DNA from: Paraglaciecola hydrolytica
Lineage (GTDB): Bacteria; Pseudomonadota; Gammaproteobacteria; Enterobacterales; Alteromonadaceae
Assembly (NCBI RefSeq): GCF_001565895.1
Contig: NZ_LSNE01000001.1
Location: 62,001 to 126,000 of the forward strand
Direction: 5' to 3'
Length of the DNA stretch: 64,000 bases
Below, piece after piece: positions 1 through 64,000 of the stretch (position 1 is the first letter of the stretch; every line of letters begins with the position of its first letter). The notes below the pieces were generated by a model, which saw only the letters and a program-made list of their open reading frames with translations, was not told where the DNA came from and searched no databases. The translations under genes and the position numbers were made by a program.

Positions 1-1
1 A

Positions 2-934
2 CAAACCGCCTTACATAAAATTGGTTTGCAAGGTGCAGTACCAAGTTATCAGGCATCCGGTTTGCTTAATGGCGTTGTTGGATGGCAAAGTCAGCGTGAG
101 CTTAAGTTAAGTGAACAAAACGGGTTTTTACGGGTCGTGACCACAGATTATAGCGCTCAAAGTCCGGTGCATCATTTGTCTGTATTAACCCAAAATGGTA
201 ATGAACTACAGGTTGTGGCGAGTTTACCTAACAAAGACCAACCAGAAGCCATAGGCAAACCCGGTGAAGAAATTTATGCGGTACGTTTTATGGGGGATAA
301 AGCCTATATCGTGACTTTTGAGCGTATTGATCCCCTGTATGTCATTGACTTATCCGATCCTTATACACCCATAGTCGCAGGCGCACTGGAGATACCTGGA
401 TTCTCAAGTTATTTATTTCCTATGGATAACAATTATCTCTTGGGAGTAGGCCAGCACGTTAATGCACGTAATATTCCTGATAGAGGTGCTGTTGCTGATG
501 AGCCAGTTACCCAAGAGGGTATGAAGATCAGTTTGTTTGATGTGAATGATCCTGCCAATCCCATCGAAATCAATAACATAGTGATGGCACAGGCCTATAC
601 CCCAGTTGAATATGACTACCGCGCCTTATCTGCACTAAACATCAACGGAGCTTATCAATTGGCTATGCCGGTAGAGCAATGGGGACAAAATGAAGATGAG
701 TTTGGCACTTGGTGGAACCAATCAAGTTTGCTGTTGTTGCAAGTCGATACCAACAGTGCACAGTCAATGCTGATACAAAACTCGCAGGTTCAGGTGCCCA
801 ATTCAAGTGATTATTATGTCTATGGCGGTGATGATCGCAGTGTTATTCACGGCGAACATGTCTTTTATATTCATGGTAATCAGGTATGGCATAGCCTGTG
901 GAATGACGAGCTAAAACCAGCAGGCCCTTACTAA
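2..934 (+). CDS. Secreted beta-propeller domain protein, 5' end outside window
   Basis: The reading frame is open from the first bases of the window, so this is the C-terminal part (about 310 residues) of a longer protein; a TTG near base 26 is internal and not a start. The visible repeats (AVRFMGDKAYIVTFERIDPLY, VIDLSDPYTPIVAGALEIPG) are blade-like and resemble the family of secreted proteins with a C-terminal beta-propeller domain (Pfam Beta_propel type). No catalytic motif is visible. The function is unknown; an extracytoplasmic binding or scaffold role is inferred from the family. A long stem-loop follows the stop codon. Confidence 0.6.
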   Translation, partial: QTALHKIGLQGAVPSYQASGLLNGVVGWQSQRELKLSEQNGFLRVVTTDYSAQSPVHHLSVLTQNGNELQVVASLPNKDQPEAIGKPGEEIYAVRFMGDKAYIVTFERIDPLYVIDLSDPYTPIVAGALEIPGFSSYLFPMDNNYLLGVGQHVNARNIPDRGAVADEPVTQEGMKISLFDVNDPANPIEINNIVMAQAYTPVEYDYRALSALNINGAYQLAMPVEQWGQNEDEFGTWWNQSSLLLLQVDTNSAQSMLIQNSQVQVPNSSDYYVYGGDDRSVIHGEHVFYIHGNQVWHSLWNDELKPAGPY

Positions 935-950
935 ATATTTCTATCTAATG

Positions 951-1000
951 CAGGCTCTAGTCTAGGTAAATTAAATATTTACCTAGACTAGTACAGCCTG
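951..1000. repeat. Long stem-loop downstream of the beta-propeller gene
   Basis: Bases 957-971 are perfectly complementary to 977-991 (15 bp, 5-nt loop). The outer hexamer CAGGCT (951-956) pairs with AGCCTG (995-1000) after a 3-nt bulge, giving about 21 paired bases. No T-tract follows, so it is not a standard rho-independent terminator; it may protect the mRNA 3' end or be a small palindromic repeat. Confidence 0.6.
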
Positions 1001-1106
1001 TGCAACTAAACCTCAACACCCCTAAATTCTGAGCGTGGGTTCGCGTCTATGCTTTATTTGGTCTTTGGGAAATATAAAACAACAGCAACAGGATCTACCA
1101 TTTTTC

Positions 1107-2477
1107 ATGATAAAACTTTTTTTAAAAACCTTGGCATATATTACTTTCAGTTTGGCTTTGCTGGCTTGTGGCAGCTCTAAAGACAAGGAAGAAGAATCAA
1201 CTTACAGCGAAGCTTATTTGCAATTTTATAACGGCTCAGCCACAAGCGCCTTAACTTACTTACGAGAGGTTGATGGTCAAGCACTGGGCTCTGCAGTTTA
1301 TGGTGATGCTACCAGTTTGTTAACGGTAGAAAGTGGTGAAATGGCGCTGAAATTTTATCGTCAAGATACGGATAACAAAGAAATATTAATTGAGGAAATG
1401 CAAAGCACCTTAAAAAAAGGTGAAAAGTCACTGATGATCTTAAGTGGCAGTGGCTCCGCACAAAACGTGGCTGAACACAAGTTTGTGCGAGAAGAGTTAA
1501 GCGCGGAATTTCGACTGTTTAGCAGCTCAGTAATTGAAGGTGATAGCCGCTATGATCTGTATCTGGCCGATGAAGGAGATACTTTTAGTGAAGCGCATAA
1601 ACTAAACACACTGGCTTATCAGGACTTCAGCGAAGTTAATTATTGGGGGGCAACCAGCGCTGACAATTTCAAACTAGGTAGTTATGTCGTTTACCTGACT
1701 TTGCCAGGCCAAACAGAACCGGTATTTCAAAGTGCACCTATTGCATTTAGTTTTACTACTGAATACGTATTGCTGCTGCGTGCTACGGCAGGAGCGAATA
1801 GTGGCAACATCGAAGTCGACGTCGTCGCTAATTCTTCTACTGTAACTACCTACTCGGATGTTAACGAGTCTGCGCAATACCGTATTTACAATAGCTTGCC
1901 CAGTGGTGCATCACTGCATGTCACTTTAGATGGCAGTGGTAATAACAGTAGTACCTTAGACGTCGCAGCTAAAACACTGAGCGATTTTACCGACATGAAT
2001 TTTGGTAATTATCGTTTGTCGGCAGAGTTAGTCAGCGATGCGAGCATCAGTTTTAATAATAACTTTGTGACTTTAAATCAAGGTACCAGCAAAGCGATTA
2101 TCTTGTACCAGAATGCCAATAATGAACTCAAATCACTTGCGTTTAACGAAAGCACCTTGCCACAGAGTTTCCAGTTTCAAGTTGAGGTGGTGAATTTGCT
2201 GGCTGAATTTAGTTCGCTGGAGCTGTATTTTGTCCGTGCGGGTGAAACCTTAGATAATGCAAAATATGTTATTTCAGCTCTGAATTTTGCAAAAAGTAAG
2301 TCTATAACCTTACCTGATGATACCTATGAAATATTGGCATTGGTAACAAGCAATGGCACACAGTTGTTGCTTGACCGCAGTGAGCAAGTTGAATTTGAAC
2401 AGGGCAAAAATCACATCATTAGCATTGAAAAAGACGACACTTCAGTGAGCGGTTATAAGATCAGAATTTTAAATTAA
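1107..2477 (+). CDS. Lipoprotein, DUF4397-like
   Basis: Start chosen at ATG 1107, because the product then begins with a lysine, a hydrophobic stretch and a lipobox (LALLAC followed by GSSKDK). An upstream GTG start would bury the signal peptide. The mature protein of about 430 residues is acidic and rich in Ser/Thr and looks like repeated beta-sandwich domains. The segment around LQFYNGSATSALTYLREVDG resembles DUF4397, a domain of uncharacterised surface lipoproteins. No catalytic residues are recognised. The gene stands alone, with a 248-base gap to the next one. The lipoprotein call is strong; the domain call is tentative. Confidence 0.55.
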   Translation: MIKLFLKTLAYITFSLALLACGSSKDKEEESTYSEAYLQFYNGSATSALTYLREVDGQALGSAVYGDATSLLTVESGEMALKFYRQDTDNKEILIEEMQSTLKKGEKSLMILSGSGSAQNVAEHKFVREELSAEFRLFSSSVIEGDSRYDLYLADEGDTFSEAHKLNTLAYQDFSEVNYWGATSADNFKLGSYVVYLTLPGQTEPVFQSAPIAFSFTTEYVLLLRATAGANSGNIEVDVVANSSTVTTYSDVNESAQYRIYNSLPSGASLHVTLDGSGNNSSTLDVAAKTLSDFTDMNFGNYRLSAELVSDASISFNNNFVTLNQGTSKAIILYQNANNELKSLAFNESTLPQSFQFQVEVVNLLAEFSSLELYFVRAGETLDNAKYVISALNFAKSKSITLPDDTYEILALVTSNGTQLLLDRSEQVEFEQGKNHIISIEKDDTSVSGYKIRILN

Positions 2478-2725
2478 ACGCTATGTCGATTAATTTACCC
2501 TAGTTAAAAGGATGTAAGGTTTTTCACATCATTGACTCTGATGTGATTTGTGGCCAGCTTTGGCTGGCCAATTTTTAAGATATTGAAAGCAGGGAATTTT
2601 AAGTTTACTCGGTTGGTCTATAGTGTTAACCGTGTTAGATAGAAGACAAACAGACATAATTCAGTTAAGGTTCAGTCTTATTTGTTTATGCTGTATTTCG
2701 TTTGAAAACGAGTGAGGAGCAAGAC

Positions 2726-3253
2726 ATGAAAAAGTTATTAGTACCTCTTATGACCAGTTCGTTATTACTGTGTACAACTCAAGTATTGAGTCAGGCACAA
2801 GTCGAAATCAACTGGGAAAACCCAGAGAAATATCGTGACGTCAGACCGACGATGGAATCTCGGGTTAAATTTCGTGAACATACCTTTGAGCAGTTGCTGG
2901 AATATTTGCAAAAATTAGCGGCAAAATTGCCCGACGATCAAAAGCTATCATTAAACGTTACTAACTTGGATCTTGCGGGTCAAGTTTGGCCTGCGTCCTT
3001 TGTTGGTTTTGGTCATGGTGCTAGCGATGTACGGGTGATTAAGAATATGGATATTCCACGTATCAGTTTCACTTATAAGTTAGTGAATACCACAGGTGAG
3101 TTGATTCAGGAAGGTGATGTTGAGTTAAAAGACATGGCCTTTATGGATAGAGCGAATCGTTTTTTCTCCAGTGAGTCACTACGTTATGAAAAAAACATGC
3201 TGAAAGACTGGTTTGACGATGAGTTTCCTGAATTAATGGTAAAAACCAACTGA
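2726..3253 (+). CDS. DUF3016 family periplasmic protein
   Basis: Start at ATG 2726 is favoured by the GAGGAGC ribosome-binding site just upstream and by the signal peptide that follows (MKKLLVPLMTSSLLLCTTQVLSQ). The mature part (VEINWENPEKYRDVRP, then FREHTFEQLLEYLQKLAAKL and a C-terminal YEKNMLKDWFDDEF) matches the DUF3016 pattern, a small exported family frequent in Alteromonadales and Shewanella with no assigned function. It is followed by a rho-independent terminator and therefore is probably the last or only gene of its transcript. Confidence 0.8.
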   Translation: MKKLLVPLMTSSLLLCTTQVLSQAQVEINWENPEKYRDVRPTMESRVKFREHTFEQLLEYLQKLAAKLPDDQKLSLNVTNLDLAGQVWPASFVGFGHGASDVRVIKNMDIPRISFTYKLVNTTGELIQEGDVELKDMAFMDRANRFFSSESLRYEKNMLKDWFDDEFPELMVKTN

Positions 3254-3266
3254 AATCAATCATAAT

Positions 3267-3292
3267 AAAAAACCGCTTTTGGCGGTTTTTTT
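3267..3292 (+). terminator. Rho-independent terminator (possibly bidirectional)
   Basis: A-tract, stem CCGC/GCGG extended by A:T pairs, 5-nt loop, then a run of seven T. It lies between the convergent DUF3016 and diguanylate cyclase genes; the A-tract on the left arm would also serve the minus strand. Confidence 0.85.
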
Positions 3293-3314
3293 ATGTCTGT
3301 TGTTATCCACCGTA

Positions 3315-4970
3315 TTATTGGGTTGTGTCATCACTGCAAAATTGATTTTTACCATGGTCTTTGGCGACATAAAGCGCCTTATCAGCTCTGCTGAGTAATT
3401 TATCGGGTAGAAGGACTAAGTCAGGGCCAGATACAGCAATACCCATGCTGATAGTAATAAACGGAGTTACTGTACTGTACTCATGTTTGACCTTGGCCTC
3501 ACTTATACTGTGCATAATGTTGTTTGCAATGTCTTTCGCGCCGGCTAAGTTTGTATCCGGCAGTATGCAAACAAACTCTTCGCCCCCGTAACGCGCCACA
3601 AAATCTGATGATCGTTTCAGCGCATGTTTAATGCAAGTGGCGATTATTTTTAAACATTCATCACCCGCGGCGTGGCCGTAGTTGTCGTTGTAAAGTTTAA
3701 AACAATCAATATCCATTAATAAAATCGCCACGTGGGATTTTTTACGAATAGACAATTCAATATCGTGTAATAAACGTATGTCGAGTGCGCGGCGATTAGC
3801 GATGCCGGTTAAGCCGTCGGAAAGCGACATGTGCTCTAATTTGATTTGTTGTTCTTCTATGGTTTGAGTGAATAAATTAAACGTATTGGCGAGATCGGTT
3901 ATCTCATCATTGCCTTTGATCCTTGCAGTGATGTCATCACCTTTGATTTTACTTTTGACCAAGTTATTCAAAGACTGTAGGCGGATAATGACGTGTTTTT
4001 GGATAAACAATATCATCAGAACCAGCGATACAATACCGACTGTTAACACTAAACCAATCAAGGTAATTTCTTTGTTAGTGCGTTGTACGGTTTTGCTCAA
4101 CTGATCGGTGACTTTTTGCTCGGTTTCTTTCGCCGAGTATTCCAGTAAACGAGCAAAATCTTGGATTAGATTATGTACAAAATTCTCTCGACCAATCACT
4201 CGTCCATCTATACGTAATTGCATTATTTTTAAAGGCAGCAAACCTTCATCCTGCAAAATAAGTTGGGCTAGATTATTGGTTAATCTGAGTTTTTGATCTT
4301 GATGCTCTCCTCGTTCAGCGTATTTTTTGAGCACTTCTATGTCGTTATTAAATTGCCTGAACAACTGCCTGACTTCCTGTAGTCGGTTCATATTTAAGCT
4401 TCGATTAACACTGGTAATGGTTCTGGATAATTGCAAAGACCATTGATAATCAGCACCCAGCTGGGCGTTTTCTTGGAGTTGAGGCTCTAATGCCAATGCG
4501 ACGGCATGTAACTTATGAATGGCATTTTCTTTATCTTTAAGTTGCTGGTTTATCAGCAATTTCTGTTTTATTAAAGTCGTAAATTCACTGATTTCTAAGC
4601 TGATGATATCCAGTTGTAAATCAAGAAACTCATTGTGAAAACGCTTTTTCGAGATATTTTTCAGATAGTCTAAATATTCTGCAATATTTTGTTCAGCAAC
4701 ACGTTTAGCGGCTTCAGAGGTGGATTTAGATAATTGCTCGGTGGCTTCTAATAAACGTGATGATTGACCGTAAAGTTGGCTAGAGATCACTATATCGGGT
4801 AATGAATGTTCGGCCACATCATTAAACATGGCTTTAAAATCAAGCAAACTGCTATAGGTTAACCAGCACAGCAGCAGAAATAAGGCCAGAATAGTGCTAC
4901 CTGTCAGACTAAAAACCCTGATTAAAGAGACTCTTCTCGCCTGCATACCTTTTTGGCTAGTCGCCGTCAT
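3315..4970 (-). CDS. Membrane diguanylate cyclase (HAMP-GGDEF)
   Basis: Synthesises c-di-GMP from GTP. The order is TM1 (about residues 16-40), a largely helical periplasmic sensor of about 260 residues, TM2 (301-323), HAMP-like linker (324-376) and a GGDEF domain (about 380-546). The active-site signature is GGEEF at 462-466, and the inhibitory I-site RxxD is present at 453-456, five residues before it, so both catalysis and product feedback look intact. No EAL domain is present. Its ATG overlaps the stop of the upstream 5'-nucleotidase-like gene by 4 bp, so the two are translationally coupled and the periplasmic partner may feed the sensor. The ligand is unknown. Confidence 0.93.
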   Translation of the reverse strand: MTATSQKGMQARRVSLIRVFSLTGSTILALFLLLCWLTYSSLLDFKAMFNDVAEHSLPDIVISSQLYGQSSRLLEATEQLSKSTSEAAKRVAEQNIAEYLDYLKNISKKRFHNEFLDLQLDIISLEISEFTTLIKQKLLINQQLKDKENAIHKLHAVALALEPQLQENAQLGADYQWSLQLSRTITSVNRSLNMNRLQEVRQLFRQFNNDIEVLKKYAERGEHQDQKLRLTNNLAQLILQDEGLLPLKIMQLRIDGRVIGRENFVHNLIQDFARLLEYSAKETEQKVTDQLSKTVQRTNKEITLIGLVLTVGIVSLVLMILFIQKHVIIRLQSLNNLVKSKIKGDDITARIKGNDEITDLANTFNLFTQTIEEQQIKLEHMSLSDGLTGIANRRALDIRLLHDIELSIRKKSHVAILLMDIDCFKLYNDNYGHAAGDECLKIIATCIKHALKRSSDFVARYGGEEFVCILPDTNLAGAKDIANNIMHSISEAKVKHEYSTVTPFITISMGIAVSGPDLVLLPDKLLSRADKALYVAKDHGKNQFCSDDTTQ

Positions 4971-6484
4971 TGTTCCATTCTCACAATTCTTGACGTTAAC
5001 TTAGGGGTAATAGTTTGTTGTTTTTGGATGGCACGTATCACAATATCTGAAACCAAAGGCGTATTTTGGCTTAACACTTCTAGATTTTGTACATCATTAA
5101 ACGCAGTAAAACCATCTCCACCTTTCACGATATAGTCGGAGGTTGCAAGTTTATATTGTTGGTTGAGTTTAAGGGCTTTGCCATTAATTTGTACATTCTG
5201 CACTCGTTTGCCCACGGGCTGTTCAAGTGAGTAGCTGAAGCTCATCCCTGATACTTGTAAAAACCTTCCTTTGATGTCTTCGACTTGGCTAACCCCGTGT
5301 TCAAGTGCCGCCCACAGCTGTGCACCTCTGATTGATACCACTGACAAATGTGTTCTATAAGGTAGTTCACGAATGATATCGCCCCGAGTCAGGATACTAT
5401 TGGCCTGATAGTTTTTGTCACCACGCACAGATCCGCTATTAACCATGGCGATTTCAGCGTGAGCCGCTTCTTTTAAGGCATCAGCAATAAAATTACCAAA
5501 GGCGTTTTCTGCCGTTCTGATCAAGGTTTTTTGGCTGTTCATTGGCTGACTTAAGGTGCCGATGGGCTGGCTTAACAAACGGTTGAGTCGTCTTGTGTAT
5601 TCATCAATCAATATTGCCGTGGCCGTATGGTCTGGGTAAGTATTCAGATCTAAATTTAGCTCGTCAATACTAAGCTCTTTTGGAGAATTTTGTGGCCACG
5701 ACAGTTTTAAGACTAAGGTGGTTTTTATATCTGACAAGATATAACGTTTGGCTAATACCGCAGGTTTTTCACTATGCTCATCATGGGCTGTTGGCAATAT
5801 TCGCAGAGCAAAATCAATTTTCTTGGTATCAAGTAGAGCCTGATAATAATCTTTTTCTTGAGAGTAGAGCATGACAATTAAGTCTGCCCCTTGCTGCTCT
5901 AATTGTTTAATCTGTTGGTTGAGTAGAGCTTGGGGCTCCAATATCGAGATCCGCTCTAATAAATATTCCTGAACAACACTCTCGTCCAAGATGGAAATAA
6001 AACCCACACTTAAACCACCTTTATCAATAATGATATTGGTATTAATGCCTTCCATATTACTTTTTGTCAGCGGGTCATAAATGTTAGAGCTCACAAAAGG
6101 AAAGGCGGCTTCGTATGATCGTAAACTGAGTTCATCTTCAAAATAACTGAATTCACTTTTACCGACGGACATCAAATCGGGTTCAAGGGTATTAAGAATA
6201 TCGATAATATGAGAACCGCGATCTAAGCTCGACAATGAACTTGGGCCTAAACTTGAGCCACCAAAGACAAATAGATTTTGTTCATCTTCTTGTCTGGATT
6301 TTTCCAATAAACTAGCAAGTTTGGGATAGCTGCCCTTATTCGCCGGACCAATTTCTGGCATGTTAGAAGCAAAAACAAGAGTGAGGTGTTTTTGTTTTGC
6401 CGTTTGTGCGCTAAGCACTGTTGGCAAAAGCAGGAATAATGTGAAAAAGATCCAACGCGGCGTAAGTGGCATTAGTTGCAGCAT
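4967..6484 (-). CDS. 5'-nucleotidase-family periplasmic protein with degenerate metal site
   Basis: 505 residues with a signal peptide (cleavage near LSA-QT, residue 26). The C-terminal 5'-nucleotidase domain is well preserved (NAFGNFIADAL, MVNSGSVRGD at 348-356, SDYIVKGGDGFTAF at 449-462), which in UshA-type enzymes binds the nucleotide. The N-terminal metallophosphoesterase domain keeps the fold-like segments but not the metal ligands: the D-x-H motif reads SNM (40-42), the GD motif reads FGGSSLG (74-80), GNHEFD reads GKSEFSY (108-114), and the late His motifs are also replaced. Inferred to bind a nucleotide or related ligand without hydrolysing it. It overlaps the diguanylate cyclase gene by 4 bp. 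Confidence 0.8.
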   Translation of the reverse strand: MLQLMPLTPRWIFFTLFLLLPTVLSAQTAKQKHLTLVFASNMPEIGPANKGSYPKLASLLEKSRQEDEQNLFVFGGSSLGPSSLSSLDRGSHIIDILNTLEPDLMSVGKSEFSYFEDELSLRSYEAAFPFVSSNIYDPLTKSNMEGINTNIIIDKGGLSVGFISILDESVVQEYLLERISILEPQALLNQQIKQLEQQGADLIVMLYSQEKDYYQALLDTKKIDFALRILPTAHDEHSEKPAVLAKRYILSDIKTTLVLKLSWPQNSPKELSIDELNLDLNTYPDHTATAILIDEYTRRLNRLLSQPIGTLSQPMNSQKTLIRTAENAFGNFIADALKEAAHAEIAMVNSGSVRGDKNYQANSILTRGDIIRELPYRTHLSVVSIRGAQLWAALEHGVSQVEDIKGRFLQVSGMSFSYSLEQPVGKRVQNVQINGKALKLNQQYKLATSDYIVKGGDGFTAFNDVQNLEVLSQNTPLVSDIVIRAIQKQQTITPKLTSRIVRMEQ

Positions 6485-6522
6485 TAGGGCCCAGAGTATA
6501 AAAAGTGTTGAATAAGTGTACT

Positions 6523-6559
6523 AAAAAAATCGTGCTCAACACATAGTTAATGCACGATT
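6523..6559 (-). terminator. Rho-independent terminator of the pepA-holC-valS unit
   Basis: On the minus strand, AATCGTGC pairs with GCACGATT across a 16-nt loop, followed by a run of T (A-tract 6523-6529 on the plus strand). It lies just after the valS stop codon. Confidence 0.75.
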
Positions 6560-6600
6560 CTAGTTATTTACCAATAAAAAGGCGTTATATATCGCCCCTA

Positions 6601-9390
6601 CTACAGGGCCTCAATAGTGACCTTTTGTTCTTGCAGTTTACCTATTTGCATCGAAAAATCGGCTAACTTGGCTTGTTCTTTTTCAATGACATCGGCTGGC
6701 GCATTACTCACAAACTTTTCGTTAGCCAGTTTGCCTTGAGTGCGATCAAAGTCTTTTTGCAACTTATCTAAAGCCCTAGCAATACGTGCCAACTCAGCTT
6801 CTTTATTAATCAAACCAGCCATGGGGATCAGGATCTCCATTTCACCCACTAAAGCGGTGGCTGAGGCTGGCGCACTTTCGTCCGGTTCCAGTAACGTGAT
6901 ACCGTCGAGCCTAGCAATGGAGCCAAGGAAAGCTTTAGTTGTTTGCAGTCTTTGCCAATCTTTGGGACTGGCGTTGCGCAACAAGACACTCAGCGGTTTA
7001 CTCGGTGCGATGTCCATTTCGCCACGGATATTACGGATGCCCAGTACAAAACTCTTCATCCATTCGATGTCATCAAGTACTTGTCTGTCTAACAAGTTGG
7101 CATCTTGCTGAGGGAAAGTCTGCATCATGATGCTGTGCTGTTGTTCCGTGCTTAGTACCTTGCACAAAGGTGCCACTCGTTGCCAAATCTCTTCGGTGAT
7201 AAACGGCATAAAGGGATGCAAAATTCGTAGTAGGTTTTCCAGTACATTAACCAAGGTATGACGTGTACCACGCTTTTGCGCTGTAGTGCTGTGTTCAGAA
7301 TTTAAAATCGGTTTAGTCAATTCTAAATACCAGTCACAGAACTGATTCCAAGTGAACTCGTAAACGACTTGCGCAGCGATATCAAAACGATAATCAACTA
7401 AGGCTGTTTCGAATTCTTTTAGGGTCAGTTGTAAACGCGCCCAGATCCAGCGGTCAGCTAAGCTGAGTTCGAGTTCATCGCCACTTTGTGCTGCATGTAG
7501 CCCGTTGTCTTGATCTTCGGCATTCATCAATACAAAACGTGAAGCATTCCATAACTTGTTACAGAAGTTGCGATAACCCTCAACTCGTTTTACGTCGAAA
7601 TTGATATCACGGCTGGTGGATGCCATAGCAGCGAAGGTAAAACGCAAGGCATCTGTGCCATAGGCAGCAAAGCCTTCAGGATAACTTGCTTGTGTTAGTT
7701 TTGTGATTTTTTCTGCAAGCTTAGGCTGCATCATGCCCGAGGTGCGTTTAGCGACTAAAGCTTCTAGGCTAATACCGTCTATCAAATCAATAGGATCGAT
7801 AACATTACCTTTTGATTTAGACATTTTATCGCCATTTTCATCACGGATAAGGCCGGTAATATAAATTTCTTTGAAAGGGATTTTGCCAGTGAATTTTTTG
7901 GTCATCATGATCATTCTAGCTACCCAGAAGAAAATGATATCAAAACCAGTAACTAATACGGCGCTGGGTACAAAGGTGTTTAACTCTGGCGTTTGTTTTG
8001 GCCAACCCATGGTTGCAAAAGGCCACAAAGCCGATGAAAACCAGGTATCCAATACATCTTCGTCCTGACGTAAAGCCACATCGGCAGCAATATTATGTTT
8101 GGCACGTACTTCGGCTTCTGTGCGTCCGACAAATACTTGACCATTGGAGTCGTACCAAGCTGGAATGCGATGTCCCCACCACAATTGGCGCGAGATACAC
8201 CAATCTTGAATGTTGTTCATCCATTGGTAATAGGTTTTATCCCAGTTTTCTGGCACAAACTTTATTTCGCCGCTTTTCACTGCGTCGATAGCGGGTTTAG
8301 CTAATTCTTCAACCGCTACATACCATTGGTCAGTTAGATAAGGTTCGATCACGGCAGCAGAACGGTCGCCCCGCGGTACTTTAAGTTTGTGAGGTTCAAT
8401 TTTGACTAATACCCCAGCAGTCTCTAAATCAGCAACGATTTGTTTACGTGCCACAAAACGATCTAAACCTTGATACTGCTCTGGCGCCAGATTATTGATC
8501 TTGGCATCGTCAGTTAAGATGTTGATCACTTCTAAACTATGACGTTTACCCATTTCATAATCGTTAAAATCGTGGGCCGGGGTGATTTTTACACAGCCGG
8601 TACCAAATTTGGGATCCACATAGTCGTCGCTGATGATTGGAATTAAACGGCCAGTCAGAGGCAGTTTGATTGATTTACCGATCAAGGTTTGATAACGCGG
8701 GTCATCGGGATGCACGGCAACGGCAGTATCCCCTAACATGGTCTCGGGGCGAGTAGTGGCAACCACCAAAGATCCCGAACCATCTGCTAAGGGGTAACGG
8801 ATGTGCCACATAAAGCCATCTTCTTCCTCGTTGAGTACTTCGAGGTCAGATACGGCGGTGAGCAATACCGGATCCCAATTGACTAAACGTTTGCCACGGT
8901 AAATAAGTCCTTCTTCGTGCAAACGCACAAAAACTTCATTTACCGCTTCAGATAGGTCATCGTCCATCGTGAAAACCTCACGATCCCAATCGGGTGATGT
9001 ACCCAAACGGCGCATCTGTTGGGTAATGGTGCCACCTGATTCGGCTTTCCAGTCCCAGATTTTTTCCACAAAGGTCTCGCGGCCTAAATCATGGCGAGTT
9101 AAACCTTTAGCATTAAGCTGACGTTCGACCACCATTTGCGTGGCGATACCCGCGTGATCGGTACCACATTGCCATAGAGTATTGTCACCTTTCATGCGGT
9201 GGTAACGGGTGAGCGCATCCATGATGGTTTGTTGAAAACCATGGCCCATGTGCAGACTACCTGTCACATTGGGGGGAGGTAACAAAATACAATAAGGCTC
9301 GCCTTGACCGCTGGCTTTGAAATAGCCGCTTGCTTCCCACTGCTGGTAACACTGTTGCTCAATGTTTTGTGGGCTATAGGTTTTTTCCAT
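6601..9390 (-). CDS. valS: Valyl-tRNA synthetase
   Basis: Charges tRNA-Val; cytoplasmic class I synthetase. Start set at ATG 9388-9390 ([15 protein letters not shown]), the usual N-terminus of the family; the frame continues upstream without a credible start. The HIGH-type motif is HMGH at 47-50 after PPPNVTGSL, and the KMSKS loop is present ([11 protein letters not shown]). A C-terminal coiled-coil arm ([21 protein letters not shown]) is complete. The length of 929 residues is normal. It is 4 bp downstream of holC, matching the conserved pepA-holC-valS order of Gammaproteobacteria. Confidence 0.99.
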
Positions 9391-9394
9391 GGGT

Positions 9395-9850
9395 TTAATT
9401 CTCTTCGATGCTTGAGGCAGCCAAGGTATCAAGTTGATGACCTGCTGCACGGTAATGTTTGTATCTTTCTCGTGCCTGAAGCTTGAGGTTTTCCTCGGCT
9501 GGCACAAAGTCAAAAATTTGTTTGAAGCCTAAATGACATTCAGGCATTAACTCGGCCAGATTAATCAATACAGCACGGGACATTTGCGCAGGCGTTTGCC
9601 AGTGAATTTCTACCGGAGCGCCACCCACTGGGCCTTCACCTGCCAGATTATGTGGCACAAAACTATTAACCGGTAATTGCCACAGCAATTCGTCAAACTG
9701 CTCTGCTTGCTGTTTGTCTTGGCACAATACAATGCACTTTTGTTTTTGCCTAAAACAGCGCGCTGCCACTAAACACGCCAGACTAAGCTGGGCGGGTTCA
9801 GGGGTATTTGCTGATGTTTCGTCCAACAAGTAAAACGACACTTGAGCCAT
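9395..9850 (-). CDS. holC: DNA polymerase III subunit chi
   Basis: 151 residues. The chi subunit links the clamp-loader psi protein to single-strand binding protein at the replication fork. The N-terminus ([11 protein letters not shown]) and the central part ([22 protein letters not shown], then [20 protein letters not shown]) match the HolC fold. It sits between pepA and valS as in Escherichia coli, with 37 bases to pepA and 4 bases to valS, so it is co-transcribed with them. Confidence 0.95.
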
Positions 9851-9887
9851 GATGTTGATTACATTCCTGGGTTACTGATATGGCGAC

Positions 9888-11393
9888 TTAATCTTCTGTG
9901 ACTAAGCCGGCACGAGTCATCAAAAACTGTGATAACAAAGGTACTGGGCGGCCAGTAGCCCCTTTGTTTTTGCCACTAACCCAGGCTGTTCCAGCAATAT
10001 CCATATGCGCCCAATTGTACTTACGTGTAAAGCGCGATAAAAAACATGCTGCAGTGATGGCACCTGCTGGGCGACCACCAAGGTTACTCATATCAGCAAA
10101 AGGACTCTCGATTTGCTCTTGATACTCATCCCATAAAGGTAGGCGCCACGCTTTGTCACCGCTTTGCTCAGAGGCATTTATTAACTCGTGAGCAAGAGGG
10201 TTGTGACTACTCATTACTGCGGAAGCGTGTTTACCTAAGGCGATAACGCAAGCACCGGTTAAGGTTGCTACATCAACGACTAACTCAGGATCAAAACGTT
10301 CGACATAGGTAAGCGCATCGCATAATACCAAGCGACCTTCTGCGTCAGTATTTAATACCTCAACGGTCTGGCCTGACATAGTGGTCAGAATATCACCTGG
10401 GCGATAAGCATTGGCATCAGGCATGTTTTCACAACCCGCCAATATACCCACGATATTAATGGGCAAGTTGAGCTCGCTGATGGTGTGCATAGTCCCTAAT
10501 ACACCTGCAGCTCCTCCCATGTCGTATTTCATCTCGTCCATGGCTTCGCCTGGCTTAATTGAAATACCACCTGAGTCGAAGGTCAAACCTTTACCAACCA
10601 GCACTATTGGTGCTTGGTCAGCAGGGCCACCTTTATGTTCCATAATGGTCATAATGGATTCGTTGGCTGAACCACGACCTACGGCCAGATATGAATTCAT
10701 ACCTAGCTCCTGCATTTGTTTTTCATTAACTGAACTGACATGCAAATTAGTATACGTTGCCGCCAAGCCCTGGGCTTGTTCGAGTAAATAAGCAGGATTA
10801 CAAATGTTAGGAGGCATATTCGCCACATCTTTGGTGGTTTTCATGCCAACAGCTACCGCTAAACCATGGGCCAATGCACGTTCACCAATCGGCAATTCAC
10901 GACGAGTAGGCACGTTAAACACGATTTTACGAATTGGACGACGTAATTCGCCTTTTTTGGTCTTTAGCTGTAAAAAAGTATAAAGCGCGTCTTGAGTAGC
11001 TTCAACGGCCTGACGAATTTTCCAGTAAGTATCACGACCTTTAACATGTAACTCGGTTAAAAAGCTAACAGCTTCCATGGCGCCGGTTTCATTTAAGGTT
11101 TTAATGGTTTTAGCAATAATTTGTTTGTATTGGCGCTCGTCTAATTCTCGCTCTTTGCCACAACCGACTAACAATACCCGCTCGCTTAGTACGTTGGGTA
11201 CGTGGTGCAGTAATAACATTTGGCCCGCTTGGCCTTCTAAATCACCACGCCTAAGCAAGTTGCTGATATAACCTTCGCTGATAATATCGAGTTGTTCAGC
11301 CACTGAAGTAAGGCGTCGTGGCTCAAATACCCCGACAACAATGCATGCACTACGCTGTTTTTCCGGACTACCGCTTTTTACGCTAAATTCCAC
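9888..11393 (-). CDS. pepA: Leucyl aminopeptidase (M17)
   Basis: 501 residues, the usual length. A cytosolic hexameric di-metal aminopeptidase. The M17 signature [10 protein letters not shown] lies near residue 350, and the metal-binding stretch [13 protein letters not shown] near 270. In E. coli PepA also binds DNA at the carAB promoter and at cer sites; whether this one does cannot be judged here. First gene of the pepA-holC-valS unit, divergent from lptF across a 259-base spacer, which is the standard gammaproteobacterial arrangement. Confidence 0.98.
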
Positions 11394-11652
11394 ACGCTTT
11401 CTCCACTACCTAAAGGCTTTTTATAAACAATGACACCAGATTAAGCCCAAGAAATTGTTTTGCTTACGAGCAGAATAGGGTATTGCTGTGATAAGATTGC
11501 AAGATCAATTTTGGCCAGACATAATCTTTAAAGATTCGAGCGGCTAAGTGCATTAAAAACGCACGCTACACAAATTAAACTTGAGAAAACGCTAAGTTTA
11601 CTTAAAATTTCCCGTAGCGCCACTAAAATACCACTTTTCCTTTGGAACAGAC

Positions 11653-12774
11653 GTGCTGATATTTCGATATTTAGTGACAGAAACTGTCAAATCTCAAGTT
11701 GCCGTTTTTTTGCTGTTGATGGCTATTTTTATCACGCAAAAGTTTATTCGTGTATTGGCTGAAGCCTCTAACGGTGAGATTCCGGCCGGTTTGGTTTTGG
11801 GCTTTCTTGCGTTAAGCATGCCGGTTCTGGCATCGCTTATTTTACCTTTGAGTTTGTTTTTGGGCATTATGCTGGCGCATGGGCGATTATACGTCGACAG
11901 CGAAATGAGTGTGATGCGTGCCTGTGGGATCAGCGAGTGGTATATCACGCGGGTAATGTTAGTGGTGGCCTTAGTCATGGCCTTGTTAACGGGAGTTTTA
12001 ACCCTGTGGTTGGCGCCCTTAGCCGTCGAAAGTGAATACCAATTGGAAGAAAAAGCCGGTGCGCAAAGTGGCTTAACGTCTTTAATTCCTGGTCGTTTTC
12101 AACAAACCGCCAATCAACAAGCTGTGATCTTTGTTCATGACATTGATATCGGTGAAAGCCCTCTTCGTAAGATTTTTTTAGCTCAACGCACTAAAGACTC
12201 GGATTCTCAAGATATCAGGGTGGTCTATGCGCAAAACGGCGGGGTAAAAGCAGAAGCCAATGGCGCCGAAAAACTCGTGCTTAAAGACGGTTTGCAATAC
12301 GAAGGCACCCTAGGTCAGCAGGACTATCGGGTCATTGAGTTTGCTGAATATCAAATTCAGATTGCTGAACAAGAAGTTGAGCAACAAAGACGTAAATTAA
12401 CGGCTATTCCCACTCTTAGTTTGCTGCAAGAAGAAGGCATTGATGCATTGGCTGAGTTGCACTGGCGCATTGCTTTACCGTTGTCTTTACCTTTTTTAGT
12501 GTTGATTGCCGTGCCCTTAAGTGCGGCTAATCCGCGGCAGGGGCGTTTTGGTAAAATGTTTCCCGCATTGTTATTGTATCTTGGTTATTTTTTAATGTTG
12601 ATGGCGGGGCGTAAAGCTTTGGAAGACGGGCATATTCCACCACAAGTGGGTTTGTGGTGGGTACATGGTATTTTGTTGAGTATAGGCACAGCCTTGTTAC
12701 TTAAGGGGCGCCCCTTAGGTGCGCGTTTGCGGGCAAGCTTGAAAGCAAATGCGAGAGGGCGAGCCCGTGTTTAA
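11653..12774 (+). CDS. lptF: LPS export permease LptF
   Basis: 373 residues, GTG start (MLIFRYLVTETVKSQ). Part of the inner-membrane LptB2FG ABC transporter that extracts lipopolysaccharide. Three N-terminal transmembrane helices, a periplasmic beta-jellyroll (about 110-265) and three C-terminal helices are apparent. It overlaps lptG by a few bases and diverges from pepA, as in related bacteria. Confidence 0.96.
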   Translation: MLIFRYLVTETVKSQVAVFLLLMAIFITQKFIRVLAEASNGEIPAGLVLGFLALSMPVLASLILPLSLFLGIMLAHGRLYVDSEMSVMRACGISEWYITRVMLVVALVMALLTGVLTLWLAPLAVESEYQLEEKAGAQSGLTSLIPGRFQQTANQQAVIFVHDIDIGESPLRKIFLAQRTKDSDSQDIRVVYAQNGGVKAEANGAEKLVLKDGLQYEGTLGQQDYRVIEFAEYQIQIAEQEVEQQRRKLTAIPTLSLLQEEGIDALAELHWRIALPLSLPFLVLIAVPLSAANPRQGRFGKMFPALLLYLGYFLMLMAGRKALEDGHIPPQVGLWWVHGILLSIGTALLLKGRPLGARLRASLKANARGRARV

Positions 12775-13834
12775 GATAATTGACTGGTATATAGCACGCA
12801 CTTTATTTTCTACTACCGCAATGAGCTTAGGGGTACTCGTCGGCTTAAGTGCATTGATTAAATTTATCGAACAAATGAAATATGTAGGTCGTGGCAGTTA
12901 CGACATGACGGCTGCCGGTGTATATATTTTTCTCAGTTTACCTCGTGAATTAGAGCAGTTTTTCCCCATGGCAACCTTAATAGGTGGTTTAGTTGGCATG
13001 GGCATGCTGGCCAGCAACAGTGAACTGGTGGTCATGCAAGCCTCAGGACAAAGCCGTTGGAACATTATTGTATCTGCAATGAAATCTGCCTTGTTGATGG
13101 TGGTTTTTGTGATGATGATAGGGGAATGGGTTGCTCCTGTTACCGAAACCAAGGCCAAAGAAATCCGTACACAAGCCATTTCGGGCGGTAGCTTGTTTTC
13201 ATCCGAACGATTGGTGTGGGCCAAAGATGGTGAAAATTTTGTTAGCATTGGTGAGGTTATCGATAAAAATACGTTGCGAGATATCACCGTTTATCGTTTT
13301 AACGATAAGTTGACTCTGCAACAAATAGTCAACGCCAAACAAGGTGTTTTTGATGGTGAGGCCTGGATGTTAAATCAGGTTGAAGAAACCCAATATAGCC
13401 CCGAACAAATCACGGTTGTCCATAAGGCTAAAGATAGTTGGAGCTCCACTTTGACACCCGATAAGCTGAGTGTGGTGAAAGTTAAACCTGAAGCCTTATC
13501 CATTACAGGTTTGTATCAGTATATTCAATATTTAGAAAACAACAGTCAGGACGCTGATCGGTACGAACTGGCTTTGTGGCGTAAGCTTTTACAACCTCTG
13601 ACCGTAGGCATTATGTTGTTAATGGCATTGTCGTTTATTTTTGGCCCCTTACGCAGTGTAACCATGGGCGCCAGGGTAATCTTGGGGGTATTAACCGGTT
13701 TTGGTTTTTTTGTTAGCAACGAAGTGTTTGGCGCTTTAAGTGGCGTGTATCAGTTGCCGCCTTTTCTGGGTGCTGTGTTGCCTAGTCTGGTGTTTGCATT
13801 TTTTGCCATATTTCTATTACAGCGGCGAAGTTAG
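12767..13834 (+). CDS. lptG: LPS export permease LptG
   Basis: 356 residues from GTG 12767 (MFKIIDWYIARTLF), which overlaps the end of lptF by 8 bp and has an AGAGGG ribosome-binding site 8 bases upstream. An in-frame ATG at 12749 would add six residues and lacks such a site. The architecture is that of LptF: six transmembrane helices and a periplasmic jellyroll (VVKVKPEALSITGLYQYI). It forms the LPS exporter with LptF and LptB; lptB is not in this window. Confidence 0.96.
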   Translation: MFKIIDWYIARTLFSTTAMSLGVLVGLSALIKFIEQMKYVGRGSYDMTAAGVYIFLSLPRELEQFFPMATLIGGLVGMGMLASNSELVVMQASGQSRWNIIVSAMKSALLMVVFVMMIGEWVAPVTETKAKEIRTQAISGGSLFSSERLVWAKDGENFVSIGEVIDKNTLRDITVYRFNDKLTLQQIVNAKQGVFDGEAWMLNQVEETQYSPEQITVVHKAKDSWSSTLTPDKLSVVKVKPEALSITGLYQYIQYLENNSQDADRYELALWRKLLQPLTVGIMLLMALSFIFGPLRSVTMGARVILGVLTGFGFFVSNEVFGALSGVYQLPPFLGAVLPSLVFAFFAIFLLQRRS

Positions 13835-13835
13835 T

Positions 13836-13871
13836 TGCTGAGCTCAGTACCGATGCTCAGCACTACTGAGC
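13836..13871. other. Alternative stem-loops between lptG and the RDD gene
   Basis: Two mutually exclusive 8-bp stems interleave: TGCTGAGC (13836) with GCTCAGCA (13855-13862), and GCTCAGTA (13842-13849) with TACTGAGC (13864-13871). There is no T-tract. They lie between convergent genes and could end or protect both transcripts. Confidence 0.45.
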
Positions 13872-13875
13872 GGCA

Positions 13876-14391
13876 TTAGTCTTGAATATCCTTCCAGGCA
13901 ACATGATGATTGGCTTCTTTAGTGAGATATACCACTTCAGTACCAGCTAAACGGTCTTGCAATGACTGTTTATGTTTAATATCAAATAGTACTAGTAGTG
14001 TACCTAAGCCACCCAAAGAGCAGATTAAACGTAACAAAGCACGGCCATAACCAAAAGGTTGTGTTGTGGTGCTAAAGATCCGCAATCGCCAAGCACGCAT
14101 ACCGATTGTTTGTCCGCCGTTACGCCAAAACCACAAAAAAAAGCCTGCCACCCATAAGCCTACCCACAACTGCATAGATACTTGGTATAACAAAGATTGT
14201 TGCATCACATCACTGACATGTTCTAAACCACCTTTATCTAAAACACCATTTTCATACAGTAGAGTGAAAACCACTGTCATGACTATTGCCGCAACCATAG
14301 CGACAGCGACGGCCACCAGAAGATCATAGACCATTGCCGCGAGACGGCGGAAAAAACCTGCTCTTTGAAAATTTTGTATTGTTGTTTGCAT
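13876..14391 (-). CDS. RDD family membrane protein
   Basis: About 171 residues from ATG 14391 (MQTTIQNFQRAGFFRRLAAMVYD). An upstream in-frame ATG at 14430 has no ribosome-binding site. RDD-domain features are the arginine-rich start, a first helix beginning with the Asp of MVYDLLVAV, and a second conserved helix with GGQTIGMRAWRLRI. Three or four transmembrane helices are visible. RDD proteins are poorly characterised; some affect ion tolerance. It is convergent with lptG. Confidence 0.85.
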   Translation of the reverse strand: MQTTIQNFQRAGFFRRLAAMVYDLLVAVAVAMVAAIVMTVVFTLLYENGVLDKGGLEHVSDVMQQSLLYQVSMQLWVGLWVAGFFLWFWRNGGQTIGMRAWRLRIFSTTTQPFGYGRALLRLICSLGGLGTLLVLFDIKHKQSLQDRLAGTEVVYLTKEANHHVAWKDIQD

Positions 14392-14621
14392 GACATTGTT
14401 CTTGAATATTTTTGCCAAGTTTATCAGCATTTAAGCAAAATATAATGAGTGAATTTAAGCAGTTTGCTGCGCGTAGAGATCGTTCATGAGCTTATGACTA
14501 GTAAGCCCTTGTTTGTATGAATTATTGCATGTCCCCGGGCCACCCAGTTGCCATGTATTTTAGTACACCTTTGATATTGGTTAGCTGGTTTGGTTGTAAA
14601 TTAATTGTAATAAGCACTATC

Positions 14622-14677
14622 TTGGTAAGGCCAAATGTGAATTATTGGTTGACAAGTGTAGTGGTTATTGGTTAGTT
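14622..14677 (+). promoter_or_regulatory. SDR promoter with GntR-type operators
   Basis: The near-palindrome TTGGTAAGGCCAA (14622-14634) precedes a promoter with -35 TTGACA (14649-14654), a 17-base spacer and -10 TTAGTT. Around it lies TGGTTGACA (14646-14654), then 12 bases, then ATTGGTTA (14667-14674). Exactly the same motif pair and spacing occurs in the PL6 lyase promoter. In the rest of the 404-base spacer (14392-14795) I see only further TTGGT half-sites near 14577 and 14588. Confidence 0.65.
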
Positions 14678-14795
14678 TTACCTGATTGGCAAGCACCAAT
14701 CATTATTTTGACCATGACATTCCACTTTTTGGCTTTGCTGTTAAAAGATTAGTTTGTCATTTAAGAACCTTAGTTATCTTTTACGGAGAGAATAA

Positions 14796-15542
14796 ATGTC
14801 AATGGCAAAAAAAGTGGCGATTGTCGCCGGTGGTGGACGTGATATCGGGCGTGCTTGTGCTTTGGAATTAGCCCGTAGAGGCGCCAATGTGGTTATCACT
14901 TACCACTCAAGTTCTACTAGCGCCTTAAGTGCCGTAGCAGAAATGGAAGCCATGGGTGTAAAGGCCATGGCCTTACAAGCTGATTTAACCAAGCAAGAAG
15001 GTGTTGAAGCTTGTGTAAAAGCGACCTTAGACACCTTTGGTCAAATAGATACTTTAGTACATGTTTCTGGTGGCTTAATTGAGCGCATAAAAATTACTGA
15101 TATGTCGTTAGAACACTGGCATAAAGTGATGGATTTGAATTTAACGTCTTTATTCATGATGAGTAAGGCCTGTATTCCACATATGGCCGCGGGCAGTACC
15201 ATTGTGACCTTGGCCTCACAAGCAGGTCGTGATGGCGGCGGTGGCGGCGCAGTGGCTTATGCAACATCTAAAGGGGCGATTATGACTTTTACTCGTGGTT
15301 TGGCTAAAGAGCTTGGCCCCAACATTCGGGTTAACGGTGTATGTCCTGGCATGATTAGCACTGGTTTTCACGATACCTTTACCAACGATACGGTCCGCGC
15401 AAACGTGGCTGGTGCCACAGCATTAAAACGCGAAGGTCAATCGGCAGAAGTGGCTAAATTGGTTGGCTTTTTGGCTTCGGATGAGTCGTCTTATATGACG
15501 GGTAACAATATTGATATTAACGGTGGCTTGCTGTTTTCGTAA
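14796..15542 (+). CDS. SDR oxidoreductase, probable DEH reductase
   Basis: 248 residues; start fixed by GGAG 7 bases upstream. A Rossmann short-chain dehydrogenase with the cofactor loop AGGGRDIG (11-18) and catalytic residues N115, S141, Y155 and K159 (YATSK). Its position beside a FadR-type regulator, a PL6 alginate lyase, a uronate transporter and kdgK suggests that it reduces 4-deoxy-L-erythro-5-hexoseulose uronate (DEH, the product of alginate lyases) to 2-keto-3-deoxygluconate with NAD(P)H. The substrate is inferred from context only; 2-deoxy-D-gluconate dehydrogenase-like SDRs are alternatives. It has its own terminator. Confidence 0.8.
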
Positions 15543-15608
15543 GGCCGTCTTTTAAGGTTAACGGATAATTCAACCTAAGGTTTTCCAAAACCCGCGTACC
15601 CTGCGGTA

Positions 15609-15633
15609 GGGGCACTGAAAAGTGCCCCTTTTT
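15609..15633 (+). terminator. Rho-independent terminator of the SDR gene
   Basis: GGGGCACT, GAAA tetraloop, AGTGCCCC, then five T. Perfect 8-bp stem. Confidence 0.92.
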
Positions 15634-15657
15634 ATTTTCTAGCGATAAAAGCGCAGT

Positions 15658-16389
15658 CTAGTTTACCAAATGGTTAAGTGAATACAGGCCGCGAGTTTCA
15701 TTGGATTTACGCTTCACTTCTTCTAAGGCTTTAGCTTCACTGACGGCAAACAAGGCATTAATTAAACGGTTGAAGTGGTGATGCATGGCACTGCGTGCTG
15801 CCTGTGAGTCTTTGTTTTTTAGGGCATTATAAATACGCGTATGCTCATCTAACCTGTCACTGTCACTTTGACTGCATACATTTTTATAAGCATTTTTAAT
15901 TTCGTCGCGGGTATCCCGTAATTTCCATAAATTCTCAACGGCCAATACCACAGCGTTATTACGAGTGGCATTGGAGATGATGATATGAAATTCGCGATCT
16001 GCTTGATCAGCATTGATACCTTTTTGCATAGCTTCAAGGGTTAGTTTTAGTTTTGCCAGTTCAGCTTCGGTAATAGTAACCGCGGCAAGGGCTGCAGCTT
16101 CGCCTTCAACCAAGGCACGTGCTTGCGTCAATTCAAATGCACTACAAGGTCTGCTGTCTTGTTTAGCTCCCTTCATTTCCAGCACATAAACACCTGAACT
16201 GGTTTTGACTTCAACCCGTTGGCGTACTTCTAAAGCGATAATGGCTTCACGAATAGTAGGGCGGCTGACCAAGTAAGTTTCGGCTAACTCCCGCTCGGGA
16301 GGTAAACGGCTGCCTGGTGGATAAGCGCCAGAGTCAATGAGGGTCTCAATTTTTTCCACTATGTTCCAAAACATACGTTTGTTTTTCAT
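15658..16389 (-). CDS. GntR/FadR-family transcriptional regulator
   Basis: 243 residues; the GGTAA ribosome-binding site supports ATG 16389. An N-terminal winged helix (about 5-75; GSRLPPERELAETYLVSRPT is the classic GntR recognition region) is followed by an all-helical FCD effector domain (about 95-225). FCD regulators bind small organic acids and bind operators of the type TGGT-N3-ACCA; a perfect match lies in the divergent spacer at 16531-16543. Inferred to repress the PL6-MFS-kdgK unit and the SDR gene until an alginate breakdown product (KDG or DEH) binds. It is convergent with the SDR gene. Confidence 0.88.
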   Translation of the reverse strand: MKNKRMFWNIVEKIETLIDSGAYPPGSRLPPERELAETYLVSRPTIREAIIALEVRQRVEVKTSSGVYVLEMKGAKQDSRPCSAFELTQARALVEGEAAALAAVTITEAELAKLKLTLEAMQKGINADQADREFHIIISNATRNNAVVLAVENLWKLRDTRDEIKNAYKNVCSQSDSDRLDEHTRIYNALKNKDSQAARSAMHHHFNRLINALFAVSEAKALEEVKRKSNETRGLYSLNHLVN

Positions 16390-16530
16390 TTTTATTTATT
16401 ACCTTTATACATAGTTTTTGAGTGCCAATATTAGTGCTAATCATATCTAATCTTGGTGCAAATTGGCAAAACCAATTAATATAAATTCCGCCAATAAACA
16501 TTTTATTTACATTTATAATACACGGAGTTA

Positions 16531-16611
16531 TTGGTAATACCAAAATATTTGTTATTGGTAATAGCTTATGTTAATAAATGGTTGACATAATTGCATTAAA
16601 TTGGTTACATA
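16531..16611 (+). promoter_or_regulatory. PL6 promoter with GntR operators
   Basis: The perfect palindrome TTGGTAATACCAA (16531-16543) is followed by a partial copy TTGGTAATAG (16555-16564). Then comes a strong promoter: -35 TTGACA (16582-16587), 17-base spacer, -10 TTACAT. TGGTTGACA (16579-16587), 12 bases, ATTGGTTA (16600-16607) reproduces the layout in front of the SDR gene. The 392-base spacer (16390-16781) serves both the regulator and the lyase; nothing else is apparent in it. Confidence 0.7.
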
Positions 16612-16781
16612 TTCATGTCTTCACAAATGCCAAGCGAGAATCTCAATGTTATTAACTATAAAGTTAATGGGGATCAGCTAAGCGAAATTTTAATCACAGT
16701 AAATGTAAGTAGCAGTCATTATGGGGATTATTAAGAGCTCAGTCACTAATCCCTTTGTCTGTCTTCAGCAGGTTTTAAAAA

Positions 16782-19043
16782 ATGTTTTTAAATCAAATGT
16801 ATAAAAAGGTAGTTTGGGTTTTTTTGCTAGTAGTGTCGTTGCTTATAAGCAATCTGGCCTTAGCTAAACAGTACTTAGTAAAAACACCAGATGAATATAA
16901 TCGAGCGGCTAAACGTTTGCAGCCCGGTGATAAAATCGTATTGGCCAACGGTGTGTGGCAGGATTTTGAAATATTGTTTGCCGCAAAAGGCACAGCCGAT
17001 AAACCTATAGAATTAACTGCGAAAAATAAGGGTCAAGTTATCCTGTCTGGCAAATCCAATTTGCGTTTAGCCGGTGAATATCTTGTTGTATCAGGTTTAG
17101 TATTTAAAAATGGATATAGCCCTACTGGCGAAGTGGTTTCCTTTCAGCAAAATTCAACAAACGTGGCCAATCATAGCCGAGTGACGGAAGTTGTTATCGA
17201 TCATTTTAATAATCCTGATAAGTTTTTGTCCGAATATTGGGTAGCAATGTATGGTCGCCATAATCGTTTTGACCACAATCATATTGAGGGAAAAAGTACT
17301 TCCGGTGTGACTATGGCGGTGCGTCTAAACAGCGAAGCTAGTCAACAGAATCATCATCAAATTGATCACAACTATTTTGGTCCTCGTCCTATTCTTGGCT
17401 CAAATGGTGGTGAAACCCTACGCATTGGTACTAGCCATTATTCACTTAGTGATTCTTTTACTGTGGTTGAAAACAACTACTTTGATCGCTGTAATGGTGA
17501 AGTAGAAATTATCTCGAATAAATCAGGCAGTAATACCTTTCGTAACAACGTATTTTTTGAATCTCGTGGCACGCTTACCTTACGCCATGGCAACGGCAAT
17601 TTAGTAGAAAATAACGTATTTTTTGGTAATGGTGTGGATCACACTGGTGGTATCCGAGTGATTAATGGTGAGCAAACCATCCGCAATAACTATCTGTCAG
17701 GTTTGACTGGTACACGTTTTGGTGCTGGTTTTGTGGTAATGAATGGTGTGCCCAACTCTACTATTAATCGTTATCATCAAGTTAAAAATGCGCTGATCGA
17801 AAACAATACCTTGCTTGACCTTAGCTACATCAATTTAGCTGCGGGTAGTGATAAAGAGCGTACTGCGACACCGGTAGATAGCCAGTTCAAAGCTAATTTG
17901 GTTATTAATCGAGATAATCATGCTCCCATTCAGCTATTAGATGATGTCAGTGGTATCGCCTTTAGTAACAATGTGAGTTCACAAGCCACTGCTAAAGAGA
18001 TTAGCTCTGGTTTTACACTGACCGATACCAAGCTTGAACAAGCTGACAATGGTTTATGGTATCCCGCTGATAAAGCTCTCGCCGCATTAGGTGCATCTCG
18101 CTCGTTACAACCTATTACCAAAGCTCAAGTAGGCCCAACTTGGTATGTTAAAAACAGTTTAACCGTGGATTTTAGTGCGGGTCGCAAAGTAGCGGTTAGT
18201 AGTTCCGAGCAATTGGTTGAAGCTATTGCTAAGGCGCAGCGTGGTGATCAGCTTATCTTGGCTGATGGCACTTATATTCTTGATAAGGTGCTTAGTGTTA
18301 GTACGGTATTAAGTTTACAAGCCACCAACCCAGGACAAGTCACGTTATACAATACCCGTTCGTTGATGTTTGAGTTACAGGACGGTGGCAGTTTAAAACT
18401 GCAGGGTTTGATTATTGATGGTAAAGACGCACCTGACTCTGCCGGCAATGTACTGATCCGTAATACCAAACTACCTACGCTGCAAAACTTCACCTTGGAA
18501 TTGGATCAACTACAGGTTGTTAATCAAAATATTAATCATTCTTTTCATGTATTTGATGCAGGCTATCGCAGTTTTGCTGATTTGATCAGTATTACTAATA
18601 GCCGTTTTGCCAATATTACTGGTGATATCTTACGTTTGAATAAAGAGCAAGATGATCTGGGGATTTATAACGCCGAATACGTGATCATCAGAAATAATGA
18701 ATTTAGCAAGGTCGAAGGGGCGATTGCCAACGTTTACCGAGGTGGTACCGATGAAAGTACTTTTGGCCCTCATGTCGATTTTAGCCATAATACAGTCACA
18801 GACAGCAGTATGGGCAAGCGTAACAAAGCCAAGGCTAGCTTGCTATTACATGGTACTCAGGTGAATAAAGTTGAGGCAAACCAGTTTGTTAATTCTGCAG
18901 TGGTGGTTCTTGAGCATACCGTTGGTGAGCCGACTACCACTATCACCAATAACGTATTTGAAAACAGCCCTGAGCCTGTTATCAAGCAACTTTTTCCTTT
19001 AAGTGGTGCAACCGTGACGATGAGTGGCAACAAGACCCAATAA
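16782..19043 (+). CDS. PL6 alginate lyase (chondroitinase-B fold), secreted
   Basis: 753 residues with a signal peptide (cleavage after SNLALA, residue 28). A parallel beta-helix polysaccharide lyase that cleaves alginate by beta-elimination. The family catalytic pair is present: the Lys of EIISNKS (K247) and the Arg of LTLRHGN (R268). A second right-handed beta-helix domain fills residues of about 430-750, as in long two-domain PL6 enzymes. Such enzymes often act on oligo- or polyMG-alginate; preference cannot be read here, and dermatan-type substrates are less likely given the neighbours. First gene of PL6-MFS-kdgK, under the operator region at 16531-16611. Confidence 0.93.
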   Translation: MFLNQMYKKVVWVFLLVVSLLISNLALAKQYLVKTPDEYNRAAKRLQPGDKIVLANGVWQDFEILFAAKGTADKPIELTAKNKGQVILSGKSNLRLAGEYLVVSGLVFKNGYSPTGEVVSFQQNSTNVANHSRVTEVVIDHFNNPDKFLSEYWVAMYGRHNRFDHNHIEGKSTSGVTMAVRLNSEASQQNHHQIDHNYFGPRPILGSNGGETLRIGTSHYSLSDSFTVVENNYFDRCNGEVEIISNKSGSNTFRNNVFFESRGTLTLRHGNGNLVENNVFFGNGVDHTGGIRVINGEQTIRNNYLSGLTGTRFGAGFVVMNGVPNSTINRYHQVKNALIENNTLLDLSYINLAAGSDKERTATPVDSQFKANLVINRDNHAPIQLLDDVSGIAFSNNVSSQATAKEISSGFTLTDTKLEQADNGLWYPADKALAALGASRSLQPITKAQVGPTWYVKNSLTVDFSAGRKVAVSSSEQLVEAIAKAQRGDQLILADGTYILDKVLSVSTVLSLQATNPGQVTLYNTRSLMFELQDGGSLKLQGLIIDGKDAPDSAGNVLIRNTKLPTLQNFTLELDQLQVVNQNINHSFHVFDAGYRSFADLISITNSRFANITGDILRLNKEQDDLGIYNAEYVIIRNNEFSKVEGAIANVYRGGTDESTFGPHVDFSHNTVTDSSMGKRNKAKASLLLHGTQVNKVEANQFVNSAVVVLEHTVGEPTTTITNNVFENSPEPVIKQLFPLSGATVTMSGNKTQ

Positions 19044-19114
19044 GGTTTGTTGCCATTACGTGAGTAAAACGTTTTTGGCTTAACAATGATGTTAAGCAAA
19101 CAAGAGTAATAAAA

Positions 19115-20422
19115 ATGAAAATGAAAAATCTTCGTTGGTGGATAGTGGCCTTGGTTGCCCTCGCAACCGTTATTAACTACATCGATCGTTCAGCTTTGAG
19201 TGTGCTTTGGCCTGATATTGTCGAAGAATTATTTCCAAACGAATCGGACTTAGAACGTAAACAAATCTACGCCAATATCTCTATTGTGTTCATTTTATCC
19301 TATGCCTTTGGTCAGGCTATTTTTGGCAAGATATTCGACTGGATTGGTACACGTTTAGGTTTTGTTCTATCCATTGGTGTTTGGTCTTTAGCTACCGCAG
19401 CTCATGCGTTTGCCCAAGGCATGTTGAGTTTTAGTATTTTTCGAGCAGTTTTAGGTGTTGCTGAAGCAGGTAACTGGCCTGGTGCTGCTAAAAGCAACGC
19501 AGATTGGTTTCCCAGCAAAGAGCGCGCTTTAGCTCAAGGTATCTTTAATTCGGGTGCCGCGATTGGCGGTATCATTGCGATTCCGTTGATTGCTTATTTG
19601 ACGGTATTTTTTAGCTGGAAAATGGTGTTTGTAGTAATTGGTTTAGTGGGTTTATTGTGGCTTATTCCTTGGCTTATCTTGGTTAAAGCGCCGCCTAAGT
19701 CTCATCCTTGGATCACGGAAGAAGAGCGTGAATACATATTAAGTGGCCAAAGAAGTGCTGATGCTATTGATACAAATAATAACGCTGATGAAGAGGAATA
19801 TAACCCTTCAACGGCTGAGTTGCTGTCGCGTAAACAAAGTTGGGGGGTGATTTTAGCTTCAGCGGCGATAGATCCCATCTGGTGGTTGTTTGTTTTCTGG
19901 ATCCCAATTTATCTTAACGAAGTTTATGCCATGGATGTTAAAGCCATTGGTATCTACGGCTGGGTGCCTTACGTGGGAGCCATGTTTGGTGCGTGGTTTG
20001 GTGGTTTGTTGGCGCAAAACCGCATCAAAGCGGGTTGGAATGTAGACAAAACACGTAAGTTAACTATTACTCTTGGTTGTTTGATTATGTTACCCGCGTT
20101 GTTAGCTATGGCAAACCCTGGTGGGCCGACTACTGCGGTAATGATCATGGCAGTTATTTTATTTGGTTTCCAAACCGCCATCGGTAATGTGCAAACTCTG
20201 CCCAGTGACTTATTTGGTAAAAAAGCCGTAGGTACCCTGTCTGGTTTCTCTGGCATGGCCGCTAAATTAGGCGCTTTAGGTTTAACCGCTTTAGTACCTA
20301 TTTTAACCGCGGATGGTAACTATACTCCGGCGTTTGTGATCGGCGCCTCATTAGCCGTTATAGCAATGCTCGCCGTGTGGGTGCTTATCCCTAAAATAGA
20401 GCCTTTAAAAAGCAACAAATAA
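19115..20422 (+). CDS. MFS transporter, hexuronate/anion symporter type
   Basis: 435 residues, 12 predicted transmembrane helices. The N-terminus (NYIDRSALSVLWPDI) and the motif GVAEAGNWPGAAKSNADWFP are typical of the anion:cation symporter family that includes ExuT hexuronate permeases. It lies 71 bases after the PL6 gene and 69 before kdgK, so it probably imports unsaturated uronate monomers (DEH) or related uronates into the cytoplasm. Substrate inferred from context. Confidence 0.85.
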   Translation: MKMKNLRWWIVALVALATVINYIDRSALSVLWPDIVEELFPNESDLERKQIYANISIVFILSYAFGQAIFGKIFDWIGTRLGFVLSIGVWSLATAAHAFAQGMLSFSIFRAVLGVAEAGNWPGAAKSNADWFPSKERALAQGIFNSGAAIGGIIAIPLIAYLTVFFSWKMVFVVIGLVGLLWLIPWLILVKAPPKSHPWITEEEREYILSGQRSADAIDTNNNADEEEYNPSTAELLSRKQSWGVILASAAIDPIWWLFVFWIPIYLNEVYAMDVKAIGIYGWVPYVGAMFGAWFGGLLAQNRIKAGWNVDKTRKLTITLGCLIMLPALLAMANPGGPTTAVMIMAVILFGFQTAIGNVQTLPSDLFGKKAVGTLSGFSGMAAKLGALGLTALVPILTADGNYTPAFVIGASLAVIAMLAVWVLIPKIEPLKSNK

Positions 20423-20491
20423 GCGTTTAGCTGAACAAAATTAATTAAAAATTTATCGGACTTTTTAAGTTCATTTTATCCAGGGTTTATC

Positions 20492-21445
20492 ATGCAAAAA
20501 GTTGTGTTATTTGGTGAGTGTATGCTCGAATTACGCCAGTCAGAAGCAAATACTATGCATCGCTCTTTTGCGGGGGATGTATTTAATACTGCGGTTTATC
20601 AAAAGCGTGCGTTTGCCCAGCAACAAGTGAGTTTTATGACGGCCTTAGGCCAGGATGTTCTTAGCCAACAGCTGGTTGATAATTGTAAAGCTGAAGGTCT
20701 GAACTGCGATTTAGTGCGTTATTCAACGTCGCATAATCCTGGAATTTACCTAGTACAAACCGATGCACAGGGTGAACGCTCATTTTTATACTGGCGTGAA
20801 AACTCAGCCGCTCGTCAAGCCATGAAGTTGCTTGACGAAGAGGTGCGTAATCAAGTGTGTAAAGCGGATGTGTTTTTCTTTTCAGGGATTTCACTGGCTA
20901 TACTTGCACGGGAAGATCGTGCCTTGTTTTGGCAGTTTTTAAACGAAGTACAAAAAGCTGGCGTCACTATCGCTTTTGACCCTAATTATCGTGCTCGTTT
21001 ATGGGAAAGTGCGGAAGATGCCAGACAACAGTTTGCCTTGGCCTTTACCGCCAGTTCTATGGTATTGCCAGGTATCGAAGACTTTTCCGTGTTGTACGGA
21101 TTAAACGAGTTAAAAGATATTGTCGCTTTTTGCGAGCCTTTTAATATCAAAGAGTTAGTGATTAAAAATGGCGGAAACAGCGTGTTTTGTCGCGCTGGTG
21201 ACTTTGAGTTAACCCAAGCTGTTAAACCAGTCGCTAAGGTAGTAGATACCACCTCGGCTGGTGACTCATTTAATGGCGTATATTTGGGGGCACGATTAGC
21301 GGGTTACGACATTGGGCAAGCCATTGAACTGGCAGCCAGTGCAGCAGGTTTAGTCATCCAGTTCCCTGGAGCAATTATTCCAAATGAGAATTTTAAAGCG
21401 CTTATTGATCAACAAATATTGGCATTTGAACATCTGGCTAAGTAA
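20492..21445 (+). CDS. kdgK: 2-keto-3-deoxygluconate kinase
   Basis: 317 residues, PfkB/ribokinase fold. Phosphorylates KDG to KDPG with ATP. The C-terminal signature DTTSAGDSFNG (about 252-262) contains the catalytic Asp and anion hole, and the N-terminal GECMLELRQ is typical of KDG kinases. Its position after the PL6 lyase and uronate transporter, with eda 3.4 kb downstream, supports the assignment; fructokinase-like activity is less likely. Confidence 0.9.
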   Translation: MQKVVLFGECMLELRQSEANTMHRSFAGDVFNTAVYQKRAFAQQQVSFMTALGQDVLSQQLVDNCKAEGLNCDLVRYSTSHNPGIYLVQTDAQGERSFLYWRENSAARQAMKLLDEEVRNQVCKADVFFFSGISLAILAREDRALFWQFLNEVQKAGVTIAFDPNYRARLWESAEDARQQFALAFTASSMVLPGIEDFSVLYGLNELKDIVAFCEPFNIKELVIKNGGNSVFCRAGDFELTQAVKPVAKVVDTTSAGDSFNGVYLGARLAGYDIGQAIELAASAAGLVIQFPGAIIPNENFKALIDQQILAFEHLAK

Positions 21446-21524
21446 GTATTTACAAAGCTAAAACAAATTTTTATAAGTTCAAAAGTGATTTTAATAAATC
21501 GCCAATTAACCCCTTATCATTGGA

Positions 21525-21700
21525 GTTGCACGGCGGCGGCAAAAGAATGAGACCCATGAGCTTAGTTCTCTAAGTGATTGAGGCGAATCAGTGCAGCCAA
21601 CAAACGTGCAGTTTCAAAGATGAAGGGGGTATACATCAATAAATACGCAGAAAAGCCATCACCCCGGCAAAAATATCGAAGCTGAGCGCTGGGGTAGTGG
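21525..21700. repeat. Structured intergenic element between kdgK and pntAA
   Basis: The 495-base spacer holds no credible gene. From about 21525 there is a GC-richer block with an imperfect stem around GCTTAG/CTAAGT (near 21560-21575), a double GTGCAG (21590, 21609) and a following A-rich part. A second hairpin pairs ACCCCGGC (21661-21668) with GCTGGGGT (21688-21695). The block resembles, from memory, an intergenic repeat seen in other Alteromonadales, but only one copy is in this window. It could be a repeat or part of a leader RNA for pnt. Confidence 0.4.
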
Positions 21701-21940
21701 TTTAAAAATTATACCCTATTCACTGAGTTTTAAGTCTTCAGTTGGTAAAGGTAACTATAAGCAGTGGATCCCACCTTGCACCAATATTCAGTTTCAAAGC
21801 AGTAGTTAATTTAGGTAGTAAACGACGAGTTCATATTTTTTACGGGCTTCTATAGCCTGTATAAATACTGTGAATTTTCCGTTTGCAGCCTATGAGTGCA
21901 TAGTCGTTAAGACGCTTTGGATCATTGTTTAGGGGAAATT

Positions 21941-23152
21941 ATGCCTATTATTGGATTTCCGGTGGAAATAAAACCGGGTGAAAAACGCTGTGCGTTATTG
22001 CCAGTTAATGTAAAAGCTTACACCTTGTTAGGTGCAAAGGTAGTTATTGAAAAAGGCCTTGGTCTACATCTACATATTAGTGATGCTGAGTACGTGGAAG
22101 CTGGCGCAGAAGTGGCAGTAGATCGTCAAAGTTTACTCAAACAAGCCAATATCATTTTAGCTTTGCATAAGTTGCCAACCAAAGATCTAAGGCATTTAAG
22201 TAGTGGTTCTTTGTTGGTCAGTTACCTCGATCCCTTTAATGAATCGGCCTATATACAACAACTAGTCAGTGGGAATATTTCTAGTATTAGTATGGAAATG
22301 ATCCCGCGTATCAGTCGTTGTCAAAAAATGGATGCATTAAGCTCACAAGCCAGTTTAGCGGGTTACGTGATGGTATTGCAGGCAGCGAATACCCTAGATG
22401 CGGTATTCCCTATGATGATGACACCAGCCGGTACACTTAAACCTGCCAAGGTCTTTATTATTGGTGCAGGCGTGGCAGGTTTACAGGCTATTGCTACCGC
22501 TAAACGTTTAGGTGCCAGTGTCACGGCGTTTGATACTCGTACTGTAGTGGCAGAGCAAGTTCGCTCCTTAGGCGCTAAGTTTTTAGATATTGATTTGGGT
22601 CAAACTGGCGAAACGGGGCAAGGTTACGCCCAAGCTCTAACGCCGGAGCAAATGCAAATTCAGCAACGTGAACAAGCTAAATGCATCGCGGACTCAGATA
22701 TTGTAATCACCACCGCGCAACTCTTTGGCCGTAAACCACCAAAGTTAATAGACCAAGCCACTATTGCCAGCATGCGTGCCGGTAGTGTGATCGTGGATAT
22801 GGCTGCCGAAAATGGCGGTAATGTTGAAGGTTCAGTGGTTGGCCAAACCGTTGAGATAAATGGAGTGAGCGTGATTGGCACAGGCTTTTGGGCCAACGGT
22901 GTAGCCTTACATGCCAGCCAAATGTATGCCAGCAACCTCTTCAGTTTAATCAGCGAATTTTGGCACAAAGACAACAATGAGTTTGTTTTAGATGTGTCGG
23001 ATGAAGTGTTATCGGGCTGTGTAATCAGCCATCAAGGTAGTGTGGTGAATAAAATGATCAGCGATTTTTATCAACAAAATGGCGTGCTGATTAAGCCTGA
23101 ACCTACTTTGCAAATCAACGCGCAAACCAACACTGCATCACAGGAGGCCTAA
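21941..23152 (+). CDS. pntAA: NAD(P) transhydrogenase subunit alpha part 1
   Basis: 403 residues from ATG 21941, which has AGGGG 6 bases upstream; an in-frame TTG earlier is not needed. This is the NAD(H)-binding domain I of proton-translocating transhydrogenase. The N-terminus GFPVEIKPGEKRCALLP is the alanine dehydrogenase/PNT-type start, and the dinucleotide motif is GAGVAGLQAIATAKRLGA followed by D of FDTR. It is split from the membrane part, as in Rhodospirillum, rather than fused as in E. coli PntA. One base separates it from pntAB. Confidence 0.95.
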   Translation: MPIIGFPVEIKPGEKRCALLPVNVKAYTLLGAKVVIEKGLGLHLHISDAEYVEAGAEVAVDRQSLLKQANIILALHKLPTKDLRHLSSGSLLVSYLDPFNESAYIQQLVSGNISSISMEMIPRISRCQKMDALSSQASLAGYVMVLQAANTLDAVFPMMMTPAGTLKPAKVFIIGAGVAGLQAIATAKRLGASVTAFDTRTVVAEQVRSLGAKFLDIDLGQTGETGQGYAQALTPEQMQIQQREQAKCIADSDIVITTAQLFGRKPPKLIDQATIASMRAGSVIVDMAAENGGNVEGSVVGQTVEINGVSVIGTGFWANGVALHASQMYASNLFSLISEFWHKDNNEFVLDVSDEVLSGCVISHQGSVVNKMISDFYQQNGVLIKPEPTLQINAQTNTASQEA

Positions 23153-23153
23153 G

Positions 23154-23435
23154 ATGGACGCGATTTATTTACTCTTTATTTTAATGTTGTCGATTTTTGT
23201 TGGCTTTGAGCTGATTCAAAAAGTACCGGCAACTTTGCATACTCCTTTAATGTCGGGGGCTAACGCGATTTCGGGCATTACCGTGGTCGGTGCTTTAGTG
23301 CTGGCTGGTGATGAAACCCTAGGTGACTACGCTATGTACTTAGGTGCTTTTGCGGTGTTTTTAGCCACGATCAACGTGGTTGGCGGCTATCTGGTTACCG
23401 ATCGCATGCTTGCCATGTTCAAGAAAAAACAATAA
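23154..23435 (+). CDS. pntAB: NAD(P) transhydrogenase subunit alpha part 2 (membrane)
   Basis: 93 residues, three transmembrane helices (about 3-22, 36-58, 62-82). The segment HTPLMSGANAISGITVVGAL is the conserved proton-channel part of PntA domain II. Together with PntB it forms the membrane sector. It follows pntAA by 1 bp and precedes pntB by 9 bp, so all three are one operon. Confidence 0.95.
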   Translation: MDAIYLLFILMLSIFVGFELIQKVPATLHTPLMSGANAISGITVVGALVLAGDETLGDYAMYLGAFAVFLATINVVGGYLVTDRMLAMFKKKQ

Positions 23436-23444
23436 GGGGGCCGT

Positions 23445-24827
23445 ATGTTAGAGTTATCGGCGAATAACGCCTTATTAATTAATTTTGTTTATGTTATCGC
23501 GGCAGCACTTTTTATCTTTGGATTAAAGTTGCTAGGCCATCCATCTACTGCTCGTAAGGGTAATGCCTTATCGTCTTTGGCAATGTTATTGGCCATCGTG
23601 GTGACCTTGTTAGATTTAAACATCGTCAGTTATCAGTGGATCATTATTGCCATGATAGCCGGTTCGCTGGTGGGCATCTATGCCGCCAGAATGATCGCCA
23701 TGACCGCCATGCCAGAAATGGTATCATTGCTGAACGGTATCGGTGGTTTAGCCAGCTTGTTTGTAGCTTGGTCTACTGTGGCATCTCCAGCCAATATGTC
23801 GCTGTTTATCCTAGTGGTAACCTACCTAGCCTTGTTGATTGGAGGTGTGACTTTTTCAGGTAGTTTAGTCGCCTGGGGTAAACTGAGCGAACGCATAGTC
23901 GGCCGCCCGATCATGTTTAAGGGCCAAGCAATTGTTAACTTGTTGGTCGTGTTGGCTGTTATCGCCAGCGGAGTGATGTTCGTGCTGTTTCCCGAGCAAA
24001 ACCAATACCTCTATCTGGCTATCGCATTGTCGCTATTGTTTGGCGTGATGTTGGTCATCCCCATCGGTGGTGCCGACATGCCAGTGGTTATTTCGCTTCT
24101 AAACAGCTATTCAGGCTTAGCTGCGTGTGCTGCCGGTTTTGCACTGCATAACAACTTGTTGATAGTGGCCGGTTCGTTAGTAGGGGCCAGCGGTATTATC
24201 CTTACCCAAATCATGTGTAAAGCCATGAACCGCTCATTGGTCAACGTATTGTTTAGTGGCTTCCAGTCAGTCAGTAACGAAAAAATGGTGATTGAAGGGG
24301 AAGTTAAAGCCCTGTCAGCTGATGATGCTTATTACGTACTCGAAGCGGCTCAGTCGGTGGTGGTGATCCCCGGTTATGGTATGGCCGTGGCACAAGCCCA
24401 ACACGCCATGAAAGAGTTACAACTATTACTTGAAAACAACGGCGCCGAAGTGGCCTATGCCATTCACCCCGTTGCTGGACGCATGCCCGGTCACATGAAC
24501 GTATTGTTGGCCGAAGCGGATGTATCTTACGAGCAGTTATTTGAAATGGATGAGATCAATAAACGCATCGAAAACTTTGACGTGGCCATAGTGATCGGAG
24601 CCAACGATGTGGTTAACCCTGCAGCGCGTGAAATGAAAGGCAGCCCCATTTACGGTATGCCGGTGATTAACGCCGATTTAGCTAAAAACGTCTTTGTATT
24701 AAAACGTGGCATGGCATCAGGTTTTGCTGGTGTAGATAACCCACTGTTTTTCAAACCAAACTGCCGCATGGTTTTTGGTGACGCCAAAGAAACCTTAAAC
24801 AACATTATTCGTCAGTTTGACAAGTAA
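23445..24827 (+). CDS. pntB: NAD(P) transhydrogenase subunit beta
   Basis: 460 residues. About eight or nine N-terminal transmembrane helices are followed by the NADP(H)-binding domain III (about 285-460; VVIPGYGMAVAQAQHAMKEL and VIGANDVVNPAARE are highly conserved). The complex transfers hydride between NADH and NADP+ using the proton gradient, supplying NADPH. AAGGGGG precedes the start. Its stop lies 29 bases before the eda start, so eda is likely in the same transcript. Confidence 0.96.
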   Translation: MLELSANNALLINFVYVIAAALFIFGLKLLGHPSTARKGNALSSLAMLLAIVVTLLDLNIVSYQWIIIAMIAGSLVGIYAARMIAMTAMPEMVSLLNGIGGLASLFVAWSTVASPANMSLFILVVTYLALLIGGVTFSGSLVAWGKLSERIVGRPIMFKGQAIVNLLVVLAVIASGVMFVLFPEQNQYLYLAIALSLLFGVMLVIPIGGADMPVVISLLNSYSGLAACAAGFALHNNLLIVAGSLVGASGIILTQIMCKAMNRSLVNVLFSGFQSVSNEKMVIEGEVKALSADDAYYVLEAAQSVVVIPGYGMAVAQAQHAMKELQLLLENNGAEVAYAIHPVAGRMPGHMNVLLAEADVSYEQLFEMDEINKRIENFDVAIVIGANDVVNPAAREMKGSPIYGMPVINADLAKNVFVLKRGMASGFAGVDNPLFFKPNCRMVFGDAKETLNNIIRQFDK

Positions 24828-24856
24828 TGCCGACAGCATATTTTAAGAGGAATGAC

Positions 24857-25480
24857 ATGCAGTCAATATCATCATTAATGGGTACTCAAACCCTACTACC
24901 TATTATCCAAACCAATTCAGTTGAAGATGGTGTTAACATCGCAGCTGCGATGGAAAAAGCCGGTTTGCACAGCGTCGAAGTGGTATTGCGTAGCGATGCT
25001 TCTTTGCAAGCCGTGACTGAAATTAAACGTGCTTTTCCAAAAATGTTGGTCGGTGCGGGTACGATTTACAACACCACTATTTTGGATAGTGCCATCAAAG
25101 CGGGTGCCGATTATATCGTTACTCCAACAGTAACGGATTCATTGTTGCTTGCCCTTAAATCATCTGGCGTACCTTTTATTCCAGGCGTGCAAAACATGCG
25201 TGATATTGCCGAAGTGATGGAACATGGCGTGACTGAAATGAAGCTTTTCCCGGCTGAACTATCCGGTGGAATCGCATTTTTAAAAGCGATTTCGTCTTTG
25301 TTCAAACACATTAACTTTTGCCCCACTGGTGGCATTAGTCCTGCTAACAAAGACGCGTATTTAGCTTTGCCTAATGTCTTTGCAGTCGGTGGTACTTGGG
25401 TATCGAAACCTGAGTGGGTAGCGGCAGGTCAATGGGATGAGATCACCCAAGCCTGCATCGCGGCTAATAAAGGTATTTAA
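24857..25480 (+). CDS. eda: KDPG aldolase
   Basis: 207 residues from ATG 24857 with AAGAGGAAT upstream; an earlier ATG at 24827 overlapping pntB would add ten atypical residues. Cleaves KDPG to pyruvate and glyceraldehyde-3-phosphate. The Schiff-base Lys lies in EMKLFPAE (K129), and EVVLRS (41-46) and CPTGGI complete the active site. It ends the alginate/Entner-Doudoroff route that runs through the SDR and KdgK. Linkage to pnt genes is unusual. Confidence 0.95.
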   Translation: MQSISSLMGTQTLLPIIQTNSVEDGVNIAAAMEKAGLHSVEVVLRSDASLQAVTEIKRAFPKMLVGAGTIYNTTILDSAIKAGADYIVTPTVTDSLLLALKSSGVPFIPGVQNMRDIAEVMEHGVTEMKLFPAELSGGIAFLKAISSLFKHINFCPTGGISPANKDAYLALPNVFAVGGTWVSKPEWVAAGQWDEITQACIAANKGI

Positions 25481-25502
25481 GACGCTCAAAAAACAAGCGT
25501 AT

Positions 25503-25542
25503 CGTACTGAGTTTGCAACAAAATACTTGCAAGCTCAGTACG
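25503..25542. other. Long stem-loop after eda
   Basis: A 16-bp stem (25503-25518 with 25527-25542) with one G:T pair and an 8-nt loop. No T-tract follows, but it could attenuate or protect the pnt-eda transcript. Its right arm contains the -35 hexamer of the following tRNA promoter. Confidence 0.6.
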
Positions 25543-25554
25543 CCTCGCTATAAT
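25527..25554 (+). promoter_or_regulatory. Promoter of the tRNA-Leu locus
   Basis: -35 TTGCAA (25527-25532), 16-base spacer, -10 TATAAT (25549-25554), then a GC-rich discriminator (GCGCTC) typical of stable-RNA promoters. It lies upstream of the first leader copy, so a transcript from it would run through the hairpin string to the intact tRNA. Confidence 0.65.
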
Positions 25555-25600
25555 GCGCTCCTCTTGAAAAAGCGCTTAGCCAATTTAAGAAACCAATGCC

Positions 25601-25646
25601 TGTAAAGATTGCATAGTTAACAACTGAAAAGTTAATAAACAATGCC
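25601..25646 (+). repeat. First copy of the tRNA-Leu leader (direct repeat)
   Basis: 46 bases nearly identical to 25869-25913, which lead directly into the intact tRNA-Leu: both carry TGTAAAGATTGCAT and AACTGAAAAGTTAATAAACA and end in AATGCC. Here the following bases only loosely recall the tRNA 5' end (GCCATTGGCGACAAATT against GCCAGAGTGGCGAAATT), so this is probably what remains of an upstream tRNA unit. Confidence 0.75.
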
Positions 25647-25651
25647 ATTGG

Positions 25652-25862
25652 CGACAAATTTGTCGGGAACAAATTTGAACAGCTGCAAGCTGGCCTGCGA
25701 AGCAGGTGAGTCACAGGACGTGACGAATAAATTGGTAGATTGGCTTGTGATCTTTGGCTATTTTGTAGCTCTCAGGCAAATGGCTTATCAACAGGAAGTG
25801 GTAGCCCGTAACAGAGTAATCTGTAATGATAATCAGGGATGTAAACGACTCTTCCAAAAGAG
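25652..25862 (+). repeat. String of short hairpins in the tRNA-Leu leader region
   Basis: Consecutive small palindromes of unrelated sequence: CGACAAATTTGTCG (25652-25665), CAAATTTG (25670-25677), CAGCT-GCA-AGCTG (25680-25692), CCTGC-GAA-GCAGG (25694-25706), GTCAC-AGGAC-GTGAC (25710-25724), ACAGA-GTAA-TCTGT (25811-25824) and CTCTT-CCA-AAGAG (about 25849-25862). The first five are separated by 1 to 4 bases. The stretch lies between the two leader copies and would be transcribed with the tRNA. A frame of 82 codons across it is not a credible gene. Confidence 0.65.
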
Positions 25863-25868
25863 CACGCT

Positions 25869-25913
25869 TGTAAAGATTGCATCGTTATAACTGAAAAGTT
25901 AATAAACAATGCC
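25869..25913 (+). repeat. Second copy of the tRNA-Leu leader (direct repeat)
   Basis: Counterpart of 25601-25646, differing by a few substitutions and a one-base length change. Its last three bases are the first bases of the intact tRNA. No separate promoter is seen directly in front of it. Confidence 0.75.
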
Positions 25914-25997
25914 AGAGTGGCGAAATTGGTAGACGCAGCGGATTCAAAATCCGCCGCTAGTGATAGTGTGCCGGTTCGAGTCCGGCCTCTGGTACCA
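25911..25997 (+). tRNA. tRNA-Leu (anticodon CAA)
   Basis: 87 bases including an encoded CCA. The acceptor stem GCCAGAG pairs with CTCTGGT (one G:T), the D-arm has GGTAGACGC, the anticodon loop TTCAAAA gives anticodon CAA (reads UUG), a long class II variable arm follows, and the T-arm GTTCGAGTC is canonical. A terminator follows. Confidence 0.97.
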
Positions 25998-26015
25998 ATC
26001 TTTATAGCAAACATT

Positions 26016-26039
26016 AAACCGACTTGTGTCGGTTTTTTT
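26016..26039 (+). terminator. Rho-independent terminator of tRNA-Leu
   Basis: AAACCGAC, TTGT loop, GTCGGTTT and further T. A diverged copy of the same trailer lies at 27695-27800. Confidence 0.92.
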
Positions 26040-26170
26040 GTGTCTGTGAAAAAGTGAATGTGGATGTTTAGAATTCGAAGTTAACACTTATATGTACACC
26101 TCAAAAATATCCACCCTCTTTTGCATTTTATTTGTCATGTATTAACGGATTAAGCTGCCTACGTATATCC

Positions 26171-26288
26171 GGCCTTTAATTTTGAGGGATATTCTATCCC
26201 TCTGGCCCAAATGAGAACCGCACCTCTGCTGCTTATCGTCCCTACGGAGTCATACTCCTGTGTGCTCATCAGCGTTTGCAGAGGCCGG
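26171..26288 (-). ncRNA. Candidate guide RNA region (seekRNA/bridge RNA) of the IS1111 element
   Basis: The 3' non-coding end of the transposase gene is rich in stems: GAGGGATA-TTC-TATCCCTC (26184-26202) flanked by GGCC on both sides, and CCTCTGC (26223-26229) pairing with GCAGAGG (26278-26284) around an inner hairpin GGAGT-CAT-ACTCC (26246-26258). In IS1111-group elements the RNA that guides target choice is encoded here. The assignment rests on position and foldability only; exact ends and guide loops were not determined. Confidence 0.45.
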
Positions 26289-26343
26289 TTTAACCTGTTA
26301 ATTCATTTCAATTACTTGCTTGGTGGTGTGAACTCTTTTGTTT

Positions 26344-27357
26344 TTAAACCGCTTGATAATCCCGCTGGTGGTACAGCACAGACCAGATAATACGGGCTAG
26401 TTTGTTGGCAATGGCGACTACTGCTTTATGTTTACCTCGACGTTCAACTATTTTTCTAGCCCAGCAAGAGAGTCTGTCATTATTTTTATCCGCATTACGT
26501 AATACACTCCAAGCACCTTGAATAAGCATATTGCGTAAATAGGGATTACCGCGTTTAGTGATACCGCCGAGCTGCTGCTTACCGCCACTGGAATGCTCTT
26601 TTGGCACCAACCTTAAGTTAGCTGAGAAGTGTCGGCCATTTTTGTAAGCCTTACCATCACCTGCAAAGGCAATGACTGTTGTGGCAGTTTTTTCTGCCAC
26701 GCCACGAATGGTCATCAACCGTTTAGCATTGGGGTTCGCTTGAGCCTGAGTTTTAATCTGTTTATCTAAACTGTCGATGACGTCATCCAGTAATTTCCAC
26801 TCTTGCTGAATATCCCGAATAAGCTCCCTAGCTGACCAGGTAAGGCCATTTTCTGCATCTTCTTGTAAGTCATCTAACGCATTTTTTAAGGGACTTTTAC
26901 CGGCCCGTAATACAATGCCATATTCGTTTAACAGACCGCGAAGTTGATTCATCAACGCGGTTCGAGCATCCACCCTGCGTTTTCGGAGTTTGTGCACCAT
27001 CATCATGTCGGTTTGCTCAACGGTGCGAGGTCTAACAAAGTGCATATTAGGACGTCTGGCGGCCTCAGTAATGGCAAAGGCATCGTTGCGATCATTCTTG
27101 TTGCCTTTGACAAAAGGCTTCACATGAATTGGCGGGATAAGTAAAACCTTGAAGCCTCTGTGCTCTAAGGCTCGGCCCCAGTAATTTGAACCGGAGCAGG
27201 CTTCCATAGCAATGGTCGCATCTGGGTAATTCATCAAAAAAGCCAGTAAGTCTTTGCGTTTAACTGTGCGATTAAAGACCGATTTTCCAGCTTGGTTCAC
27301 ACCGCAGACCTGAAAAATACTTTTTGCTAAATCAATTCCGATTAGGGTAACGTTCAT
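26344..27357 (-). CDS. IS110-family DEDD transposase, IS1111 group
   Basis: 337 residues from ATG 27357 (MNVTLIGIDLAKS), with GAGG 8 bases upstream; a GTG nine bases earlier is less likely. The N-terminal RuvC-like DEDD domain has the first Asp in GIDLAK, the Glu in AMEACSGS and the Asp pair in KNDRNDA. The C-terminal transposase_20-type domain has IRGVAEKTATTVIAFAGDG and the catalytic-Ser region HSSGGKQQLGGITKRGNPYLR. It appears complete, so the element could be active. No terminal repeats flank the gene directly; the subterminal ones are described with the element. Confidence 0.95.
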   Translation of the reverse strand: MNVTLIGIDLAKSIFQVCGVNQAGKSVFNRTVKRKDLLAFLMNYPDATIAMEACSGSNYWGRALEHRGFKVLLIPPIHVKPFVKGNKNDRNDAFAITEAARRPNMHFVRPRTVEQTDMMMVHKLRKRRVDARTALMNQLRGLLNEYGIVLRAGKSPLKNALDDLQEDAENGLTWSARELIRDIQQEWKLLDDVIDSLDKQIKTQAQANPNAKRLMTIRGVAEKTATTVIAFAGDGKAYKNGRHFSANLRLVPKEHSSGGKQQLGGITKRGNPYLRNMLIQGAWSVLRNADKNNDRLSCWARKIVERRGKHKAVVAIANKLARIIWSVLYHQRDYQAV

Positions 27358-27441
27358 CTTGGGCACCTCTTGTAAGCTTATTGAGAGTTAACACTTCAAT
27401 AATGGCGCATTGTGACGCCGATTCAACTTGAGGTGTCCATC

Positions 27442-27610
27442 TCATCATCCATGATGATCGGCACCCAAACCAGACATCCCTGTCTGCTTGCTCAATCCGA
27501 CGGAACTCCGTTCCTAAAGAAACGGACCTCACACCTGATGATCAGCACCCAATCCCACCATTCATGCTGAGCTAAAAAACAATAAGATGCGGAGCATCTA
27601 AAGATTTTAG
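27442..27610. repeat. Second string of short hairpins, downstream of the IS
   Basis: In the stretch 27445-27694, which has no gene, small palindromes follow one another: TCATCA-TCCA-TGATGA (27442-27457), CAGACA-TCCC-TGTCTG (27471-27486), GGAAC-TCC-GTTCC (27502-27514), CTGATGATCAG (27535-27545), AGATGC-GGA-GCATCT (27585-27599) and CTAAA-GAT-TTTAG (27598-27610). A 17-base word TGATGATC(G/A)GCACCCAA occurs twice (27452-27468 and 27536-27552). The style is like 25652-25862, but the sequences differ. Confidence 0.55.
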
Positions 27611-27694
27611 TTTTCCCCATTACTCAAAACGTCCTTGTTTTTCGTCCTTCGGATCAACCCTGCGTGTTGTTCAAGATATGCACCTGCAATCTTG

Positions 27695-27800
27695 TGGTAC
27701 CAATCTTTATAAGAAAACTATAAACCGATTTCTGTCGTTTTTTTTGTGCTTATGGGAAAATGAATGTGAATGTGAGTGTTTAGATTTAGGAGTTAATAGC
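27695..27800 (+). repeat. Diverged copy of the tRNA-Leu 3' end and trailer
   Basis: TGGTACCAATCTTTATA (27695-27711) is identical to 25990-26006, which is the last 8 bases of tRNA-Leu plus its trailer. The following 90 bases, including a decayed terminator stem (ACCGATTTCTGTCG and T-run) and the GTGAATGTGGATGTTTAGA-like part, resemble 26007-26090. The tRNA body is missing here, so this marks another lost tRNA unit. Confidence 0.7.
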
Positions 27801-27817
27801 ACGTATGAGTTTGCCGA

Positions 27818-28495
27818 TTAAAGTGTTGATTTTTGCTTTGCAAACATACAATTATGTAACCAACTTGAAATGTTTTTAGTCAGTTCACTGCGACCAACAA
27901 TTTTTAGCGAACCATTATTGATCTCTTTTGGGTAAGTGCTTTCTCCCATCCACACATCTGACAAGCATTTTACGGTGCAAGTAAAATACACATCAACTTC
28001 GCGCCCTGGATCAATAGTACACAAATCAACCACTTGACCATTAACAATGATCCACCAGTTAGGCTGCTGCTCAATGTCGGTAAAGTTAAATTTAACGATG
28101 GTCTCATTACCCGGTAGGTTTTCGGTCTGGATACTACGTTTTAAATAAAGCATTAAAAAGTCTGGATCAAAATCATTACTGGTCAGATATTGGCGGGTCC
28201 AGCGCATACCCCAATTACCTATGTCGATAAATATTGGCAGCAATTCTTTGGCTGAGTTTGTTGGAAAATACTCATAACCTTTTTGCCCCACAATTTTCTT
28301 TTTCACCAGTAACCCATAGTCAGCCAGCATTTGTAGACGTTTAGTCAGTAGTGCAGGTGAAATTAAACTGAGTCCTCGTTGCAATTCACTAAAGCGCGTA
28401 CTGCCCATTAACAATTCGCGAATAATCAGCATTGTCCATTTTTCACCAATAATTTCGGCACTTTTGGCTATAGGGCAAAATTGTCCAAATTCCAT
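27818..28495 (-). CDS. HxlR-family regulator with SCP2-like C-terminal domain
   Basis: 225 residues. The HxlR winged helix (about 5-100) starts with FCPIAKSAEIIGEKWTMLIIREL and contains RFSELQRGLSLISPALLTKRLQ. The C-terminal 110 residues (WWIIVNGQVVDLC, CLSDVWMGESTYP, GSLKIVGRSELTK) resemble an SCP2-type ligand-binding domain that occurs fused to some HxlR proteins. Divergent from a CMD-family gene, with strong inverted repeats between them, so it probably controls that gene and itself. The inducer is unknown; HxlR proteins usually sense electrophiles or aldehydes by a Cys. Confidence 0.88.
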   Translation of the reverse strand: MEFGQFCPIAKSAEIIGEKWTMLIIRELLMGSTRFSELQRGLSLISPALLTKRLQMLADYGLLVKKKIVGQKGYEYFPTNSAKELLPIFIDIGNWGMRWTRQYLTSNDFDPDFLMLYLKRSIQTENLPGNETIVKFNFTDIEQQPNWWIIVNGQVVDLCTIDPGREVDVYFTCTVKCLSDVWMGESTYPKEINNGSLKIVGRSELTKNISSWLHNCMFAKQKSTL

Positions 28496-28530
28496 TGTTT
28501 TTTCCTTAACTGAAAGCCTAATTCTATCTT

Positions 28531-28593
28531 AACTTCATTTTATAAAGTTTGATTCTTCATAAAATGAAGTTAGATGCTTCATTTAATGAAGCA
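28531..28593. promoter_or_regulatory. Operators between hxlR-like and CMD genes
   Basis: AACTTCATTTTAT (28531-28543) is perfectly inverted at 28559-28571 (13-bp arms, 15-base spacer), and a further palindrome TGCTTCATTTAATGAAGCA (28575-28593) has 9-bp arms. All share CTTCATTT/AAATGAAG, as expected for tandem dimer sites of the adjacent HxlR protein. Confidence 0.7.
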
Positions 28594-28657
28594 TAGTCGA
28601 GCAGTCTTGCCATTCATAATCATTACTCAATCTAAAAACTGTTTAGAAGAGATGAAA

Positions 28658-29233
28658 ATGACTAACTTTGATTATCACACGCCAGAAACAGCATCAGATG
28701 TCGCTGCCTCTATATTGTCCAATATTCAAGATAATGTTGGATTTATTCCGAATATTTTTGCCCTTGTAGCGGAGTCAGAATGCGCGCTTCAAGGCTTAGT
28801 TGCCTTAAATAGTGCGTTTAACGCCTCGTCTTTTAGTGCCCAAGAGCAGCAGATTATTTTACTTGCCACCAGCACCACAAACGAGTGTGTTTATTGTGTC
28901 GCTGGCCACACGGCATTTTCTCAAAATCTGGATATCTCTAACAAAATCATTAAAGACATGCGTGACCAACAACCCACCGAAATTGAAAGCTTTAACGTGT
29001 TGGCCAATACCGTGCGCCAACTGATTCAAGGCAAGGGAAGGGTGTCTAGCGAGTTGATCAAGCACTTCTTTAATGCAGGCTTTAGTAAAGCGCAGTTCTT
29101 GGAGTTGGTGATGGGCATTTGCGTTAAAACGTTTACTAACTATGTCAGTAATTCACTTAGCGTTGAACTTGACGACGCTTTTAAGCCTTATACCTGGCAA
29201 CGCCCCAGTGATACTAGGCAGCAAGTTGCTTAG
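28658..29233 (+). CDS. AhpD/CMD-family (carboxymuconolactone decarboxylase-like) protein
   Basis: 191 residues from ATG 28658, chosen because AGAAGAG lies 6 bases upstream; an ATG six bases earlier touches that site. An all-helical CMD fold with the redox motif ECVYCVAGHT, where CxxC and the following His match the AhpD-type thiol peroxidase active site. Probably a thiol-based peroxide or electrophile reductase. Under the divergent HxlR regulator and its operators. Confidence 0.85.
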   Translation: MTNFDYHTPETASDVAASILSNIQDNVGFIPNIFALVAESECALQGLVALNSAFNASSFSAQEQQIILLATSTTNECVYCVAGHTAFSQNLDISNKIIKDMRDQQPTEIESFNVLANTVRQLIQGKGRVSSELIKHFFNAGFSKAQFLELVMGICVKTFTNYVSNSLSVELDDAFKPYTWQRPSDTRQQVA

Positions 29234-29496
29234 CGAGGATGTAGCGAAATGAGCAAAGCCGAGCAATGTGTTCGAGATAATAAAGACAGCACTTTAGTAG
29301 GCTCAAATTATAAAAAAAATCAGCAAATGATCACGCTTCCTTCAAGCTTGTGCAGGGTCATTTGATTACGCTTTGTTTGCAATTTAACACAAGAGAAAAG
29401 TTGCTTTGTGCTAGATAAATTAACGATAAACCCTAGCTATCACTACTTATTAATAACCATATTATTGGTAAAAATATTACTTTTAAGGAGTTTTAC

Positions 29497-29712
29497 ATGA
29501 ATTCTCATCATGCTTTTAATTTACAACATCCTAATACCTATAAATGGCCGGCAGAGGAGTTGACCGAAACAATGTCGACAGAAATGTCAATCATGGAATT
29601 TCGGATACAAATTGCAGTGTTGAACAAAAGGCTAGATAAGTTGAACAAGATTGTGCAACAAACCTTAAACATCAAACAGCAAGAAAAACTAATAGAGCTT
29701 ATGGCGGACTGA
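29497..29712 (+). CDS. Small hypothetical protein, helical
   Basis: 71 residues. Not recognised. A strong ribosome-binding site (AAGGAG, 6 bases before ATG) supports translation. The N-terminal third is polar (HHAFNLQHPNTYKWP); the rest is a predicted amphipathic helix or coiled coil (FRIQIAVLNKRLDKLNKIVQ). No signal peptide. 41 bases upstream of a PEP-CTERM gene, probably co-transcribed. The 263-base spacer before it has no other feature. Confidence 0.6.
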   Translation: MNSHHAFNLQHPNTYKWPAEELTETMSTEMSIMEFRIQIAVLNKRLDKLNKIVQQTLNIKQQEKLIELMAD

Positions 29713-29753
29713 TAACACAGCAACCCGATACTATGGAATAAGGTAAAAACACT

Positions 29754-30509
29754 ATGTACAGCAACAAATTTATACCAACTTGTATAACGATATTTTTAAC
29801 GGTGGTTACTGCAACTCCAGTTTATGCAGGCCCAATTATCAGCGCAATTGGTGCCACTATCAACGCCGGACCAGGCTATGTGGATGTAGACAATGATATC
29901 ACCAACACTTATAACCAAGCGGGTTTATACAGTAACTATCAAGATAATATTACGGATTTTGATAGTTATATCGCCTCTAACCCTTTTCACACCAGCGATT
30001 ACAACAACAATGAATGGTTTAGTGCTCACACTGCTACCAGCGTTACATATGACCTAGGGCGAATAGTAGGGATGAATGCTTTAGCATTGTGGAATGAGGA
30101 GTCTGCTGGCATTGCGACCTTTAATCTTTTGGGGTCGATTGATGGTGATAACTTTTTCAGCTTGGCTGATGGTTTGTTACCAACAGATAATTATTTTGAC
30201 GAAAACTTACCTTACGCAGACTACCGCTACTTGCCTGAAGTGTTCGGCTTTGAAACCGCAAATGTACAATACGTGCGCCTAGATATTTCAGGTTGCCGAG
30301 CATTAAAGGGAAGTTACGATATTTGTTCTATTGGCGAAATTGCATTTCGCGCTGTCGATGTGCCAGAGCCTTCATCTTCAATTATCTTTGGTCTGGGATT
30401 ACTGGGACTGGTGAGCAGAAGATTGCGCAACAAGGCTGGTAAAAAAGTCGCATGCTCCTTAAACGCCTTATCGTCAATTAAGGGGCAGTCACATGTCTAT
30501 CAATATTAG
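29754..30509 (+). CDS. PEP-CTERM protein with discoidin-like domain
   Basis: 251 residues with a signal peptide (cleavage near VYA-GP, residue 25). The central part (VTYDLGRIVGMNALALWN, then FNLLGSIDGDNFFSL and VQYVRLDIS) resembles a galactose-binding F5/8 type C domain. The C-terminal sorting signal is VPEPSS, a hydrophobic helix, then RRLRNK, recognised by an exosortase. About 28 residues follow the arginines, longer than usual. The end overlaps the RND adaptor gene by 17 bp. Likely an exported surface or matrix protein; no exosortase gene is in this window. Confidence 0.82.
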   Translation: MYSNKFIPTCITIFLTVVTATPVYAGPIISAIGATINAGPGYVDVDNDITNTYNQAGLYSNYQDNITDFDSYIASNPFHTSDYNNNEWFSAHTATSVTYDLGRIVGMNALALWNEESAGIATFNLLGSIDGDNFFSLADGLLPTDNYFDENLPYADYRYLPEVFGFETANVQYVRLDISGCRALKGSYDICSIGEIAFRAVDVPEPSSSIIFGLGLLGLVSRRLRNKAGKKVACSLNALSSIKGQSHVYQY

Positions 30510-31749
30510 AGATTTCGTTATAGTCAGTTGTGCTGCTTTTGCGCTCTTGGCTTGTACGAAGCAAGAAAGCAGTAATGATAGTATCTCCTCAGCACAAGGC
30601 GCTAAAGCATCAGAGGCGCCGACGGTTGAAGTCGCTGCAGTAGTCAGTGAGCGCATTAGTGAATGGGATGAATTTACTGGGCGATTACAAGCGGCCGATA
30701 CCGTGGTGCTGATGCCAAGAGTGTCTGGTTATATTCAGCAAGTGCATTTTAAAGAAGGGACTTTTGTTGAACAGGGTGAGTTGTTGATCCAGCTTGATCC
30801 TGCGCCCTTTAATGCCGAAGTCGCTCGTTTACGTGCTGAGTTGCGCAGTGCACAAACCGCTGCACGTTTAGCACGCAACAACTTTCAAAGAGCGGAACAG
30901 TTGTCTAGCAAACAAGCCATTTCGGCGGAGTTGCTCGATAATCGTAAGGCTGCTCAGGAACAAGCCGGAGCAATGGTTAGGTCAGCCACTGCGGCCTTAC
31001 ATAAAGCTCAATTAGACCTGTCATATACCAGCATCACCGCACCCATTAGCGGACGGGTGTCCTATGCCTTAATTACTGCAGGCAACTATGTCATAGCCGG
31101 AGAAAGTCAACTGACCCATTTGGTGTCCTTAGATAAAATGTATGCGTATTTTGAGGTCGATGAGCAAAGTTACCTCAAATATAGCCAGCAAGTCGGCGCC
31201 AACCAATGGGCGAGTGATTCTTATGGACAGACTCATCCGGTTTACCTCTCTCTAGCTAACGCTGAACAACCTACCTTTTTAGGGCACATAGATTTTGTCG
31301 ATAATCGGGTAAATAAAACGACTGGTACCATTCGCTTGCGCGCCAGTTTTGATAATAGCGAACATATTCTAATTCCTGGTCTATACGCTCATATTAAATT
31401 GCACGGCAGTGACGCTTATCAGGGCATATTAATTGACGAAAAAGCGATAGGCACCGATTTGAATAACAAGTTTGTGCTGGTTGCCAACAACGATGTGCTT
31501 GAATATCGCGCCGTAAAGTTGGGTGAACAAATCAATGGATTACGTATTGTCAAACAAGGTTTAAACGCCAATGAGCAAATTGTCGTTAATGGTTTGCAAC
31601 GCGTGCGCGCCAACATGCACATTTCTCCAAAAATAGTCGATATGGCAAGCATTGAAACGCTCAGCTTAATCCGCCATGAGCAAAAACGTGTTGAGCAAAG
31701 TAGTGTTGCGCTCACAGCGCAAATCAACCGCCAGCCCAATCGGGGCTAG
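30493..31749 (+). CDS. RND efflux periplasmic adaptor lipoprotein
   Basis: 418 residues; AAGGGG precedes ATG. The signal peptide ends in a lipobox (AALLAC-like, ALLACTK), so it is anchored to the inner membrane. Domain order is lipoyl (VVLMPRVSGYIQQVHFKEGTFVEQG cut by the hairpin), alpha-helical hairpin, beta-barrel (YAYFEVDEQSYLKYS) and membrane-proximal domain, as in MexE/AcrA adaptors. It joins the RND pump 9 bases downstream to an outer-membrane channel that is not encoded here. Confidence 0.93.
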   Translation: MSINIRDFVIVSCAAFALLACTKQESSNDSISSAQGAKASEAPTVEVAAVVSERISEWDEFTGRLQAADTVVLMPRVSGYIQQVHFKEGTFVEQGELLIQLDPAPFNAEVARLRAELRSAQTAARLARNNFQRAEQLSSKQAISAELLDNRKAAQEQAGAMVRSATAALHKAQLDLSYTSITAPISGRVSYALITAGNYVIAGESQLTHLVSLDKMYAYFEVDEQSYLKYSQQVGANQWASDSYGQTHPVYLSLANAEQPTFLGHIDFVDNRVNKTTGTIRLRASFDNSEHILIPGLYAHIKLHGSDAYQGILIDEKAIGTDLNNKFVLVANNDVLEYRAVKLGEQINGLRIVKQGLNANEQIVVNGLQRVRANMHISPKIVDMASIETLSLIRHEQKRVEQSSVALTAQINRQPNRG

Positions 31750-31758
31750 GAGTCTGTT

Positions 31759-34700
31759 ATGTTTTCGCAATACTTTATTCATCGCCCGATTTTTTCAGCG
31801 GTTATTTCACTGTTCTTTGTGGTGGCTGGCAGTTTAGCGCTGTGGCAACTACCAATAACTGAGTATCCCGAAGTGGTGCCGCCTACTGTGGTGGTGAGTG
31901 CCTACTATCCAGGTGCCAACCCTAAAATTATTGCGGAAACGGTAGCTGCACCACTTGAGCAGGCTATTAACGGTGTGGATAACATGTTGTACATGTATTC
32001 ACAGGCCACTTCCGATGGGCAAATGTCACTTACTATCACCTTTGCGGTGGGCACCGACGTTAATCAAGCGCAAACTGAAGTTCAAAGTCGGGTCGATCGC
32101 GCTAAACCACGTTTACCTCTAGATGTGCAACGTTTAGGTGTGGTCACTGAAAAATCAGCGCCTACCCTAATGATGGTGGTGCATCTAACTTCGCCAAATG
32201 ATCAGTACGACATGCTGTATTTATCTAACTATGCTGCTCTCAATGTAAAAGACGAACTAACACGGATTGAAGGTGTTGGCTCGGTCATCTTATCTGGCGC
32301 GGGCGAATTCAGCATGCGGGTATGGCTTGACCCCAACAAAGTAGCCGCATTAGGTTTGTCACCAGGTCAGGTGATAGCCGCCATTCGTGAACAGAATCAA
32401 CAAGCGGCAGCAGGCAGTTTAGGTGTGCAGCCCAGTGGACAGGCTGACTTTCAATTGTTGATCAATTTGCAAGGTCGCCTGAGTTCGATCACTGAATTTG
32501 AAAACATTATCGTACACGTAGGTGAGCAGGGGCAGCTCGTCCGTTTGAAAGATATTGCTCGAGTAGAGCTAGGTGCTTCGAGTTATGCTCAGCGCGCAAT
32601 GCTGGATAATAAATCGGCCGTAGCGATGCCTTTATTTCAGGCATCAGGCTCCAATGCCATGCAAATTTCAGCTGACGTCAGGGCTAAAATGGCTGAACTC
32701 GCCAAGAATTTTCCAGAGGGCCTCAGTTACGACATCGTTTACGACACCACCATTTTTGTTAAAGGGTCTATCAATGCAGTGTTAAAAACATTGGCCGAAG
32801 CCCTGCTGTTAGTCGTCATTGTGGTTGTACTATTTTTACAAACTTGGCGCGCCTCTATTATCCCGCTGGTAGCCGTGCCAATTTCATTGATTGGTACTTT
32901 TGTCTTTATGCACCTGATGGGTTTTTCACTCAATGCCTTGTCGCTTTTTGGCTTAGTGTTGGCGATTGGTATAGTAGTAGATGATGCCATCGTGGTGGTA
33001 GAAAACGTTGAACGTAATATCGCCACTGGCTTAAGCCCGGTTGCCGCGACGCGCAAAGCCATGCAAGAAGTTACCGGGCCGATTGTCGCGACAACGCTGG
33101 TATTGGCGGCAGTGTTTATTCCCACCGCATTTATGAGTGGCCTGACCGGGCAATTTTACAAACAATTTGCCTTAACCATTACCATTTCAACCTTTATTTC
33201 AGCCCTGAATTCGTTGACCTTAAGTCCGGCGCTGGCAGCACTGTTATTAAAAGATCATCACGCCCCTAAAGATGCTTTAACCCGCGGCATGGACACGCTA
33301 TTTGGCCGCTGGATATTTGCGCCTTTTAATCAGTTTTTTATGCGCCTGACTGAAGGTTATAGCCAATTAGTTAAAAAAATCATTCGTTTTGGCGGTATTG
33401 TTGCTGTGGTCTATTTGGCGCTGTTAGTCCTGACAGGCTGGCAATTTAGTGTAACGCCGACCGATTATGTACCTGCTCAAGACAAACAATATTTGGTTGG
33501 TTTTACCCAGTTACCCAATGGCAGTTCACTGGAACGTACCGAAGAAGTGTGCCGCGAAATGTCGCGTATCGCGATGGAACAACCGGGTGTAAAACATGCT
33601 GTGGCCTTTCCGGGCGTCAGCATTAATGGCTTTGTTTCCAGCGCAAATAGTGGCATTGTTTTTACCACCCTAGATGACTTTGACTTACGACAAGATCCCA
33701 ACTTGTCAGCCAGTGCCATTGCTGCCGCTTTAAACGAAAAATTTGCTGCTATTGATGAAGGCTTTATCGCGATATTTTCGCCGCCACCAGTACAGGGTTT
33801 GGGCTCCATTGGCGGGTTCCGTTTACAACTGCAAGACCGCGCCAATTATGGATATGATGCATTATTTCGCGTAACCAGCGAGGTCATGCAAAAAGCCGCA
33901 GAGGCGCCGGAGCTCGCAGGCTTGTTTTCAGGCTATGAAGTCAATGTACCGCAAATCGATGTGGACATTGACCGTGTTAAAGCCAAGCAACTGGGAATTT
34001 CTTTAGATGAACTGTTTCAAACTTTGCAAGCTTACATGGGCACAGTGTATGTCAATGACTTCAATCTTTTTGGGCGTACCTATCAAGTCAATTTGCAAGC
34101 AGATGAACAGTTTCGCCAAACGCCAGAACACATCAAACAATTGAAAGTACGTAATCAGCAACAACAGATGATCCCTTTGGGTGCCTTTATTCAGGTCTCA
34201 CATAGCTCAGGACCTGATCGTGTCATGCGCTATAACGGATTTACTACTGCTGAATTAAACGGCGCTCCAGCCGAGGGTTATAGCAGCGGTGAAGCCGAAG
34301 CTGCGTTGGAACGGATCTTGGCTGAGACCTTACCCAATGGCATGACATACGAGTGGACGGAGCTAAGTTATCAACAAAAATTGGTAGGGAACGCAGGAAT
34401 GCTGTTGTACCCCATCGTTATCATTTTGGTGTTTTTAGTGTTAGCAGCTCAGTACGAAAGCCTGAGTTTGCCATTAGCAATAATCTTAATTATTCCCATG
34501 ACCCTGTTGTCAGCTTTAAGTGGGGTGTGGCTGCATGGTGGCACTAACAATATTTTTACTCAAATTGGTTTAATTGTGCTGGTGGGGCTGGCGACCAAAA
34601 ACGCCATACTGATGATCGAATTTGCCAAAGAACAGCAAGATCAGGGTTACTCTTGTTTGCAAGCCATTCAAGCAGCCACACGGCTCAGACTGCGTCCGAT

Positions 34701-34998
34701 ATTAATGACCTCTATCGCTTTTATTATGGGTGTAGTACCCATGGTATTTTCCAGCGGTGCTGGCGCGGAAATGCGTCAGGCCATGGGGGTTGCGGTATTT
34801 TCCGGGATGATAGGTGTAACCTTGTTTGGTTTGTTATTAACGCCTTTGTTTTACTACTTTTTCGCTAATCGCGCTCCGCGTAGTAATGAGTCTGGAACAG
34901 CTGTTGCTCCAACCAAGTCATTACTACCAAGCTCAGCGCCGCTTAATTCAGCAGCCTTTTTAACAGGAATAGAAAGCCATGAAATCCCCCGTAATTGA
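31759..34998 (+). CDS. RND multidrug efflux permease (HAE1 type)
   Basis: 1079 residues, 12 transmembrane helices with two large periplasmic loops. MexF/AcrB-like N-terminus (MFSQYFIHRPIFSAVISLF). TM4 carries the proton-relay aspartates in GIVVDDAIVVVENVE. A proton-driven pump of hydrophobic toxicants. The C-terminus is somewhat extended and overlaps the following hydrolase gene by 20 bp. No TetR or LysR regulator is adjacent; the downstream winged-helix protein is the nearest candidate. Confidence 0.95.
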   Translation: MFSQYFIHRPIFSAVISLFFVVAGSLALWQLPITEYPEVVPPTVVVSAYYPGANPKIIAETVAAPLEQAINGVDNMLYMYSQATSDGQMSLTITFAVGTDVNQAQTEVQSRVDRAKPRLPLDVQRLGVVTEKSAPTLMMVVHLTSPNDQYDMLYLSNYAALNVKDELTRIEGVGSVILSGAGEFSMRVWLDPNKVAALGLSPGQVIAAIREQNQQAAAGSLGVQPSGQADFQLLINLQGRLSSITEFENIIVHVGEQGQLVRLKDIARVELGASSYAQRAMLDNKSAVAMPLFQASGSNAMQISADVRAKMAELAKNFPEGLSYDIVYDTTIFVKGSINAVLKTLAEALLLVVIVVVLFLQTWRASIIPLVAVPISLIGTFVFMHLMGFSLNALSLFGLVLAIGIVVDDAIVVVENVERNIATGLSPVAATRKAMQEVTGPIVATTLVLAAVFIPTAFMSGLTGQFYKQFALTITISTFISALNSLTLSPALAALLLKDHHAPKDALTRGMDTLFGRWIFAPFNQFFMRLTEGYSQLVKKIIRFGGIVAVVYLALLVLTGWQFSVTPTDYVPAQDKQYLVGFTQLPNGSSLERTEEVCREMSRIAMEQPGVKHAVAFPGVSINGFVSSANSGIVFTTLDDFDLRQDPNLSASAIAAALNEKFAAIDEGFIAIFSPPPVQGLGSIGGFRLQLQDRANYGYDALFRVTSEVMQKAAEAPELAGLFSGYEVNVPQIDVDIDRVKAKQLGISLDELFQTLQAYMGTVYVNDFNLFGRTYQVNLQADEQFRQTPEHIKQLKVRNQQQQMIPLGAFIQVSHSSGPDRVMRYNGFTTAELNGAPAEGYSSGEAEAALERILAETLPNGMTYEWTELSYQQKLVGNAGMLLYPIVIILVFLVLAAQYESLSLPLAIILIIPMTLLSALSGVWLHGGTNNIFTQIGLIVLVGLATKNAILMIEFAKEQQDQGYSCLQAIQAATRLRLRPILMTSIAFIMGVVPMVFSSGAGAEMRQAMGVAVFSGMIGVTLFGLLLTPLFYYFFANRAPRSNESGTAVAPTKSLLPSSAPLNSAAFLTGIESHEIPRN

Positions 34999-35782
34999 TG
35001 ACCAACACACACTTGCGCCAATACTGGCCTTACACGGTACCGCCAGCAGTGGCGCTCAATGGCAGGCCTTAGCGCAAAGCAACGCTGACAAGCGTAAGGT
35101 GTATTGCCCCAATTTGCCGGGTTATGGTCAAACGCCAATAACAGTGGGGGTGGGTTTAAACCAGCGTATTGCTCCGCTCATTGAGCTGGTGCACAGCATC
35201 GCCGAGCCCATGCACTTAGTGGCCCATTCTTTTGGCGGTGCGATGGCGCTAAGATTGGCTGAAAATCTACCTGATAAATTTATCAGCGTCAGTATTTATG
35301 AACCGACGGTGATAACGGTATTAGCCAACAGCGGACAAGATGCAGATATTGAGCATATTGAGGCAGTTAAATTGTTGGCCAAACGGGTTAGTCATTCCAG
35401 CCCCCTTGACGCGATGGCGCATTTTATTAGCTTTTGGATGGGACCACAGCAATGGCGGAACATGGAAACTAAAACGCAACAACACTTGGCGGGTTTTGCC
35501 AAAGTTGCTAGTCAGGATTTTAATGACGCGCTGTTTGAGTTGGAAAACCCCAACACATCTGTGCCATACGCAGGACCGTTGAATCTCTTTTACGGTAGTC
35601 ATACGGTCAGCATTGCAAAGCGAATATGTCAGCTATTGGCTAAACAATACCCGGATTGTCAGTTACGTTCGCTTAGCGGTTTGGGTCACATGGGCCCAAT
35701 GCAGCAGCCAGCTATGGTCAATCATGAGTTTATGCAGCATATCGATAACACTGAAGAAGTGGCTTTTTGCAAAGTGCTATAA
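34979..35782 (+). CDS. Alpha/beta hydrolase
   Basis: 267 residues, no signal peptide. Alpha/beta-hydrolase fold: oxyanion-hole region ALHGTASSGAQW near residue 20, nucleophile elbow VAHSFGG (Ser near 81) and a C-terminal GLGHMGP with the likely catalytic His. Its ATG lies inside the end of the RND gene, so the two are translationally coupled. It may hydrolyse the compound handled by the pump; the substrate is unknown. Confidence 0.88.
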   Translation: MKSPVIDDQHTLAPILALHGTASSGAQWQALAQSNADKRKVYCPNLPGYGQTPITVGVGLNQRIAPLIELVHSIAEPMHLVAHSFGGAMALRLAENLPDKFISVSIYEPTVITVLANSGQDADIEHIEAVKLLAKRVSHSSPLDAMAHFISFWMGPQQWRNMETKTQQHLAGFAKVASQDFNDALFELENPNTSVPYAGPLNLFYGSHTVSIAKRICQLLAKQYPDCQLRSLSGLGHMGPMQQPAMVNHEFMQHIDNTEEVAFCKVL

Positions 35783-35981
35783 AAAATGGTGGCGTTACAA
35801 ACGTTCTATAAACGAGCTTTAAGCCTGAACAACCTCTCGATTGTGAAAAAAGAACGCCCTCCATTAGTGGTTGGATTTATCGTTCATTGCAGATAGTCTA
35901 AGCAGGTTATGTACTATAAAACCGACGTTTAAATTTATCTGATTTAAAACATTGATGTGGATTTTGAACCGAGTTTGATGA

Positions 35982-37553
35982 ATGAAATATATATTTGACG
36001 ACTATTTACTTGATACCAACACCTTAGAGTTGCGCAAAAATCAGGAACTCGTTGCAACTGAACCGCAAGTATTTAGATTGCTCAAGACCTTGATTGAAAA
36101 TCGTGATGTGGTGCTAAGTAAAGATCAACTGATTGATTTAATTTGGAATGGTCGGCCGATGTCAGACACTGTTGTCTCCAGCAGAATAAAGGTTGCACGT
36201 AAGGCCTTAGGAGATAATGGTAATGATCAGAAATATATTAAAACTATCCATGGAAGAGGATTTCGATTTATAGCTAAAGTCTCCACAGATAATGCTTTAG
36301 AAACCCTATCTAATTCTCCGCTGCCGCATCAGCAAGAGATACCCCCCCTCGAAAATCAAGATACAAAGCCATCAATCATTGTATTGCCTTTTACCAGCAA
36401 TCAATTTTTAGAATCACACGCAATACTGCCAAGTGGATTTGTCATTGACATTATTCTTGGGTTATCAAGGTTACGCTGGATGAGAGTCATTTCGCAAGCC
36501 ACCTCGTTTCAATTTGGTTCGGACTCAAAGAACGAAAACATCGTCTCTCAAACTGGTGCAAAATACTGTTTAATGGGTTATTTGGAATGTTCAAACAACA
36601 CATTAGTTTTAAATGTTGAGCTAAGTAATATTGCAACTAACGATGTGATTTGGATGGAACGTTTACAAGGTAAACTAGATGAAATACACGAATTAAGAAC
36701 CAGTATTGTCAATCAAGTAGTCGCTATGTTGGAAGTGCAAATCTCATCTACTGAAGCTTTAAGGGCACAACTAAAAGACCCTGAAAACCTTGATGCTTGG
36801 TCTGCATATCATCTCGCCATGGCCCATCTATATCGATTTACTGCTTTAGATAACAAAAAAGCAGAGGCTTTGTTTAGCAGCGCTATCGTTAAAGAACCTT
36901 CGTTTGCCAGAGCACACGCTGGTTTGTCATTTTGCCATTTTCAGAATGCATTTAATCGCTATCCAGGTATTGATATTGCTGTGGCAGCAATTGCTGCCAA
37001 AAGAAGTGCCGAGCGAAGTATTGAACTGGATCCCCTAGATGCATTTGCGAATTTTGCTATGGGACGATGTTATTGGTTAATAGGCTCGCCTGAAGATAGT
37101 TTGTCTTGGTTAGAGCGTTCGTTAGCCGTTAATCCAAATTTTGCACAAGCATATTATGCCCATGGATTAGCATCGCTTATGTCGAACGATGATAGTGCTA
37201 GTACAGGCCACCAAGATGCCTCTTCGGCAATTGAACTCAGTCCACTCGACCCGCTTTTATATGGTTTTTATGGGGTGCGAGCTTGGTCATACATTGCTGC
37301 TGGCGATTACGAGTCAGCCCGTATTTGGACCAATAAAGCCGCGCGACAACCCGGTGCACTGATGATGATGGACGTTATGGCATGTATTGGTAGCTCACTC
37401 GCTGGATATAAAGAAGAGGCTGCAAGTTGGGCCGCAAGAGCGAAAAAAAGAAACCCGAATTTGACCTCAGATTACTTTTTCAGAGCCTTGCCTTTTAATC
37501 CAGGGGCAATGCGAGACAAAATCACCTTAGCTCTGAAAGCTCATAATCTATAA
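35982..37553 (+). CDS. Winged-helix (OmpR-type) regulator with TolB-like and TPR regions
   Basis: 523 residues. An N-terminal trans_reg_C DNA-binding domain (about 1-100; RKNQELVATEPQVFRLLKTL and KYIKTIHGRGFRF) is followed by a TolB/FlgO-like segment (IIVLPFTSNQ, YCLMGYLE, about 120-245) and C-terminal TPR-like repeats (about 265-500). No transmembrane helix, unlike CadC. Proteins of this layout are presumed one-component regulators, and the sensed signal is not known. It lies 199 bases after the hydrolase on the same strand and could regulate the efflux unit. Confidence 0.85.
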   Translation: MKYIFDDYLLDTNTLELRKNQELVATEPQVFRLLKTLIENRDVVLSKDQLIDLIWNGRPMSDTVVSSRIKVARKALGDNGNDQKYIKTIHGRGFRFIAKVSTDNALETLSNSPLPHQQEIPPLENQDTKPSIIVLPFTSNQFLESHAILPSGFVIDIILGLSRLRWMRVISQATSFQFGSDSKNENIVSQTGAKYCLMGYLECSNNTLVLNVELSNIATNDVIWMERLQGKLDEIHELRTSIVNQVVAMLEVQISSTEALRAQLKDPENLDAWSAYHLAMAHLYRFTALDNKKAEALFSSAIVKEPSFARAHAGLSFCHFQNAFNRYPGIDIAVAAIAAKRSAERSIELDPLDAFANFAMGRCYWLIGSPEDSLSWLERSLAVNPNFAQAYYAHGLASLMSNDDSASTGHQDASSAIELSPLDPLLYGFYGVRAWSYIAAGDYESARIWTNKAARQPGALMMMDVMACIGSSLAGYKEEAASWAARAKKRNPNLTSDYFFRALPFNPGAMRDKITLALKAHNL

Positions 37554-37725
37554 CAAATCTAAGTAAATCAACACTTAAGCTCAACATTTTCAGCAGAACT
37601 GATAGCACCTTTGACGAAATTGGAATGAGCAACATTTTGAGCAGGTTGTCCACATCTGGCAGTCCCATACAACGCAAATATCGGTTTATAACGTGCACTT
37701 ATTTTGCTGCTTCCTTTTATTCGGC

Positions 37726-38775
37726 TCATGGGCGTTTAGCTTGAATGACGATATTGAAAGGCGTTTCTGCGATTTTGGTTATATCAACGAAACCGGCTTC
37801 TTCTAAAACTTTTGACAATTGCCATTGACCGGCTTGAGCTCCAAGGGCAATACCAACATCTTGTGAGAGCGAACATGGCGTGCAAACAGCTGTGGACGCT
37901 GCATAATATAACCTGCTGATAGGATTTATATTATCTTCCACATTATTGCCGGCTGCGGGCTCAACCAGCAATAAACTGGCGCCGGGTTTCAGCGCTTTAA
38001 GTGCATGTTTGGCCGCACCCACAGGATCCCCCATATCGTGTAAGCAGTCCATGAAACAAATCAAGTCAAACCCTATTGTTGGGTAAGATTTCGCATCAAT
38101 AATTTCAAATACAGTATTGGATTTTGCGGGCTCACTAGCGATTCTAACTAAAGCCGTCTTTATCGATTCAGCGTGGTTATCAAAGCCATAAAATTTTGAC
38201 TTAGGAAACGCGTTTGCCATCACTATGGTTGACGCACCATGACCACAACCAATATCTGCGACCAATGCTCCTTGCTCTAACTGTTTGCTTACTCCGTCCA
38301 TAGCGGCTATCCAGTCATTAACTAAAAACGATTTATATCCGGGTCTAAAAAGCGCTTCACTGCCACAAAATAATTTGTGGTTATGCGCTCCCCATGTGAT
38401 ACCTTTTCCAGTCTGGAACACTTTTATCAGCATTTCCTCATCGTGCCAAAGTGAAGCCGCAACCTCGAGTGCGGGCAGAAGAAATACAGGACTCTCCTGG
38501 TCAACTAATACGGGTACATGAGCATCAGGCAACTCATAAGATTGATTGTTTTTATCGTATGTCAGGTATTTTCCAGCGACCTGATTGTTTAACCATTCTC
38601 GAACATAACGCTCTGCTAATCCTAGTTTTTGTGACAGTTCAGTGGACGTTAACGGCCCGGCAAACGCCATTGCCTTATAGAGCCCCAACTTATTACCTAT
38701 GCTGGTCATTACGCCAGAAAGGGTGGCGCTTACATCAGTTATTACCTGTTCGGCAAACTCTTCAGTGGTGTACAT
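37726..38775 (-). CDS. SAM-dependent methyltransferase with N-terminal winged helix (Rv2258c-like)
   Basis: 349 residues. An N-terminal helical or winged-helix dimerisation domain (about 1-100; LTSTELSQKLGLAERYVREWL) is followed by a class I Rossmann methyltransferase with motif I VADIGCGHGAS (about 171-181), motif II FDN and a post-motif DCLHDMGDP. Resembles the Rv2258c group of small-molecule methyltransferases; the substrate is unknown. Monocistronic on the minus strand. Confidence 0.85.
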   Translation of the reverse strand: MYTTEEFAEQVITDVSATLSGVMTSIGNKLGLYKAMAFAGPLTSTELSQKLGLAERYVREWLNNQVAGKYLTYDKNNQSYELPDAHVPVLVDQESPVFLLPALEVAASLWHDEEMLIKVFQTGKGITWGAHNHKLFCGSEALFRPGYKSFLVNDWIAAMDGVSKQLEQGALVADIGCGHGASTIVMANAFPKSKFYGFDNHAESIKTALVRIASEPAKSNTVFEIIDAKSYPTIGFDLICFMDCLHDMGDPVGAAKHALKALKPGASLLLVEPAAGNNVEDNINPISRLYYAASTAVCTPCSLSQDVGIALGAQAGQWQLSKVLEEAGFVDITKIAETPFNIVIQAKRP

Positions 38776-38978
38776 AATTAGTGTTCTCTATTGTGTAAAT
38801 TTCGACTTGCTTCAGCAAGATATCCAAAAAAGATACGGGCTGTGAACGTTTCAGAAGCTAAGCTTAGGACTAAATAAATATTGAAACTTGAAGAAAACGC
38901 GATCATTTCATACAGACTTTAAAAATTATGCTCTATCTTTGAACGAAATTGGGCTCGTTCTAGTTAAAAACAATCTCG

Positions 38979-39395
38979 TTAAATGGATTCTGAATAGGCC
39001 GCATCACACATCACTGTTTGCAGGGTGAGGTATGCAGCTGTCCACGCTTCTTTAACATCAGGTGTAAATGCCTCACTTAATCCTTGTTCTAGCGTCCATA
39101 AAAGTGACTCGCCAACTGCGCCGTACATATCTGCAGTCACGCCATAGTCAACATGGCGTTTGCCTAATGCTTTTACCGTTGGTAAGAGTGTATCAAGGTT
39201 AGACAGACCACTCACAACAACACTCAACATCTTCATTAATTTAGTGCCTTGCACTTTGATGTCTCCCGTGAAAAGAGGCTTTAGGTCAGGGCTTATGGTA
39301 AATAATCTTCCATAAAACAATTCCGCGGCTTCTGAGGCAATAGGAACAACTTTTTTAAAACTCTCTTGTACTAATTTAATTTGGTCTGGATTCAT
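38979..39395 (-). CDS. Globin-family haem protein
   Basis: About 138 residues from ATG 39395 (MNPDQIKLVQESFKKV), which has GTGAGAG upstream; an earlier start at 39428 is possible. Single-domain globin: LFYGRLFTISPDLKPLF is the CD region and the proximal His is in GKRHVDYGV. The Gln of DIKVQGTKL is in the distal region. No reductase domain, so not a flavohaemoglobin. Roles may be NO or O2 handling; it faces the oxidative-stress-like operon that starts at 39868. Confidence 0.88.
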   Translation of the reverse strand: MNPDQIKLVQESFKKVVPIASEAAELFYGRLFTISPDLKPLFTGDIKVQGTKLMKMLSVVVSGLSNLDTLLPTVKALGKRHVDYGVTADMYGAVGESLLWTLEQGLSEAFTPDVKEAWTAAYLTLQTVMCDAAYSESI

Positions 39396-39756
39396 TTTGA
39401 TAGCTCTCACTCTTTGCTCGTTAATCATAACGGCTTACATCTCAATCTTTTGTAATGGCGCCGTTTGTGGCTCTAGTTTGAAGTCTGGACAAGGTCAAAC
39501 CAGAGGGCAGATTAAGCGGAAATGAGCATTGAGACTTGATAAAAGCTTGATTATTTCATGAATATTAGTGGTTCTCTCATTGGCGAGAGTTAATGCAATC
39601 AGACTATGTTAGTTGTTGATTTGCAGCGATGATTAAGCCAAATCAACTAAAAAATGCTGCTGGCATTAGTTACCTTTTTATCAATAAACCTCCTTATTAA
39701 AAATAAAAAGCAGCTTAATGTATTGATTTAATTGATATTTATAAATAGTCAAATAA

Positions 39757-39842
39757 TCGTCATGAAATCGTCAACCATTCGTCACGACATTTATCAGTCA
39801 TTCCGCAATGATGTACATCGAACAGCGACAATTCTGTCGTCA
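39757..39842 (+). promoter_or_regulatory. Phased TCGTCA repeats upstream of the OsmC operon
   Basis: TCGTCA occurs at 39757, 39768 and 39779, spaced exactly 11 bases (one helical turn), and again at 39837. The last copy overlaps the hairpin CGACA-ATTC-TGTCG (39826-39839). Such in-phase repeats usually mark activator binding. The rest of the 472-base spacer (39396-39867) is AT-rich with no other clear feature. Confidence 0.5.
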
Positions 39843-39867
39843 TCCTCAATATGAATAGGAAAACATC

Positions 39868-40431
39868 ATGAATAACGTAACGGTCGATTTTACCAACGGC
39901 GTAAATGTAGAAGCATTACTTGGAGCACGCGAAGCTTTTACGGCGGCACCAGAAGCAGCACAGTTTGTTTGGCGTGCACAGAGCACCTGGAAAAAAGGGA
40001 CACATACTCAGACTAGTGTGCAAAAATTTTTTGGTCTTGGCCAAGAGCAAAGTCACCGTCAAGTCTTTTCATATGACACCGATCATCCTGAAATCTTCGC
40101 GTCTGAAGACATCGGTTCAACACCTACAGAAATGGTATTGGTTGGTCTTGCCGGTTGTCTAACCGCGGGTATTGCTACCGTCGCTGAACACAGAAAAATC
40201 CAACTTCACTCAGTAACCGCCGCTATCGAAGCGCCGATAAATTTACAAGGTATTCTGGGAGTCGATTCTGATATTCGCAACGGATTCAGCAGTATCACGG
40301 TGAAATACACCATTGATGCTGATGCCTCAGAAGATGAGATTGCAGCGTTAGTCGCTCAATCACAAAAGCGTTCAGCCGTGTTCGATACAATCACCAACCC
40401 AACTAACGTACACGTTCTAGTTAACTCGTGA
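39868..40431 (+). CDS. OsmC-like protein
   Basis: 187 residues. OsmC/Ohr fold with the first active-site Cys in LAGCLTAGIA (about residue 97) and EHRKIQLHSVTAAIEA after it. The second Cys, normally in a C-P motif of the last helix, is replaced (QKRSAVFDTITNP), so classic two-Cys peroxide reduction seems impossible; a YhfA-like or sulfur-transfer role is conceivable. First gene of a four-gene operon; its stop overlaps the next start by 4 bp. Confidence 0.82.
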   Translation: MNNVTVDFTNGVNVEALLGAREAFTAAPEAAQFVWRAQSTWKKGTHTQTSVQKFFGLGQEQSHRQVFSYDTDHPEIFASEDIGSTPTEMVLVGLAGCLTAGIATVAEHRKIQLHSVTAAIEAPINLQGILGVDSDIRNGFSSITVKYTIDADASEDEIAALVAQSQKRSAVFDTITNPTNVHVLVNS

Positions 40432-41690
40432 ACCAAGTCGAAAACATCGCAGCTCAACATTCCAGCATACTAGACGTTTGTGTTATAGGTGCTGGTCATT
40501 CTGGGTTAGCGGTGAGCCACCTACTGAGTAAGCAAGGTTTGCGTCACCTCGTGATGGAACGGGGTGACGTAGCGCAAGCTTGGCGGGACCGAAAATGGGA
40601 CTCTCTTCGGCTATTGACCACAAATCAGCAGACGCGCTTACCGGAGTTTGCTTATAAGGGAAGCGACCCCCATGGCTTCATGAAGGCCGCAGAATTGGTC
40701 GCGTTTCTTGAAGGTTTTGCACAGCATTCACAGACACCTTTGTTGACTAATACTAAAGTCACTAAGGTACGTAAGGATGGCGAGTTGTATTCTATCTCTT
40801 CCACTAAAGGAGATTGGCAAGCGCGAGCAGTAATAGTGGCATCTGGCGCTTGTGCTCGACCCAAAGTACCTGCTATTTCAAGAGAGTTTCCTGCATCCGT
40901 TACACAACTTACTCCTTTGGAATATCGTTCTCCAGCGCAGATTCAAGAGGGTAGAGTACTAGTGGTTGGAGCATCCGCCACTGGGTTACAATTTGCTGAC
41001 GAACTCAAACGAGCTGGACGAGACGTCACCCTTGCCGTGGGTGAGCATGTGCGCATGCCACGAAATTACCGTGGTCGAGATATCACTGAATGGCTCTCGC
41101 TCACGGGTATTTATGATCAACGCTACAATGAGATTGACGATATCGCCCGTGGTCGTAACATCCCTTCACCACAACTAGTGGGTAATGCACACAAAGCAAT
41201 ACTCGACCTTAATAGCTTAACCGATATTGACGTGCAGCTAACCGGGCGACTGATGGGTATTAATAATGGGGTTGCGCAGTTTTCGGGTTCTTTGAAAAAT
41301 GTCTGCATGTTGGCTGACCTCAAGATGCGGCGTTTGTTGGGCAGCATTGATGACTATATCGATGCCAAGCTACAAGGTAAGGCACCGCCAGCCGAGACAT
41401 TCGCTGATACTCGAATCAGTGATTCACCAGCAACAACACTTTGTTTTGCGCGCAATGCAATTAATACTGTGATCTGGGCAACCGGTTACCGACCGGATCT
41501 CCCTTGGCTAGAGTTGCCAGTGTTTGATCATAAGGGCCAAGTGAAACACGACGGAGGTGTTGCGCCAGAACCCGGACTTTACTTTATGGGCCTGCCGCTA
41601 ATGCGGCGTCGTAAGTCCAGTTACATCATGGGGGTCGAAGACGACGCTCGTGATATTACTAATCACTTAGCCAGTTATCTGGCCAACTAA
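40428..41690 (+). CDS. Flavin-containing monooxygenase-like NAD(P)/FAD oxidoreductase
   Basis: 420 residues, GTG start overlapping the OsmC stop (GTGA). Two dinucleotide-binding motifs: GAGHSGLAVSHLL (FAD, about 21) and GASATGLQFADEL (NADPH, about 183), plus the C-terminal ATGYRPDLPW. Typical of group B flavoprotein monooxygenases (FMO, YUCCA or Baeyer-Villiger relatives), which oxygenate S, N or C atoms. Operon partner of a cysteine-synthase::glutaredoxin fusion, hinting at an organosulfur or electrophile substrate. Substrate not known. Confidence 0.85.
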   Translation: MNQVENIAAQHSSILDVCVIGAGHSGLAVSHLLSKQGLRHLVMERGDVAQAWRDRKWDSLRLLTTNQQTRLPEFAYKGSDPHGFMKAAELVAFLEGFAQHSQTPLLTNTKVTKVRKDGELYSISSTKGDWQARAVIVASGACARPKVPAISREFPASVTQLTPLEYRSPAQIQEGRVLVVGASATGLQFADELKRAGRDVTLAVGEHVRMPRNYRGRDITEWLSLTGIYDQRYNEIDDIARGRNIPSPQLVGNAHKAILDLNSLTDIDVQLTGRLMGINNGVAQFSGSLKNVCMLADLKMRRLLGSIDDYIDAKLQGKAPPAETFADTRISDSPATTLCFARNAINTVIWATGYRPDLPWLELPVFDHKGQVKHDGGVAPEPGLYFMGLPLMRRRKSSYIMGVEDDARDITNHLASYLAN

Positions 41691-41704
41691 TCAAGGAGAG
41701 CAAG

Positions 41705-43198
41705 ATGGCTCGTTACGAAACGGTGTTAGATACCATTGGCAATACACCAATTATAAAACTTCAGAAACTGGCACCTGAAGGCGTCAATGTATATTGCAAA
41801 GTCGAATCATTTAATCCGATGGGCTCGGTTAAAGACAGAATGGCGCTTGCTATCATAGAGAAGGCAGAACAAACAGGTACATTGCGTCCAGGACAAACCG
41901 TAATTGAATCCACGAGCGGTAATACTGGTATTGGTTTGGCCATGGTTTGTGCGCAAAAAGGCTACCCCTTGGTCATTACAATGAGCGAAAGTAGTAGTGT
42001 TGAACGACGCAAGCTTATGCGTTTTTTAGGCGCCAGGGTGGTATTAACGCCAGCCTCTGAAAAAGGCTCCGGTATGCTCAAAAAAGCCATTGAACTTGCA
42101 GAATTACATGGCTACTTCCTTTGCCGACAGTTTGACAACGACGCTAATCCTGATGTCCATACACGCACCACAGCCGCTGAAATTTTGGCTGATTTTGCAG
42201 GAGAGAAAATAGACTACTTTGTATCCGGCTTCGGCACCGGTGGCACGTTATTAGGGATTTCTCGAAGGTTAAAACAAGCGGATAAGACAACCAAGATCGT
42301 TGCTGTAGAACCTGATAATTCGCAGATGTTGGCTAGCGGAATTGCTCAAGCTCGAGATCCTAGCGGTAATATTTCAGCGAGTCATCCAAACTTTCGTCCG
42401 CATCTGATGCAAGGTTGGGCACCTGATTTTATATCAAGCTTAATAGAGCGAGCTCAGTCTGAGCAATTGATCGATGAAATAGCCGCCGTCTCTGGCAGCG
42501 AAGCGATGAATTTAGCAAGGCAACTGGCTCAAAAAGAAGGGATCTTTGTTGGCACCAGTGCCGGTGCAACTCTGGCTGGCGCGCTCATCATCGCTAAACG
42601 TTCGGCTCCTGGAACAAACATTGTTTGTATGCTTCCTGATACAGGCGAACGCTACTTATCTACCCCGCTGTTCGATGACATTAGTACAGATATGAATGAA
42701 GAGGAATTGGCGCTATCTCGTTCGACCGCTTCTTGTCGCTTTGATGTTTCAAGCACACCAAGTAAACCAGCCGTCAAAGCAGCGCCTGTTGCTATTGATG
42801 AAGAGGCACGTAAATTTGTTGAAGCAACCGTTGCGAACCATTCTGTGGTGCTGTTTGCTCTTGAATGGTGTGAATTTTGTTGGTCTGCACGCAAACTCTT
42901 CAATCGCTTAGATATTCCATTTAAGAGCATTGATATAGATTCAGTCGCATTTCAGAAAAACGATCAAGGTAGAAAAATTCGAGAAGTACTCGCCCATCAC
43001 ACTGGTGCTGTCACCATCCCACAAATCTATATTGGCGGTAAACATATAGGCGGTTGCACAGATCTCTTTGATGCGGTGGTTGACGGTAGCGCTGAAAAGT
43101 TACTTCGTGAAGCAGGTATCGCTCCTAAAAATGCTGATGGTGTTAATCCTTATGAATTCTTACCAAAGTGGCTGCAACCGCGCTCAATGACTGTTTAA
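41705..43198 (+). CDS. Cysteine synthase-glutaredoxin fusion
   Basis: 497 residues. Residues 1-325 form a fold-type II PLP enzyme of the cysteine synthase/cystathionine beta-synthase family: the PLP Lys lies in MGSVKDR (K43), the substrate loop is ESTSGNTGIG, and the phosphate loop is GFGTGGTLLG. After a linker (about 330-365), residues 366-470 are a glutaredoxin with active site C389-E-F-C392, TIPQIYIGG (cis-Pro) and GGCTDL (glutathione-binding). The fusion suggests PLP chemistry on a thiol or sulfide acceptor coupled to disulfide or glutathione-adduct reduction. It lies 14 bases after the FMO gene. The precise reaction is unknown; beta-cyanoalanine or S-sulfocysteine synthesis are alternatives. 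Confidence 0.9.
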   Translation: MARYETVLDTIGNTPIIKLQKLAPEGVNVYCKVESFNPMGSVKDRMALAIIEKAEQTGTLRPGQTVIESTSGNTGIGLAMVCAQKGYPLVITMSESSSVERRKLMRFLGARVVLTPASEKGSGMLKKAIELAELHGYFLCRQFDNDANPDVHTRTTAAEILADFAGEKIDYFVSGFGTGGTLLGISRRLKQADKTTKIVAVEPDNSQMLASGIAQARDPSGNISASHPNFRPHLMQGWAPDFISSLIERAQSEQLIDEIAAVSGSEAMNLARQLAQKEGIFVGTSAGATLAGALIIAKRSAPGTNIVCMLPDTGERYLSTPLFDDISTDMNEEELALSRSTASCRFDVSSTPSKPAVKAAPVAIDEEARKFVEATVANHSVVLFALEWCEFCWSARKLFNRLDIPFKSIDIDSVAFQKNDQGRKIREVLAHHTGAVTIPQIYIGGKHIGGCTDLFDAVVDGSAEKLLREAGIAPKNADGVNPYEFLPKWLQPRSMTV

Positions 43199-43212
43199 TA
43201 GGAGGTTATACA

Positions 43213-43836
43213 ATGTCATTTATCGATACCGTAAAGGCTTCTGATGCAAAAGAAGATGTCTTGGCCATGTACCAACGAGAAGAAAATCATTGGGGTTATG
43301 TCCCCAATTATGCAAAGTTATTTTGTTATAGACCAGCATTGATGGAACGGTGGGGAAGACTGGTGGCTGAACTTAAACGCCCCGTAGATGGTCGTCGCTA
43401 TGAATTGGTGACGTTTGCGGCAGCCTATGCACTTAAGCATTCATCATGCTCTATGGCACATGGCAATCTCTTAGCGAAAATCATAGGTAAACAAGCCCTT
43501 TTAGCGCTTACCCGTGGTGAGATATCAGGTGACCTTACCGCCGCAGAAATGGCAATTTTCAAATTTTCAGCTGCAGTTGCAAAAGATGCCTCTGCTATCA
43601 CACAGGCCGATGTCACCTTGCTGAAAAACGAATACCAGCTCTGTGATGAGGATATTTTTGACATTGTATCGATTGCCGCAGGGCGTAGTTTTTTTACTAA
43701 GATACTCGATGGACTTGGCTCCCTTCCCGACTCAAGTTTCAATCAGCTTGATAGTGAGTTAATCAGCGCGCTCACAATTGGCCGGCCAATCAGTCAGTTA
43801 TCTGTAGAGCATACAAAAAGCGAAAGGGCTAGTTAA
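43213..43836 (+). CDS. CMD-family protein with single conserved Cys
   Basis: 207 residues from ATG 43213, with GGAGG 7 bases upstream; an in-frame earlier start overlapping the fusion gene is not needed. An all-helical CMD/AhpD-like fold with HSSCSMAHG in place of the usual CxxC-x3-H: only the second Cys and the His remain. Last gene of the OsmC-FMO-CysK::Grx-CMD operon, 14 bases after the fusion gene. Its last 37 codons recur as a diverged remnant at 44605-44727. Function unknown; a decarboxylase or thiol-redox role is possible. Confidence 0.82.
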   Translation: MSFIDTVKASDAKEDVLAMYQREENHWGYVPNYAKLFCYRPALMERWGRLVAELKRPVDGRRYELVTFAAAYALKHSSCSMAHGNLLAKIIGKQALLALTRGEISGDLTAAEMAIFKFSAAVAKDASAITQADVTLLKNEYQLCDEDIFDIVSIAAGRSFFTKILDGLGSLPDSSFNQLDSELISALTIGRPISQLSVEHTKSERAS

Positions 43837-44096
43837 ACTGAAATGAAGCTTAATCTTTAGATACTGTTGCTAACGCTTCAGCAGAATTCTTATTACCCTT
43901 TTTAAATTCGATAACTGCTCTTTAGTGCCGTAATCCTCAAAATTCATGAAATGCTCATGCTTTGGTCAAGTTCCGGTGCGAGATTCATCATAACCTAGGC
44001 TTGTTGTTGGAGGTGATGTCGGCAAACTTTTACACGTAAACATACAGCGTTTTATCAATATTAGTGATGGATTATCTATATAAGGTTTGGAAAAAA

Positions 44097-44630
44097 ATGA
44101 ACAAAAAAATGAAAAATATAATTGCTGCTTTAATGTTGACCCTGTGGGGCGGAACGGCACAAGCGTCGCTTATTTTTGACTTCTCATTTACTAACTCAGT
44201 TAATAATGGTGGCGGAATAGTAACTGGCGAAATATTAGGGCTACTTGACAACGCTACCGGATCTGCAACCAGTGTTCGGGTCCTTAGCAACTCCTCAGGT
44301 TTTGGTATCGGTGAGTACATAGGAAGTCCTGGTTTGAACGTGTTTACGGTTTTTGCCGGTGAACTTATTAGTTTTGACTTTGTTAGCTTTGGCATCAATA
44401 ACCTGCCTCCAGCTGTTACAGATAGCACGCTAAAGTTAACATTTAATTCAGATAATATTTTGGGTATTGCGGGGCTTGCAAATTTTGATAATCGAGTAGG
44501 TTTAGCAGATTTCAGGCAAACTGGATTCAGTGTTGTTCAAAGGAGCGTCCCCGAACCTGGTATGTTTATTTTGTTGTCGTTTGGAATTGCAGGCTTGTTA
44601 TTCTCCCGACTCAAGTTTCAAAAAGCGTGA
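44097..44630 (+). CDS. PEP-CTERM sorting-domain protein
   Basis: 177 residues from ATG 44097 (MNKKMKNIIAALML, signal peptide cleaved near AQA-SL). A beta-rich Asn/Ser/Gly middle of unknown function is followed by VPEPGM, a hydrophobic helix and the basic tail SRLKFQKA, i.e. a PEP-CTERM exosortase signal. The tail is encoded by DNA that is also the start of the CMD-gene remnant in another frame (44605 on), so the sorting signal was completed by, or created at, that junction. Confidence 0.78.
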   Translation: MNKKMKNIIAALMLTLWGGTAQASLIFDFSFTNSVNNGGGIVTGEILGLLDNATGSATSVRVLSNSSGFGIGEYIGSPGLNVFTVFAGELISFDFVSFGINNLPPAVTDSTLKLTFNSDNILGIAGLANFDNRVGLADFRQTGFSVVQRSVPEPGMFILLSFGIAGLLFSRLKFQKA

Positions 44631-44727
44631 TCAAGAGTTTATAACCGCGCTCACATTTGGCTGGCCAATTAGTCAGTCAGTTGTGGAACACACTGCAGGG
44701 AAAGAGGTAGCCGTTAAGTTGTTATAA
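44605..44727 (+). pseudogene. Remnant of the 3' end of a CMD-family gene
   Basis: CCCGACTCAAGTTTCAA (44605-44621) is identical to 43726-43742 inside the CMD gene. The following codons (RDQEFITALTFGWPISQSVVEHT, interrupted here: RDQEF, ITALTFGWPISQ, VVEHT) parallel its C-terminus (LDSEL, ISALTIGRPISQ, SVEHT) and end at their own stop. No start or 5' part exists, so it is a displaced or duplicated 3' end. Confidence 0.85.
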
Positions 44728-45210
44728 TATCGATTATGATGATTAAACCCACATCAACTATCAGTCATTTAATGTGTAGCGGGCGGCATGACAGTGTGTA
44801 TTTTTATTGGCTTGTATTTTGAAGAAAAAGTCTTAATCCACGAATTCGAAACTACATATCATAAGTACAAACTCTAAGTGGGTAAGGTCATTCCATTTAT
44901 TTGACAACTAGGATTGGGTCAATTGATTAAGTTGGCTCAATCCATCAATCAGCTTAAATAGTCAACCTAACGCTGATGGCTTTTGTTTTCCTTTACATCC
45001 TTTAAAGATCTATGCACCTCACCAATTTATGCATGTCATGCGGCCCGAATATTAAAAGCAAAATTCAGCAAATCATCAGACTTTCTTCAAGTTCGGATAG
45101 AAGCAATTTATTAAGCTTTATGAAAAATTCGAGGTCGAAAAATACACTGCCTTGGAGCACAAAACACCAAATAGTTAAATAATTTATCTTAGATTTAAGG
45201 AGATTTTTAA
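44728..45210. other. Gene-free spacer
   Basis: 483 AT-rich bases between the CMD remnant and the nitronate monooxygenase gene. I see no gene, RNA or clear palindrome; a ribosome-binding site (AAGGAG) precedes the next ATG. The piece around 45066-45096 faintly resembles 29318-29350 upstream of the first PEP-CTERM region. Confidence 0.4.
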
Positions 45211-46332
45211 ATGATTGATAACGAGCTACAAACTAGACGACGATTTCTATGTAATGGCCTATTAGTAACGGCCGGTGCGGCTATCACCATGCATGCCCCA
45301 TCAGCATTTAGTCAAATATCTAGACCAAATAGGGTAGGTAAAAACCTCATGCCATTACCAATGAGAAGTATTAAATTCATGAAAATGATGAACATCAAAT
45401 ATCCTATTATTCAAGCTCCAACAGGTAGTACCGTAACTCCTGAACTAACGATCGCTGTCGCTGAAAAAGGGGCTTTAGCCGCATTGCCCTTAACATGGAC
45501 TAGTCCAGAAGACGCTGTTAGCCAAGTAACCTCGATTAATAAGGCGACTGACGGTGCGTTTTTCGCTAATTTTGTGCTGCAATTTACTCCTAAATCATTA
45601 GATAGTGCATTACAAGCAGGTATCAAAATTGTGCAGTTTTCTTGGGGGCTACCAAGCCCTGAGATGATCGCTAAAGTGCGTGCAGCTGCCGTTATTATGG
45701 GTATTCAAGTTACTAACGAAGCCAGTGCTCGCGCGGCCATCGATGCAGGAGCGGATTATCTAGTGTGCCAAGGCGTTGAAGCTGGTGGACATGTCCAAGC
45801 CTCACGTCCATTAGCAGAATCACTTAAACGTGTGCTTAGCGTAGCAGGTGATTTACCTGTCGTTGCATCTGGCGGCATAGCAACAGGTGAAGATATGTTT
45901 AATTATATTGAAATGGGTGCTGCGGCAGTCGTGATGGGAACTCGGTTTGTCGCCTCACAAGAAAGCGCTGCCCATGCAGACTATAAGGCATCACTTGTTA
46001 AGGCGAAAAGTGAAGATACCGTTTTTACTGTGTGTTTTAATCGAGGGTGGTCAAATGCCCCACACCGGGTGTTAAGAAACAATACTTTTGAAAATTGGGA
46101 GTCTGCAGGCTGCCCCAGATTAGAAAATAGTCCAGGAGTAAATGACATTATTGGACACTTTGCCAATGGCAGAGAAGCAGCTAGATATAGCTATAGTCTA
46201 CCAATCAAAGGCATGACTGGCCAAGTTAGCGATGCTCCCATGTACGCAGGTAAAGGGGTTGAATATATTGATGATATACCAACAGTTGCAGAAATTATTG
46301 ATCGTATATGGCATGAATATGTTGTTATCTAA
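45211..46332 (+). CDS. Nitronate monooxygenase family protein with Tat signal
   Basis: 373 residues. The N-terminus carries a twin-arginine motif (TRRRFLCNG) followed by a hydrophobic stretch and AFS-QI, suggesting Tat export with bound cofactor. The body is a TIM-barrel FMN enzyme of the 2-nitropropane dioxygenase/nitronate monooxygenase family: YPIIQAPTG start, GVEAGGHVQASRPL and VVASGGIATGEDM for FMN phosphate, MGTRFVASQES. Family members oxidise alkyl nitronates; other relatives are enoyl reductases (FabK). The export signal is unusual, because the family is mostly cytosolic. Confidence 0.85.
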   Translation: MIDNELQTRRRFLCNGLLVTAGAAITMHAPSAFSQISRPNRVGKNLMPLPMRSIKFMKMMNIKYPIIQAPTGSTVTPELTIAVAEKGALAALPLTWTSPEDAVSQVTSINKATDGAFFANFVLQFTPKSLDSALQAGIKIVQFSWGLPSPEMIAKVRAAAVIMGIQVTNEASARAAIDAGADYLVCQGVEAGGHVQASRPLAESLKRVLSVAGDLPVVASGGIATGEDMFNYIEMGAAAVVMGTRFVASQESAAHADYKASLVKAKSEDTVFTVCFNRGWSNAPHRVLRNNTFENWESAGCPRLENSPGVNDIIGHFANGREAARYSYSLPIKGMTGQVSDAPMYAGKGVEYIDDIPTVAEIIDRIWHEYVVI

Positions 46333-46599
46333 CTATTCTCAGAGCTGAATGGCAAAAAGCGCTCAGTTATCGCAATGGGCTAGTTGTAAGGTGAAAAGTT
46401 GCCGCTCAATATAGTGAGATAGTTTACGTTACAAGCAAACAATAGCCTCCTTGTATCGTTTTTTTGTGCGTAAACCCTCATTTACTAACTACTCGGTCTC
46501 TAAAATAACCGAGGCGTTATTTTTAACTTTTACTGATATTGCTTTGTTGTTACCTTCTTTACAACCAAGCCTTACTTGGCTACTGCTCAAAATGGCAAG

Positions 46600-46627
46600 T
46601 TGGTAGATTCAGTTACCAAGCTGGTAA
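46600..46627. promoter_or_regulatory. Palindromic operator-like site upstream of GH78
   Basis: TTACCA-AGC-TGGTAA (46613-46627) is a perfect 6-bp-arm palindrome and overlaps TTGGTA (46600-46605), which pairs with TACCAA (46614-46619). It is 32 bases before the GH78 start. The rest of the 326-base spacer shows nothing else. Confidence 0.4.
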
Positions 46628-46658
46628 ATAAGTCACAAGCTAATAAGAAGAGTTAATA

Positions 46659-48842
46659 ATGAAAAACCGCTGTACATTACTCTTTGTCGCAATGTTGTTT
46701 TTTTGTGGCATCCAGGCCAGTCAAGCGTCATCCAGGCCCTCAGCGCTAAGCATTGAATACATTCGTGATACCCAAAATGTAAATATCGCTGATCCACTTC
46801 CTGAGTACAGTTGGCAAGTGCCGCAGCAGGCTGTTAGCCAAAGCGCCTATCAGCTATTAGTTGCGACAAGTGAACAGAACCTAGTCAACAATTTTGGAGA
46901 TGTTTGGGATAGCCAAAAAGTCACTTCTTCAGCGAGTATCAATATTGAACATGGGGGGCGTGCGTTAAACCAAGACTCAAACTACTTTTGGAAAGTACGG
47001 ATCTGGGATAAGTTTAATCAAGCAAGCAATTATTCCGCGATGCAATCATTTAAAACAGGTAGCTTTGATGGTTACCTGTCTACCGCTAATAGCATCAACA
47101 TTGAGCAAATTCGTCCTCAACAATTTAAGCAACTATCTGCAGGCTACTATTTTATTGATTTTGGTAAAGATGCATTTGGTACGTTGGAGCTAAGCTATCG
47201 TGCCACGTCACCAGAAACACTCATCATCCATTTGGGTGAAAAACTGAATCAAGGACGAATAGACAATGCTCCCGGCGGTACCATACGTTATCAACAAGTA
47301 GAGCTAGCGGTTAACCCGATGCAAACTCGCTATTTTATACAATTACCCACCGACAAGCGCCACCTTAAAGCACAGGCAATACCTGTACCTGATCGAACGG
47401 GAGCAATTATGCCTTTTCGTTATGCGGAAATTGAAAATGCCCAACAAAACATTAACGAAGACGACGTGACGCAACGGGCGTTGTTCCACTACTTTGACGA
47501 CGAGCAAAGTCTATTTAGCAGTTCCGATGCCGTGTTAAACGCAGTCTGGGATATCAGTAAATACAGTATCAAAGCCACATCGGCCTTTGGCGTTTATGTG
47601 GACGGCGACAGGGAACGTATTCCTTACGAAGCAGATGCCTATATTAATCAACTTAGCCACTATGCGGTTGACGCTGAATACGCCATGGCCAAACAAACCA
47701 TTGAACACTTTATGCAAAACCCAACTTGGCCGACAGAGTGGTTATTGCATACCGCGATGATCATCTATCAGGATTATTATCACACTGGTGATACCGAGCT
47801 CATCGCTGCTTACTATGATAAATTGAAACATAAAACCTTATTTGAACTTAGCCGCGCGGACGGCTTAATTACCTCCCAATCTCCTTTGGTAACCGACACC
47901 TTTATGCAAAAGCTTGGATTTAACGATCCAACCAATCGGATAAAAGATATTGTCGACTGGCCGCCCGCCCAAAAAGACACGGGTTGGCAACTGGCCACCG
48001 AAGCCGGTGAACGAGATGGCTATGACATGGTGCCAGTCAATACCGTGGTTAACAGCTTTTTTTACCAGAATATGGTGATTATGGCAGAGCTTGCAAGGGT
48101 TCTGGATAAAGCTGAGGATGTTGAGACCTTCCGTCAGCTCGCCAATAAAGTCAAACAAACCGTTAACCAAAAACTATTCGATAAAACTCGCGGCATTTAT
48201 TTGGATGGCGAAGGTTCGACTCATGCTTCGTTGCACGCCAATATGCTGCCTTTGGCATTTGACATGGTACCTGAGGAATATATTCCTAGTGTGGTGGCAT
48301 TTATCAAATCACGGGGGATGGCTTGCAGCGTCTATGGCGCGCAGTATCTATTAGAAGGTTTATATAAAGCAGGAGAAGGCCAGTATGGCTTAGACCTGAT
48401 GCGGGCGACTCATGATCGCAGTTGGTACAACATGATTAAAGTCGGCTCCACCATCACCATGGAAGCCTGGGATATGAAATATAAACCCAATTCCGATTGG
48501 AATCATGCCTGGGGAGCGGCACCAGCCAATATCGTTGGGCGTTACTTATGGGGCATACAACCGAAAACCCCAGGCTTTACTAATATTACCATTCGTCCGC
48601 AGATGGCTGACTTAAAGCACAGCGAGATTGAAGTGCCTACCTTGGCAGGAAAAATAAGCGCAAGCTATCTAGTGCAAAAATCGGGTGGAAAACGTTTTGT
48701 AATAGACATTCCGGCCAATACCACGGCAGAATTTATTTTCGATAAGTTGGATACCCAGGTTATTACCCTGAATGGTAAAAAAATAGCAGCATTAGAGCCG
48801 ATCCAGTTATCGCCTGGAACAAATGAAATTTTCATACAATAA
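46659..48842 (+). CDS. Alpha-L-rhamnosidase, GH78-like, secreted
   Basis: 727 residues with a signal peptide (cleavage near SQAS-SR, residue 25). N-terminal fibronectin/Bac_rhamnosid_N-like part (ALSIEYIRDTQNVNIADPLPEYSW cut short), a beta-sandwich, then the (alpha/alpha)6 barrel with YVDGDRERIPYEAD (about 312-325; catalytic acid region) and STITMEAWD (about 597; catalytic Glu), and the usual C-terminal beta domain. Cleaves terminal alpha-L-rhamnose from glycans. Along with the GH105 enzyme 10 kb away it suggests use of rhamnose- and uronate-containing algal polysaccharides such as ulvan or rhamnogalacturonan. Confidence 0.88.
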   Translation: MKNRCTLLFVAMLFFCGIQASQASSRPSALSIEYIRDTQNVNIADPLPEYSWQVPQQAVSQSAYQLLVATSEQNLVNNFGDVWDSQKVTSSASINIEHGGRALNQDSNYFWKVRIWDKFNQASNYSAMQSFKTGSFDGYLSTANSINIEQIRPQQFKQLSAGYYFIDFGKDAFGTLELSYRATSPETLIIHLGEKLNQGRIDNAPGGTIRYQQVELAVNPMQTRYFIQLPTDKRHLKAQAIPVPDRTGAIMPFRYAEIENAQQNINEDDVTQRALFHYFDDEQSLFSSSDAVLNAVWDISKYSIKATSAFGVYVDGDRERIPYEADAYINQLSHYAVDAEYAMAKQTIEHFMQNPTWPTEWLLHTAMIIYQDYYHTGDTELIAAYYDKLKHKTLFELSRADGLITSQSPLVTDTFMQKLGFNDPTNRIKDIVDWPPAQKDTGWQLATEAGERDGYDMVPVNTVVNSFFYQNMVIMAELARVLDKAEDVETFRQLANKVKQTVNQKLFDKTRGIYLDGEGSTHASLHANMLPLAFDMVPEEYIPSVVAFIKSRGMACSVYGAQYLLEGLYKAGEGQYGLDLMRATHDRSWYNMIKVGSTITMEAWDMKYKPNSDWNHAWGAAPANIVGRYLWGIQPKTPGFTNITIRPQMADLKHSEIEVPTLAGKISASYLVQKSGGKRFVIDIPANTTAEFIFDKLDTQVITLNGKKIAALEPIQLSPGTNEIFIQ

Positions 48843-48849
48843 GATCTTA

Positions 48850-50109
48850 TCACTGCCCTGCTGCTTTAGTTTCGGATTGAACCGCAGTACTTTTTCTAAA
48901 AATGCGGGCCCTAAACAAATAACGGGGTTTACGTTTGCCATTGAGTATTGCCCCGACAAAAGTTGAACGGACAAAGGCATCGTAAAACGCTATTGATAAC
49001 ATAAGAGTAAGTGCACAAATACTCACTAGTTTAATCGACCAATGGAGCGGTAACTCAGCAAAGGCAATTTGCAAGTAAATGACTATGGGTAGGTGGATGA
49101 GGTATAGCCAATAGGCTGAATCGGCTATATAGCGAATAAAAGTGCTAGGGCGCATAAATATCCGTTTGCACATGCCGATGGTGAGGGCAATAAGAGACCA
49201 CATCAAGACGGCATAACTGAACATAAAACCCGCTTTGATGAGTGTGTAGTGAGGGTGGCTAAGTTGGATCTGGAAGGCGGACAGTTTGACTGCAAAAATA
49301 CTGGCAATAATGCACAGTACAAACTTGCCCCAGCTTAAACGCGCAAAGTGCTCGATGAGATCAGTCTGACGATGTAATAACCAGCCAAATAGGAAAAAAC
49401 CGCCGTATATCAAGGCAACAGGAAGATTAGGCAGTAATGATTTATCTGGTGTATCAACCCCCCATCCGTCCATAAACCACAAACAAACGGCGCTAGGGAT
49501 GGCAAGCAGCAAAATAGCGAGCTGATATTTACATAAGTAAGCAACAGTGTGATCGGCTACTTGTGCCAAGGCATTTTTTATTGGCTTAGACAAAACAATG
49601 AGCTTACGCAGTAATAACATGCCTACCGATATCAATATGAGGTAATACAAAAACCACAAATGTGTTCCAACCAAAAAACCAGCTGGAAATTCACTTAAAC
49701 TGGTAAAACCTTGCAGCAGCGCGCCGCCAATATTGGCATCACCACGCATACTTTCAGCTCCCATGATCCAGCCGGATACCAACAAAGGACGAAGGATCAG
49801 CCAGCCTAAAACAAAGGGAATGGCGAGTTTTACCACGCGAGATTTAATAAAACTGCTTAAACCCTGTTGGTGAAAGGTCATGTGGCTAAAAAAGCCTGCA
49901 ATGAGAAAAAACAATTCCATGCGAAATGAGTGGCTGATTAAGGCAAACACCGGAATGGTTGCGCTGGTGGAGATATCCATCACGGCCCAACCAATAAATA
50001 TGGGCATAAAAGATAAGCTGGCGTGGAAAACAATCCCCAATATCAATGCGTAGCCGCGCACAGCATCAAGATAATCGAGCCTGTTATTTGTTTGTGATGA
50101 CATGTTCAT
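48850..50109 (-). CDS. Acyltransferase 3 family membrane protein (OpgC-like)
   Basis: 419 residues, about ten transmembrane helices. The N-terminus RLDYLDAVRGYALILGIVFH carries the conserved first-helix His of acyltransferase_3 proteins, and the layout resembles OpgC (MdoC), which succinylates periplasmic glucans. It probably O-acylates an exported glycan or lipid. Convergent with GH78, with 7 bases between the stops, and 73 bases downstream of a secreted CIA30-like gene on the same strand. Confidence 0.85.
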   Translation of the reverse strand: MNMSSQTNNRLDYLDAVRGYALILGIVFHASLSFMPIFIGWAVMDISTSATIPVFALISHSFRMELFFLIAGFFSHMTFHQQGLSSFIKSRVVKLAIPFVLGWLILRPLLVSGWIMGAESMRGDANIGGALLQGFTSLSEFPAGFLVGTHLWFLYYLILISVGMLLLRKLIVLSKPIKNALAQVADHTVAYLCKYQLAILLLAIPSAVCLWFMDGWGVDTPDKSLLPNLPVALIYGGFFLFGWLLHRQTDLIEHFARLSWGKFVLCIIASIFAVKLSAFQIQLSHPHYTLIKAGFMFSYAVLMWSLIALTIGMCKRIFMRPSTFIRYIADSAYWLYLIHLPIVIYLQIAFAELPLHWSIKLVSICALTLMLSIAFYDAFVRSTFVGAILNGKRKPRYLFRARIFRKSTAVQSETKAAGQ

Positions 50110-50182
50110 CCCCTCATCTCATTTTTTAATAGTTCAGTGAAAGGGCTTTGTTTAAATAGCCCTTTAACATTGGCGCTTGCGA

Positions 50183-50785
50183 TTAGTAAAAACTGACTTC
50201 ATCTACTTCAAAATCAAAACTCGCGGGTTGTAGACTAAAAGCCACAATACTTAGGCTGTTAAGTGTTGCAGCATTGAGTGGCGTTGGTTGTGACCAAGCA
50301 CGTTTCATCGACTCAAAGGGGATTTTCACTTCGTGAAATTTACCGTCTGTGGGCACGGTTAGAGGGGCTGCATGATAATCAAAGTTATCAATCTCAGTAC
50401 TGTTGGCTGAAATAGTCATGTTACCGCTACGGATTTTTATGACGAGCTTAATGCCGTCGAATTGGCTCGCGTCTTCTGGCATGCCTTCAGCGCTAAGAGG
50501 TAGTATGGAGCTAGCCCAGCCTGGTTGTCCGCGGGGTGGCACAATGTCACCTTTTACTTGCATTATGCCCGCGCTGACATGGGGTTCCATTTTAGTATTA
50601 CCGCCTGCAATAGCGTCACTCATAAATTGTCTTGCTATGCTTAGGTTGTTGTCTGTTGCATTGCAAAAGTCGTCGACTAAGGCTGGTAAGGGCGCACTAA
50701 AAACACTGCTTGAAAGCGCCAGTAGCGAGCTTAAAGCGATTGTTTTTGCGAATTTTAAAGCGGTTTTGTTTAAGGTTTTCATCAT
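50183..50785 (-). CDS. Exported CIA30-like domain protein
   Basis: 200 residues with a signal peptide (MKTLNKTALKFAKTIALSSL, cleavage near VFS-AP). The mature domain is a beta-sandwich with FDGIKLVIKIRSGNMTIS and FHEVKIPFESMKRAW, the pattern of CIA30 (galactose-binding-like) domains, here without a reductase domain. May bind carbohydrate; function unknown. It is divergent from the sigma factor gene and upstream of the acyltransferase, likely a two-gene unit. Confidence 0.65.
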   Translation of the reverse strand: MMKTLNKTALKFAKTIALSSLLALSSSVFSAPLPALVDDFCNATDNNLSIARQFMSDAIAGGNTKMEPHVSAGIMQVKGDIVPPRGQPGWASSILPLSAEGMPEDASQFDGIKLVIKIRSGNMTISANSTEIDNFDYHAAPLTVPTDGKFHEVKIPFESMKRAWSQPTPLNAATLNSLSIVAFSLQPASFDFEVDEVSFY

Positions 50786-51010
50786 TGAGTCTCTACATTA
50801 ATTAGGTTTAAGTTGCATTCTAGGTACTGAGATTTAACTGCCACATGGCAGTGTTGTGACTTAAGTACCTTGCAGTGTTGAGAAGGTGACAAAAAGATGA
50901 CAAAAAAGTTGAAGTTTTTTTAAGCAGTCAAAAATTCAAATAATTGAAAAAAGTTTGTCACCTTTTATCGCTACCAAGGCACATACAGAAAAAGCCAGAG
51001 AGTGAGAGAC

Positions 51011-52630
51011 ATGGGAATTTTTAAAAAGCGAAACGTGATAGCCAATACCAACGACGAAACCTTAGTGATGTATTCACTGGGGGGCGACCGTGAAGCATTT
51101 TGTGCCATCGTTACGCGCTACCAGAGTTTATTGTGCTCCTTGGCTTACTCATTTGTTGGTGACATCAAATATAGCGAGGATATTGCCCAAGAGGCTTTTG
51201 TCGAGGCATGGAAAAAACTCGATACACTGCGCGACCCGGAGAAACTCAAGTCATGGCTTTGTGGCATACTCCGCTTTAAGGCTAGTCATCATCGTCGTAA
51301 AGAAGCCAACCAAGCTATTAAAGGTGCTGAAGAAGTAGAAGAGCTTCAGGTGGCTGACGCTGAAAACGCCGCTTTGGACGAACAAGCAATCCAGCAACAA
51401 GAACAGACGCTGTTATGGAAAGCATTGGATGGCATGGAAGATACTTACCGCGAACCTCTTATATTATTTTACCGTGAAGAACAGTCTGTGGAGCGAGTCG
51501 CTGCTGCTTTAGACTTATCTGAAGATACGGTAAAACAGCGTTTGTCTCGAGGCCGCAAATTACTCAAAAGAGCCATGTCCGGCGTGGTGGAAAGCGCCCT
51601 AAGCAAAAGCAAACCTGGTGTTTCTTTTACTGTTGCGGTGCTTGCCGCCATTAGTGGTATTCCCGCTCCAGCAAAAGCGGCCGCAATGGGATTGGGCGCG
51701 GCTAAAACCAGTTCATTGTTCAAATTAACTAGTGTACTGACCCTAGTGGCGGCTTGTTCTGGTCTTATTAGTGCATTTTGGGGGTTTAGGGCCAGTCTCG
51801 ATCAATCACGTACGCAAAATGAGCGTAAATTAGCCATCAAAAGCGTGTTGTTATTTATGTCGTTTGCGCTGATTTATGTTGTAGGCACAGTGGCATTAAA
51901 ACAGCTTGCCTTAAGTCACCATCACTACGCTGGGTATTGTGCGCTGGCCGCATTACTACTAGCATCAGTTTTTGTGCTCAGTTATTTACTACTTGTCACT
52001 AAGATGTTTGGAGCAATGCGTAGACTTAGAGCCCAAGAACGAATATTTAATCCACAGGCTTTTTTAGCTCAAGTTGATAAACCAGGCTCAAAACAAGGTG
52101 AATACAAAAGTGCCTTGAGTTTGTTTGGGCTGCCATTGTGCCACTTTCAGTTTGGTATGGCCGAAGTAGGGGATAAACCCGCTCATGCTTGGATCGCAGG
52201 CGGAAGTCAAGCTCATGGTTTATTGTTTGCTTGGGGCGGAGTCGCCATTGCCCCTATCAGCGTGGGTATTGTGTCTGTTGGTATTATCAGTGTTGGTGCC
52301 GTTAGCTTTGGTTTGTTTAGTCTTGGCACTGTGGCCATAGGCATCATAGGTTTTGGCGCGTCTGCTATTGCCTACAAAGCTTATGCCTCGCTCTCTGCCT
52401 TTGGTTGGCAAAGTGCCGTCAGTGGTGGTTTCTCCGTTGCAGTAGATGGGGCCATAGGACCTATTGCCTATGCCGATAATATCAACAATCAACAAGCTGC
52501 CGAGATAGTTAACCTAGCCCTATTAAATTTTAACTATCAATGGATACTCGCCATGATTGCAATTCTGGTTATTGTTCCTGCTGCGTGGCACGCCCAGCAA
52601 GTGAGAAAAAGAATGAAACTACCAAAGTAA
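51011..52630 (+). CDS. ECF-type sigma factor fused to a C-terminal membrane domain
   Basis: About 539 residues from ATG 51011 (GAGAG upstream); a GTG nine bases earlier is possible. Sigma-70 region 2 (about 20-95; YSEDIAQEAFVEAWKKL) and region 4 (about 140-190; VERVAAALDLSEDTVKQRLSRG) are complete. Then come three transmembrane helices (about 234-330), a soluble part, a hydrophobic pentad repeat ending in Gly (about 412-452; ISVG, IVSVG, IISVG, AVSFG, LFSLG, TVAIG, IIGFG) and a last helix. It would tether the sigma factor to the membrane, replacing a separate anti-sigma. Its last 57 codons recur at 56688-56861. Confidence 0.88.
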   Translation: MGIFKKRNVIANTNDETLVMYSLGGDREAFCAIVTRYQSLLCSLAYSFVGDIKYSEDIAQEAFVEAWKKLDTLRDPEKLKSWLCGILRFKASHHRRKEANQAIKGAEEVEELQVADAENAALDEQAIQQQEQTLLWKALDGMEDTYREPLILFYREEQSVERVAAALDLSEDTVKQRLSRGRKLLKRAMSGVVESALSKSKPGVSFTVAVLAAISGIPAPAKAAAMGLGAAKTSSLFKLTSVLTLVAACSGLISAFWGFRASLDQSRTQNERKLAIKSVLLFMSFALIYVVGTVALKQLALSHHHYAGYCALAALLLASVFVLSYLLLVTKMFGAMRRLRAQERIFNPQAFLAQVDKPGSKQGEYKSALSLFGLPLCHFQFGMAEVGDKPAHAWIAGGSQAHGLLFAWGGVAIAPISVGIVSVGIISVGAVSFGLFSLGTVAIGIIGFGASAIAYKAYASLSAFGWQSAVSGGFSVAVDGAIGPIAYADNINNQQAAEIVNLALLNFNYQWILAMIAILVIVPAAWHAQQVRKRMKLPK

Positions 52631-53481
52631 AAATTAGCCTGTGCAAATTAAAATTTGAGCTATTGGTACCTCTTTTTTATAAAACATCGACATGATTTAG
52701 AATTCTTAATGATTTGAAAACGGCTGCTTTAAGTTCTTATTTTCTGTTGGATGGGGAGTGTGAATTGACATCATTAATGTTGGTTTATTCCTGTTCGCAT
52801 TACCTATTAGTCAGGCATTATTCGCGGCTGTTTAAAGTTATATATTTCAAGGGCTAATAATGAGTATTCAAAAAATAACGCAAAATAACTATCAAGATTG
52901 AGTCGCAGTGGGGGAGTCATTCGTTAGGGCGGCTCATGATTTTTGTCTGAGGAGAATATTACAAAATTGAAACTTTTAATTTTAAACCCTAAACCCTAAG
53001 CCGCGTTCCTTGCAATATTTTCTCAATTTTTTACCCTTTTCTAATGTTGCAACTGGCTATATTGCGAGTGATATAAAGTGGCTTTTAGTCGCAACAGTGG
53101 TGGATATATTTAAGATTGTGCTTTGGTAGTTTTTTAAGGCCAATATTCACTCATTCACTTACTTAAAGTAAAAATCATATGGTTAAACTTTGCAATTTTG
53201 CTGCTTGGCTCTGTCATTTATGCACTTGTTTAAAATAGATAACCAATTAATTGGGGACTAATCCACTGGCCTCTAGCTTGCGTCAATTTGAACTACTAGT
53301 TGTTGGGCAAATATCATTTTTAAATACCTACTAGGCTCTAATTGTGACTTTGTTGTCAGGTTTACTTGACATGGTCTTGTTGTGCTGACATTATGTAATG
53401 CATACCTTACATAATGACGCGGTCTCTTGTCATTATTTTGGGCTTATCAATCTAGTAGCTGAAATTTTTAAGGAGAACATT
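52631..53481. other. Long gene-free spacer after the sigma gene
   Basis: 851 AT-rich bases. No terminator hairpin follows the sigma stop codon. A 13-codon frame (52859-52900) with a start resembling acetyltransferases may be a decayed gene, and a stretch around 53180-53240 could encode one hydrophobic helix without a start. Two copies of AAACCCT (52984-52999) are chance. A ribosome-binding site AAGGAGAAC precedes the next gene. Confidence 0.5.
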
Positions 53482-53877
53482 ATGAAAAAGTCTCAACAGG
53501 AGATTATGTTTTTGCAACGCTTTATGACCGCTATGATGGTATTTCTGATACTCATCGCGGTGCAAACTTTTACCATTGAATTATTAGATATTTCAACCTG
53601 GCTCAAAGTTGTTATCACATTAATGCCGGTATTACCTTTGATTTGGGCGTTTTTCATTTTTCGAGTTCGTTATCGGGCGCTTGATGAATACATGAAAGCA
53701 CTCACTGGTGAAGCGTTTTTATGGATGATTGGCCTCATATGTTTTTCATCCTTTGTTTACGGCATGCTGGCGATGAAATTTGATCTGCCACAAGTGAACT
53801 TAGCTATGGTGCTTCCGATTGTCTTTGGTGGTCATGGACTAATTTTGCAAATATTAATTTGGAAAGATCATGAATAA
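53482..53877 (+). CDS. Small membrane protein paired with an XRE regulator
   Basis: 131 residues from ATG 53482 (AAGGAGAAC upstream); an earlier frame extension is not needed. Four predicted transmembrane helices (about 14-33, 40-60, 77-96, 105-125) with a short cytosolic loop RVRYRALDEYMKAL. Not assigned to a named family, but such proteins recur upstream of small XRE regulators. It overlaps the regulator gene by 8 bp, so they are made together; the membrane protein may sense a signal for the regulator. Confidence 0.7.
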   Translation: MKKSQQEIMFLQRFMTAMMVFLILIAVQTFTIELLDISTWLKVVITLMPVLPLIWAFFIFRVRYRALDEYMKALTGEAFLWMIGLICFSSFVYGMLAMKFDLPQVNLAMVLPIVFGGHGLILQILIWKDHE

Positions 53878-54082
53878 TCGAATTAAGGTGCTGCGCGCTG
53901 AACGAGATTGGTCACAACAATCGCTTGCAGACAGAATTGGGGTTTCTCGGCAAGCAGTAAACGCGGTTGAAAGAGGAAAACATGACCCTTCGTTGCAACT
54001 GGCCTTCGATATCGCGGATCAATTTAATCTGCGTATTGAGGATGTTTTTCTGCCAGTAAAGAAGTCGAGCTCTGAAGGTTGA
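53870..54082 (+). CDS. Small XRE-family transcriptional regulator
   Basis: 70 residues, almost entirely a Cro/CI helix-turn-helix (IKVLRAERDWSQQSLADRIG, SRQAVNAVERGKHDPSLQLA). It matches the short stand-alone XRE type that accompanies membrane proteins. Translationally coupled to the preceding gene and 30 bases upstream of a secreted hydrolase that it may control. Confidence 0.88.
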   Translation: MNNRIKVLRAERDWSQQSLADRIGVSRQAVNAVERGKHDPSLQLAFDIADQFNLRIEDVFLPVKKSSSEG

Positions 54083-54112
54083 AAATAAGCCAAAAATTTA
54101 TTGGGACATAAT

Positions 54113-55849
54113 ATGAGTTATAAAAAATACAGGAGCTTGTTACTCAGCTTCGCCTTCTCTGTGTTAATTAGTTTGTATTGCTCGAGTGCTTTGTCTGAGA
54201 TACCTCTAGTAAAAGCCAATAACCTTGGTGATTGGGTTGGTGTATTAAGTGTACCCAGCGGTGACTTAAGACTTTGGTTATCGATAAAGCATAATGAGCA
54301 GGGTGGACTACAAGCAACCCTTGAAAGCGTTGACCAAGCTCCAGGTAAAAAGATCGCTGTAAAAAATATAGATATTCAAAAGAATGTGCTGCGTTTTGAC
54401 ATTCCAGATATTGCAGCAAAATACATAGGACACTGGGATGAAAATACAAAAAAGTGGAGTGGGGAATTTACCCAAGGACAAACATTTAAGTTGAATTTTT
54501 CGCAAGGAAAACCTAAAGCGAACTCTACTTATAATGAGCTGAATGGTCATTGGCGAGGAGAGATTATGGGGCATCCTCTTATTGTCCGAATTTCAACTGA
54601 CGAATTAGGGACAGTGGCTATGCTGGATTCTCCTGATGAGGGGGTGCGAGGTCTGTTGATTTCGGCGCTTGCTTTTCACGAGCGCAGTGTATCTTTTGAG
54701 ATCCCCAAAGCAATGGTGAAATTTGATGGGATTCTCGCTCTTGATAACGACCAGTTTGCTGGAACATGGGTACAACAAGGTCAGCCAATTCGCTATATTA
54801 CGTTTATCAAACAAAGCGATGTTAGTGTTCAAAACGAACCTAATAGGCCTCAACATCCTAAAGGCAAACAACCTTATTTGTCAGAATCAGTTTCGTTCAT
54901 GAGTGGACAAACAAAGGATATAAAAATTGTAGGGACATTAACCTTACCAGCAGGAAACGGACCATTTCCCGCAGCCGTTTTAATTTCCGGCTCAGGACCA
55001 CAAGATAGGGATGAAACGTTTATGGGACATAAGCCATTTGCAGTCATCGCCGATTATCTAACTCGCCATGGAATTGCTGTTTTACGCTATGACGATCGAG
55101 GTGTAGCAGAGTCGCAGGGAGATTTTTATGCAGCAAGCTCTCTTGATTTTGCTAACGATGCCAATGCTGCTTTTAACTACTTGTCGAGTCGTGTAGAGAT
55201 CGATGTTCAATCTATAGGCATGATTGGCCACAGCGAAGGGGGATTAATTGCGCCGTTAGCGAGTAATACCAATGAAGATTTGGCTTTTATGATTTTATTG
55301 GCGGGCCCGGGGATCAAAACCCTAGATCTTATGTTAGCGCAACAAGATGCCATGGCCAGATTACAAGATGTTTCGGAAGAAAAATTGCAACGCATGTTGA
55401 GAATTTCTCGTTCGATTATGCAAAGCGTCATAACATCGCACACTGAAGATGCGGCTAAAAAATCTGTCTCTGAGATTTTGTCGCCAGAAAACTTAAACAT
55501 TCTAGATCTGCCTGAAAGCCAGAAGTCAGCCATGGTAAATAGCTACACCTCACCCTGGTATCGATATTTTATGAGCTATGATCCGGCCGAACATTTTACC
55601 GCCCAAAACTTACCCATTTTGGCGCTCTATGGCGAGCTTGATGTGCAAGTAACAGCCAAGGAAAATTACACTGGTTTGAGTGACATTTTAAAAGATCATA
55701 CTGATGCGACTATCAAACTGCTGCCAAAGCTAAATCATCTTTTCCAGCAAGCAAAAACCGGCAGTATGAGTGAATATAGGCAAATTGAACAAACTTTTTC
55801 GCCAGAGGTTTTGAAGCTTATTTCTGCATGGATAAATGCGCGTTTTTGA
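54113..55849 (+). CDS. Secreted alpha/beta hydrolase (S9/S33-like)
   Basis: 578 residues from ATG 54113, with a signal peptide (cleavage near SALS-EI). An N-terminal beta-rich domain of about 230 residues (two related halves around NLGDWVGVL and ELNGHWRGEI) is followed by an alpha/beta-hydrolase domain: ISGSGPQDRDE oxyanion region, GMIGHSEGGLIAP nucleophile elbow, Asp in LYGELDVQV and His in LPKLNHLFQ. All triad residues are present. Probably a periplasmic esterase or peptidase; substrate unknown. Confidence 0.88.
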   Translation: MSYKKYRSLLLSFAFSVLISLYCSSALSEIPLVKANNLGDWVGVLSVPSGDLRLWLSIKHNEQGGLQATLESVDQAPGKKIAVKNIDIQKNVLRFDIPDIAAKYIGHWDENTKKWSGEFTQGQTFKLNFSQGKPKANSTYNELNGHWRGEIMGHPLIVRISTDELGTVAMLDSPDEGVRGLLISALAFHERSVSFEIPKAMVKFDGILALDNDQFAGTWVQQGQPIRYITFIKQSDVSVQNEPNRPQHPKGKQPYLSESVSFMSGQTKDIKIVGTLTLPAGNGPFPAAVLISGSGPQDRDETFMGHKPFAVIADYLTRHGIAVLRYDDRGVAESQGDFYAASSLDFANDANAAFNYLSSRVEIDVQSIGMIGHSEGGLIAPLASNTNEDLAFMILLAGPGIKTLDLMLAQQDAMARLQDVSEEKLQRMLRISRSIMQSVITSHTEDAAKKSVSEILSPENLNILDLPESQKSAMVNSYTSPWYRYFMSYDPAEHFTAQNLPILALYGELDVQVTAKENYTGLSDILKDHTDATIKLLPKLNHLFQQAKTGSMSEYRQIEQTFSPEVLKLISAWINARF

Positions 55850-55994
55850 AACGCTATATCAAATTTCACCACAAATTATTTAGCTCAAATTGAGACTCAG
55901 AACTTTGTAATCAGGTTAACGTTAGACGTTATGTGTATTACAGAGGTAGTGACCCTTTATATAAAAAATACAGAAGACAGTGAGGAAATAAACA

Positions 55995-56645
55995 ATGTCT
56001 AATCTTGCCATTACCGCAACGATAAAAATCAGTATTAAATTCATCTTCATCTACATTTTGTTGCTTTATTTTGGCCGTGGCGACCTTGTTTTAGCGGCGA
56101 CTGTTGAACCAAAATTGAATGAAATTGAAGTTCAAAAAACGTGTTTAGGCCAATTTACAGATTATGACAATTGGGTAGATTCTCTTAGGGAAAAAAACGG
56201 CTATATAAAAACCTTTTTCCTAAAGTTAAAGTATAGCCGTGCGGCCTATAATGACGTTAAAAATCAATTAGATTGCGACGTTATTCACTATACCAGCAAG
56301 GGCGTGACTATAAGTGGGTATATTGTTGTTCCCAAAAATAGCAAACAGCAAAAAATACCTGTGCTCATTTACAACAACGGCAATAATCAACATTTAGGCT
56401 CTATCACCTTTAGCCATATGTTCAACAATATATTTCCGCTGGCAAACAAAGGTTATATTGTTTTAGCTAGTCAATACCGCGGCACCTTTCACGAATCTAA
56501 AGGGGTAAAAGACGCCAATGAAAAATTTGGTGATGATGTTAATTATATGCTTGCACTGCTTGATTTAATAAATACATTACCAATGGCTGACACTGCAAAT
56601 GTGACTATCTCTGGGGGACATCGTCGTAATTTTATTGCGATGTAA
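55995..56645 (+). pseudogene. Truncated secreted alpha/beta hydrolase
   Basis: 216 residues remain. A signal anchor is followed by a dienelactone-hydrolase-like N-terminus (ISGYIVVPKNSKQQKIPVLI, cut here; then YIVLASQYRGTFHESKG and DDVNYMLALLDLI). The frame ends at VTISGGHRRNFIAM, exactly where the nucleophile elbow (GxSxGG) should be, so the Ser, Asp and His are missing. The break lies about 40 bases before the sigma-gene remnant, which suggests truncation by the same rearrangement. Confidence 0.75.
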
Positions 56646-56687
56646 AGTAATAGAAGATTTTTTTGTCGAAATTATGTCGTCAAAAAA

Positions 56688-56861
56688 CCTATTGCCTATG
56701 CCGATAATATCAACAATCAACACGCTGCCGAGATAGTTAACCTAGCCCTATTAAATTTTAACTATCAATGGATACTCGCCATGATAGCTATTCTGGTGAT
56801 TGTTCCTGCTGCGTGGCACGCCCGTCAAGTGAGGCTAAGGATGAAGCAGGCTAATTCTTAG
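56688..56861 (+). pseudogene. Remnant of the 3' end of the sigma factor gene
   Basis: 58 codons, in frame and with their own stop, almost identical to the end of the sigma gene (52460-52630): PIAYADNINNQ, AAEIVNLALLNFNYQWILAM and AILVIVPAAWHA are shared, while the last few residues differ (RQVRLRMKQANS here). DNA identity starts abruptly near 56687 and is nearly complete for about 140 bases. A terminator follows at 56877. Confidence 0.92.
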
Positions 56862-56876
56862 ATAGAGCTATCAATA

Positions 56877-56898
56877 TGGGGCGCAATGCCCCATTTTT
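56877..56898 (+). terminator. Rho-independent terminator after the sigma-gene remnant
   Basis: TGGGGC, GCAAT loop, GCCCCA, then five T. The intact sigma gene has no such structure, so this may be its original terminator. Confidence 0.85.
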
Positions 56899-56927
56899 GT
56901 AATTCACTTATCCAACTTAGGTTGGCC

Positions 56928-58118
56928 TTAATTACCAATAACTCCGCTACGCCCAGCCAAGGTAGCAAAGATCATCACCATAATACTTGCGCCAATCAAG
57001 ACTAAAAATGGTGCTGTCCAACTGCGACTTACATCATTTAAAACGCCAATTAAAAATGGGCCTAACGCCGCGCCCATATAGCCAATAAATTGGGCCATGC
57101 CTGATAATGCAGCAGCCTGATGATGGTCACGCGTTCGCAAGCCGAAAAAGGCTAAGCTGGTAGTGAGTGACGCGCCACCGCCTAAGCCCAAACTGATAAT
57201 CCAAATCAAAGATAAGCTTGGAGCGAAATACAAACCTAAGGTGCCGATGAGTAACAATAACCCGCAGGTCAATCCTAATAATGTTTGGTCTTTCATTTTT
57301 GCAATAATTGGCGCGCAGGCTAGGTTAGTGACAATCGCGACCAGTTGATAAATCAATAAATAAAAACCGGCATCTAGTGCTGTAAGCCCTATTGTTAAGG
57401 CATACGAAGCAAACCAACCTACAATTGAATAAAAAATTAAAGAATGAAACACAAAAAACAAAGCAACGTGCCAGCCAGTGGCATCGCGCCAAGGGCTTGT
57501 AAAAGGATTAGCTTTTTGAATATTGAGGTTAGTGGTAAATCCCTTAAGTAGGGGTAGCCAAACTATCAACGCGATCGCTGATAGTAGCGCCCAACATCCG
57601 ATTGACCAGCGCCAGTCCAAGTCGGCCATTTGACTAATAGGCACCGCAAGTCCGGCTGCTAGGCTGGCAAAACCCGCCATCGCCGCCGCATAAATCGAGA
57701 TAACGGTAGCAGTGTTATGTTTAAAATCGCGTTTTATTAAACCGGGTAATAATACATTGCCAAGGGCAATCCCGGCGCTTAGCAGCAGGGTACCTAGCCA
57801 AATGGCGCCAGTAAAATCGCAAGAGCGCAGTATTGTTCCAGCAGTAATGATAAACAGGGCAAAACCAATCACAGGTTCAAGCCCATAATTGCGACCAAGT
57901 CTTGGTGCAAACAAAGATAACAAGCCAAAAATTAACAAGGGTAAGGCGTTTAACAGCCCAGCACCTGTGCCATCTAAGCCAAGAGCATTTTGTATATCGG
58001 CTAATACAGGCCCAACACTGGTTAAAGGCGCACGTAAGTTAGCTCCAACCAAGATAATGGCCAAAAATAAGTAATTAAATCGAGGAAATTTAGCAAAGGA
58101 AATCGCGTTTTTAAACAT
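56928..58118 (-). CDS. MFS transporter, CynX/NimT family
   Basis: 396 residues from ATG 58118; a TTG further upstream is less likely. Twelve transmembrane helices. The start (ILVGANLRAPLTSVGPVLADI) and GNVLLPGLIKRDF are typical of the CynX/NimT group (cyanate or 2-nitroimidazole transporters). Substrate not predictable. Divergent from the GH105 lipoprotein gene. Confidence 0.85.
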   Translation of the reverse strand: MFKNAISFAKFPRFNYLFLAIILVGANLRAPLTSVGPVLADIQNALGLDGTGAGLLNALPLLIFGLLSLFAPRLGRNYGLEPVIGFALFIITAGTILRSCDFTGAIWLGTLLLSAGIALGNVLLPGLIKRDFKHNTATVISIYAAAMAGFASLAAGLAVPISQMADLDWRWSIGCWALLSAIALIVWLPLLKGFTTNLNIQKANPFTSPWRDATGWHVALFFVFHSLIFYSIVGWFASYALTIGLTALDAGFYLLIYQLVAIVTNLACAPIIAKMKDQTLLGLTCGLLLLIGTLGLYFAPSLSLIWIISLGLGGGASLTTSLAFFGLRTRDHHQAAALSGMAQFIGYMGAALGPFLIGVLNDVSRSWTAPFLVLIGASIMVMIFATLAGRSGVIGN

Positions 58119-58174
58119 GCAGGCACCAGCACAATAATCAGTATTGTAATTCAATAGCTGAAGTTTGTGCGTTG

Positions 58175-58186
58175 GTTAACGTTAAC
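58175..58186. promoter_or_regulatory. GTTAACGTTAAC palindrome between the MFS and GH105 genes
   Basis: A perfect 12-bp palindrome followed by CGCTTACGC, the style of LacI-family operators. The spacer (58119-58515) has no other clear element. Confidence 0.4.
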
Positions 58187-58515
58187 GCTTACGCAAACAA
58201 CTGAACGTTGAATGTCTAAAGCAAGGCTAAAATAATACTATTTATGAGTCAAGCACTTAGCTTTATGAAATTACACAATCAGTCTGCGTAATTCCATCAG
58301 TTTGCCGATTTAAGTTCAGTTCTGAACCTTCTTTGTGCTTATTATCGACCTCAAGATTTTGGTAGATTATATTCGTTGTTTAAACGTCTTATTTTGACTC
58401 AGGGATATGAGCAGCGCACTTTCAGCATTGAATATTTTATCTTTGCTGATAACTGCGGTTTGGTTTGCATGGCGTTTAACTCTTTTTTGCTCATGAAAAT
58501 ACCATCGAGGAAAAC

Positions 58516-60507
58516 ATGGATAATTATAAATTGAGTATGGCAGTGGCACTTTTTGCACTGTTAGCGGGCTGTTCGTCGTCAAATCAGATTAAAAGTGATG
58601 TCTACGAAGCGCGACAAGTACCTGAAAGGTCTGATGATTTTGCCTTTGAAAATGACAAAGTAGCCTTTCGTGTTTACGGCCCCGCACTTAAAGATTCGGC
58701 AGAAAATAACGGTACTGATTGCTGGTTAAAACGTGTCTCTACACCGGTGATTAACAAGTGGTACAGCGAGCACCTGCAAGGTAAGTCTTATCATGTGGAT
58801 CATGGTGAAGGTTATGATCCCTACCATGTTGGCAGTTCGCTAGGCTGCGGTGGTATTGCCTTGTGGCAACCACAAGATGCCGACCCTTTACAACAGCCCA
58901 ATGTTTACACAGATTTTAAAGTCATTGAAAAAAGCCGCAAAAAAGTAGTGTTTGAACTTGTTTACTACTGGCAAGAGCAAAACATCCAAGAAGTAAAACG
59001 CATCACCTTGGCTCAAGGCAGCCAGTTGTATCATGCGCAAAGCCAGTTTACCCAAGACGGCAAACCCATTCAGTTGCAAGTGGCGGTGGGCATCACCACT
59101 CATGACGGTAAAGCCTTAGTGGATGTGAGTGATGACAGTCAGATTGTGTCTAGTTGGGAAAAAATTGACGACAGCCACGTTGGCACAGCGGTTATTTTAC
59201 CCAAGAGCTATGCTGGCCGTTTTGTAGCGCAAACCTCGGATAAAAAAGATCGTAATAACGCGGTGCTGGTTACCAGTACTGACGACCAAGGCAAACTCAG
59301 CTATTACGCAGGTTTTGCATGGCAAAAGGCCGGTGATATCACTACTTATTTTGATTGGAAAGCCTATCTTAGGGATTATCTAGGTGAGCCTGCTACACCA
59401 GCAACTATGGCCTCAGTCAAGGCTTTAACCCAGCAGGTTGCCGATTGGCAAATTGCCCATCATGAAGAGCAAGGCAAGTATCGTGCATTGCCTACCATTC
59501 CGCCCAGTTGGGCTAAACGTGATCGTTATCATGATTTAGATTGGCATCAAGGCGCACTCTACGCTGGCATGGATCAGTGGCGCAAAATAGCCGATGATCC
59601 CACTAAATATACCCAGTGGTTGCAGGACATTGGCGAGCGAAATAAATGGACATTACACAGACGACCCTATCACGCTGATGATCACACCGTTGGCCAGTTT
59701 TATTTGTCATTTTATGAAGATTTTAAACAGCCTGAGATGCTTAAACCCACTCAGCAACAATTTGACTGGATCCTTGAGCATCCTAAAACCGGTACTTTAG
59801 ACTGGTTAGCCGATAATACTCACGCCCATGATCGTTGGGGGTGGTGTGATGCTTTATTTATGGCGCCACCAGTATGGACACGTTTAGCCAAAATTACCGG
59901 TGACAGCATGTACCTGGATTTTATGGATCAGGAATATCACGCCACCTACGATTTATTGTGGAGTAAAAAAGACAAACTCTTTTGGCGCGATTCGAGCTTT
60001 TTTGGCAAAACCGAAAACAATGGCCAAGACATCTTTTGGGCACGAGGCAACGGTTGGGTATTTGGCGGCTTAGCCCTGATGATCCCCGACCTACCGCAAG
60101 ATTGGCAAGGCCGCCAATTCTACGTGGATTTGTTCACTACTATGGCCAAGCAACTTAAAGCCATCCAACGTGCAGATGGCACCTGGTCAATGGGTTTATT
60201 GGGCGGAGTAGAAGGTTACCCACAAGTAGAAACCAGCGGCACCTCGTTTTTCACCTTTGGTCTAGCTTGGGGTATTAACAACGGTTTATTAGACAGCGAC
60301 GAATATCGCCCAGTAGTGATGAAAGCCTGGCGCGCCCTACAATTGGCGGTAAACCATGAAGGCATGTTGGGCAATGTACAACCCGTTGGCGCCGCCCCAG
60401 GCGACTCCTTCCCTAATTACACCGAAGTCTATGGCGTAGGCGCATTTCTCGCCGCCGGCAGCGAGCTTTTTACTTTGCTGCAAAACGAACAGGCAGCTAC
60501 TAAATAA
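58516..60507 (+). CDS. DUF4861-GH105 lipoprotein (unsaturated glycuronyl hydrolase type)
   Basis: 663 residues; GAGGAAA precedes ATG. Lipobox LLAGCSS near residue 19. Residues of about 35-300 match DUF4861 (VAFRVYGPALKDSAENNGTDCW, cut here; GSSLGCGGIALW), residues of about 320-655 an (alpha/alpha)6 barrel of the GH88/GH105 type (HDRWGWCDALFMAPP, FWARGNGWVFGGL, GTWSMGLLGG). GH105 enzymes remove 4,5-unsaturated uronic acid from oligosaccharides made by lyases, for example from ulvan or rhamnogalacturonan. The fusion is known in marine bacteria. A terminator follows. Confidence 0.88.
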   Translation: MDNYKLSMAVALFALLAGCSSSNQIKSDVYEARQVPERSDDFAFENDKVAFRVYGPALKDSAENNGTDCWLKRVSTPVINKWYSEHLQGKSYHVDHGEGYDPYHVGSSLGCGGIALWQPQDADPLQQPNVYTDFKVIEKSRKKVVFELVYYWQEQNIQEVKRITLAQGSQLYHAQSQFTQDGKPIQLQVAVGITTHDGKALVDVSDDSQIVSSWEKIDDSHVGTAVILPKSYAGRFVAQTSDKKDRNNAVLVTSTDDQGKLSYYAGFAWQKAGDITTYFDWKAYLRDYLGEPATPATMASVKALTQQVADWQIAHHEEQGKYRALPTIPPSWAKRDRYHDLDWHQGALYAGMDQWRKIADDPTKYTQWLQDIGERNKWTLHRRPYHADDHTVGQFYLSFYEDFKQPEMLKPTQQQFDWILEHPKTGTLDWLADNTHAHDRWGWCDALFMAPPVWTRLAKITGDSMYLDFMDQEYHATYDLLWSKKDKLFWRDSSFFGKTENNGQDIFWARGNGWVFGGLALMIPDLPQDWQGRQFYVDLFTTMAKQLKAIQRADGTWSMGLLGGVEGYPQVETSGTSFFTFGLAWGINNGLLDSDEYRPVVMKAWRALQLAVNHEGMLGNVQPVGAAPGDSFPNYTEVYGVGAFLAAGSELFTLLQNEQAATK

Positions 60508-60563
60508 GAGCTTATTCCTCGGTTTTGTAGGTTTAAGTGAGGTAAAAATGTAAGTGTTAATTG

Positions 60564-60589
60564 AAAAAACCGACTGCTGTCGGTTTTTT
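60564..60589 (+). terminator. Rho-independent terminator (bidirectional)
   Basis: A-tract, ACCGAC-TGCT-GTCGGT stem-loop, T-run; serves GH105 and possibly the convergent minus-strand operon. Confidence 0.9.
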
Positions 60590-60646
60590 GTTATAGGCCT
60601 ACACAGCCGATTCAGTGCGTGTTTAGCATTGTTCTAGGGTTGTATC

Positions 60647-61147
60647 TTACATGGCATCGTTCACGGTTTTACTATCAACAAATTGTTCAAAACTGACTAT
60701 CTTGCCATCTTTAAGTTGCCAAAGGTGTGCGACTCTGGCCTTGAAATGTTTGCCACTGGTTTTATAAGTGCCGCTGTAGGTGCCGTAGGCAATAACCTTG
60801 TCGCCAGCAGCAACATAGTCTTCAACAGCAAAATTGTAGCCAATCCATTCACTGCCTAAACGAGCAAAAACATGTTTTTCAATTTGCTCAAAGCCCTGGT
60901 AGGTTCCGGCATAAGGAAAGCCTGCCGCTTCGGTCCACAGTGTTTCACTTGTCATGTAACGCTGGAGATTTTTACCGTTTTCTTCTGAGGTTTTGCCCTC
61001 ATAAGTACTTTTTACAATATCAAGATTAGTCATGGTTTGAGTCTCCCTATATGAAGGTTTTTGACTGTCTGAAGTCGTTGTTGTTGCTTGGCTTGTACAT
61101 GCTTGAAGCATTATCAGCACTATTAAAGTACTTATTACTTGTCTCAT
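60647..61147 (-). CDS. SnoaL/NTF2-like lipoprotein
   Basis: 166 residues. The signal peptide ends in a lipobox (IMLQACTSQ). The mature domain is an NTF2-like fold: LDIVKSTYEG, YMTSETLWTEAAGFPYAG, GDKVIAYGTYSGTYKTSG and AHLWQLKDGKIVSFEQF. Similar to ester-cyclase-type SnoaL proteins; substrate unknown. Last gene of the minus-strand set behind the LysR regulator. Confidence 0.8.
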   Translation of the reverse strand: MRQVISTLIVLIMLQACTSQATTTTSDSQKPSYRETQTMTNLDIVKSTYEGKTSEENGKNLQRYMTSETLWTEAAGFPYAGTYQGFEQIEKHVFARLGSEWIGYNFAVEDYVAAGDKVIAYGTYSGTYKTSGKHFKARVAHLWQLKDGKIVSFEQFVDSKTVNDAM

Positions 61148-61229
61148 GGCTTAACTCCTGAATTGAGATATCGCAGAGACGTTTCGCCCTATTGCCGTTT
61201 GAAACGTCTCAACTAAAACCTAAGTGTGG

Positions 61230-62114
61230 CTACTGCCCCCACTTCATCTCGCCCATAATGACTTTGGCACTTAATACTAAAATGTTGTCGCCGCCAATAT
61301 TTGGGTAGCTTGCTTGCATTTTGGCAATCAATTCACTTGAATTGCTTGAGGCTTTGGCAGCTGTTTCAAAGTTTTGGATGTACTGACGGGTAAAATTAAC
61401 CGCTTGAATCGTTAAGGGTTTGTTGCCCACTATATGCCCCGGGATCACAGTTGTAGGATGTAGCTGTTCGATAACATCGAGGGTTTTATACCAAAGATGA
61501 CGTGATTCAGGCGTTTGTGTGTCAGCTAAAAATACATGCATATTGCCAAATACCACCACGCCACCCAGCATCGTTTTGCTAGAAGGGATCCACACAAAGG
61601 TATGTTTTGGATCATGGCCATCAAGCCCGACAATTTTAACCTTCTCACCATCAACCATAAGGGTGTCGCCTTTAAGTACTTCAGGCACAACCAACTCTTG
61701 CGGTGCATTCTCTTTTAGAATTGGTCCCCAGTAGCTTTTTTTAGGTACCATTGAGGCAATAATATATTCTTGGGTTTTAGCGGATGAGACTACCTTGGCA
61801 TGAGGATACGCTGCAGTGATCACATCTAGCCCAAAATAATAATCAGGATCGCCATGACTAATGTAAATAGTAGTGAGTTTTTTGCCTGATTTTCTAATCA
61901 ACTCAACCACCGATTGGGCGTCATTACGCTGAAATTGTGCGTCAACTAAGATGGCTTCTGTTGGCCCAGTGATTAATACCGAGCTTACTGGAAATAGGCT
62001 TTTTTCTTGTGGATTAAACACAGAGGTTTCTAGTGTTGCACTGGTAGCGCTGGCGGATAAGGCGAGCATGGAGAACATTGTACCTGCCTGAACTAATTTG
62101 GATAAAAATGTCAT
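61230..62114 (-). CDS. Exported MBL-fold metallo-hydrolase
   Basis: 294 residues from ATG 62114 (AGGA upstream), with a signal peptide (cleavage near TSA-TL). Metallo-beta-lactamase fold, but the metal motif HxHxDH reads HGDPDY, so the second His is Asp and the last His is Tyr. The late His in VIPGHIVG and the GLDGHDPKHTF region remain. This variant motif occurs in a subgroup of periplasmic MBL proteins; activity is uncertain. Confidence 0.85.
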   Translation of the reverse strand: MTFLSKLVQAGTMFSMLALSASATSATLETSVFNPQEKSLFPVSSVLITGPTEAILVDAQFQRNDAQSVVELIRKSGKKLTTIYISHGDPDYYFGLDVITAAYPHAKVVSSAKTQEYIIASMVPKKSYWGPILKENAPQELVVPEVLKGDTLMVDGEKVKIVGLDGHDPKHTFVWIPSSKTMLGGVVVFGNMHVFLADTQTPESRHLWYKTLDVIEQLHPTTVIPGHIVGNKPLTIQAVNFTRQYIQNFETAAKASSNSSELIAKMQASYPNIGGDNILVLSAKVIMGEMKWGQ

Positions 62115-62239
62115 GGTAGTTCCTAAACTGTCGCTAATGTAGCGAGTGAATAAATAGTGGTTAAATAAGGGGCTTAGTGTTTTTGCTTGCGCAAAACACG
62201 CCATTGGGCATCTTGCCAATGGCTGTTTAGTATTAATAT

Positions 62240-62833
62240 TTAAAGAATGTTGACGACGTCTGCAAATGCTAGACGTGGGCCTCTAGGATAGTTTTTCGAC
62301 GCATCGCCGTAGCCGATATTAATGATGAAGTTAGACTTGTAGCGACCGTCAGGGAAGAAGGTTTCATCCACGACCTTGTTGTTGAAACCGCTCATTGGGC
62401 CGCAATCTAAACCAAGGCTGCGAGCTGCCAAGATGAAGTAAGCGCCTTGCAAACTTGAGTTTCTAAACGCGGTGGTATCACGCAACGTTTCATTGCTGGC
62501 AAACATGTCTTTGGCAGTCGGATTAGCAGGAAATTGCACCGGCAAGTTATTATAAAACTGGCTGTCTGAGGCAATGATCACGCTGGCAGGCGCCGCCATA
62601 CTTTTTTGCTGATTACCCGGTGCTAAGGCTTTGTTTAACTTTGCTTTTGCGTCGGCACTTTTTACCACCACGTAATAACCTGGTTGGCAGTTCATGGATG
62701 TTGGTGCCCACTTCATTAACTCATATAGTTCTTTAATTAAGTCATCAGACACGGGCTTATCTAAAAAAGCGTTAAATGTGCGTGCTTCGGTAAACAGTTG
62801 AGCTTGTGTTTTGTTATCTAATTTGCTGGTCAT
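62240..62833 (-). CDS. Nitroreductase family protein (RutE/HadB-like)
   Basis: 197 residues from ATG 62833, with GGAG 6 bases upstream, so the ATG 12 bases earlier (which contains that site) is rejected. FMN flavoprotein: ARTFNAFLDKPVSDDLIKEL, MKWAPTSMNCQPG and the C-terminal GYGDASKNYPRGPRLAF are characteristic of RutE-type malonic-semialdehyde reductases. It may reduce enals, quinones or nitro compounds with NAD(P)H. Confidence 0.9.
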   Translation of the reverse strand: MTSKLDNKTQAQLFTEARTFNAFLDKPVSDDLIKELYELMKWAPTSMNCQPGYYVVVKSADAKAKLNKALAPGNQQKSMAAPASVIIASDSQFYNNLPVQFPANPTAKDMFASNETLRDTTAFRNSSLQGAYFILAARSLGLDCGPMSGFNNKVVDETFFPDGRYKSNFIINIGYGDASKNYPRGPRLAFADVVNIL

Positions 62834-62883
62834 ATAATTCTCCATTTTGTGATGTTAAATAGGCTTGTTAATGGCTAAAAGTC

Positions 62884-63561
62884 TCAATCTATTGTCTTTA
62901 ATACACGCGCTACATAAGCTACCCACTGCTTAGGCTGGCCGTAATAACTACCGTGATCCAGTTTGGTAAAGGCACCATCAGCATGTTCAAACGCCAGAGT
63001 TGGAAATCCGTTACCACCGACTAAATGCAGCATATTTCGCGAATTGTTGATGTGCTGGGCCGTTTTTTCACCATTAAATAGCGTGAAGGCATTTAAGAAG
63101 GCGGCGGAGTCGACAGCCAGCTCGCTGACAATGGCTGTAAGGTTCGAAATATCTGACTGGGAACGGCCTTCGACAAATTGTGTTATTTGCATCTGGTGCA
63201 ACATCAACACAGGATCAACACCTAGAGATTGAGCCGCTAATAGCGCCGCAATCGGAGTATCAGAATCCACAACACGTTGTTTGTCCTCTAATACCTGAGA
63301 GTAATAAGTTGGACTAAACACTTGCCCTGTTAAGCCAGTGATCTTTTTGTCCATGGTGATTATTTGCTGATGAAAATCCGCTGATAATTGCCGTTTATTG
63401 GCACCCGAAAATAATCCGCCGCCATGTAGCTTAATGTCTACAGCAGTTAACTCAGTGAGTGCATCAATCAGCGGTGCCGCGGCGTAACACCAGCCGCACT
63501 GGGGGTCCATAATGTAATGTAAGGTTTTCAATGTCATTTCCTGTGTTAACTGTGAGTTCAT
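62884..63561 (-). CDS. DsbA-family protein (FrnE-like)
   Basis: 225 residues, no signal peptide. Thioredoxin fold with the active site CGWC in YIMDPQCGWCYAAAP and a helical insertion. This is the cytoplasmic DsbA-like group related to FrnE and 2-hydroxychromene-2-carboxylate isomerase. The first ATG (63561) and a second (63537) are both possible; neither has a well-placed ribosome-binding site. First gene of the minus-strand set, divergent from the LysR gene. Confidence 0.87.
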   Translation of the reverse strand: MNSQLTQEMTLKTLHYIMDPQCGWCYAAAPLIDALTELTAVDIKLHGGGLFSGANKRQLSADFHQQIITMDKKITGLTGQVFSPTYYSQVLEDKQRVVDSDTPIAALLAAQSLGVDPVLMLHQMQITQFVEGRSQSDISNLTAIVSELAVDSAAFLNAFTLFNGEKTAQHINNSRNMLHLVGGNGFPTLAFEHADGAFTKLDHGSYYGQPKQWVAYVARVLKTID

Positions 63562-63574
63562 GAGTTAAGTCTAA

Positions 63575-63593
63575 ATTGCAAATATGTTGCAAT
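63575..63593. promoter_or_regulatory. LysR-type operator in the divergent spacer
   Basis: ATTGCAA-ATATG-TTGCAAT is a perfect inverted repeat with 7-bp arms and contains a T-N11-A LysR box. It is centred between the DsbA-like and LysR genes. Confidence 0.65.
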
Positions 63594-63647
63594 AAACCCC
63601 GTGACAGGCAATAGTTAGTTGCATATATCGAACATATAGAAGATGAA

Positions 63648-64000
63648 ATGGACAGGATCACCGCAGCACAAGTGTTTGTCAGCATTGTTGAACAAGGCAG
63701 TATGGTTGGGGCCGCACAATCACTGGATATGTCACGCTCCATGGTCACAAGGTACTTAAGTGAAATGGAAAGCTGGGCTGCCGCGCAGTTATTACACCGC
63801 TCAACACGTAAACTCACCCTCACCGCTGCGGGTGAAAAAGCCTATGTTAATTGTCGTTCTATATTGGATGTTGCTAAAGAATTATCTACACCATTAGAGC
63901 AAGACCAAGTGGCGCAGCCACAAGGTACAATTCGTATCGCGTGCTCGCAATTTGTGGCGGCCGATTTATTACCAAGCTTTATCGACGGGTTTTTAGATGA
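63648..64000 (+). CDS. LysR-family transcriptional regulator, 3' end outside window
   Basis: The first 117 residues are present (start MDRITAAQVFVSIVEQGSMVG cut short). The N-terminal winged helix-turn-helix is complete (GAAQSLDMSRSMVTRYLSEME, then LLHRSTRKLTLTAAGEKAY), and the effector domain begins at TIRIACSQFVAADLLPSF. The ATG at 63643 is in another frame with an early stop. Divergent from the DsbA-nitroreductase-MBL-SnoaL set, which it probably controls through the site at 63575. Confidence 0.9.
   Translation, partial: MDRITAAQVFVSIVEQGSMVGAAQSLDMSRSMVTRYLSEMESWAAAQLLHRSTRKLTLTAAGEKAYVNCRSILDVAKELSTPLEQDQVAQPQGTIRIACSQFVAADLLPSFIDGFLD

Follow-up and report, generated by a model that had tools for sequence, protein, structure and literature searches.

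The locus examined here, part of a 64,000-nucleotide stretch of Paraglaciecola hydrolytica DNA (the window), raises the question of what a 5'-nucleotidase-like protein does beside a membrane diguanylate cyclase (DGC). Cyclic di-GMP (c-di-GMP) is a biofilm signal, and, to our knowledge, the signals of most membrane diguanylate cyclases are unknown.

The open reading frames bear out the initial annotation, which had described two genes overlapping by 4 bp (Table 1). A hairpin followed by a T-run, lying in a 116-nt region with a folding z of -3.45, is a probable intrinsic terminator between valS and the pair, so that the two genes probably form a separate transcription unit. This hairpin is absent from the 12 terminator-like sites of the terminator scan, which placed another such site just 3' of valS (6599-6578). 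The promoter scan gave 8 matches against 11.0 expected in shuffles, and no promoter is claimed.

Table 1. Features of the nucleotidase-DGC locus, with positions in the window and residue numbers in the encoded proteins.
Feature	Position	Strand	Details
Pseudo-5'-nucleotidase gene	4967..6484	-	505 aa; first in direction of transcription
Membrane DGC gene	3315..4970	-	551 aa; second of the pair
ORF overlap (ATGA) of nucleotidase and DGC genes	4967..4970	-	4 bp
Hairpin and T-run between valS and the pair	6523..6559	-	Probable intrinsic terminator
Two-way terminator-like hairpin between DGC gene and convergent DUF3016 gene	3267..3291	.	Terminator scan
N-terminal hydrophobic helix of the nucleotidase			aa 9-25; resembles a Sec signal peptide
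GKSEF at the predicted dead metal site, replacing GNHEF	6149..6163	-	aa 108-112
5_nucleotid_C domain (PF02872)	5096..5563	-	aa 308-463; Pfam E 6e-41
Pocket residues R323, R354, Y376, G406, Y451, D457			In 5_nucleotid_C; align with UshA R379, R410, F429, G458, F498, D504
DGC architecture, N to C: TM1, helical periplasmic sensor, TM2, HAMP-like linker, GGDEF	3315..4970	-	
Putative TorS-type all-helical periplasmic sensor	4065..4853	-	About aa 40-302
GGDEF catalytic domain	3339..3839	-	aa 378-544
I-site RxxD and active-site GGEEF (RSSDFVARYGGEEF)	3573..3614	-	aa 453-466

Fold, metal site and pocket of the nucleotidase

The nucleotidase looks like an exported protein from its sequence. The AlphaFold2 model of the whole protein matches UshA and CD73 folds in Foldseek, the best 50 matches all being 5'-nucleotidases (best E 1.5e-38; TM by query 0.52-0.71), and this predicted model has the UshA-type two-domain 5'-nucleotidase fold over its full length. 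PF02872 was found in all 31 orthologs scanned with Pfam (31 of 34 rows, three near-duplicates excluded), and a metallophosphoesterase match up to E 1 was found neither in any of these nor in the window protein. In the tree, the nucleotidases of the pair form a clade apart from canonical 5'-nucleotidases, with a 100/100 split accompanied by long-branch warnings. Weak NCBIfam matches also relate the window nucleotidase to SoxB.

The metal ligands of UshA, which we take to be D41, H43, D84, N116, H217, H252, and Q254, are all replaced in the window protein (0/7 kept in the alignment to E. coli UshA), by N, P, S, K, S, L, and T, respectively, and the position of the catalytic H117 carries S. The replacement of the metal motifs claimed in the initial annotation thus stands, ligand loss being confirmed with no metal ligands recovered at shifted positions, except for one detail: DxH aligns with N-M-P, not with S-N-M. 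H117 is lost in 65/65 non-identical orthologs, which share species and retain near-identical rows and are therefore not 65 independent events. These comprise 66 aligned rows minus L065, CpdB itself; dropping identical rows had reduced 91 proteins to 74 distinct ones, references included. None of the seven ligands is kept in 26 orthologs, one in 34, and two in 5, giving at most one in 60/65, with D41 kept most often (31/65), and no ortholog has a UshA-type dimetal site with the catalytic His. The residues at the lost site are themselves conserved, NHEF having mostly turned into KREF, with K at position 109 in 61/65 orthologs and R at position 110 in 62/65 (S in the window). Further family-specific conserved residues of the window protein in this region include S78, P81, D88, H92, P102, E116, and E125; these and K109 are shared by no more than 2 of 12 relatives with a canonical site; in the alignment with these relatives, the window frame begins upstream and residue numbers are 12 higher. 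In a study on CpdB, a His117Ala variant was essentially inactive, its kcat/KM being 5000- and 60-fold lower on two still measurable substrates (PMC7922932). The assignment of the window protein as a predicted 5'-nucleotidase fold without the catalytic dimetal site holds on alignment.

For the C-terminal pocket, UshA R375, R379, R410, N431, G458, and D504 are presumably the positions with assigned roles. Those of R379, R410, G458, and D504 are identical in 65/65 orthologs, which, along with the PF02872 match, bears out the earlier claim that the nucleotide-binding C-terminal domain is retained. Position 429 is F or Y in 65/65 orthologs, and position 498 is Y in 61 and F in 4. PMC7922932 gives UshA F429 and F498 as stacking positions, H117 as catalytic, and tyrosines at the base-stacking positions of CpdB, which the Tyr pair of the window (Y376, Y451) matches. 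Ten more distant rows keep R379, G458, and D504 in 10/10 and R410 in 9/10. The N431 position is S in 30 and N in 22 of 65 orthologs and T in the window, and the R375 position is K in the window; the pocket is therefore no copy of that of UshA. R323 (UshA R379) is variable in the 12 aligned canonical-site relatives, where Q, Y or F are also seen. Because the pocket residues are conserved, an extracellular nucleotide is a plausible ligand of the pseudo-nucleotidase.

The diguanylate cyclase and its sensor

The GGEEF and I-site of the cyclase, described as intact in the initial annotation, occur in the window, and an alignment of 29 DGCs (34 rows minus L012, L014, L017, L025, and L028) shows no variation at their key residues. 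GG[DE]EF and the RxxD I-site are both present at 79/81 loci, the two misses being L047, which reaches the end of the sequence stretch, and L025, whose frame stops early. The active-site and I-site motifs are intact, and cyclase activity is predicted. The Pfam scan of the window pair found no EAL domain and no binding-protein domain. The genome carries 65 GGDEF matches.

TorS is a kinase that reads the periplasmic binding protein TorT. Profile comparison identifies the sensor of the DGC as a diverged TorS-type domain, an assignment that is new here, and the relation is weak. Pfam TorS_sensor_domain is the family that most members match at E up to 1 (7/29, best E 2e-6), and NCBIfam TorS matches 8/29 members (best E 4e-5); the sensor of the window matches no TorS model in Pfam or NCBIfam, and the profile relation covers some members only, that of the window not among them. 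In hhalign, the sensor scored 36 against TorS, with a probability of about 53%, while 13 shuffled or reversed controls reached at most 17.8. Searched against the ORFs at three loci, the whole-DGC profile (E 4e-12 and 7e-12) and the sensor profile (E 2e-9 and 3e-8) both found true TorS proteins with a neighbouring TorT. The PDB sequence search placed TorS second (E 0.0087) after a helical lectin repeat (1e-6). The sensor is all-helical with long helices in the DGC structure model, for which the best 50 Foldseek matches are mostly GGDEF-domain structures, TorS (3i9w, 3o1j) not among them.

Pairing, distribution and selection

The nucleotidase search and a search confined to the DGC sensor picked the identical 49 of 246 family genomes, spanning 17 genera, and the remaining 197 carry neither gene at the cut-offs used. 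Matches to the nucleotidase at E 0.001 or better occur in 124/246 genomes, the 49 lying at 1.6e-91 or better, followed by L071 at 8e-48 and then 9e-20. In 49/49 genomes the two genes are neighbours, sharing contig and strand, and the sensor match begins 105-234 bases past the nucleotidase match. The check on gene-pair conservation came out in favor of the pair, whose adjacency holds in relatives. The DGC lies directly downstream of the nucleotidase at 33/33 loci of the named-contig collection, and the pair was also found in three additional families of this order. The pair looks obligate. Its carriers are marine relatives of Paraglaciecola and Alteromonas.

Individual loci vary. The partner in L129 keeps the sensor without GGDEF, indicating that the output can be lost, the sensor of L130 is too divergent for the sensor search, and upstream of the pair L009 and L013 carry another DGC-like match. 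The DGC of L083 was missed by tblastn and found by a profile search of a longer stretch. The divergent L071 copy, excluded from the ortholog counts, is metal-less too and has no DGC, its neighbours being a downstream gene on the opposite strand, presumably purC, and an upstream nucleosidase-like protein; apart from it, no intact unlinked copies were found in the genomes searched.

The pair occurs in several different gene neighbourhoods: among 42 loci, 12 share the neighbours of the window and 30 show none of the six tested within a flank of up to 5 kb that includes some contig ends, and absent neighbours may lie outside it. The nucleotidase is under purifying selection, with dN/dS ranging from 0.05 to 0.22 where it could be calculated (8 of 11 pairs), these values being rough, several with dS above 1; saturated synonymous sites left 3/11 nucleotidase and 5/11 cyclase pairs without one. 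The mirror-tree test on 58 loci, in which sensor distances are saturated, showed no co-evolution specific to the sensor (r 0.55 for nucleotidase and sensor, 0.76 for nucleotidase and GGDEF, partial correlation 0.11). Co-occurrence, adjacency in 49/49 genomes, several neighbourhoods, purifying selection, and the putative TorS-type sensor strongly support one part of the initial interpretation, namely that the metal-less nucleotidase and the DGC are functionally paired.

A candidate co-receptor and its alternatives

The pair is probably a periplasmic co-receptor system resembling TorT/TorS or NspS/MbaA with c-di-GMP output and with a dead 5'-nucleotidase in place of the binding protein. An exported 5'-nucleotidase would have lost its catalytic metals and now serve as a ligand-binding co-receptor, whose C-terminal pocket of two aromatics, two arginines, and an aspartate would most likely bind a nucleotide or a molecule that contains one. 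At the former metal site, positive charge for a phosphate may come from the KREF motif. On binding its ligand, the protein would close at the hinge, a movement that serves catalysis in UshA-type enzymes, and the TorS-type helical sensor of the DGC would read the open or closed form, as TorS reads TorT, with TM2 and the HAMP-like linker relaying the signal to the GGDEF dimer. Complex formation, the nucleotide ligand, hinge motion as the signal, and the sign of c-di-GMP control are points that we infer.

In TorT/TorS, which senses TMAO, a periplasmic protein binds the ligand and is read by an all-helical membrane sensor with HAMP behind it, as proposed for the window pair, whose sensor is assigned to the same family, but the partner there is a type I periplasmic binding protein and the output a histidine kinase relay; the window pair has a 5'-nucleotidase fold and GGDEF in place of both. 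NspS/MbaA of V. cholerae, leading from polyamine sensing to c-di-GMP, also joins a periplasmic binding partner to a membrane c-di-GMP enzyme, whereas the window partner is a predicted dead nucleotidase, and the Pfam scan of the window pair found neither a polyamine-binding NspS nor a GGDEF-EAL output. Published work describes NspS as binding polyamines and MbaA as a bifunctional protein and a receptor for a cell-lysis signal. The UshA/CpdB/CD73 family shares the full-length two-domain fold, the C-terminal substrate pocket, and apparent export, but the window protein lacks the dimetal site and catalytic His, has a DGC partner, and falls in a separate clade. In YfiR/YfiN, too, the gene of a periplasmic regulator accompanies that of a HAMP-GGDEF cyclase, on which YfiR acts as a ligand-independent partner, but YfiR is small and unrelated, and the sensor domain presumably differs.

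Other readings of the pair must be weighed. The co-receptor could work as proposed with a pocket retuned to a non-nucleotide ligand, such as a surface glycan or a metabolite carrying sulfate or phosphate, the kept residues partly reflecting the fold. We consider this unlikely, since the two arginines, the GGD aspartate, and the two aromatics are invariant or conservatively exchanged in 65/65 orthologs, and the Tyr pair stands as in the base-stacking positions of CpdB (PMC7922932). In favor of such a ligand are N431, replaced in 43/65 orthologs, K for R375 in the window, and the family-specific residues in the former metal-site region, rare in canonical-site relatives. The latter could also make an interface if the nucleotidase, independent of any ligand, constitutively activated, inhibited or stabilised the DGC, as YfiR does with YfiN, in which case obligate pairing would appear identical; such a role is quite improbable, as it would not readily explain why base-stacking and phosphate-binding positions are kept in 65/65 orthologs.

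That the protein is still an enzyme, a hydrolase working without metals or with different ones and acting on the DGC through the level of its product or substrate, would fit a changed site that is conserved rather than drifting, and SoxB, in which chemistry differs within the 5'-nucleotidase fold, shows that such a change can happen. With nearly all the metal ligands gone from most orthologs, the essential His117 gone from all, and CpdB His117Ala so impaired (PMC7922932), we regard this as very improbable. Least credible by far is coincidental inheritance of neighbours without a functional link. Any one adjacency could be chance in a genome this rich in GGDEF matches, but the pairing is repeated across 17 genera and in three other families. 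Chance adjacency of nucleotidase and DGC was rejected on the 49/49 co-occurrence and the varied neighbourhoods.

Under the co-receptor reading, a dead enzyme with a readable pocket provides a pointer to the ligand class of one conserved cyclase family. The pair is not described in titles or abstract starts of the literature covered, which excludes preprints and most subscription papers. Tentatively, and with somewhat less than even confidence, it may represent a new receptor class, in which an extracellular nucleotide-hydrolysing enzyme was converted to a non-catalytic periplasmic nucleotide co-receptor for a TorS-type DGC, probably once, before spreading across at least four families of the order. 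If so, periplasmic enzymes, besides transport-type binding proteins, could turn into co-receptors, and marine bacteria would read dissolved nucleotides from lysis, viruses, algae, or eDNA directly into c-di-GMP, which would connect these nucleotides, as a sign of lysis and blooms, with the biofilm switch.

Organisation and conservation of the gene pair

The nucleotidase-like gene comes first, and its frame shares 4 bp with that of the cyclase, an overlap described in the initial annotation and seen in the ORFs. Hairpins lie on either side of the pair, so it is probably its own transcription unit; a promoter scan gave no callable promoter for it.

Features of the pair and its surroundings
Feature	Window position	Strand	Basis
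Nucleotidase-like protein, 505 aa, exported-looking	4967-6484	-	ORF
Membrane diguanylate cyclase, 551 aa	3315-4970	-	ORF
Hairpin then U-run, between valS and pair	6523-6559		116-nt region folds at z -3.45
Two-way terminator-like hairpin past cyclase gene	3267-3291		terminator-like site scan
Beta-propeller protein (neighbour)	26-934		PF09826
DUF4397 protein (neighbour)	1035-2477
DUF3016 protein (neighbour)	2702-3253

The nucleotidase-cyclase pairing looks obligate. A nucleotidase search (E at most 1.6e-91, next match 8e-48) found an ortholog in 49 of 246 Alteromonadaceae genomes, and a separate search with the sensor domain alone found 49 of 246, in 17 of 52 genera. The conservation check proposed for the pair returned an identical set of 49 genomes, with the two side by side in 49/49, the sensor match sharing contig and strand with the nucleotidase match and lying 105-234 bases past it. 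At the cut-offs used, the other 197 genomes, including one of the window's genus, carried neither nucleotidase nor sensor. The cyclase was directly downstream in 33/33 loci of a separate collection (some from the same species, two identical). Among 394 genomes of the wider order, the ortholog (E 1e-110 or lower) turned up in nine additional ones from three other families, with a cyclase next to it in eight and a partner lacking GGDEF in the ninth (L129); in a class sample, the sensor occurred in only 2/369 genomes, both of the window's family and one the window's own. The window genome has 65 GGDEF matches, and the cyclase of the pair stays with its nucleotidase-like partner. The neighbourhood is not fixed: the pepA-holC-valS flank is common to 12 of 42 compared loci, DUF3016 lies beyond the pair in 10/42, and none of six tested neighbours occurs within up to 5 kb in 30/42.

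Several loci vary. At L129 (3674-4543 and 4554-6053, genome G388), the partner retains the sensor as TM-sensor-TM, without HAMP or GGDEF, and the arginine of UshA 410 in the nucleotidase is also changed, to K. The L130 partner (6137-8074, 645 aa), a divergent cyclase, carries an insertion of about 120 residues that separates GGDEF from the HAMP-like region, and its divergent sensor was missed by the order-wide sensor search. Two Aestuariibacter records (L009, 3338-4888; L013, near 4051-4797) carry a second GGDEF-like gene immediately before the pair, on its upstream side. Cyclase frames in L025 and L028, one a MAG, are broken by an early stop or a match shifting frame, which could be assembly errors.

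A 5'-nucleotidase without its metal site

The first protein is an entire 5'-nucleotidase without the catalytic centre. The one domain that Pfam recognised in it is the C-terminal 5_nucleotid_C (E 6e-41), also the sole domain in 31/31 orthologs scanned. The AlphaFold2 model (mean pLDDT 84.8) matched complete two-domain 5'-nucleotidases in the PDB at E values down to 1.5e-38, and the best 50 structure matches include both CD73 and UshA, so the N-terminal domain is present, though altered.

Metal-ligand and pocket counts come from 65 non-identical orthologs aligned with UshA and CpdB. Of seven metal ligands, none is kept in 26, one in 34 and two in 5, D41 being most often retained (31/65), and the catalytic His117 is absent from all 65. 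The alignment argues that these replacements are not drift, because N116 is replaced by K in 61/65 and H117 by R in 62/65 (S in the window protein). Rough dN/dS values, with several pairs close to saturation, were 0.05-0.22 for the nucleotidase gene (8/11 pairs computable) and 0.05-0.12 for the cyclase gene (6/11). A tree of 44 rows, carrying a long-branch warning, placed the 32 metal-less proteins apart from the 12 relatives that have a canonical site (support 100/100), which suggests a single loss of the metal site.

The nucleotide pocket is kept, but not in full. UshA R379, R410, G458 and D504 (window R323, R354, G406 and D457) are identical in 65/65 orthologs; in ten remoter metal-less rows R379, G458 and D504 are retained in 10/10 and R410 in 9/10. 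The F429 position holds F in 53 and Y in 12 orthologs, the F498 position Y in 61 and F in 4; the window protein has Y at both, and CpdB is likewise described with Y at both (PMC7922932). N431 remains N in just 22/65, the window has K at R375, and R379 is not universal even among canonical-site relatives. The alignment bears out both earlier claims, that the phosphoesterase metal motifs are lost and that the nucleotide-binding C-terminal domain is retained.

A 5_nucleotid_C family search of the window genome (G000) gave one strong and one weak match; with no second strong match, no canonical UshA or CpdB is evident there. At L071 (482-1939) and L154 (4338-5486) of genome G215 there is a second, divergent metal-less nucleotidase that has no cyclase. 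It lies downstream of a nucleosidase-like protein (PNP_UDP_1) that is probably exported, which hints at nucleoside chemistry in this family.

The cyclase and its sensor

The GGDEF domain carries GGEEF and an RxxD I-site, intact as initially annotated, with key residues invariant in 29 aligned members; a GGEEF-type motif and I-site both occur in 79/81 loci. In the AlphaFold2 model (mean pLDDT 85.7, pTM 0.47) the periplasmic part is entirely helical.

Profile comparisons indicate that this periplasmic domain and the sensor domain of TorS are related. With matches up to E 1 counted, the most-matched families were TorS_sensor_domain in Pfam (7/29 members, best E 2e-6) and TorS in NCBIfam (8/29, best E 4e-5); the window's own sensor matched neither at that threshold. 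In a PDB sequence search with the sensor, the TorS sensor ranked second (E 0.0087); the top match, a lectin coiled repeat at 1e-6, was taken as a helix-composition artefact. Alignment of the sensor with E. coli TorS by hhalign scored 36 (probability about 53%), no control (12 shuffled sequences and one reversed) scoring above 17.8, and the order-wide sensor search matched two true TorS kinases adjoining TorT (E 1.2e-7 and 5.1e-7).

Proposed mechanism and related systems

We take as established the loss of metal-site residues, the retained pocket, the conserved replacements, the obligate pairing, the TorS-type sensor and the intact cyclase motifs. UshA-type enzymes are described as passing between open and closed forms by a large hinge rotation (PMC8475336, PMC7922932), and the TorS sensor domain as being read together with periplasmic TorT, TM2 movement being tied to output (PMC8534201). 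By analogy, the dead enzyme would bind a nucleotide-like ligand and then close, the helical sensor would read its open or closed form as TorS does with TorT, and the sensor would set the GGDEF dimer via TM2 and the HAMP-like linker. More speculatively, the conserved lysine and arginine may substitute for metals in phosphate holding; the window protein has S for this R. A mirror-tree test gave no added support for the sensor-read mechanism.

A literature search, judged by titles and abstract openings and with most subscription papers and all preprints outside its scope, found no description of the pair. In their logic, TorT/TorS and NspS/MbaA come closest to the pair, the latter described as a polyamine receptor setting c-di-GMP, with MbaA sensing cell lysis (PMC8967002, PMC10914755). 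The pair differs from TorT/TorS and from NspS/MbaA in the 5'-nucleotidase fold of its partner and in an output of GGDEF alone. We would class it among the binding-partner-gated c-di-GMP receptors.
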